Below, in pieces: positions 1 to 36,043 of a DNA stretch of 36,043 nucleotides. The stretch is from assembly GCA_018822885.1 (NCBI GenBank), contig JAHJJA010000037.1:1-36043 (forward strand). The letters are read 5' to 3'. The notes beneath the pieces were generated by a model. It did not search any database, was not told where the DNA came from, and worked only from the letters and a program-made list of their open reading frames with translations. How positions within the stretch are numbered: position 1 is the first letter of the stretch; each line of letters starts with the position of its first letter. The translations under genes and the position numbers were made by a program. The DNA comes from Candidatus Omnitrophota bacterium (lineage in GTDB: Bacteria; Omnitrophota; Gorgyraeia; Gygaellales; Profunditerraquicolaceae).

Positions 1-75
1 ATGGATGAATATATGGCGGCGCTGTTTTTTCCGCATACGGACTTGTCCAAATTCCCGAGTATTAAGGTAAAATAA
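1..75 (+). CDS. C-terminal fragment of an upstream ORF (…MDEYMAALFFPHTDLSKFPSIKVK*), probably part of the CODH/ACS cluster
   Basis: Frame 1 is open from position 1 to a TAA at 73-75, and cooC starts 1 nt later at 77. Too short to identify. Confidence 0.55.
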   Translation: MDEYMAALFFPHTDLSKFPSIKVK

Positions 76-76
76 T

Positions 77-829
77 ATGGGTTACGTAATCGCAATGGCA
101 GGCAAAGGGGGCACGGGAAAGACTACTATTGCCGCGCTTATCGTCAGGTTGATCAAAGAGAAAAAGCTTGGTTCCGTCTTGGCTATAGATGCCGATCCGA
201 ATAGCAATCTCGGGGAAGTATTAGGGCTCAAGCAAAAATCTACCATCGGAGAGATCCTGGATGAAATTTCAACTCATCCGGAGAAAGTTCCTGTTGATAT
301 GGGTAAGGATCATTTTATTGAATACCAGGTGCAGACTGCTATTGTCGAGGGGGAAGGTTTTGATGTGCTTACTATGGGCAGGCCGGAGGGCCCGGGTTGT
401 TACTGCTATGTGAATAATGCCCTGCGCAATGTAATGGGGAAACTTATCAAAGACTATGATTACGTGGTCATAGATAATGAGGCCGGTTTAGAGCATTTAT
501 CGCGCCGCACTACGCGCTCGGCAGATGCCTTTGTCGTAGTCTCAAATGCAAGTGCTGTCGGGCTTAAGGCCGCAAAGAGGATAAGGGAACTTATCAAGGA
601 ATTAAAGATAAACGTCAAAAAAGAGCTTTTGGTGATAAATTCTTCCCAAGAAAATATAGAAAAGCAAAGGATCGATGATTTAAAACTTGATTATCTGGGA
701 AGCGTACCTTATGATATGGACATTGAGAAAATAAGTTTAAACGGCAATTCATTGATGGATTTAAATGAAAAGACAGCGAGTTTATCGGCGCTACGTAAGA
801 TCGGAGAAAGAATATGGCAACGCAATTAA
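77..829 (+). CDS. cooC: CooC-like P-loop ATPase, CODH/ACS nickel-insertion accessory protein
   Basis: N-terminal deviant Walker A (AMAGKGGTGKTTIAALIVRLI), 'AIDADPNSNLGEVLG', 'GRPEGPGCYCYVNNALR' and 'DYVVIDNEAGLEHLSRRTT' are typical of CooC. Adjacent to acsD/acsE. Confidence 0.92.
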   Translation: MGYVIAMAGKGGTGKTTIAALIVRLIKEKKLGSVLAIDADPNSNLGEVLGLKQKSTIGEILDEISTHPEKVPVDMGKDHFIEYQVQTAIVEGEGFDVLTMGRPEGPGCYCYVNNALRNVMGKLIKDYDYVVIDNEAGLEHLSRRTTRSADAFVVVSNASAVGLKAAKRIRELIKELKINVKKELLVINSSQENIEKQRIDDLKLDYLGSVPYDMDIEKISLNGNSLMDLNEKTASLSALRKIGERIWQRN

Positions 830-1782
830 TTCAGGATAAATGGTCAGGAGCGATTTCAACGGTAAATATCGGCGCGCTTAAAGAAGAGGGGGGCAGCCGT
901 TCGCAGGTAATAAAAATCGGAGGGGAACAGTCTTTGCCCTGCCTGTTTAAGGAAGGCGCGATTCCTAATAAGCCGGTTATTGCCTTTGAAGTTTTCGATG
1001 TCGCCCCCGATGACTGGCCGCAAGAATTAGTCAGGCCCTACAGTGATGTTTTGAGCGATCCTTTTGCCTGGGCAGAGAAATGCGTAAAGACTTACAAGGC
1101 AAAGATTCTGTGCGTAAGGCTGATGGGCGCGCATCCTGACTCCGGAGACAAGACTCCTGATGAAGAGGCAAAGTTTATCTCGGCGCTTTTAAAGAAAGTT
1201 GACGTACCTTTGGTCATTATAGGCTCCGGTGACGACGCCAAAGATAATCAGGTGTTACCTGCTGTTTCGGAAGCGGCTAAGGGAGAGCGTTGTTTAATAG
1301 GAAGCGCTGTGCAGGATAATTATAAAACGCTTGTCGGTGCTGTTTCTGCCGACGGCCACAGCATAATCGCAGAGTCTCCGATCGATATTAATATTGCCAA
1401 ACAGTTAAATATTTTGATCTCTGACATGGGTTTGCCCATTGAGCGTATAGTGATAAATCCCACGATAGGCGCATTAGGATACGGGCTTGAATACGCGTAT
1501 TCGATCATGGAGCGCGCAAGGCTTGCGGCTTTATCGGGAGACAAGACTGTTGCAAGCCCCTTTATATGTTTTGCCGGGCATGAAGCATGGCGCGCAAAAG
1601 AGGCAAAGGTCAGCGTACGGGAGTTTCCTGACTGGGGACAAGAAGCAGAGCGCGGTATAATTTGGGAGATGCTTACTGCTACCGCCTTGATTCAGGCAGG
1701 AGCCGATCTTTTGGTAATGCGCCACCCAAAGGCAATAGAGAAAGTCAATGGCTATATAGAGAATCTTTGGAAGGGCGCTTAA
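814..1782 (+). CDS. acsD: Acetyl-CoA decarbonylase/synthase complex delta subunit (corrinoid/Fe-S protein small subunit)
   Basis: Translation resembles CdhD/AcsD ('KPVIAFEVFDVAPDDWP', 'VRLMGAHPD', 'INPTIGALGYGLEYAYSIMERARLAAL'). Confidence 0.9.
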   Translation: MATQLIQDKWSGAISTVNIGALKEEGGSRSQVIKIGGEQSLPCLFKEGAIPNKPVIAFEVFDVAPDDWPQELVRPYSDVLSDPFAWAEKCVKTYKAKILCVRLMGAHPDSGDKTPDEEAKFISALLKKVDVPLVIIGSGDDAKDNQVLPAVSEAAKGERCLIGSAVQDNYKTLVGAVSADGHSIIAESPIDINIAKQLNILISDMGLPIERIVINPTIGALGYGLEYAYSIMERARLAALSGDKTVASPFICFAGHEAWRAKEAKVSVREFPDWGQEAERGIIWEMLTATALIQAGADLLVMRHPKAIEKVNGYIENLWKGA

Positions 1783-1801
1783 GGGATAGCGGGAGGATCG
1801 A

Positions 1802-2590
1802 TTGTTTATTATAGGTGAATTGATCAATGGCATGTATCAAAATATCGGCAATGCCATAAAAGAAAAAAATAAAGCAGTGATTCAGAAATGTGCCTTGGAG
1901 CAGATAAATGCAGGGGCAGGTGCTCTGGATGTCAATTGCGGCCCGGCTTCTAAACAGCCGGTTTCGGATATCCAATGGCTTGTGGAAGCGATCCAGGAAG
2001 TCACGGACAAGACGATCTGCTTAGATTCAAGTAAGCCGCAGGTGATTGAGTCAGGTTTGAAAGTCATAAAAAATAAGGTTATTATCAATTCTACTACCGC
2101 GGACCCGGAAAAACTGGAGAAGCTCATCCCTTTGGCAAAACAGTATAACGCAAAACTTATAGCCCTGACAATAAGTTCAAAAGGAATACCGCAGAATAAA
2201 GACCAGCGCCTTGAATTAGCGGCGATGATTGTCTCTGCTTGCGTTGATATGGGATTTTCTACGGAGGATTTATATCTTGATCCTATAGCCATGCCTGTCA
2301 AAGTCGCGCAGGCTCAAGAGAAAGATATTCTGGAGGCGATCCGTGAATTTAAGGTCATTTCCGAACCAAGCCCAAAGACGGTCGTAGGTTTAAGTAATGT
2401 CTCTCAAGGCAGCACTTCGCGCAGCCTCATCAATAGGAATTTTCTTGCTATGGCCTTAGGAAACGGTTTAGATGCCGCGATCCTTGATCCATTGGATAAG
2501 GATTTGATTGATTCGGCTATTACTACAGAACTTATCTTAAACAAGAATATCTATTGTGATTCATTCTTGGAAGCATATAGGAAGAAATAG
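1802..2590 (+). CDS. acsE: Methyltetrahydrofolate:corrinoid/iron-sulfur protein methyltransferase (TTG start)
   Basis: Pterin-binding TIM-barrel motifs: 'FIIGELINGMYQNIGNAI', 'GAGALDVNCGPAS', 'ICLDSSKPQVIESGL', 'VGLSNVSQGSTSRSLINRNFLAMALGNGLDAAILDP'. Confidence 0.92.
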   Translation: MFIIGELINGMYQNIGNAIKEKNKAVIQKCALEQINAGAGALDVNCGPASKQPVSDIQWLVEAIQEVTDKTICLDSSKPQVIESGLKVIKNKVIINSTTADPEKLEKLIPLAKQYNAKLIALTISSKGIPQNKDQRLELAAMIVSACVDMGFSTEDLYLDPIAMPVKVAQAQEKDILEAIREFKVISEPSPKTVVGLSNVSQGSTSRSLINRNFLAMALGNGLDAAILDPLDKDLIDSAITTELILNKNIYCDSFLEAYRKK

Positions 2591-2603
2591 GTCAGGAGGG
2601 GAT

Positions 2604-2984
2604 ATGGAGCAGCATCACGAGGCGCATCACTTTAAGTCCAGGAATTTCTTGCATAGCCTTACAATCGCCACCAGGGGGGTCAGGCATCTTTTGGTGACTC
2701 ATCGCAACATGCGCGTAATCTTTATTCTGGGTATAATTGCTTTTTTTCTTGGCTTGTTGTTTAGGTTGGGCGCGCTTGAGATGGTCTCACTTTGTATCAC
2801 TATTACCGTAGTATTCATGGCGGAGATCTTTAATACCGCCATCGAGATGCTTATGGATATAATATCATTAGAGCACCATACAAAGATAAAACTTGTAAAA
2901 GATATTGCCGCGGCGGTGGTTATAATCGCTTGCTTAAATGCTGTTGCAGTGGCGTTTATATTATTCATAAGGAGGGTGATCTAA
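2604..2984 (+). CDS. dgkA: Diacylglycerol/undecaprenol kinase family membrane protein
   Basis: 'FKSRNFLHSLTIATRGVRHLL…AEIFNTAIEMLMDIISLEHHTKIKLVKDIAAAVVII' is the DagK family signature. An AGGAGGGG RBS precedes the ATG at 2604, which is shorter than the ORF-track start. Confidence 0.88.
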   Translation: MEQHHEAHHFKSRNFLHSLTIATRGVRHLLVTHRNMRVIFILGIIAFFLGLLFRLGALEMVSLCITITVVFMAEIFNTAIEMLMDIISLEHHTKIKLVKDIAAAVVIIACLNAVAVAFILFIRRVI

Positions 2985-3148
2985 TGATCAGGATCTTCCT
3001 AATAGCTGCCGGTATATGGAATATATTTGACGGATTGATCTCAATTGAGCTGCGTTCCCTTGGGCATTCAAGGCTTTCTGATTCTTGCAGGTTCATCAGG
3101 CTTTTGATCGGCCTGGGCTTGATAGTCGTGGCGTTCTTTATTAAATAA
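2984..3148 (+). CDS. Small hydrophobic membrane protein of unknown function
   Basis: ATG at 2984 overlaps the dgkA stop (TAATG) and follows an AAGGAGGGTGAT RBS inside dgkA. 54 aa, two hydrophobic segments. Confidence 0.6.
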   Translation: MIRIFLIAAGIWNIFDGLISIELRSLGHSRLSDSCRFIRLLIGLGLIVVAFFIK

Positions 3149-3154
3149 ATTTTT

Positions 3155-3231
3155 GGCGGCGTAGCTCAGCCTGATAGAGCACTCGGCTCATACCCGATCG
3201 GCCACTGGTTTAAATCCAGTCGCCGCCACCA
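3155..3231 (+). tRNA. tRNA-Met (CAT), CCA encoded
   Basis: Acceptor GGCGGCG/CGCCGCC, D-arm GTAGCTCAGCCTGATAGAGC, anticodon arm CTCGGCTCATACCCGATCGG, T-arm ACTGGTTTAAATCCAGT, terminal ACCA. Elongator-like. Confidence 0.93.
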
Positions 3232-3248
3232 ATTTAACGGGAAGTTTT

Positions 3249-3275
3249 CCCTTGCGCGGACTTTCCGCGCAAGGG
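3249..3275. repeat. Perfect 12-bp inverted repeat with 3-nt loop (CCCTTGCGCGGA-ctt-TCCGCGCAAGGG)
   Basis: Read directly from sequence. No adjacent T-run on the + strand. Confidence 0.9.
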
Positions 3276-3301
3276 ACTGCGCCACTAACAAGTAAAATCA
3301 G

Positions 3302-3350
3302 TGCGGCTGGAAATCCAGTCCTGCAAAGCAGGGCCAGTCGCCGCCACCAA
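3302..3350 (+). repeat. Partial copy of the tRNA-Met T-arm/acceptor 3' end, interrupted by a small hairpin
   Basis: AAATCCAGTC + CTGCAAAGCAGGGCCAGTC + GCCGCCACCAA, compared with AAATCCAGTCGCCGCCACCAA in the tRNA at 3212-3232. Confidence 0.85.
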
Positions 3351-3373
3351 ATCTCTGTGAACAAGGAGTATTT

Positions 3374-3655
3374 ATGTTGTCCGTTATAATGGCTACGCTC
3401 GGTATTATAGCGATCGCATCTTTTTGGATCCTGGGGATTTTATTATTCATATTCTGGATCAAGATGATCATTGATTGCGCAAAGAGGGAGTTTGCGAACC
3501 CGAATGATAAGGTCATTTGGATCATAGTGATCTGCCTTCTTCAGATATTGGGCGCGCTAATATATTGGTTTGTAATCAAGCAAAAAGACAAAGATCAAAT
3601 CTTAGTTTCAAGGGAAAATAAAAAAGACGGCGTAGAAGCAAGAAATAAAGATTAG
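3374..3655 (+). CDS. Small membrane protein with PLDc_N-like (cardiolipin synthase N-terminal) domain
   Basis: 'ILGILLFIFWIKMIIDCAKREFANPNDKVIWIIVICLLQILGALIYWFVIKQKDK' is the typical two-TM PLDc_N pattern. Confidence 0.75.
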   Translation: MLSVIMATLGIIAIASFWILGILLFIFWIKMIIDCAKREFANPNDKVIWIIVICLLQILGALIYWFVIKQKDKDQILVSRENKKDGVEARNKD

Positions 3656-3673
3656 AAGCCTAATATCATCAAA

Positions 3674-3705
3674 GGCGCTAGTATTTAATCTAGCGCCTTT
3701 TTGTT
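3674..3705 (+). terminator. Rho-independent terminator
   Basis: AAAGGCGCTAG-tatttaat-CTAGCGCCTTTTTG: 11-bp stem followed by a T-run, just after the PLDc_N ORF. Confidence 0.85.
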
Positions 3706-3728
3706 AATAATGAAAGAGAGGCTGTTAT

Positions 3729-4373
3729 ATGGGTATTCAAACAGAAAAACAGTCGCCTGCTGAAAAGCAATCTGTTTGGAATGATTTTAAGAAAAATTTT
3801 CCTTGGAAGGATTTATTTTTAGGTTTCGTGGTTCCGAAAGTAATCTTATTTATCGGTATCAGCCGTAACCTTACGTTCGTCGGAGGATCGCTCGCATTCT
3901 TTTGGTGCCTGATTGTCTTCTTGGCCGGTTACCGGCAAGGCCGCAAGATCAACGTGTTCGCTGTTATAGCCGTATTAATGATCCTGGCGAGGGTGATAAT
4001 CGTGATTGCCAAGAATAACCCTATTTTATATCTATATGTGATGTCTCTTGACAACCTGTTTTACGGGGTTGTGTTTCTTATTTCTTGTTTTTTCCGCCGC
4101 TCGTTGATACAGGTCTTTGCTGAAGCCTCGGGAGCCAATATCCCGGAAGAGATCCGTAAAAGCCCTTATTACTCAAAGGCATGGCGGATAGTTACCGCGG
4201 CTTGGGGTATAGTCTATTTTGCCACAGCTGTCATACTGGCATTATTGAAACTAAGTAATGTGAAATTTGTCGCAGGAATCGATATGCTGACTGGCTGGCC
4301 GACAATGATAGCGTTGATTTTCTTTACTATTCAGTTTCCAAAGTGGTATTGGAGGACCAGGATCAAGTTATGA
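3729..4373 (+). CDS. Hypothetical polytopic membrane protein
   Basis: 214-aa ORF with several hydrophobic segments. No recognised family. Confidence 0.7.
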   Translation: MGIQTEKQSPAEKQSVWNDFKKNFPWKDLFLGFVVPKVILFIGISRNLTFVGGSLAFFWCLIVFLAGYRQGRKINVFAVIAVLMILARVIIVIAKNNPILYLYVMSLDNLFYGVVFLISCFFRRSLIQVFAEASGANIPEEIRKSPYYSKAWRIVTAAWGIVYFATAVILALLKLSNVKFVAGIDMLTGWPTMIALIFFTIQFPKWYWRTRIKL

Positions 4374-5344
4374 TTTTAGATAAGCTACGGCTGACGATCA
4401 GAAAATATGATCTTCTAAAGAAAGGCGATAGGTTAGTTGTGGGGGTCTCCGGTGGCCCGGATTCGCTTGCTTTGCTTTATTTGCTCAAGGCATTAGAAAA
4501 AGAATTCAGGTTGAACCTGCATATCGCCCACGTTGATCATATGTTGAGAAAGGAATCATTCAAAGATAGAGCATTAGTTGAGAGGGAGGCAAGATCGCTG
4601 GGTATTGCTGCGACTTTTACGCGGATCGACATAAATAAAATCGGCAAGAAAGGCTCCCTTGAGGAGATCGCGCGCAATGCCAGATTCGGCTTTTTGTTCC
4701 GGCTCGCTAAAGAGCTTGATGCCAATAAGATCGCCTTAGGCCACAATCTTGATGATCAAGCCGAGACTGTGTTGATGCGTATCTTAAGGGGGGCGGGAAT
4801 GTATGGCTTGGCCGGTATTATCCCAAAGAGGAGGTTTGGCCATTTTGAAATCATCCGGCCTTTAATCGAAATAAGAAGAAAGGAGATCGATTCTTTTTTG
4901 AGACGCAAAAGAATCAAACCTATTATTGATGCAACAAATTCAGAAGAGGTCTTCTTAAGGAATAAGATCAGGCATAAGCTGCTGCCATATTTAGAAAAAG
5001 AATATAATAAGAATATCAGGGAAGTGCTTACTAATATGGCGCAGAGCCTGGGTGTTGATTATGATTATTTGTCGCTAGTAGTTGATAGGACGGCAAGTCG
5101 TCTTGGCAATAGGCTGGATCTGGATAAATTAAGAAAAATCCATCCCTCTATACAAAGATTGATCTTTAGGCAAGCGATCGCAAGGTTAAAGAGCGATACT
5201 CGCAGCATTGATTTCCGCCATATTATAGAAATCGAAGATCTGATAGCTCACCGCCCCGTTAATTCAGTTGTTGACCTGCCTAAGCGGGTTTCAGTCAAAA
5301 AGAAGAAAAACCTCCTCGTTTTCTACCTCAGAAATTCTCGATAA
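4370..5344 (+). CDS. tilS: tRNA(Ile)-lysidine synthase
   Basis: PP-loop 'VVGVSGGPDSLALLYLL', 'HVDHMLR', 'GHNLDDQAETVLMRILRGAG', 'IRPLI', 'NKIRHKLLPYL'. ATG at 4370 overlaps the previous stop (ATGA). Confidence 0.93.
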   Translation: MILDKLRLTIRKYDLLKKGDRLVVGVSGGPDSLALLYLLKALEKEFRLNLHIAHVDHMLRKESFKDRALVEREARSLGIAATFTRIDINKIGKKGSLEEIARNARFGFLFRLAKELDANKIALGHNLDDQAETVLMRILRGAGMYGLAGIIPKRRFGHFEIIRPLIEIRRKEIDSFLRRKRIKPIIDATNSEEVFLRNKIRHKLLPYLEKEYNKNIREVLTNMAQSLGVDYDYLSLVVDRTASRLGNRLDLDKLRKIHPSIQRLIFRQAIARLKSDTRSIDFRHIIEIEDLIAHRPVNSVVDLPKRVSVKKKKNLLVFYLRNSR

Positions 5345-5347
5345 TGC

Positions 5348-5376
5348 TTGATTTTGTCTCCAATTGATATTATAAT
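5348..5376 (+). promoter_or_regulatory. Putative sigma70 promoter for ftsH (TTGATT-N17-TATAAT)
   Basis: -35 TTGATT at 5348-5353, 17-bp spacer, -10 TATAAT at 5371-5376, about 25 nt upstream of the ATG. Confidence 0.6.
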
Positions 5377-5401
5377 AATTTTCTAAAAAGAAAGGTGCGA
5401 A

Positions 5402-7264
5402 ATGGCAAATAATATTCCGAACCCCAAGAAAAGCAATGCATTTAAGCGTTTACCGCTCGGGTGGATCATAGGTTTTTTTATCTTTATTATGGTAGTAAAT
5501 TACCTTAATACCATCTCTACTGGTATACCTCGGGAACTCGCCTATAGTGATTTTTACAATCTACTAAAGGATTCCCCCGATAAAATCAAATCCGTTTCGG
5601 TAGTAAATGTGGAGAACCGGCTTGAGGGGGAGCTTTCGGATAACAGCAAGTTTTATGTCAATATCCCTGAAAAAGACGAGCAGCTTCTTATTTTGATGCG
5701 CCAGAATCTGAAATATTTTAACGTAAAACCTCCGCGCACATTCTGGAGCGCGCTTATTTTTAATCTTGGCCCCATTTTGTTGTTGATACTTTTCTGGTGG
5801 TTTATGGCCGCGCGCGGCGAACAGCTTGGAAACAGGGTTATGAGCTTTGGAAAAGTCAGGCCAAAGATCCACAGCGAAAAAGATAACGAGAGGGCGACCT
5901 TCGCTGATGTTGCCGGAGTCGATGAGGCAAAAGAAGAATTAAAAGAAGTGATCGAGTTTCTTAAAGACCCTAAGAAGTTTCAGAAACTGGGAGGAAGAAT
6001 CCCCAAGGGGGTTTTATTAGTCGGTCCCCCCGGTTGCGGAAAGACTTTGATCGCTCGCGCAGTCGCAGGGGAAGCCGGTGTGCCGTTTTTTAGCATTTCC
6101 GGTTCGGACTTTGTAGAGATGTTTGTGGGTGTTGGAGCCAGCCGTGTGCGCGATTTATTTGAGCAGGGAAGGCGCGCGGCTAAGGTCTCCGGTAAAGGCG
6201 CTATTATCTTTATCGATGAGATAGATGCGGTGGGCCGGCTTCGTTTTTCGGGTATAGGCGGAGGGCATGATGAGCGCGAGCAGACATTAAATGCGCTTCT
6301 TGTGGAGATGGATGGATTTGATACTTCGCAAGGACTTATTCTCATCGCGGCGACAAATCGTCCTGACACTTTGGATCCTGCGCTTTTGCGCCCGGGTAGA
6401 TTTGACAGGAATATCATAGTTAACCTACCGGATATCAGGGGAAGAGAAGAGATCCTTAAGGTCCATGTCCGCAATATCAAGCTTGATCCCGGAGTGGATT
6501 TAAAGTCTCTTGCAAGTCAGACTCCCGGTTTTTCCGGGGCTGATATAGCTAATCTTTGTAACGAGGCAGCTCTTCTTGCCGCAAGGCATAACAAAGAAAC
6601 AGTGGAGATGTCCGATTTTGAAAAGTCAGTTGAGAGGGTGTTGATGGGGCCGGAAAAGAAGAGCCACATCATGTCTAAAAAGGAAAAGGAGATCACCTCT
6701 CTTCATGAATCAGGGCATGCTTTGTTATCTTTGCTGCTGCCGGAAGTAAACCCGCTGAAAAAAGTTTCCATAATCCCGCGCGGGCTGGCCGGAGGCTATA
6801 CCTTTACTCCTCCGCTTGAAGATAGGCATTATTGGACTAAAAGGGAGCTGATCTCAGAGATCACGATGATGCTTGGGGGCAGGGCTTCGGAGGAGCTAAA
6901 TCTAAATGAAGTCACTACCGGCGCACAGAACGATCTTGAAATGGCGACCCAAATGGCCAGGCGCATGGTGATGCAGTTTGGCATGTCCGAAAAACTAGGC
7001 CATATAACCCTGGGCCGCAGAGAGGGGCTTGTTTTCCTGGGGCGTGATATCATGGAGGAAAAAAACTACAGCGACGAGACGGCGCATATCATTGACGAAG
7101 AGGTAAAAAAGATTGTAGATGAGGCTTACATGTCGGCAAGAAGAATATTACAGGAAAACCTCGATAAATTAAAGACCCTCTCTAGTAAACTTTTAGAAAA
7201 AGAAGTGATGAACGGAGAAGAGGTAAAGCATTTGGTCGGGATAGAAAAAAAAGACGTTGCTTAA
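5402..7264 (+). CDS. ftsH: ATP-dependent zinc metalloprotease FtsH
   Basis: AAA '[51 protein letters not shown]', '[10 protein letters not shown]', zinc motif 'HESGH', two N-terminal TMs. Confidence 0.98.
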
Positions 7265-7272
7265 AGGTTTAA

Positions 7273-8481
7273 ATGATCCGCATTTTTCAGGAAGTCAAAC
7301 CGCGGGAACTAAAGCTCTTGATGCAGCAGGTAGGGGTCAATACCTATGGCATACGCATCATGGCACCTAAGGCCCAAGGGTTCCTTATAAAGCTAGATTC
7401 CCTTTCGAATATAAGCGCAAATATCTTAAAACAGGAAATGCTTTCTCTCGGAGCCGATGCGGCTGTGGCTAGAGGTTCCTTGACAGGCAAGGTAAAAAAA
7501 ACTGATTGCCTTTTAATGGGAAGCCTTGCCCAATTGAGCCGCTTGAGCCAGAAATTAAAGAGACAGCCTTTTGGTCTGGATCTGCTCGGAGATGATCTAT
7601 CTCAAGCCATAAAGAATTACCAAAAAAATGACTTTGTTTTAGAGGTTGGCGGTGCTAAGATTTATCTGGGTAAGCGCATCCATATAATGGGGATTTTAAA
7701 CCTTACGCCGGATTCTTTTAGCGGGGATGGGGTTTACAGGACCCTAAGGTGCAGGCAGGTCACAAGTGAAATTGTTGATTTTGCACAGCAGCTGGTCAGG
7801 GATGGCGCTGACATCATTGATGTCGGCGGGCAATCGAGCAGGCCGGGGGCAAGGCCGGTACCTCTAAAAGAGGAGTTGGCGCGGACAATCCCTGTTATAA
7901 AATTGCTTGTTAAGAAAATAAAAGTTCCTATTTCCATAGATACCTCTAAGCCGGAAGTTGCTAAGGCCGCGCTGGATAACGGCGCTATGATAGTAAACGA
8001 TATAACAGGCTTAAGGAATCCTTTGATGGCAAAGGCAGCAGCCAGATTTAATGCCGCGGTGGTTATTATGCATATGCAGGGCACTCCCCGCACAATGCAA
8101 AATAATCCGCGTTATGATTGTGTGGTGGATGATATTATTGATTATTTAAGTTTAGCAATAAAACGCGCAATTGATGCGGGGGTAGACGGCAATAAAATAA
8201 TCATTGATCCCGGAGTAGGGTTTGGTAAAACATTAGGGCACAATTTAAATATATTAAAGAACTTAGAACAGTTAAAGATCCTTGGTAAGCCTATATTGGC
8301 CGGGGTCTCAAGAAAATCTTTTATCGGAAAGATCCTGAATGTCAGCCCAGACCAGAGGGTGTTTGGGACGGTAGCTAGCTGTATTCTAGCTGTAAAAAAC
8401 GGCGCAAAGATACTTCGAGTCCATGATGTCAAAGCGGTAAAGCAGGCTGTGAAAATATTCGACGCCGTAAACGCTGATTAA
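7273..8481 (+). CDS. folP: Dihydropteroate synthase with ~130-aa N-terminal extension
   Basis: 'HIMGILNLTPDSFSGDG', 'GADIIDVGGQSSRPGA', 'ISIDTSKPEVAKAALDNGAMIVNDITGL', 'VIMHMQGTPRTMQ', 'IIDPGVGFGKTLGHNLNIL'. Confidence 0.95.
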   Translation: MIRIFQEVKPRELKLLMQQVGVNTYGIRIMAPKAQGFLIKLDSLSNISANILKQEMLSLGADAAVARGSLTGKVKKTDCLLMGSLAQLSRLSQKLKRQPFGLDLLGDDLSQAIKNYQKNDFVLEVGGAKIYLGKRIHIMGILNLTPDSFSGDGVYRTLRCRQVTSEIVDFAQQLVRDGADIIDVGGQSSRPGARPVPLKEELARTIPVIKLLVKKIKVPISIDTSKPEVAKAALDNGAMIVNDITGLRNPLMAKAAARFNAAVVIMHMQGTPRTMQNNPRYDCVVDDIIDYLSLAIKRAIDAGVDGNKIIIDPGVGFGKTLGHNLNILKNLEQLKILGKPILAGVSRKSFIGKILNVSPDQRVFGTVASCILAVKNGAKILRVHDVKAVKQAVKIFDAVNAD

Positions 8482-8483
8482 GT

Positions 8484-9254
8484 ATGATGCATATAAGCCT
8501 ATTATCTTATTGGAAACCGTTAGTTGAGATAGTGATACTTTGGTTTGTCATTTATCACGTTATACTCTTCTTCGAGGGCACGCGCGCTGTGCAGGTTGTG
8601 CGCGGCATAGTCATCCTTTTGGTGGCCTTTTTTGTTTTTCAGAGGCTTGGGTTACAGGCGCTTGACTGGCTGCTTACTAAATTGTTCGGGATCTCGGTCA
8701 TCGCGATCCTTATAATCTTTCAGCCAGAGATCAGGCAGGGGCTTGCGCACATCGGGCAGCGTCATTTGTTTAGCGTCACTTTAGGCGAGGAAGAGATAGA
8801 TTCTATACTTAAGGAGATCGCTAAATTCCTGGAGAATATCTCCCGCAATAAGTTCGGGGCAATCATTGCTATTGAGAAAAACGTACCTCTTAATTCTTAC
8901 AAAGAGACAGGCGAGGTCGTGGATGGCAGAATATCAAGCGACCTAATGGAGGCGATTTTTACTCCGAATAATCCGCTTCACGACGGAGGCTTGATCATTC
9001 AGCGCGGCAGGATCTCCGCAGCAGGATGCCTTTTTCCGCTGACGCAAAACAAGGATTTAAACAGGCTTTTCGGGACAAGGCATCGCGCGGCGTTGGGTTT
9101 AAGTGATGAGACCGATGCAGTTATTATAGTTGTTTCGGAGGAAAGGCAGGATTTCTCTCTTGTTTATCGTGGAAGATTGTATAAGGATCTTAGTATAGAG
9201 GATTTGCTGGCTAAAGTAAAAGATAGGCTTTTGATCAGGAAAGAAAATGAGTAA
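8484..9254 (+). CDS. cdaA: Diadenylate cyclase CdaA (c-di-AMP synthase)
   Basis: N-terminal TM segments and DAC motifs 'NPLHDGGLIIQRGRI' (DGA-type) and 'FGTRHRAALGLSDETDAVIIVVSEE' (RHR). Confidence 0.95.
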   Translation: MMHISLLSYWKPLVEIVILWFVIYHVILFFEGTRAVQVVRGIVILLVAFFVFQRLGLQALDWLLTKLFGISVIAILIIFQPEIRQGLAHIGQRHLFSVTLGEEEIDSILKEIAKFLENISRNKFGAIIAIEKNVPLNSYKETGEVVDGRISSDLMEAIFTPNNPLHDGGLIIQRGRISAAGCLFPLTQNKDLNRLFGTRHRAALGLSDETDAVIIVVSEERQDFSLVYRGRLYKDLSIEDLLAKVKDRLLIRKENE

Positions 9255-9384
9255 AAAAATAAGTTTAAAAGACAGGGCAATGCATTGGTTTACGTATCAC
9301 CCTTGGCTTAAGTTGATCGCGTTAATCCTTGCGGTAATGGTTTGGTTTTATATCAGGGAAGAGCTCAACAGGTTTAATTACTGA
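9247..9384 (+). CDS. Truncated CdaR/YbbR-like N-terminal membrane anchor (45 aa); absent from the ORF track
   Basis: MSKKISLKDRAMHWFTYHPWLKLIALILAVMVWFYIREELNRFNY*. ATG overlaps the cdaA end. 'WLKLIALILAVMVWFYI' matches the typical YbbR first TM. No YbbR repeats follow. Confidence 0.65.
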   Translation: MSKKISLKDRAMHWFTYHPWLKLIALILAVMVWFYIREELNRFNY

Positions 9385-9385
9385 T

Positions 9386-10099
9386 ATGCCAAAGCTTGGT
9401 GTAAACATCGATCATGTTGCCACGCTGCGCCAGGCCCGAAAGGGGATTGATCCCGAGCCTGTTTTCGCGGCTTTTATTTGCGAGTCTGCAGGAGCAGATA
9501 GCATTGTGGTACATTTGCGCGAGGACCGAAGGCACATACAAGACAGTGACCTGCATGCTTTGAGGCAGACAGTAAAAACAAGATTGAATATGGAGATGTC
9601 CATTGCTTCGGAGATAGTGGATATTGCCTGCAAGCTTAAGCCTGACCAATCGACTCTTGTCCCGGAGAAGAGGCAGGAGTTGACTACTGAAGGCGGCCTT
9701 AATGTTTTTAAGAATTTCAAGAAGATCAAAACTGCTCTAGAGAAGTTGGGCAGGCATGGAATCAAAGTAAGTCTGTTTATAGACCCCGATAAAAAACAGA
9801 TCGATGCCGCAAAAAAAATCGGCGCAAAAATAGTCGAATTGCACACCGGTAGATACGCAGACGCGAAAAGCCAGGAAGAACAAGAGAAGTATTTTCAGGA
9901 ATTAAAATCCGCGGTCAGCTACGCTAAAAGTAAACGTCTTATCGTTTGCGTCGGGCATGGGCTTAATTACAGTAATGTGGCGAGGGTAGCGAAATTAAAA
10001 GGGATCCAAGAACTTAATATAGGGTATTCTATTGTCTGTCGTGCGGTATTGGTGGGTTTAGAACATGCCGTGCAGGAGATGAAGGCCTTGATTGGCTAG
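9386..10099 (+). CDS. pdxJ: Pyridoxine 5'-phosphate synthase
   Basis: 'LGVNIDHVATLRQARKGIDPEPV', 'IVVHLREDRRHIQDSDL', 'LNMEMS', 'VSLFIDPD', 'ELHTGRYA', 'VGHGLNYSNV', 'ELNIGYSIV'. Confidence 0.97.
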   Translation: MPKLGVNIDHVATLRQARKGIDPEPVFAAFICESAGADSIVVHLREDRRHIQDSDLHALRQTVKTRLNMEMSIASEIVDIACKLKPDQSTLVPEKRQELTTEGGLNVFKNFKKIKTALEKLGRHGIKVSLFIDPDKKQIDAAKKIGAKIVELHTGRYADAKSQEEQEKYFQELKSAVSYAKSKRLIVCVGHGLNYSNVARVAKLKGIQELNIGYSIVCRAVLVGLEHAVQEMKALIG

Positions 10100-10112
10100 G
10101 GCTATATAAACC

Positions 10113-10472
10113 ATGATTATAGGCACAGGCGTTGATATTACCGAAGTGAGGCGTTTAGAAAAAGCAGTAGAAAGATGGGGCGATGCCTTTTTAAATAGGG
10201 TCTTTACCGTCCAGGAATTAGAGAACGCGAAGAAAAGAGGTAGTTTCTATCAGCATCTAGCCGGCAGGTTCGCGGCCAAGGAAGCTATATTTAAGGCAAT
10301 AGGAGATCCGGAATTGAATTGGAAGGAAGTCCAGATAGTAAACGATGCCAGCGGAAAGCCTCTTTGCGAGATCCTAAAGGCAAAACACAAGAAGATCTGT
10401 GCGTTAATATCTATTTCTCACGTAAAAAATTATGCGGTTGCCAACGCGATTGTCACGAAGAAGGGCCGATAG
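10113..10472 (+). CDS. acpS: Holo-[acyl-carrier-protein] synthase
   Basis: 'IIGTGVDITEVRRLEKAV', 'AGRFAAKEAIFKA', 'VQIVNDASGKP', 'ISISHVKNYAVANAIV'. Confidence 0.95.
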   Translation: MIIGTGVDITEVRRLEKAVERWGDAFLNRVFTVQELENAKKRGSFYQHLAGRFAAKEAIFKAIGDPELNWKEVQIVNDASGKPLCEILKAKHKKICALISISHVKNYAVANAIVTKKGR

Positions 10473-11283
10473 CCACAAGGGGGATTTTGGCAGTATTTTT
10501 ATTCTTGCCGGCTCATCACGTTTTTCAGGGGCAGCTGCTTTATGCGCAGAGGGCGCATTGCGTTCAGGCGCAGGCCTGGTTACGCTTGGGATCCCCAAGG
10601 GGATCAATAGCGCTCTAATAAAAATAAAGCCTAAAGAAGTCATGACCTTGCCTTTACCAGAGACTTCCGAAGGCGCTCTAAGCCTATCCGGTTATAAGAA
10701 AATAAAAGATTTTTCAAAAGATATCGATGTGGTAGTCGTAGGGCCCGGCTTAGGGCAGGAAAAATCTACGCGAGGATTAGCGCGTAAGATTGTTTATGGA
10801 ATAAATAAGCCCATGGTTATTGATGCGGATGGGCTTAATGCGCTAGTGGGGCATCTAAAAAGGGCAGGCAACTCACAGGTTAAAATATTTACTCCGCATC
10901 CTGGTGAGATGGCAAGGCTTTTGGGTATCAGCGTAAAAGAGCTACAGAAGAAAAGAAAAAAGGTTGCTAAAAGCTTTGCGGTTCATTATAATGTAACAAT
11001 TGTTCTTAAAGGTAAAGGCACGGTAGTCGCTGCTGCCGACGGAAGATTATATTTGAATAAGACCGGTAATCCCGGGATGAGTACAGCAGGAAGCGGAGAT
11101 GTTTTGACCGGCATAATCGCAGCGTTTTTGGGGCAGGGTTTAGATGCGTTTTGCGCAGCCAAATACGCAGCTTACCTGCATGGTTTAGCCGGAGATATAG
11201 CGGCAAGAGAGAAGACGCAAATTTCCTTGATTGCCTCCGATATTATTGCTAAAATCCCACAGGCAATTAAAAAGAGTATTTAA
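10432..11283 (+). CDS. nnrD: ADP-dependent (S)-NAD(P)H-hydrate dehydratase (stand-alone NnrD domain)
   Basis: 'RRADSHKGDFGSIFILAGSSRFSGAAALCAEGALRSGAGLVTL', 'VVGPGLG', 'VIDADGLNAL', 'TPHPGEMARLLG', 'NKTGNPGMSTAGSGDVLTGIIAAFLGQG'. Confidence 0.93.
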   Translation: MRLPTRLSRRRADSHKGDFGSIFILAGSSRFSGAAALCAEGALRSGAGLVTLGIPKGINSALIKIKPKEVMTLPLPETSEGALSLSGYKKIKDFSKDIDVVVVGPGLGQEKSTRGLARKIVYGINKPMVIDADGLNALVGHLKRAGNSQVKIFTPHPGEMARLLGISVKELQKKRKKVAKSFAVHYNVTIVLKGKGTVVAAADGRLYLNKTGNPGMSTAGSGDVLTGIIAAFLGQGLDAFCAAKYAAYLHGLAGDIAAREKTQISLIASDIIAKIPQAIKKSI

Positions 11284-11284
11284 C

Positions 11285-11357
11285 GCCGGCGTAGCTCAGT
11301 TGGTAGAGCAATTGTTTTGTAAACAATGGGTCGGGGGTTCGATTCCTCTCGCCGGCT
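11285..11357 (+). tRNA. tRNA-Thr (TGT)
   Basis: Acceptor GCCGGCG/CGCCGGC, anticodon arm ATTGT-TTTGTAA-ACAAT, T-arm GGGGGTTCGATTCCTC. No encoded CCA. Confidence 0.92.
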
Positions 11358-11374
11358 AATTTTGACATTCAAAC

Positions 11375-11404
11375 AAAAGTCGAGGGGTTCTCCCACCGGC
11401 TTTT
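11375..11404 (+). terminator. Probable intrinsic terminator after nnrD/tRNA-Thr
   Basis: AAAAGTCGaGGGGTTCTCCCacCGGCTTTT: paired stem ending in TTTT. Confidence 0.55.
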
Positions 11405-11491
11405 CTAAAGTCACATGTTTAAATGTTGCACGTATCGATCTTGTGCCTTGTGTTTTGTAACTTGTGACAAATATACATTTTGATATTTAAT

Positions 11492-11774
11492 GGGCAGGTA
11501 CCCAAGTGGCCAAAGGGGGCAGACTGTGTAAACGCAGCGTCCCGCTGAAAAGCAGGATGGAAAAGTAGGTGAATTCAGGGGATCCCTTGGCAAGTTTTGT
11601 CGAGGGGAATCCTGAGCCAAGCCCTGAGTCATTTCAGGGAAGGTGCAGAGACTAAGCGCCTACCGCCTAAAGCTAAAAGCTATGGTGATGAGATAGTCCA
11701 AGCCTCAAGGTAACTTGAGGGCACTTGAAATCTGTTGCACTAGTGCTTCAGAGGTTCGAATCCTCTCCTGCCCA
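11492..11774 (+). tRNA. tRNA-Tyr (GTA), interrupted by an intron (exons 11492-11527 and 11728-11774)
   Basis: Exon 1 GGGCAGGTACCCAAGTGGCCAAAGGGGGCAGACTGT joined to exon 2 AAATCTGTTGCACTAGTGCTTCAGAGGTTCGAATCCTCTCCTGCCCA gives a complete class II tRNA. Acceptor GGGCAGG/CCTGCCC, anticodon loop CTGTAAA with GTA, long variable arm. Confidence 0.93.
11528..11727 (+). ncRNA. Group I intron (IC3-like, similar to cyanobacterial tRNA-Leu introns) in the tRNA-Tyr anticodon loop
   Basis: 5' exon ends in U and the intron ends in G. P1 possible between exon CUGU and intron GCAG. Core blocks AATCCTGAGCCAAGCC (11608-11623), AAGGTGCAGAGACT (11640-11653), AGATAGTCC (~11691-11699). P6-type hairpin CCCTGAgtcattTCAGGG. 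Terminal hairpin CCTCAAG-GTAA-CTTGAGG with a GNRA loop. No internal ORF. Confidence 0.92.
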
Positions 11775-11825
11775 TTTAAATTTTCCAGTACTGCAGTGAG
11801 TGTAGTGTTCAGAAAGAGGCGGCAT

Positions 11826-12083
11826 ATGCCTAAGAAAAAGATCCCATGGTTGGCAGCTGTCTTAAATATACTTGTTAACGGACTGGGTTATATTTATATC
11901 GGCAAGAGAAAGGCATTCGGTTTATTGCTGATGCTGGCGCAGATCTCTACCTGCGTGTGGGTGTTAAAGTCTCAACCTGCCTCTGTTTATTTATTCAGAG
12001 ACTTTTGGATCTCTCTTTCCGGAATCTTGTATTCTGCTGCGTTTGCATTCGACGCCTACAAGTTAGCAAAAGAAACTAACTAG
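11826..12083 (+). CDS. Small membrane protein (85 aa), function unknown
   Basis: 'MPKKKIPWLAAVLNILVNGLGYIYIGKRKAFGLLLMLAQISTC…'. The ATG at 11826 lies outside the tRNA; the ORF-track start at 11715 lies inside the intron. Confidence 0.7.
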   Translation: MPKKKIPWLAAVLNILVNGLGYIYIGKRKAFGLLLMLAQISTCVWVLKSQPASVYLFRDFWISLSGILYSAAFAFDAYKLAKETN

Positions 12084-12094
12084 ACCAGGGCTCT

Positions 12095-12166
12095 GCGGGA
12101 GTAGTTCAGTGGTAGAACACTTGCCTTCCAAGCAAGTCGTCGCGGGTTCGAACCCCGTCTCCCGCT
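12095..12166 (+). tRNA. tRNA-Gly (TCC)
   Basis: Acceptor GCGGGAG/CTCCCGC, anticodon arm CTTGC-CTTCCAA-GCAAG, T-arm GCGGGTTCGAACCCCGT. Confidence 0.93.
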
Positions 12167-12208
12167 TTTAAAAAAAAGTGGGCAGGGGCCGCAAAAAGGA
12201 GCGTTAAG

Positions 12209-12589
12209 ATGTCGAATAAATTATTAATTGTTGACGACGAAAAAGATGCCAGGGATTTTTTGGGCAACATCCTGATAAGAGAGGGTTACTTTGTAAAAAC
12301 TGCGGCTTCCGGGGAAGAGGCATTAGAGCTCGTCAAAAAAGAAGATTTTGATGCGGTGCTTCTGGATGTGGTAATGTCAGGTATGTCCGGGCTAGAGGTT
12401 TTGAAAAAGTTAAGAGAAACCAAACCCGATTTAATTGTTATTTTACTTACCGCTATCGGCTATGACCAGAAGATGATCGATAAATGCATGGAAGACGGCT
12501 GCTCCGGGTATATAGGAAAGAGCATCCCTGTTTCTCAGATCATAGCCAGTATTAAATTATTTATCGAATCTAAGAAAAGATCAGGTTAA
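12209..12589 (+). CDS. Stand-alone response-regulator receiver domain (CheY-like)
   Basis: 'KLLIVDDEKDARDFLGNIL', 'DAVLLDVVMSGMSGLEVL', 'VILLTAIG', conserved Lys 'GKSI'. Confidence 0.93.
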   Translation: MSNKLLIVDDEKDARDFLGNILIREGYFVKTAASGEEALELVKKEDFDAVLLDVVMSGMSGLEVLKKLRETKPDLIVILLTAIGYDQKMIDKCMEDGCSGYIGKSIPVSQIIASIKLFIESKKRSG

Positions 12590-12608
12590 CTTATCTAAGG
12601 GGTATTGT

Positions 12609-13358
12609 ATGACTAAAGAATTTCTGCAGCCTGTCCATATTGACGCTTTTGATTTGGATGATGCCTGGTTCCAGTGTTTATCAGCGATACTGGAGAAGGG
12701 GCATGTTTATAAGATAACAAAGGGTAGTTATGAGGGGCAAAAACGCCTCGAATTTGATTTTGTCACTATTCGGGTGAAAAAACCATCCCATCAGATCATC
12801 CCGATAATCCCGGAGGGGATGAGTATTCCGGCTCCGACGGATATGGATTATATTCAAGGTTATCTAAGTTATCTTTTGACCGGGGCTAAGACCGAGACAG
12901 AAGATTACACTTACGGGGAGAGGCTGGTAGACCCGCGGGTGAAAGTAAGGCAGAATGTGGAAGGCAAGGAGATGGTAAAAGAGATGCCCTTAGATGTGAA
13001 TCAGGTCGAAGAGGTGATCAAACTATATAAGGAAAAAGGTTTCGGCACGAATCAGGCGACAATGGAGATCGGCATGCCTTCGGATATAAAACTGGTTGAT
13101 CCCCCATGCCTTAGGATAATAGATACAAGAGTCCGCTATGGAAAGCTGCATTTTATTTTGTATTTTCGTTCTTGGGATCTATGGGGAGGGTTTCCTTCTA
13201 ATCTTGGAGGCCTTCAATTGGTCAAACAATATATGGCTGAAGAGATCGGAGTAGGGGACGGAGAGATCATCGCGGCAAGTAAGGGTCTGCATCTTTATGA
13301 TTATGCATGGGACCTGGCAAAATTAAGGACAAATAAAAACAACCTGAAAATAGAATGA
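12609..13358 (+). CDS. Thymidylate synthase-like (ThyA-fold) protein
   Basis: 'DPPCLRIIDTRVRYGKLHFILYFRSWDLWGGFPSNLGGLQLVKQYMA' resembles the ThyA PC…R-S-D…G-x-P-x-N…LQ catalytic block. 'KGLHLYDYAWD' resembles the HIY segment. Confidence 0.55.
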   Translation: MTKEFLQPVHIDAFDLDDAWFQCLSAILEKGHVYKITKGSYEGQKRLEFDFVTIRVKKPSHQIIPIIPEGMSIPAPTDMDYIQGYLSYLLTGAKTETEDYTYGERLVDPRVKVRQNVEGKEMVKEMPLDVNQVEEVIKLYKEKGFGTNQATMEIGMPSDIKLVDPPCLRIIDTRVRYGKLHFILYFRSWDLWGGFPSNLGGLQLVKQYMAEEIGVGDGEIIAASKGLHLYDYAWDLAKLRTNKNNLKIE

Positions 13359-13768
13359 AAAGACAAAAATATAAAGGTCCTGAACGCAGGGAATTTGTAA
13401 GGCTCGATTATTCAGCCCCTCTTTCTTGCAAAGTCTGTAAAAAAGAAACCGTAGCCAAGATCCTTGAGGGCTATACCGTGAATATAAGCAAATCAGGTCT
13501 GCTTTGCTCTGTGGGAGAGAAGGTGAGGAAGAATGATATTCTGTGGCTTGGTTTTGACCGGAATGCCTTGAGTTTCTGTTCAGTGCTTGAAAAAAGAGCT
13601 CTTGTGTATCAGAACGGTATCATCGGTAAAGTAGTCAGGGTAGAACTTAAGGATGACGGGCGCTATGATATTGGTATCCAGTTTCTTACCCGCGAGGAGA
13701 AAAACTCTACTTTTATTTATTCAAAAGAGTACTTTCTGGAGAAGCAATTAAAAAGTGGAAAAACTTAA
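13355..13768 (+). CDS. PilZ-domain protein
   Basis: 'YKGPERREFVRLDYSAPLSCKV…YTVNISKSGLLCSV…DIGIQFLT'. Confidence 0.8.
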   Translation: MKRQKYKGPERREFVRLDYSAPLSCKVCKKETVAKILEGYTVNISKSGLLCSVGEKVRKNDILWLGFDRNALSFCSVLEKRALVYQNGIIGKVVRVELKDDGRYDIGIQFLTREEKNSTFIYSKEYFLEKQLKSGKT

Positions 13769-14753
13769 TATTTCAGTTATCGGCGATGGCGGCTGGGGCA
13801 CTACGCTTGCTATTTTACTTAAGCAAAAAGGTTTTGATGTAAGCCTTTGGGGGGCCTTTAGCGATTACGTTTCCTATTTGGATAAGAAAAGGGTGAATTC
13901 AAGATTTTTGCCGGGTATAAAGATCCCTAAAGATATAAAGATTACTAGCGAGTTGAGCGAGGCCTCTTGCGGAAAGCAGCTCTTGGTTTTTGCCGTGCCT
14001 TCGCAGCATATGCGCGAAGTCCTGCAGAAATTAAAAGAATATGATTATCCTCGGGATGCCATTTATTTGAGTGTCACCAAAGGGATTGAAATACGGTCTT
14101 TAAAAAGAATGTCGGAAGTCATTCATGAAGAGCTCGGCGGAGTAAAGTTTGCCGTTCTCTCAGGGCCGACCATTGCCCATGAGGTGGCAAATGGGGTCCC
14201 TACCACGGCAGTGGTGGCTTCGCATGATGAAAAGGTCAGAAAGCTCCTTCAATATATCTTTATGACTGAGAGATTCAGGATTTATACTAATAGCGATGTG
14301 CTTGGGGTTGAGTTGGGCGGAAGCCTTAAAAATATCATCGCAATAGCCTGCGGGATCTCAGATGGGCTTAAATTCGGGACTAACACAAAGGCGGCTATTT
14401 TGTCACGCGGCTTGACTGAAATCTCCAGGCTCGGCCATGTCATGGGAGCTAACGCAGGAACTTTCAGCGGGATAAGCGGTTTAGGTGATTTAGTCACTAC
14501 TTGTATCAGTCAATACAGCAGAAATAGGTTTGTGGGCGAGCAGATCGGCAGAGGAAAGACCTTGAGACAGGTGGAGTCTCGTATGCAGATGGTTGCCGAA
14601 GGAGTCCCCACTGCTAAATCAGCATATGCGTTAAGCCTCAAGTATAAAGTTGAAATGCCTATTACCAAAGAAGTCTACTCTGTGCTTTTTAAGAATAAAT
14701 CACCCCTTAAAGCAGTGCGCGACTTAATGACGCGCGAGAAAAAAGAGGAGTAG
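13755..14753 (+). CDS. gpsA: Glycerol-3-phosphate dehydrogenase [NAD(P)+]
   Basis: 'ISVIGDGGWGTTLAILL', 'LSVTKGIE', 'LSGPTIAHEVANGVPTTAVVAS', 'GGSLKNIIAIACGISDGLKFGTNTKAAILSRGLTEISRLG', 'FSGISGLGDLVTTC'. GTG/alternative start. Confidence 0.96.
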   Translation: MEKLNISVIGDGGWGTTLAILLKQKGFDVSLWGAFSDYVSYLDKKRVNSRFLPGIKIPKDIKITSELSEASCGKQLLVFAVPSQHMREVLQKLKEYDYPRDAIYLSVTKGIEIRSLKRMSEVIHEELGGVKFAVLSGPTIAHEVANGVPTTAVVASHDEKVRKLLQYIFMTERFRIYTNSDVLGVELGGSLKNIIAIACGISDGLKFGTNTKAAILSRGLTEISRLGHVMGANAGTFSGISGLGDLVTTCISQYSRNRFVGEQIGRGKTLRQVESRMQMVAEGVPTAKSAYALSLKYKVEMPITKEVYSVLFKNKSPLKAVRDLMTREKKEE

Positions 14754-14771
14754 GGTAGGAAAAAGATATTG

Positions 14772-14846
14772 CGGGGCGTGGCTCAGTTTGGCTAGAGCGC
14801 TTGAATGGGGTTCAAGAGGTCGACAGTTCAAGTCTGTCCGCCCCGA
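14772..14846 (+). tRNA. tRNA-Pro (GGG)
   Basis: Acceptor CGGGGCG/CGCCCCG, anticodon arm CTTGA-ATGGGGT-TCAAG, T-arm GACAGTTCAAGTCTGTC. Confidence 0.92.
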
Positions 14847-14936
14847 CTTAAATTTGTAACTTTTTGTATGTATCAAATTTAATCCCAAGCTTCCCTTGGT
14901 TGTCAGTCTGAAGCGAAGGGCAAATTCAATTCTTCC

Positions 14937-16382
14937 ATGAAATACAGACACGCCTTATTCCTTAATCCTTACATCGAAAGCAAAGTAAACAGCACGATGA
15001 AGCTGTTTCCTCCTGCCGGCCTTGAATATGTCGCCACAAGCGCCAAGGAGTGCGCGGAAAGAGTCAGCTTGGTCGATCTAAGGCATGAGCAGGAATTGTG
15101 CACAATAGAGGGTTTGCTCGATTTTATTAAAAATGAAGGTGTTGATATTATTTGTGTAGGAATAGGATGGGACCGCCAGTTAAAAGAGATAGCTAAGCTT
15201 CTTAACGAGATGCCGGAAGAAATCCCTTTGATTGTCGGGGGCTATACAGCAACAGAGAAAGTAGAGGAATTGTTTAGTTCTTGTCCTAAGATAGACATTA
15301 TCGTAAGAGGGGAAGGCGAAGAAACGATAAAAGAGATTTTAAAAGGCGTTGCTTATGAGAACATATTGGGCATATCTTACAGAAAGAAAGGAAAAGTCAA
15401 CCATAATCCTAACAGGCCGCTTCCGGAAGTCGATAATATCGTTCCTCCCGAGCGTTCTTTGCGCCGCACAGACTATCATCTGATGTTAAACGGTATCAAT
15501 GTCACCAATATTTCTTTTGATTCTGTTTTAAGCGCGCGCGGCTGCCCTAATAACTGTAAGTTCTGCACTTTTACCATCAATCCTCTGGGGCAGAAGAGGA
15601 ATTATTCTGCTCGCAGCCCGGAATCAGTGGTAGATGAAATAGAGAAGCTTCCGGCAAAGGTGATCTTATTAAGTGATGACAATTTTTTTGCTTACCCAAA
15701 ACGGGCAGAAGAGATCTGTGATTTGATTATTAAGCGAAAACTCAAGAAGCGTTTTCTTGCCCAATCCCGCATCGATATCGCAAGATACCCTCAGTTGCTT
15801 GAAAAAATGGTTAAGGCCGGTTTCAAGGCGTTATTGATCGGTATTGAAAGCCCGCATGACCGCATATTAAAGCAGTTGAATAAAGGCTTTACCGCAGATA
15901 CTGTAAGAAAGGCATTCAGTGTTCTTAAGAAATACCCTATTTATTATCACGGTTATTTTATCTATGGCAACATCACCGAGACCGAAGAGGAGATGCTCTA
16001 TATTGCGGAGTTTGCCAAAGAGATAGGGGTCGACGGCATAACCCTGAATAAATTGAGGATAGAAAAATTCTCGCCGCTTAAAGAGCTTGCCGAAGCGACG
16101 CCCGGATACCATGTCACTGAAAGAGGAGAGCTTTATTCCGATACTTTCAGCCACGCTGACCTAAAGAAAATCGGCAGAAGATTGAGGTTTTCTTTCTATA
16201 CCCCCTCCAGGTTTATGAAGATGCTTTGGAAGAATATTTTTGTGACTAAATTCTTTACCCTAGGTGAATTTTCTATGTTTATTTTGGCAATCCCCAAGCT
16301 CCTTGTGAGCGTTGTGGCGAGAGAGCGCGCGCGAGGCCGACTCGGAGATTCCCTTAAGCGTACTTTCATAAGCAATGCCTAA
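14937..16382 (+). CDS. B12-binding domain radical SAM protein
   Basis: N-terminal cobalamin-binding-like segment ('GVDIICVGIGWD', 'PLIVGGYTAT', 'DIIVRGEGEETIKEIL'), then 'SARGCPNNCKFC' (CxxxCxxC) and 'FKALLIGIESPHDRILKQLNKGFT'. Confidence 0.92.
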   Translation: MKYRHALFLNPYIESKVNSTMKLFPPAGLEYVATSAKECAERVSLVDLRHEQELCTIEGLLDFIKNEGVDIICVGIGWDRQLKEIAKLLNEMPEEIPLIVGGYTATEKVEELFSSCPKIDIIVRGEGEETIKEILKGVAYENILGISYRKKGKVNHNPNRPLPEVDNIVPPERSLRRTDYHLMLNGINVTNISFDSVLSARGCPNNCKFCTFTINPLGQKRNYSARSPESVVDEIEKLPAKVILLSDDNFFAYPKRAEEICDLIIKRKLKKRFLAQSRIDIARYPQLLEKMVKAGFKALLIGIESPHDRILKQLNKGFTADTVRKAFSVLKKYPIYYHGYFIYGNITETEEEMLYIAEFAKEIGVDGITLNKLRIEKFSPLKELAEATPGYHVTERGELYSDTFSHADLKKIGRRLRFSFYTPSRFMKMLWKNIFVTKFFTLGEFSMFILAIPKLLVSVVARERARGRLGDSLKRTFISNA

Positions 16383-16511
16383 ATTTATCCCTTTTTTTGA
16401 GCTACCCGCCTTTTTTAAGCTGATTATCAAAAGACGAAAAATAATTGATTTTCCGACTATCCTGTGTTAATTTATATATCTAAATTAAACCTAATAGCAG
16501 GGGAGGTATAA

Positions 16512-16943
16512 ATGAGTTATACTGGACCTGAGAGGCGAAAAGACAGGGGTAAGGTTTATATGGGTCAGGAAAGGCGCAAGAAAACGCATTTGGAATATTC
16601 CGGCCCGGAGAGAAGAAAACATCCTCGAATAATCAGGCGTTTCATCGTATCTTACCGTATCCTGCAAGAGGAGGATAATGTAGATATATCCCAAACAAAG
16701 AATTTATCTTTGGGAGGGATGCTGCTTACTACAAACAGGCAGTTTAATCCGGGTACACTTTTGGCTTTGCAGATCAGGCTTCCATTTGATGCTGACCCGA
16801 TTTTATTGACAGCAAAGGTGGTAGAGTCTCATCAGGTGACTAAAGGGCTTATCTACGACACCAGAATACAGTTTTTAACGGTGGATGAAAAACATCGCAA
16901 AGCTATCAGTGAGACAGTTGACTATTATTCAAAGAAAGGATGA
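16512..16943 (+). CDS. PilZ-domain protein with N-terminal GPERRK-type repeats
   Basis: 'YTGPERRKD…YMGQERRKK…YSGPERRKHPRIIRRFIVSYRI…NLSLGGMLLTTNRQFNPGTLLALQIRLP'. Confidence 0.82.
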   Translation: MSYTGPERRKDRGKVYMGQERRKKTHLEYSGPERRKHPRIIRRFIVSYRILQEEDNVDISQTKNLSLGGMLLTTNRQFNPGTLLALQIRLPFDADPILLTAKVVESHQVTKGLIYDTRIQFLTVDEKHRKAISETVDYYSKKG

Positions 16944-16946
16944 TCG

Positions 16947-18242
16947 ATGAATAAGATAAATCTTGGGCTTATTGGTTTTGGCACTGTCGGCTCAGGGCTG
17001 GTGAAGATCCTGCGTGACAAAAAAAGCTATCTTACCCGTAAGATCGGCATGGAAATAGATATCAAGAAGATCTGTGATAAAGACCTTGTTTCAAAGCGCA
17101 ATGTCAGCGTAGAAAAGTCTCTTTTGACCCGGGATTTTAGGGATATCGTAGATGATCCCCAAATAGATGTCGTGGTCGAGCTTATAGGCGGTATACATCC
17201 GGCAAAAGAGATAATCAGTGATTCTCTTAAAAAAGGGAAAAATATCGTTACGGCGAATAAGGCCCTTTTGGCACAAGAAGGGCAAGAATTATTTGCTTTA
17301 GCAAGCGATAAAGGAAAAAATATTTATTTTGAAGCTGCGGTAGGGGCGGGTATCCCGATTATAAAATCAGTGCGCGAAGGCCTTGCGGCAAATAAATTCG
17401 CCAGTGTTTTTGGCATTGTAAACGGTACTTCCAATTTTATATTATCGAGCATGTCGGATAATAACTGCAGCCTTTCGCAGGCGCTCACCGAGGCAAAAAA
17501 GCTGGGTTTTGCGGAAAAGAACCCTACCCTTGATATTGAAGGCATAGACTCGGCGCATAAATTAATACTCTTAACCTATTTATGTTTCGGCAGGTTCGTG
17601 AAACTTGAAGATGTATTTGTGGAGGGTATTTCGCGTATATCGCTTGCTGACGTAAATTATGCCAAAGAGTTGGGTTTTGAGATAAAGCTTTTGGCGATCG
17701 CTAAGAAAGAGGGTGAGGATTTAGAGGTCCGGGTGCATCCGACTTTGATTCCGAGGGAGCATTTGCTTTCTTCGGTAGGAGGTGTGTTTAACGCGATCCA
17801 TCTTTCAAGCGATCTCGCGGGAGATCTCCTATTTTATGGCCCGGGCGCAGGGCAATTATCGGCAGCATCAGCTGTTGTGGCTGATTTGATAGATCTGACT
17901 CAGGATATTAAAGCTGGGCTTTTCAGGCCGACCTTAAATATTATTGCCGATAATTCTATTAAGCGCTTGCGTAAGATCGACGATTTCGAAAGCAGGTATT
18001 ACATCCGTTTCCTTGCTTTGGATAAGCCTGGTGTCCTGGCGCACATATCCGGTATCCTGGCGAAATTCGGTATCAGTATCGCTTCGGTTACCCAAAAAGA
18101 AAGAAGAAAGACCCAGATAGTACCCATTGTGATGATCATTCACGAGGCAAAAGAGAAGAATTTAAGAGCCGCCTTGACCGCGATAGGAAAGATCGGCGCG
18201 GTAAAAGAGGAGCCGGTTGCAATAAGGATTGAACAGGCATGA
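16947..18242 (+). CDS. hom: Homoserine dehydrogenase with C-terminal ACT domain
   Basis: '[19 protein letters not shown]', '[34 protein letters not shown]', '[16 protein letters not shown]', '[20 protein letters not shown]', C-terminal ACT. Confidence 0.96.
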
Positions 18243-19315
18243 TTACAAGTCACAGGTATAACGGGATAATAGAGAAGTACAAGAAGCACTTGCCGGTTTC
18301 TAGGAAAACCCCGATTATTACTCTAAATGAGGGGAATACGCCGTTAATATATGCTTTTCATTTGAGTCAGATAGTCGGCAAGGGCGTAGAAGTTTATTTA
18401 AAATACGAAGGCTTAAATCCAACGGGTTCTTTTAAGGATAGGGGTATGACTATGGCCATATCCAAGGCCTGCGAAGAGGGTTCAAAAGCAGTGATGTGCG
18501 CTTCTACCGGCAATACATCTGCTTCGGCCGCAGCTTATGCGGCCCGTTCCGGGATCAAGTGCATTGTGCTTATTCCCAGTGGCGCGATTGCGCTGGGGAA
18601 GTTGAGCCAGGCGCTTATACACGGGGCCAAGGTCTTGGCAGTCAAGGGTAATTTTGATGCCGCTTTAGATTTAGTCAAGGAGATTACAAATAAATATCCG
18701 ATTACGCTGGTTAACTCTCTGAATCCATACCGAATAGAGGGGCAGAAAACAGCCAGTTTTGAAATTTGCGACTCGTTAGGCAGGGCGCCGGATTTTCAGG
18801 TTATGCCCGTCGGAAACGCGGGTAATATTACTGCTTATTGGAAGGGGTACAAGGAGTATAAGAAAGAGGGAAAAATAAGAATATTGCCAAGGATGTTAGG
18901 TTTTCAGGCAGAGGGGGCTGCGCCAATAGTGCGCGGTTATCCGATAAAAAACCCGGAAACAATCGCAACCGCTATTCGTATAGGAAATCCCGCAAGCTGG
19001 AAGCAGGCGCAAGTCGCGCGCGATGAATCCGGCGGATTGATCGATATGGTTTCCGATAAAGAAATTATTCAGGCCTATAAATTGCTGGCGGAAAAAGAAG
19101 GGGTGTTTGTCGAGCCGGCATCCGCGGCATCAATTGCAGGGTTGTTAAAACTAGTAAAAAAAGGATATTTTAAGTCACGAGGTCACAAAGTCAGGATTGT
19201 GTGTATTCTTACCGGCCATGGATTGAAAGACCCTGATAGGGCGATTAAGAGCGTAAAAGAGCCTCGTCTGGTCAAGGCTGATTTGAAGGCAATATTAAAA
19301 GAGATCGGGTATTAA
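18239..19315 (+). CDS. thrC: Threonine synthase
   Basis: '[14 protein letters not shown]', '[25 protein letters not shown]', '[27 protein letters not shown]', '[13 protein letters not shown]'. Confidence 0.96.
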
Positions 19316-19329
19316 ATAGTATTGGGTTG

Positions 19330-19485
19330 CGTTAATCGGTTGCGGTTGCGTCTGCCTGCCGGCAGGCAGGTAACTGGAAACGTTTATCGTTAATCGTTTT
19401 CGTTACGTTAAACGTTTAACGAATGACGATTCGAGCTACGCAACCTATTAACCAAGGAAGATTCTAGTTACACAACCGACTAACG
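19330..19485. repeat. Palindrome-rich intergenic element with imperfect terminal inverted repeats (thrC-coaB gap)
   Basis: CGTTAATCGGTTGCG (19330-19344) against CACAACCGACTAACG (19471-19485), 13/15 in inverted orientation. Internal perfect palindromes CTGCCTGCCGGCAGGCAG (19352-19369) and CGTTAAACGTTTAACG (19406-19421). Confidence 0.7.
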
Positions 19486-19486
19486 A

Positions 19487-20146
19487 ATGACAAAATCAGG
19501 CAACTTAAAAAATAAACGTATCCTGATTACTGCCGGCCCCACATGGGTCGCGATTGATAGCGTTAGAGTGATCAGTAATACCGCTACCGGAGAAACCGGG
19601 ATTTTATTGGCGGAGGAATTTTCCCGGTTGGGCGCCAAAGTGACTTTGGTGCTTGGTCCGATCGGGAGGATCTGCCTTAGTAAGAACATCAGGTTGATCA
19701 ACTTTAGGTTCTTTGATGAGCTTAAGGATATAATTGTTAAAGAACTGAGATCGCATAGATATGATGCCATGATTCATTCTGCGGCAGTCTCTGATTATGC
19801 GCCGCAAAAGCTTTATCGAACTAAGATAGGCTCAGGTTTAAAAAAATTGGCTCTTTCCCTTAAGTCCACGCCTAAGATCATTGATTTAATAAAACAGATC
19901 CGGCCGGATATATTTTTAGTAGGATTTAAATTCGAGCCTCAATCCGGAAAGCAGCGCTTGATCAAAGAAGCAAAAGATTTGATTTTATCTTCAGGCGCCG
20001 ATTTAGTCGTGGCTAATACACTTCAAAGAAATAAGTACAAATCTTTTATTTCGGACGGCGTGAGGGTATATATTGAGGCAGAAAACAAGAGGGTGTTAGT
20101 AGCTAAACTCTCTGGTTTGGTCAAGGAAAAATTGCTATGGAATTAA
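19487..20146 (+). CDS. coaB: Phosphopantothenate-cysteine ligase (CoaB domain only)
   Basis: 'NKRILITAGPTWVAIDSVRVISNTATGETGILLAEEFSRLGAKVTLVLGP', 'AMIHSAAVSDYAPQ', 'KIDLIKQIRPDIFLVGFKFE', 'ADLVVANTLQ'. No CoaC (flavoprotein) domain. Confidence 0.88.
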   Translation: MTKSGNLKNKRILITAGPTWVAIDSVRVISNTATGETGILLAEEFSRLGAKVTLVLGPIGRICLSKNIRLINFRFFDELKDIIVKELRSHRYDAMIHSAAVSDYAPQKLYRTKIGSGLKKLALSLKSTPKIIDLIKQIRPDIFLVGFKFEPQSGKQRLIKEAKDLILSSGADLVVANTLQRNKYKSFISDGVRVYIEAENKRVLVAKLSGLVKEKLLWN

Positions 20147-20859
20147 TGTTGGCTGATAAATATAAAGCGCTCCTGGATAGATTTGTCCGGGATTTAAAAG
20201 GAGTTTATCCTGATGGCCTTGTTTCTGTGATCCTTTACGGAAGTGCTTCCAGCGGAGAATTCATGGATAAACACTCCAATATTAATTTATTGGTGGTTCT
20301 TACGGACACGACCCTAAAGAATCTCAAGAAAGCCTCGCCGTTGATCAATAATGTAAGATTCGGCATAATCAATCCGCTTTTTTTCACTGAATCCTATATT
20401 GCTAAATCCCTGGATGTTTTTCCGATAGAATTCCTGGATATGAAGGAAAGCTATGCGGTTTTATACGGCAAGGATTGTCTTAAGGATTTGATTGTTGATC
20501 CGAAGAACTTGCGCTTTCAGTGCGAACAGGAGCTGAAATCAAAACTTATCAATATCAAAAAATCTTATTTAAAGATCAATAATAAGAATGAGCTAAAAAA
20601 TACGCTTTTTAAAGCCTCTACTTCCGTTATGCATATCCTAAAGAATTTGCTCAGGTTGAAGCTAAAGGCTCCGGCTTATTTAAAAGAAGATTGTCTGGAT
20701 CAGGTTTCAAAAGAGTTTAACAGGGAATTGTCCGGACTGAAGAGGGCTTTGGAGGCAAAGAAGAAAAATCTAAAGTTTTCTTACGCTGAAATAGATTCGC
20801 TTTTTTCAGATTTCGTAGAAGACTTAGAAAATATGGTCAGCGTGGTCGATGAGCTTTAA
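20137..20859 (+). CDS. Nucleotidyltransferase-fold protein with degenerate catalytic motif
   Basis: 'VSVILYGSASSGEFMDKHSNINLLVVLTD' fits the pol-beta NTase pattern GS…(D)x(D), but reads N-I-N. Confidence 0.72.
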   Translation: MELMLADKYKALLDRFVRDLKGVYPDGLVSVILYGSASSGEFMDKHSNINLLVVLTDTTLKNLKKASPLINNVRFGIINPLFFTESYIAKSLDVFPIEFLDMKESYAVLYGKDCLKDLIVDPKNLRFQCEQELKSKLINIKKSYLKINNKNELKNTLFKASTSVMHILKNLLRLKLKAPAYLKEDCLDQVSKEFNRELSGLKRALEAKKKNLKFSYAEIDSLFSDFVEDLENMVSVVDEL

Positions 20860-20867
20860 TTTTCCTC

Positions 20868-21800
20868 ATGTATAGAAAATGGCTATTTGTTTTAACAGTT
20901 CTTTTGATCTTTGGGGGAAGTAATTTTGCTGCGGAGTTACCGCAGCCGTCCGGCTGGGTAAATGATTTTGCCGGCGTAATAAGCCAGGAATATCGGACAA
21001 AATTAGAAGATTTAGCGCAAGTTCTAGAGAAAAAGACAACAGCGGAGATCTTTGTAGTCACAGTTGACTCTATCGCGCCTTACGACGAAAAGCAAATCGC
21101 GCGAAAGCTCTTTGATAGCTGGAAGCCGGGTAAAAAGGGTAAGGATAACGGAGTTTTAGTGCTTTTGGCAGTAAGAGAAAGGCGCTGGCGTATCGAGACC
21201 GGATACGGCCTTGAAGGCATTCTTCCTGACAGCCTTTGCGGTACTATCGGCCGCAATTATATGGTGCCTCTTTTTAAAGAAGGTAAATACGGAGAGGGTC
21301 TTTATTATGGCGCGGCTGCTATTATCAGATTGGTTGCCCGTGATTCAGGGGTAGAGATAAGCGGATTAAAGGGGTTACCTGTAGAAAAAACTGGGACGGC
21401 TACGCGCGGTTCAAAGATAGTTATCTACTTTTTCGCCGTATTCTTTTTTTATTTATGGAACTTACCGTGGCCTATTTTTATAGGTTTGCCTTTTACTTTA
21501 CTTTTTGCCGGTGTTTTTTATAGCATAGCTCCGCTTGCGGGAATTCTGACAATTTGTTCCTATTGCGCTTCTATGGCAACAAGGTATTTTATTTGGAGGA
21601 ATCTTCCGCTTGAGGGCAGGCCCGGTCTATTAAAGTTGTTTATTTTTGGGCTTCCGTCTCTCGGCGGCTCTGGTAGAGGCCATAATCGGGGAGGCTACTA
21701 TGGTGGTGGATTTGGGGGAGGCTTTGGTGGCGGAGGCGGTGGCTTTGGTGGCGGGGGCGGAGGTTGCGGCGGGGGCGGAGGCGCAGGAGGAGGGTTTTAA
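20868..21800 (+). CDS. TPM-domain (YgcG family) membrane protein with Gly-rich C-terminus
   Basis: Signal peptide, 'GWVNDFAGVISQEYRTKLEDLAQVLEKKTTAEIFVVTVDSI…RRWRIETGYGLEGILPDSLCGTIGRNYMVPLFKEGKYGEGLYYG', then TM segments and an FGGGGGG-type tail. Confidence 0.92.
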   Translation: MYRKWLFVLTVLLIFGGSNFAAELPQPSGWVNDFAGVISQEYRTKLEDLAQVLEKKTTAEIFVVTVDSIAPYDEKQIARKLFDSWKPGKKGKDNGVLVLLAVRERRWRIETGYGLEGILPDSLCGTIGRNYMVPLFKEGKYGEGLYYGAAAIIRLVARDSGVEISGLKGLPVEKTGTATRGSKIVIYFFAVFFFYLWNLPWPIFIGLPFTLLFAGVFYSIAPLAGILTICSYCASMATRYFIWRNLPLEGRPGLLKLFIFGLPSLGGSGRGHNRGGYYGGGFGGGFGGGGGGFGGGGGGCGGGGGAGGGF

Positions 21801-21807
21801 ATAAAAA

Positions 21808-23040
21808 ATGAAATATATAGTTTTAGTTGGTGATGGGATGGCTGATTATCCGGTCAAAGAACTTGATGGCCGTACGCCTTTAGAGGCGGCGCGCACGCCG
21901 AATATGGATCATATTGCACGTTTTGGCTCACTCGGCAGAGTAAAGACAATACCTGAAAAGGCGCAGCCTGGTTCTGATGTCGCGAATATCACGATCTTTG
22001 GTTATGATCCGGATCAATATTATACCGGCCGCGGCCCTTTAGAAGCGGCAAATCTGGGAATAAAGTTAGCAGAGGATGATGTTGCTTTCCGTTGTAATCT
22101 GATCACTGCCACAGGGGATATCCTGACTGATTATAGCGCCGGGCATATCAGTTCCGGAGAAGCGGCTATTCTTATAAAGTTTCTTGAAGAAAATCTCGGC
22201 AGTGATAAATTTAAATTTTATCACGGAGTAAGTTACAGGCATTTGCTATTGGTCAGGGGCGGATGTAAAGAAGGGTTTGATCTATTGAAGTGCACGCCGC
22301 CTCATGATATATCCGGCCAGAGCATTTCTAAAAACCTGCCCAAGGGTGATAATGCTGATATCTTGATAGATTTGATGGAGAAGTCGCGTAAGATCTTGCC
22401 AGAGCAGGAAATTAACCACGTGCGCGTGGACCTGAAAGAGAACCCCGCGAACATGATCTGGTTGTGGGGCCAAGGGAAAAAACCATCGATGCCGACATTC
22501 AGGGAAAAATACGGCTTGCGCGGCAGCGTAATATCGGCGGTCGATCTTATTAAAGGTCTGGGAAGGATCATAGGCCTTAATGTGATCAATGTCCCGGGCG
22601 CGACAGGATATTATGATACTGATTACGAGGGAAAGGCAAATGCCGCGTTGAAATCGCTTCATGATAATGATTTTGTTTTTGTGCATGTTGAGGCGCCTGA
22701 TGAGGCCGGACACAACGGAGACTTGAGAGAGAAGATCGCGGCAATAGAAAGATTCGATCAATTGATCGTTGGTAAAGTGCTTGAGGAATTTAAAAATAAG
22801 AATAATTTCAGGGTATTGGTGCTTCCGGACCATGCGACCCCGGTGTCTGTCAGGACCCATACCCGCGAGCCTGTGTTGTTCGGTATTTTTGGCCAGGATA
22901 TCATAGGAAAGGGGTTTCAGAAATACTGCGAGAAGGAAGCCGAGCATTCAGAGGTGTTTTTTGAGAAAGGCTATGAGCTGATGGATTATTTGATAAACGG
23001 AGAGGATGTTTTAAGTAATCGGGAGAGTAAAGATGCATAA
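21808..23040 (+). CDS. Cofactor-independent phosphoglycerate mutase family / proposed homoserine kinase
   Basis: 'YIVLVGDGMADYPVKELDGRTPLEAARTPNMDHIARFGSLGRVKTIPEKAQPGSDVANITIFGYDP', 'VHVEAPDEAGHNGD', 'VLPDHATPVSVRTHTREPV'. Embedded among threonine biosynthesis genes. Confidence 0.9.
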   Translation: MKYIVLVGDGMADYPVKELDGRTPLEAARTPNMDHIARFGSLGRVKTIPEKAQPGSDVANITIFGYDPDQYYTGRGPLEAANLGIKLAEDDVAFRCNLITATGDILTDYSAGHISSGEAAILIKFLEENLGSDKFKFYHGVSYRHLLLVRGGCKEGFDLLKCTPPHDISGQSISKNLPKGDNADILIDLMEKSRKILPEQEINHVRVDLKENPANMIWLWGQGKKPSMPTFREKYGLRGSVISAVDLIKGLGRIIGLNVINVPGATGYYDTDYEGKANAALKSLHDNDFVFVHVEAPDEAGHNGDLREKIAAIERFDQLIVGKVLEEFKNKNNFRVLVLPDHATPVSVRTHTREPVLFGIFGQDIIGKGFQKYCEKEAEHSEVFFEKGYELMDYLINGEDVLSNRESKDA

Positions 23041-24253
23041 GGGTTTGATTGTTCAGAAATTCGGCGGTTCCTCTGTGGCTAATGTTGAGCGGATACAGAA
23101 TGTGGCTAAACGGGTGACTAGCTATAGAAAAAATAGGTTTGATTTAGTGGTTGTAGTTTCGGCTTTGGGAGATACGACCGATGAGCTTATTGAGTTAGCT
23201 GCCCAGATAAATACCGAGCCTTCAGAGCGCGAGATGGATATGCTGCTTTCAACAGGCGAACAGATCTCCGTAGCGCTCCTTGCTATGGCTATACATAAGC
23301 TTGGATATGAAGCGATCTCTTTTACCGGAGCGCAGGTAGGCATAATCACTGATACCAGTCATACGCGCGCGCGGATCGTAAAAATAAACGGAGACAGGAT
23401 CAAAGAGGAGCTTAAAAAGGGAAAGATCGTCATCGTTGCCGGGTTTCAGGGTATGACATTGAATCAGGATATTACGACCCTTGGCCGCGGCGGCTCTGAC
23501 CTGACTGCTGTTGCTTTGGCCAAGGAGCTAAAAGCCAATGCCTGCGAGATATACACGGATGTCGAGGGGATTTATACAACAGATCCTAGGATCGAGCCAA
23601 AAGCCAAAAAAATAAAAGAGGTTACGTATGATGAGATGCTTGAAATGGCTTCTCTTGGCGCGCAGGTTATGCAGGCGCGCTCGATAGAGGTAGCGAAAAA
23701 ATTTGATGTGCCCATACATGTCCGGTCATCTTTTTTGGATAAACCCGGGACAATGATTATTAAGGAGGTTAAAAGAATGGAAGATGTATTAGTCAGCGGG
23801 ATAACCTTGAATAAAAATGAGGCAAAAATAACGATCTGCGATGTTCCTGATAAGCCCGGGATAGCAGCGAAGATCTTTAACGAATTGTCTTCGAGCGGAG
23901 TCAGTGTAGACATGATAGTGCAAAATGTCAGTCATATCCGATCAACAGATATCTCTTTTACCATAAATAAAGCCGAATTGCCCAAGACAATAAAGATCGT
24001 TAAAAAGGCGGCTAAGAATATTGAGGCTGGCGAGGTATTAAAGGATGAGGATATCGCGCGCGTCTCTATTGTCGGGGTCGGAATGAAGTCACATTCCGGG
24101 GTGGCCGCGAAGATGTTTGAAACGCTCGCGCATAATAAGATAAATATTGAAATGATCTCGACTTCTGATATCAGTATCTCTTGTATTATCCAGAAAAAGT
24201 TCGCAGAGACTGCCGTGCGTTCTTTGCACGAGAAGTTTGGGCTTGGAAAATAG
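23033..24253 (+). CDS. lysC: Aspartate kinase
   Basis: 'LIVQKFGGSSVANVERIQNVAKRV', 'VVVVSALGDTTDELI', 'STGEQISVALLAMAI', 'TTLGRGGSDLTAVALAKELKANACEIYTDVEGIYTTDPRI', two ACT domains. Confidence 0.97.
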   Translation: MHKGLIVQKFGGSSVANVERIQNVAKRVTSYRKNRFDLVVVVSALGDTTDELIELAAQINTEPSEREMDMLLSTGEQISVALLAMAIHKLGYEAISFTGAQVGIITDTSHTRARIVKINGDRIKEELKKGKIVIVAGFQGMTLNQDITTLGRGGSDLTAVALAKELKANACEIYTDVEGIYTTDPRIEPKAKKIKEVTYDEMLEMASLGAQVMQARSIEVAKKFDVPIHVRSSFLDKPGTMIIKEVKRMEDVLVSGITLNKNEAKITICDVPDKPGIAAKIFNELSSSGVSVDMIVQNVSHIRSTDISFTINKAELPKTIKIVKKAAKNIEAGEVLKDEDIARVSIVGVGMKSHSGVAAKMFETLAHNKINIEMISTSDISISCIIQKKFAETAVRSLHEKFGLGK

Positions 24254-24290
24254 ATCAGTGTTGTGACCCGCAGTAGCGAGAGAGGGAATT

Positions 24291-25877
24291 ATGCCAACAG
24301 TTAAACTATACGATACAACGCTTCGCGACGGAAGCCAGGGGGAAGGCATCTCTTATTCTGTAATGGACAAGATCCGCATTGCGGGAGAGCTGGATATGCT
24401 CGGTGTCCATTACATTGAGGGAGGCTGGCCAGGTTCTAATCCTAAAGATATGGAGTTTTTCCTGAAAATGGCCAAAAAACCGTTGAAGGTTTCTCGGCTG
24501 GCGGCTTTTAGCATGACCCGCAGGCCTAATACCAGCGCCTCGCAGGATACCAACTTGAAGGCATTAATAAAATCGCAGGCAAAGATTATAACTATCGTAG
24601 GAAAGACTTGGAATATGCATGTCACTGATGTCTTAAAGACTTCGCTTGATGAAAATATCAATATGATCAAGGATACGATAAGTTTCTTGGCCGGTAAGGG
24701 GCTTGAGGTTTTTTATGACGCCGAACACTTTTTCGATGCCTTTAACGCTAACAAGGAGTATAGCGTAAAATGCCTTTTGGCTGCTCAAGAATCCGGAGCT
24801 AAGGCTATTTGTTTATGCGATACTAACGGCGGAACGCTTACTTCAAAAGTCATCGAAGTCATCAAAGAAGTCCGGCCCAAGATAAATGTTTCTTTGGGGA
24901 TACATTGCCATAATGACGCTGATCTGGCGGTTGCCAATTCTATTGCCGCTGTCGAGGCAGGAGCCGATGTGGTCCAGGGCACTATAAACGGATATGGGGA
25001 GCGCTGCGGAAATGCAGACCTTATCCCAATCATAGGCAACCTGAAATTAAAGATGGGAATAGATTGTATTAGCGACGATAAATTAAAGGAACTGACTAAG
25101 GTGTCGCATTTCGTGAGCGAAGTAAGCAATATGAAGTTAAGAGCTGATCAGCCTTACACAGGTTATTCCGCATTCGCGCATAAAGGGGGAATGCACATTA
25201 ACGCGGTCATGAAGAATCCCAAGGCTTATGAGCATACTGACCCTGTGCTTGTAGGAAACCACCGTAGGATTTTGGTCTCTGAACTAGGAGGAAAGACCGG
25301 TATATTGCTGCGCGCAAAAGATCTGGAGCTTGATCTAAGCAAGGAGGACCCTAATACAAAGAAGATCCTTTCTCTGGTGCAGAAATTAGAGCATGAGGGG
25401 TATCATTTTGAGGCCGCAGAGGCATCTTTTGAATTATTAATGAAGAAGGCGCTTAAGAAATATAAAAAGTTCTTTGAGTTTGAAGGATTTCGCGTTGTGG
25501 TTGAGAAACGTTCCGATAAGAAGATCACCTCCGAGGCGATCATCAAATTAAAAGTCAAAGGGATCAAAGAGCATACAGCCGCAGAAGGCGACGGGCCTGT
25601 TAACGCCCTGGATAACGCGCTGCGCAAGGCCCTGAAAGAGTTCTACCCGACTTTGTCCAAGATGCGCTTGTCGGATTTCAAGGTGCGCGTCTTAGATGAA
25701 AAGGCCGGTACAGCTGCCAGGGTAAGGGTATTGATCCAATCGCAGGATGAAGCCGAGACCTGGAGCACAATAGGCGTACATGAAAATATCATTGAAGCAA
25801 GCTGGAAAGCGCTTGTTGATAGTGTTGAGTACAAGCTTCTAAAAGACATCAAAGCGCAGTCCCGCGGAGGAGTATAA
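24291..25877 (+). CDS. cimA: (R)-citramalate synthase
   Basis: 'VKLYDTTLRDGSQGEGISYSVMDKIRIA', 'YIEGGWPGSNPKD', 'LCDTNGGTL', 'GIHCHNDADLAVANSIAAVEAGADVVQGTINGYGERCGNADL', C-terminal LeuA dimer domain. Confidence 0.95.
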   Translation: MPTVKLYDTTLRDGSQGEGISYSVMDKIRIAGELDMLGVHYIEGGWPGSNPKDMEFFLKMAKKPLKVSRLAAFSMTRRPNTSASQDTNLKALIKSQAKIITIVGKTWNMHVTDVLKTSLDENINMIKDTISFLAGKGLEVFYDAEHFFDAFNANKEYSVKCLLAAQESGAKAICLCDTNGGTLTSKVIEVIKEVRPKINVSLGIHCHNDADLAVANSIAAVEAGADVVQGTINGYGERCGNADLIPIIGNLKLKMGIDCISDDKLKELTKVSHFVSEVSNMKLRADQPYTGYSAFAHKGGMHINAVMKNPKAYEHTDPVLVGNHRRILVSELGGKTGILLRAKDLELDLSKEDPNTKKILSLVQKLEHEGYHFEAAEASFELLMKKALKKYKKFFEFEGFRVVVEKRSDKKITSEAIIKLKVKGIKEHTAAEGDGPVNALDNALRKALKEFYPTLSKMRLSDFKVRVLDEKAGTAARVRVLIQSQDEAETWSTIGVHENIIEASWKALVDSVEYKLLKDIKAQSRGGV

Positions 25878-25978
25878 TGCTGGCTCGCTAGCGGGGCAAG
25901 CTATTGAAAGATACCAATGCGAAGTCCCGCGAAGAAATAAAATAGGTTGCTCGCTAGCGGGGCAAGCTATTGAAAGAT
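25854..25978. repeat. Tandem duplication, ~66-bp period, spanning the cimA stop codon
   Basis: GCTCGCTAGCGGGGCAAGCTATTGAAAGAT is identical at 25883-25912 and 25949-25978. Upstream GCGCAGTCCCGCG (25854-25866) pairs with GCGAAGTCCCGCG (25919-25931). Confidence 0.92.
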
Positions 25979-25986
25979 CAAACTAA

Positions 25987-28767
25987 ATGATAGATGAATT
26001 ATCAAAGCAATATAATCCAAAGGAAACTGAGGATAAATGGTATAAGTTTTGGGAAGAGAATGATCTTTTTTGCGCAAAGCCAAATCCTAAAAAGAAACCT
26101 TTCTGCATAGTCATCCCTCCGCCTAATGTGACGGGTATCCTGCACATGGGCCATGCTTTAAACAATACTATCCAGGATATTCTGATACGTTATCACCGCA
26201 TGAAGGGCGAAGAAGCTCTCTGGATGCCGGGGACTGATCATGCGGGGATCGCTACGCAAAACGTGGTCGAGAAATCCATTGCTAAAGAGGGCTTGAAACG
26301 CCAGGACTTGGGACGCGATAAATTTATTGAACGCGTCTGGCAGTGGAGGCAGCAGTATGGCTCGACTATCATCCATCAGCTAAAAAAAATAGGCGCTTCC
26401 TGTGATTGGCAGCGCACGCGTTTTACTATGGATGATGAGTATTCTAAATCCGTCCTGGAGGTCTTTGTCAGGTTATATGAGGCAGGGCTGATTTATCAGG
26501 GAAATCGTATAATCAATTGGTGCCCGCGCTGCCAGACCGCGCTTTCCGACGAAGAAGCTCCGCACCATGACCTGCAAGGGAATCTTTATTACCTCAGGTA
26601 TCCTTTGAAAGAGCAGGGACTGTCCCCGGCCTCAACTTACGGGCAAGCTAAGGGGACTGTCCCTTACGTCGTAGTCGCCACCACCCGCCCTGAGACAATG
26701 CTTGGGGATACCGCGGTTGCGGTAAATCCAAAGGATAAACGTTATAAGCATCTTATCGGCAAGACGATTGTCCTTCCTTTAGCGCATCGCGAAATCAAAA
26801 TAATTTCTGATAGCGCGGTAGATATGAAATTCGGCACCGGAGCAGTGAAGATCACACCCGCGCATGACCCGAATGATTACGCTACCGGGAAGAAACACGA
26901 TTTAGAGTTTGTAAATGTAATGTATCCTGATGGCCGCATGAATGAATTTGCCGGTGACTATAAGGATATGGATAGGTTTGAGGCGCGGGAAGTGATACTG
27001 GAGGATTTAAAAGAAAAAGGCCTGCTTGAAAAAGTAGAGCCGCATGCCTTGTCAGCCGGGCATTGTTATCGCTGTCACACTATAATCGAGCCATATTTAT
27101 CTAAGCAGTGGTTTGTGAAGATGGCCCCTCTGGCAAAGCCGGCGATTGAAGCGGTGAAAAAGGAAAGGATCAAATTTCATCCTAAGCGCTGGACCAAGGT
27201 TTATTTGAATTGGATGGAGAATATCCAGGATTGGTGTATTTCGCGCCAGATCTGGTGGGGACACCGTTTGCCTGTTTACTATTGTAAGAAGTGCCTTGAA
27301 ACTAAAGCCCCGGAATCAAAAATCAAAGATAGAAAATCAAAGATAGAACAAGGGATTATTGTTTCACGGATTAAGCCGGAGAAGTGCCCTTGGTGCGGCT
27401 CTAGCGATATTTATCAGGATGAAGATGTCTTGGATACATGGTTTTCTTCCTGGCTATGGCCCTTTGCCACTTTTTATTGGCCTGCAGGGACTGTCTCCAC
27501 CGAAGTTAATGCGTTTAGTTCTAAAGGGACTGTCCCGAAGGAAGATCTAAATTATTTCTATCCTACTTCAGTATTAGTGACTGCCCCTGAAATAATATTC
27601 TTCTGGGTCGCGCGCATGATAATGTCAGGTTTGGAGTTTATGAAGGACATCCCTTTTAGCGATGTCTACATCCATGGCACAGTGCGCGATATAGAAGGTA
27701 AAAAGATGTCCAAGTCTTTGGGTAATATTATCGACCCATTAGAGATAATAAAGGAGTACGGAACAGACGCTTTACGTTTTAGCCTGATTTCTATCACCGC
27801 CCAGGGCCAGGATGTCTATTTATCTAAAGAGCGTTTTGAGCAGGGCAGGAACTTTGCAAATAAGATCTGGAATGCCTCAAGATACATCCTTATGAATTTA
27901 GAGCCGGAGAATGTGCAAGTAGACCTTTGTGTATTTTTTAAGAAGGAGGACCTAAGTATTGTCAATCGCTGGATATTAAGCAGGTTTTATTCAGTGCTCA
28001 AAGAAATCAATAAGGACCTCGGTTCGTTTAAATTTAATGAGGCGGCAAATCTTCTTTATGGATTTTTTTGGCATGAGTTCTGCGATTGGTATTTGGAACT
28101 GATTAAGTCAGACATAAAGAATAAACAAAATCAGGTGGTGATGTATAAGGTCTTGGAGAAATTCCTGCGCACATTGCAACCGTTTATGCCGTTTATTACC
28201 GAAGAGGTATGGCAGAAATTGCCGCAAGGTCGCCAGGTCACAAGTATTATGGTTGAGCCGTGGCCGCATGTTCAGGAGCAGGTTATTGATAAGAAGACCG
28301 AAAGTAAACTGCTAGCCATTTTCGAGGCCATCACCCAGATCAGAAATATGCGCGCAGAGCTTGATATCCCTTTGCAAGCTACAGTAAAAGTCAAGATCGC
28401 TTGCGGGAACAAGCCAAAGCGCGAAGTCTTAAAACAGCTTTGTGTTGATATAGAGAAGTTGGCGAAATGCGAGTTGATAATAGAAGAGGATTATAGGCAC
28501 TCCCAGGGAGAATTTGTCAATGTCCTTAAAGACTTGCACATCGCTATTGTTTTGGCAGGAGCTATTGATGTAGATACTTATAAAGAGAAACTTAAACAAA
28601 AGATCGATAAGGCCAATCAGGATATCAAGGCAAAAGCCAACCTGTTGGGAAACTCTAATTTCGTCAAGAATGCCCCGGTTGAAATAGTAGAGAAGGAAAA
28701 AGAAAAACTGGCGGAACTCGAGGGCCTGCTTAAGAAAATGCAGGGGATAAGGGATGGGCTTAAATAG
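25987..28767 (+). CDS. valS: Valyl-tRNA synthetase with in-frame repeat-derived insertions
   Basis: 'IPPPNVTGILHMGHALNNTIQDILIRYHRMKGEEALWMPGTDHAGIATQ', 'TTRPETMLGDTAVAVNPKD', 'QIWWGHRLPVYYC', 'DTWFSSWLWPF', 'KKMSKSLGNIIDPLE'. Confidence 0.97.
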   Translation: MIDELSKQYNPKETEDKWYKFWEENDLFCAKPNPKKKPFCIVIPPPNVTGILHMGHALNNTIQDILIRYHRMKGEEALWMPGTDHAGIATQNVVEKSIAKEGLKRQDLGRDKFIERVWQWRQQYGSTIIHQLKKIGASCDWQRTRFTMDDEYSKSVLEVFVRLYEAGLIYQGNRIINWCPRCQTALSDEEAPHHDLQGNLYYLRYPLKEQGLSPASTYGQAKGTVPYVVVATTRPETMLGDTAVAVNPKDKRYKHLIGKTIVLPLAHREIKIISDSAVDMKFGTGAVKITPAHDPNDYATGKKHDLEFVNVMYPDGRMNEFAGDYKDMDRFEAREVILEDLKEKGLLEKVEPHALSAGHCYRCHTIIEPYLSKQWFVKMAPLAKPAIEAVKKERIKFHPKRWTKVYLNWMENIQDWCISRQIWWGHRLPVYYCKKCLETKAPESKIKDRKSKIEQGIIVSRIKPEKCPWCGSSDIYQDEDVLDTWFSSWLWPFATFYWPAGTVSTEVNAFSSKGTVPKEDLNYFYPTSVLVTAPEIIFFWVARMIMSGLEFMKDIPFSDVYIHGTVRDIEGKKMSKSLGNIIDPLEIIKEYGTDALRFSLISITAQGQDVYLSKERFEQGRNFANKIWNASRYILMNLEPENVQVDLCVFFKKEDLSIVNRWILSRFYSVLKEINKDLGSFKFNEAANLLYGFFWHEFCDWYLELIKSDIKNKQNQVVMYKVLEKFLRTLQPFMPFITEEVWQKLPQGRQVTSIMVEPWPHVQEQVIDKKTESKLLAIFEAITQIRNMRAELDIPLQATVKVKIACGNKPKREVLKQLCVDIEKLAKCELIIEEDYRHSQGEFVNVLKDLHIAIVLAGAIDVDTYKEKLKQKIDKANQDIKAKANLLGNSNFVKNAPVEIVEKEKEKLAELEGLLKKMQGIRDGLK
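26616..26663. repeat. Palindrome-bounded insertion 1 in valS (GGGACTGTCCC … GGGACTGTCCC)
   Basis: GGGACTGTCCC at 26616-26626 and 26653-26663. Encodes about 'GLSPASTYGQAKGTVP' between 'YLRYPL' and 'YVVVATTRPETMLGD'. Confidence 0.85.
27319..27346. repeat. 14-bp tandem repeat (AAAATCAAAGATAG x2) inside valS
   Basis: Identical units at 27319-27332 and 27333-27346. Encodes 'SKIKDRKSKIE' within the Cys-pair region. Confidence 0.85.
27487..27536. repeat. Palindrome-bounded insertion 2 in valS (GGGACTGTCTCC … GGGACTGTCCC)
   Basis: GGGACTGTCTC at 27487-27497 and GGGACTGTCCC at 27526-27536. Encodes 'GTVSTEVNAFSSKGTVP' between 'FYWP' and 'LNYFYPTS'. Confidence 0.85.
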
Positions 28768-29605
28768 TTTTGATAAAGAATTGAGGGGGGTAGTCTTTCG
28801 CGCTTTATCCGAGGATATCGGAAAAGGCGATATTACTTCAAAGATAGTCATCCCTGCGCACAAAAAGATCAAAGCCGTGTTTTTGGCAAAAGAGCCATGC
28901 GTGACTTGCGGCCTTAACGTGGCATCGATCACCTTTAGGAGTATTGACAAAAATATCAAATTCAGACCTATGGTTAAAGAAGGCCAGGCAGTCAGAAAAG
29001 GGACAAGGCTAGCGGCTGTCGAGGGAAATGCGCGTTCAATTTTGAGCGCGGAGAGAGTGGCTTTGAATTTTATTGCCATGCTTTCAGGGATAGCGACCAA
29101 GACGCGTGAGTATGTTGAGGCGGTCAAACCGTTTAGAGTAAAAATAATGGATACGCGTAAGACCACTCCGGGTTTAAGGCATCTGCAAAAATATGCGGTC
29201 AAGGCGGGCGGAGGCTGTAATCACAGGATGGGATTGTATGATATGGTTTTGGTGAAGGATAACCATCTTAAGGCCATAAGTTTGAAAGATTTGATTTATC
29301 GAATAAAAGAGAAGGCTCCGGAATCAATGAAAATAGAGATAGAGGTAGATAATTTGAAGGATTTTATTGAGGTATTAAAGGCCAGGCCGGATATTATAAT
29401 GCTAGATAATATGAGTATTCCGGATATGAAAAAAGCAGTCAATATGCGATATGGCCTGCGGCCTAAACTAGAAGCCTCCGGAGGCATCACCCTGCAAAAC
29501 ATCCGCAAAGTCGCTTCAACAGGCGTTGATATGATTTCTATCGGCGCGCTCACCCATTCTATTAAATCAGTTGATATCAGTTTAGAGTTTCTCTTAGATG
29601 GATAG
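28754..29605 (+). CDS. nadC: Nicotinate-nucleotide pyrophosphorylase (carboxylating)
   Basis: '[15 protein letters not shown]', '[26 protein letters not shown]', '[42 protein letters not shown]', '[31 protein letters not shown]'. Confidence 0.97.
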
Positions 29606-31562
29606 ATTCCGACTTGTTTCTGATTACCGTCCCTGCGGAGACCAGCCAAAGGCGATAAGGCAATTGGCAGATTCGATTTTGTCCGGCCAAAAATGCCAGA
29701 CTCTTCTTGGGGTGACTGGTTCAGGCAAGACCTTTACCCTGGCTAATGCGATAGCCGAGGTGAATTTACCCACATTAGTCATCTCCCATAATAAGACTTT
29801 AGCCGCGCAATTGTACTCGGAGTTTAAAGAGTTTTTCCCGCATAATGCCGTCGAGTATTTTGTCAGCTACTACGATTATTATCAGCCGGAAGCCTACATT
29901 CCTTCCACTGATACCTATATTGAGAAGGATTCTTCAATAAATGAGCGCCTTGATCGCCTGCGTCTCTCAGCCACGACTTCACTGATGAGCCGCAAAGACG
30001 TCTTGATAGTGGCTTCTGTTTCCTGTATTTATAATCTGGGCAGTCCCCAGGATTACCGGGATATGCTTGTTTTTCTTGAAAAAGGCCAGGTGCTCTCGCG
30101 CGAGGAGATAATCTCTAAGCTTATCCTGATCCAATACGAAAGGAATGACTATGAGTTTGTCAGAGGCAAGATCAGGGTAAGGGGGGATTGTCTCGAGGTA
30201 TTTCCTTCATACCAGGAGAAGGCCATACGGATAGAACTTTTCGGAGATACTATAGAGAAGATCAGCGAAATTGACCCTGTTTCAGGGGAGGTTTTAAATC
30301 AGTTCACAAAGGCCGCGATCTACCCGGCAAAGCATTTTATTGTTTCCGGAGCCTATATTGACAGCGCGATAGCCCTGATAAAACAGGAACTAGAGGAACG
30401 GCTTGGCTTTTTAAGGTCTAAAAACAAACTCCTGGAGGCCCAGCGTCTTGAGTCGCGCACTAAATACGATATGGAGATGCTCAAAGAAATCGGATACTGC
30501 CACGGCATCGAGAATTATTCGCGGCATCTTTGCGGCCGGCCCGCAGGCTCGCGCCCTTATTCATTGATCGATTATTTTCAAGGTGATTTCCTCGCTGTTA
30601 TCGATGAGTCTCATGTCACTATTCCTCAGATCCGGGGGATGTATGAAGGCGACCGCGCGAGAAAAGAGGTCTTAGTTGATTATGGGTTTAGGCTCCCGTC
30701 TTGTCTTGATAATCGCCCGCTTAAATTTGAGGAGTTCGATGAACTTGTGAAGCAAACAGTCTATGTTTCAGCTACTCCCAATGATTATGAGGTAAAAAGA
30801 AGCAATGATAAGATCATCGAGCAGATCATCCGTCCCACGGGGCTTATCGATCCGCAGATCATTGTCAAACCAAGCGAGGGACAAATTGAGGATTTGATTA
30901 AGGAAGTAAAAGAACGCTCCAAAAGAAATGAACGCGTTTTAGTGACCACATTGACCAAGAGGAGCGCAGAGGATCTGACTACTTACTTGCAGGAAAAGGG
31001 TTTAAAGGTAAAATACATGCACTCTGAAATAGAGACAATTGAGCGCTCCAAAATCCTTCGGGATTTAAGAAAGCAGGATTTTGACTGCTTGGTAGGGATC
31101 AATCTACTAAGGGAGGGCTTGGATTTGCCGGAGGTCTCGCTGGTAGCGATTTTAGACGCGGATAAAGAAGGGTTTTTGCGTTCGGCAACCAGCCTGATAC
31201 AGGTCTCCGGACGCGCGGCGCGTAACTTAAACGGCACGGTAATCATGTACGCGGATACTCTTACCGGCTCAATGAAAAAGGCGATAAGCGAATGTAATCG
31301 CCGACGGGAGATCCAGCTAAAGTTTAACGAGGATAATTCGATCACTCCGCGCTCAATACAAAAGGCAATCCGTGATGGCATTGAGGATTTGGCAGAGGCA
31401 GAGGAATTTGTAAAGGATCTTACCGGAGAAAAAAGAGACGAATATGAGTTGCGTAAATATATTTCTGAATTAGAATATGAGATGGAGCTTGCCGCGCGTA
31501 ACCTGCAGTTTGAAAAGGCAGCGCAGTTAAGGGATAAAATAAAAGAAATAAAAATAAAATAA
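29598..31562 (+). CDS. uvrB: Excinuclease ABC subunit B
   Basis: '[12 protein letters not shown]', '[18 protein letters not shown]', '[40 protein letters not shown]', C-terminal UVR motif '[24 protein letters not shown]'. Confidence 0.98.
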
Positions 31563-31564
31563 CT

Positions 31565-32311
31565 ATGCTATTAGCAATCGATATAGGCAACACAAATATC
31601 AATGTTGGCCTTTTTAAGGGGAGGCGCCTTGTGCGGGTGTGTTCTGTGCCCACAAAACAAAAAGATTATCGGCTTGTCCTTAGAAAGATTCTGGCGGGTA
31701 AGCCGATAGAGGATTCGGTTATCTGCAGCGTTGTGCCTAAGGTAAGTGTCTCTTTAGCAAGAGATTTAAAAGCCCTTACCGGAAAGCGCGCTCATATAAT
31801 AGGTAAAGATCTCCGGGTCCCGATCAAGAATCTATATAGAAAACCTGATGAAGTCGGCCAAGATAGGCTCGTCAATGCTTATGCCGGTGTGATCTTGTAT
31901 GGCGCGCCTTTAATATCAATTGATTTTGGTACTGCGATAACCTTTGATGTGATATCTAGGAGAGGTGAGTATCTCGGCGGTATGGTCTTGCCCGGTTTAA
32001 AGATCTCTCTTGAGGCACTTTTTGAGCGAACGGCTTTACTGCCGAAAATTTCCTTAAGCGCTCCGAAAGAATTTATCGGCAGAGACACAAAGAATAGCAT
32101 GCTTAGCGGCATCGTTTATGGTTACGCGGCACTTACCGATGATCTTGTGAACAGGATAAAGAGTAAGATTGGCAGGGGCGCTAAAGTTATCGGTACCGGC
32201 GGAAACATCAGCTTGATAGGAAAATATTGCAGGAGGATAGACAAAATAGACCGGGACTTGACTTTAAAGGGTGTCAATTTCGCCTATAAAAATCTCTTAA
32301 AAAACTCTTGA
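31565..32311 (+). CDS. coaX: Type III pantothenate kinase
   Basis: 'LLAIDIGNTNINVGLF', 'VGQDRLVNAYAGVILYGAPLISIDFGTAITFDVIS', 'YLGGMVLPGLKISLEALFERTALLP'. Confidence 0.95.
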   Translation: MLLAIDIGNTNINVGLFKGRRLVRVCSVPTKQKDYRLVLRKILAGKPIEDSVICSVVPKVSVSLARDLKALTGKRAHIIGKDLRVPIKNLYRKPDEVGQDRLVNAYAGVILYGAPLISIDFGTAITFDVISRRGEYLGGMVLPGLKISLEALFERTALLPKISLSAPKEFIGRDTKNSMLSGIVYGYAALTDDLVNRIKSKIGRGAKVIGTGGNISLIGKYCRRIDKIDRDLTLKGVNFAYKNLLKNS

Positions 32312-32335
32312 CAAAATATTTTTTTATTTTATAAT
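32308..32335 (+). promoter_or_regulatory. sigma70 promoter of groESL (TTGACA-N16-TATAAT)
   Basis: -35 TTGACA at 32308-32313, -10 TATAAT at 32330-32335. Confidence 0.85.
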
Positions 32336-32361
32336 TAGCACTCCATACGTAAGAGTGCTAA
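32335..32361 (+). promoter_or_regulatory. CIRCE element (HrcA operator)
   Basis: TTAGCACTC-catacgtaa-GAGTGCTAA is a perfect consensus with a 9-nt spacer. Confidence 0.98.
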
Positions 32362-32400
32362 AATCGGTTAAATCAAACTAATAAGAGGAGGTGTACGAAA

Positions 32401-32690
32401 TGGATATGAAACCATTAGGTGACAGAGTAGTGATCAAGCCTTTAGAGGCAGAAGCCAAGACTAAAGGCGGGATAGTATTGCCTGATACAGCGAAAGAGAA
32501 ACCCCAAGAGGGCAAGGTCGTGGCAGTCGGCAAGGGCAAGGTTTTAGACAACGGCAGCGTTGCGGCCCCGGAAGTAAAAGTTGGTGACAAGGTATTATAC
32601 GGAAAATATTCCGGAAATGAGATCACCACCAAAGAGGGCGAAGAGCTTTTGATTATGCGCGAAGAGGATATTTTAGCGATCATTAAGTGA
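32401..32690 (+). CDS. groES: Co-chaperonin GroES
   Basis: '[44 protein letters not shown]…[11 protein letters not shown]'. ATG at 32401 follows an AGGAGGTG RBS. Confidence 0.98.
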
Positions 32691-32701
32691 GGACATAACT
32701 T

Positions 32702-32728
32702 ATCCTTGACATCGTAGATGTCAAGGAT
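32702..32728 (+). other. Perfect 12-bp stem-loop in the groES-groEL intercistronic region
   Basis: ATCCTTGACATC-gta-GATGTCAAGGAT. No T-run follows. Confidence 0.85.
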
Positions 32729-32753
32729 CTATAAGCTTAAAGAGGAGGAGTCA

Positions 32754-34403
32754 ATGGCAAAGCAATTGTTGTATGCGGATGAAGGCCGCAGGAAGATTTT
32801 ACAAGGCGTTGAACAGTTGGCCAGGGCGGTAAAGGTCACCCTTGGGCCAAAAGGGCGCAATGTCGCTCTTGACAAAAAATTCGGCTCACCGACCATTACT
32901 AAGGACGGTGTCACTGTAGCCAAAGAAGTAGAGCTTGAGGATCCTTTTGAAAATATGGGCGCCCAGATGGTCAAGGAAGTCGCTGAAAAGACTTCTGATA
33001 TTGCTGGTGACGGAACTACTACAGCTACTATCTTAGCCGAGGCGATTTATCGCGAAGGCCTTAAGAATGTAACTGCAGGTGCCAATCCCATGGCTTTAAA
33101 ACGCGGCATCGAGAAAGCAGTTGAGAAGGTTTTTGAGGAGTTAAAGAAGCTTTCAACTCCTATCAAAGATAAAAAAGAAGTGGCCCAGGTCGCTTCAATT
33201 GCGGCTAACTGTGACACTACCATAGGCGATTTGATCGCAGAGGCTATGGAGAAGGTCGGCAAGGATGGAGTTATTACAGTTGAAGAAGCAAAGTCAACTG
33301 CGACCACCTTGGAAGTCGTCGAAGGTATGCAGTTTGACCAGGGATATCTCTCTCCTTATTTTGTGACTGATGCCGAGAGAATGGAAGTGATCTTAGAGGA
33401 GCCTTATGTTCTCATTCATGAGAAAAAAATCTCTTCTTTAAAGGATCTCTTGCCTTTATTAGAGAAGACTGCCCGCACCGGAAAACCGCTTTTGATCATT
33501 GCGGAAGAAGTAGAAGGCGAGGCATTAGCCACATTAGTTGTGAATAAGATCCGCGGCACCCTTGCTATTTGCGCGGTAAAGGCCCCGGGCTATGGCGACA
33601 GACGTAAGGCCATGCTTGAGGATATCGCTGTTCTTACTAACGGAAAGGCTATTACCGAGGATCTCGGTATCAAGTTAGAGAACGTGGATCTGGAAGACCT
33701 GGGACGTGCCAAAAGAGTCAAGGTTGACAAAGAAAACACCACGATTGTCGAAGGTGCCGGAAAGACTCAGGGTATCAATGGCAGAATTGCCCAGATCAGA
33801 AAGCAGATCGAAGATTCAGATTCTGATTATGATAAAGAGAAATTGCAGGAGCGCCTGGCTAAGCTTGCAGGTGGCGTGGCAGTGATCAATGTGGGAGCTG
33901 CAACCGAGACCGAAATGAAAGAGAAGAAGGCCAGGGTTGAGGATGCTCTTCATGCAACCCGCGCTGCGGTTGAGGAAGGCATAATCCCGGGCGGCGGAGT
34001 AGGGCTGATTCGCACTATCCCTGCGCTTGAGAAATTGAAACTCGAAGGCGATGAGAAGATCGGTGTTGATATTATTAGGCGCGCACTGGAAGAGCCGATC
34101 AGGCAGCTTTGCAATAACGCGGGCCTCGAGGGTTCAGTTGTAGTGATGCGCATAAAACAGGAGAAGACTAATACAGGTTACGATGTGGCTCAAGATGCTT
34201 ATGTTGATATGATCGACGCGGGCGTAATCGATCCGACAAAAGTTACTCGTTCAGCATTGCTTAATGCTTCAAGCATCGCAGCATTGTTGTTGACTACCGA
34301 AGCAGTCGTCACGGACAAGCCTGAAAAGGAATCTTCTATGCCAGCAATGCCTCAAGGTGGCGGTATGGGCGGCATGGGTGGCGGCATGGGAGGAATGTAT
34401 TAA
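32754..34403 (+). CDS. groEL: Chaperonin GroEL
   Basis: '[51 protein letters not shown]…DGTTTATIL' and a C-terminal GGM repeat. ATG at 32754 follows an AGGAGGAG RBS. Confidence 0.99.
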
Positions 34404-34430
34404 AAACAGCTCTAAGCTTTAAGCTGTAAG

Positions 34431-34461
34431 GGGGCGAAGGCGTATAAAACCTTCGCCCCCT
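34431..34461 (+). terminator. Terminator-like hairpin after groEL
   Basis: GGGGGCGAAGG-cgtataaaa-CCTTCGCCCCC, followed by tagtagttttg. Confidence 0.75.
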
Positions 34462-34524
34462 AGTAGTTTTGTTCTTATCGAAAATCAGATTTATTCCGAA
34501 GCAATAAAAATAGTAAAATAATAC

Positions 34525-34552
34525 TTGACAAAAAACCATTTTATTGTATACT
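34525..34552 (+). promoter_or_regulatory. Strong sigma70 promoter upstream of the 16S rRNA leader (TTGACA-N16-TATACT)
   Basis: -35 TTGACA at 34525-34530, -10 TATACT at 34547-34552. Confidence 0.75.
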
Positions 34553-34671
34553 TAAATTCCCTCAGTTAATGCAGGGCAATTTATATCGTGAATAAAATCA
34601 AAACGGTATTGAAAATTTAGTATCAATTTATTCGGCGGTAAGGCGAGTAAAGTTAAATTATAGACTTTATG

Positions 34672-34700
34672 CGCCCCGATAACTGTCGGGGCGTTTTTTT
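34672..34700 (+). terminator. Intrinsic terminator between the rRNA promoter and the 16S gene
   Basis: CGCCCCGA-taactg-TCGGGGCG followed by TTTTTTT. Confidence 0.88.
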
Positions 34701-34731
34701 ATTGTTCTTTTGATAATTGAATAGCCGAGCG

Positions 34732-34763
34732 TGGCCAATATGAATGCAGATTCATATCGGTCA
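34732..34763 (+). promoter_or_regulatory. rRNA leader processing-type stem-loop, preceded by a boxA-like TGTTCTTTTGAT (34703-34715)
   Basis: TGGCC-a-ATATGAAT-gcag-ATTCATAT-c-GGTCA long stem in the 16S 5' leader. Confidence 0.6.
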
Positions 34764-34828
34764 ATTATTTGAGGTAACAAAACGAAAATATAAATCATTA
34801 GAGCCATTATACATTCTTATTCGAATTT

Positions 34829-36043
<1,215 letters not shown>

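Follow-up and report, generated by a model that had tools for sequence, protein, structure and literature searches.

The window analyzed, which is the whole 36,043-nt stretch of DNA from a Candidatus Omnitrophota bacterium, contains two tRNA halves that are separated by 200 nt within positions 11492–11774. When positions 11528–11727 are removed, ARAGORN recognizes the joined exons as a class II tRNA-Tyr(GUA), and it does so likewise for the joined exons of all 44 homologues. ARAGORN gives no call of tRNA-Tyr on the window sequence as it stands; the flanking tRNA-Thr(UGU) and tRNA-Gly(UCC) genes are called. When the window was searched by cmscan, a match to the group I intron model RF00028 was detected on the plus strand with a score of 87.2 bits (gathering threshold, 50 bits) and an E-value of 4.1e-21. 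This match starts at position 11447 only because the model is drawn out over the tRNA together with its leader; the true intron is the segment removed above. An uninterrupted tRNA-Tyr gene reading GGCAGACTGTAAATCTG is found in 23 of the 109 genomes of the same family. The uninterrupted sequence of these relatives spans GGCAGACTGTAAATCTGYTGC, and 12 such genes that were compared over their full length are nearly identical to the joined exons of the window. The empty-site genes of the relatives fix the boundary, indicating that the intron is inserted between U35 and A36. These results confirm that an intron splits tRNA-Tyr(GUA) at U35|A36 in the phylum Omnitrophota, as an earlier note on this DNA had claimed when it placed a group I intron in the anticodon loop of this tRNA. 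The last nucleotide of the 5’ exon is U (U35) and that of the intron is G (position 11727), as also stated there, and the terminal hairpin with a GUAA loop that the note had described corresponds to P9. The features of the locus are summarized in Table 1.

Table 1. Positions of the interrupted tRNA-Tyr gene, the structural elements of its intron and the neighbouring tRNA genes in the window.
Feature	Positions	Strand	Basis or remark
tRNA-Thr(UGU), upstream neighbour, shared by Tyr introns phylum-wide	11285–11357	+	ARAGORN
5’ exon of tRNA-Tyr(GUA), nucleotides 1–35, ending ...CAGACUGU	11492–11527	+	ARAGORN on joined exons; present also in the uninterrupted tRNA-Tyr genes of relatives
P1: CUGU of the 5’ exon (11524–11527) with guide GCAG (11534–11537), U·G wobble at the splice site	11524–11537	+	Invariant in 44/44
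Group I intron, 200 nt, GUAAAC start, ACUUG end	11528–11727	+	RF00028; 44 homologues with the same exon ends
P2 hairpin	11538–11559	+	Up to five pair types per pair
P3: 5’ strand GUAGGUG; 3’ strand CGCCUAC at 11657–11663	11565–11571	+	Compensatory changes U-A/C-G and A-U/G-C
P4-P5 domain; P4 formed by 11575–11580 with 11610–11615	11575–11615	+	P4 nearly invariant; distal P5 covaries
P6 hairpin	11616–11644	+	Covaries; length differs among homologues
P7: 5’ strand GACUA; partner UAGUC at 11694–11698, pseudoknotted	11650–11654	+	CAGAGACUA in 43/44, GAGAUAGUCC in 44/44
P8 hairpin	11664–11687	+	Covaries; two types of P8 sequence occur in the homologues
P9 hairpin with GUAA loop	11702–11722	+	Covaries
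3’ exon of tRNA-Tyr, from A36 through the discriminator base A73, without an encoded CCA	11728–11774	+	Sequence; ARAGORN
tRNA-Gly(UCC), downstream neighbour, shared by most Tyr introns phylum-wide	12095–12166	+	ARAGORN

The insert has the features of a group I intron, which are a match to the covariance model, a U·G pair at P1, a terminal G and a P3–P8 core with a P7 pseudoknot. The CUGU target of P1 corresponds to tRNA positions 32–35, and no convincing P10 pairing with the 3’ exon is identified. Assignment of the intron to the IC3 subgroup is plausible from the similarity of its core to those of tRNA-Leu and tRNA-Ile introns. When 64 consensus pairs are examined in 44 sequences, standard pairs are found in 97.6% of the cells, as compared to 34–46% for slid pairings, and both partners are changed in 297 cells, as compared to 27–61 for slid pairings. 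Compensatory changes are detected in P2, P3, P5, P6, P8 and P9, and the strands of P1 and P7 are essentially invariant. This covariation pattern looks like the result of selection on a folded catalytic RNA. The pre-tRNA folds with a z-score of −5.1 relative to shuffled controls, and this value, together with the pairing and covariation statistics over the 44 sequences, excludes chance as the source of the structure.

The 44 distinct Tyr introns were pooled from searches of the family, the phylum and the species genomes. All of them are from Omnitrophota, are inserted at U35|A36 and are 181–282 nt long (median, 207 nt), and all have ACUGU in the 5’ exon, AAAUCUG in the 3’ exon and CUUG at the intron end. 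None of the 44 introns contains a sizeable ORF, the longest one being 69 aa including the exons; the intron of the window, which is 200 nt long and has no such ORF, does not encode a homing endonuclease. When 85,488 species genomes were scanned with a pattern composed of the intron end and the 3’ exon, 43 matches were obtained. Thirty-nine of these are located in records of Omnitrophota, Omnitrophica, Candidatus Susulua or one bacterium with an intron identical to that of an Omnitrophota genome; two of the 39 are truncated by the end of a contig or by masked bases, and only their matching 3’ part supports their inclusion. The other four matches (Kosmotogaceae, Nitrososphaeraceae, Chloroflexi and Archaeoglobi), about as many as expected by chance, were rejected, since neither a tRNA nor an intron was found on inspection. 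The pattern gives no match in viral contigs, and a search of plasmids gives mostly short matches to the 5’ half of the tRNA and one weak match to an intron core, in Pontibacillus. The upstream tRNA-Thr(UGU) gene, the downstream tRNA-Gly(UCC) gene or both accompany all 21 Tyr introns that are located on longer contigs. The tRNA-Thr/tRNA-Tyr/tRNA-Gly arrangement is one orthologous locus across the phylum, and the same Tyr intron recurs phylum-wide at this locus, so that the case of the window is not unique.

The intron of the window is very probably a functional self-splicing group I intron, most similar to the small IC3 introns of tRNAs, in a single-copy tRNA-Tyr gene. The transcript of the gene would carry the intron within its anticodon loop, and the guide would pair with the 3’ end of the 5’ exon to form P1, such that the U35·G pair is located at the cleavage site. 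A guanosine bound in P7 would attack after U35, and the freed U35 would then attack after the last G of the intron to yield an ordinary tRNA-Tyr. Pairing of the exon halves in the anticodon stem may aid this second step. The locus is best read as undergoing the ordinary two-step splicing of group I introns, because the exon halves can pair (CAGA/UCUG), P1 (CUGU/GCAG) contains the U·G pair and the strands of P7 are conserved. Catalysis, the use of guanosine, splicing in the cell and the mode of spread are what we infer.

To place the Tyr introns among other group I introns, a tree was built from 124 intron cores (128 columns), in which tRNA-Leu(UAA) is sampled by two introns (L295 from Bradyrhizobium and L296 from Mycetohabitans), none of them cyanobacterial, and the Ile outgroup is the Azoarcus sequence, which was only partly checked by similarity to plasmid records. 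The Tyr and Asn introns form one clade as against the fMet, Leu(UAA), Thr(UGU) and Ile introns (support, 100/99.5). A single clade of Tyr introns is not rejected (p-AU 0.72), and Asn sequences are at times nested among Tyr sequences in the free tree. When the 23S, Lys and Arg introns are included, the tree is poorly resolved with its 128 columns. By this comparison, the closest kin of the Tyr introns are the tRNA-Asn(GUU) introns of Omnitrophota, not the tRNA-Leu introns. The Asn introns share the register 35|36, the target CUGU, the guide GCAG and the core with the Tyr introns, but interrupt another tRNA, and many of them contain an HNH-like ORF in the P1 loop. The Tyr intron probably belongs to a phylum-wide lineage that also occupies tRNA-Asn(GUU) through the same CUGU target, and this ORF-less intron would be kept by descent with occasional transfer and loss.

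A different history, in which the intron is functional but is no old resident of the phylum, each lineage having gained it on its own and not long ago from an element in active spread, is rather unlikely. Filled and empty alleles of the site coexist within genus g55 (intron in G070, G071 and G075; empty site in G069, G073 and G074), and the Tyr introns of family f1 are weakly rejected as one clade (p-AU 0.041). These two observations are evidence for transfer or repeated loss, though not decisive, and the Tyr introns lack an endonuclease gene, unlike many Asn and fMet introns, which argues against an actively spreading element. It is improbable that the intron derives from a tRNA-Leu(UAA)-type IC3 intron that moved to a new U|A junction, as the earlier note had proposed. 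The intron shares core motifs with IC3-like tRNA introns, and the tRNA-Leu(UAA) introns of Bradyrhizobium and Mycetohabitans are similarly small, are located in the anticodon loop and have a similar P3–P7 core. However, these two introns are inserted at 34|35 and have another P1 target, and they fall outside the Tyr and Asn clade, as far as 128 columns and two Leu introns, none cyanobacterial, represent the group. The Tyr intron is located at 35|36 and clusters with the Asn introns at U35|U36, its nearest relatives, outside the tRNA-Leu(UAA) lineage. The tRNA-Ile2(CAU) introns of Acidovorax and Burkholderia (PMC8450103) and of Azoarcus are similar to the Tyr intron in the core and the P8 sequence, but differ in host and P1 and are also outside the Tyr and Asn clade. 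The tRNA-fMet introns with an I-Ssp6803I-type endonuclease (Synechocystis and Gloeobacter) are likewise group I introns in the anticodon loop; the fMet introns of Omnitrophota are inserted at 33|34 and represent a lineage distinct from that of the Tyr intron.

The genome of the window is a 1.75 Mb assembly in 168 contigs with a completeness of 91%, and the completeness of its tRNA set was checked by the family search and by the loci. None of its 41 tRNA-like matches is an uninterrupted tRNA-Tyr or tRNA-Asn, so that the search for a second tRNA-Tyr gene that the earlier note had called for gives none in this assembly. In a phylum sample of 392 genomes, the standard intron end is found in 28, the exact uninterrupted 15-mer in 261 and both in none; the probability of zero overlap is about 5e-14 if the two are independent and relatedness is ignored. 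A 29th genome (G403), which matches the intron-end pattern with atypical spacing, was left out of this count. The single-contig genome G294, in which the intron is identical to that of CP070780.1, contains no uninterrupted tRNA-Tyr among its 39 tRNA matches, a list that is perhaps incomplete, as a few other tRNAs are absent too. Dependence of tyrosine decoding on the intron is well supported, although nearly all of the genomes are MAGs, any one of which may lack a contig with a second tRNA-Tyr. Intron-bearing Omnitrophota thus appear to need a ribozyme for the decoding of tyrosine. The intron and its site, as proposed in the earlier note, are confirmed, the dependence that it had considered is well supported, and its account of a Leu-type origin is not supported in its stated form.

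It is very improbable that the locus represents a decaying pseudo-tRNA with a dead intron in a cell that decodes tyrosine with a further tRNA-Tyr that escaped detection. Such a gene could be located on a contig that is missing from the incomplete MAG, but the joined exons form an intact cloverleaf, the 44 sequences have a conserved core with compensatory changes, the exact uninterrupted copy is absent from all 28 intron-bearing genomes, and the single-contig G294 contains the interrupted gene alone. An artefact of assembly or binning, by which a foreign intron was joined to the tRNA, is hardly credible even for a MAG contig like the window, because dozens of Omnitrophota assemblies, obtained independently in different projects, contain the same intron at the same base and in the same tRNA neighbourhood. 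The conserved group I intron in the sole tRNA-Tyr gene is real and almost certainly functional.

Two other tRNA genes of the same genome are interrupted. The tRNA-Asn(GUU) gene, the sole one detected, contains a 243-nt intron at U35|U36 (L002, 1476–1791; G000:C56 near 12445–12760), and the initiator tRNA-fMet(CAU) gene contains a 258-nt intron at U33|C34 (L003, 1464–1795; G000:C32 near 21784–22115), which is too short for the endonuclease gene (PF11645) present in relatives. The fMet introns of these relatives encode a PF11645 protein (E-value, 1.2e-42) that matches PDB 2ost (E-value, 1.6e-46), which we take to be I-Ssp6803I. The RF00028 cut-off is exceeded in 61 of the 109 family genomes and in 185 of the 392 genomes of the phylum sample, about half of them, with rRNA genes among the hosts. 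The hosts in the family are tRNA-Tyr (25 introns), tRNA-Asn (about 32), tRNA-fMet (about 20), tRNA-Lys(UUU) at 33|34 (five) and tRNA-Arg(UCU) at 34|35 (four), and about ten introns are located in or near 23S rRNA, four of these loci being confirmed as 23S by Rfam. A reading of tRNA-Thr at 33|34 as the host of many introns was rejected, the correct one being tRNA-Asn at 35|36. An ORF of 107–138 aa is located in the P1 loop of eight Asn introns (L283, L285, L289, L291, L292, L162, L175 and L181), and the end of the ORF overlaps the guide region. It is termed HNH-like from the pattern CxxC...HH...CxNCHRE alone, and Pfam does not recognize the one such protein that was searched at an E-value of 0.01.

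A more far-reaching reading, which is rather unlikely as a whole, is that a private Omnitrophota lineage with a guide fitting CUGU of tRNA-Tyr and tRNA-Asn has moved between the two more than once. The Tyr copies would have spread either by reverse splicing or with the HNH-like protein of the Asn introns acting in trans, and some genomes, including that of the window, would need ribozymes for their sole tRNA-Tyr, tRNA-Asn and initiator tRNA at once, tying translation to the guanosine supply. The bacterial tRNA hosts of group I introns in the literature consulted are Leu(UAA), fMet, Ile2(CAU) and Arg, with some cyanobacterial claims (PMC3984707, PMC8450103, PMC4033280 and PMC5733544), and the parts of these four papers available to us contain neither Tyr or Asn hosts nor the register 35|36. 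A search of the literature available to us gave no report of tRNA introns in Omnitrophota. A 2025 preprint by Nakagawa et al., which is cited in PMC12641178, concerns, judged by its title, a new tRNA insertion site in Patescibacteria; it deals, as here, with tRNA group I introns in uncultured bacteria, but in another phylum. As an element of a known kind, the Tyr intron occupies a new host gene and a new insertion register, with a priority that is uncertain given this preprint. A little-studied phylum is unusually rich in tRNA introns, which interrupt the Tyr, Asn, fMet, Lys and Arg genes and are often located in an essential gene that was detected in a single copy. Such introns can explain missing tRNAs in Omnitrophota annotations, and ARAGORN missed all three interrupted tRNAs in the genome of the window. 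A single genus in which the site is filled in some genomes and empty in others is a good system for testing the spread of ORF-less introns and whether the host comes to depend on them.

Several other features were observed in these searches. Three Tyr introns (L051, L066 and L135) have a common extra double hairpin (GTCGCCAC...GGCGAC, TGTCCGCCA...TGGCGGAC) between P9 and the 3’ splice site, which spans two host families, f1 and f36. A near-identical palindrome around GTTTTGCTTCGCAAAACGAAGCAG is located in the P6 loops of L003, L068, L126 and L166, which are fMet, Tyr and Asn introns, and it is present in a single copy in the genome of the window. The tRNA-Lys(UUU) introns at 33|34 (L046, L059, L067, L086, L093, L137 and L176) form a separate group with a support of 99, L176 being 809 nt long, and the tRNA-Arg(UCU) introns at 34|35 are L114, L116, L131 and L134. 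Four group I-like matches in a row are located within 23S rRNA at L129 (G025:C1:173654–176330) and about seven in a row at L130 (G014:C5:44271–50716), most of the matches at both loci being below the Rfam cut-off. The plasmid NZ_CP015231.1 of the alphaproteobacterium Tritonibacter mobilis contains an apparent 252-nt group I-like intron, which scores below the Rfam gathering threshold, at U36|A37 of tRNA-Thr(UGU) (L293, 1108–1440). In the genome of the window, an intact tRNA-Pro is adjoined by a second, tRNA-Pro(CGG)-like copy, which is truncated and has a hairpin insert of about 60 nt in the D arm (L042, G000:C21:20250–20470), and two tandem low-scoring tRNA-like copies with 28 bits each are located at L043 (G000:C43:1–360).
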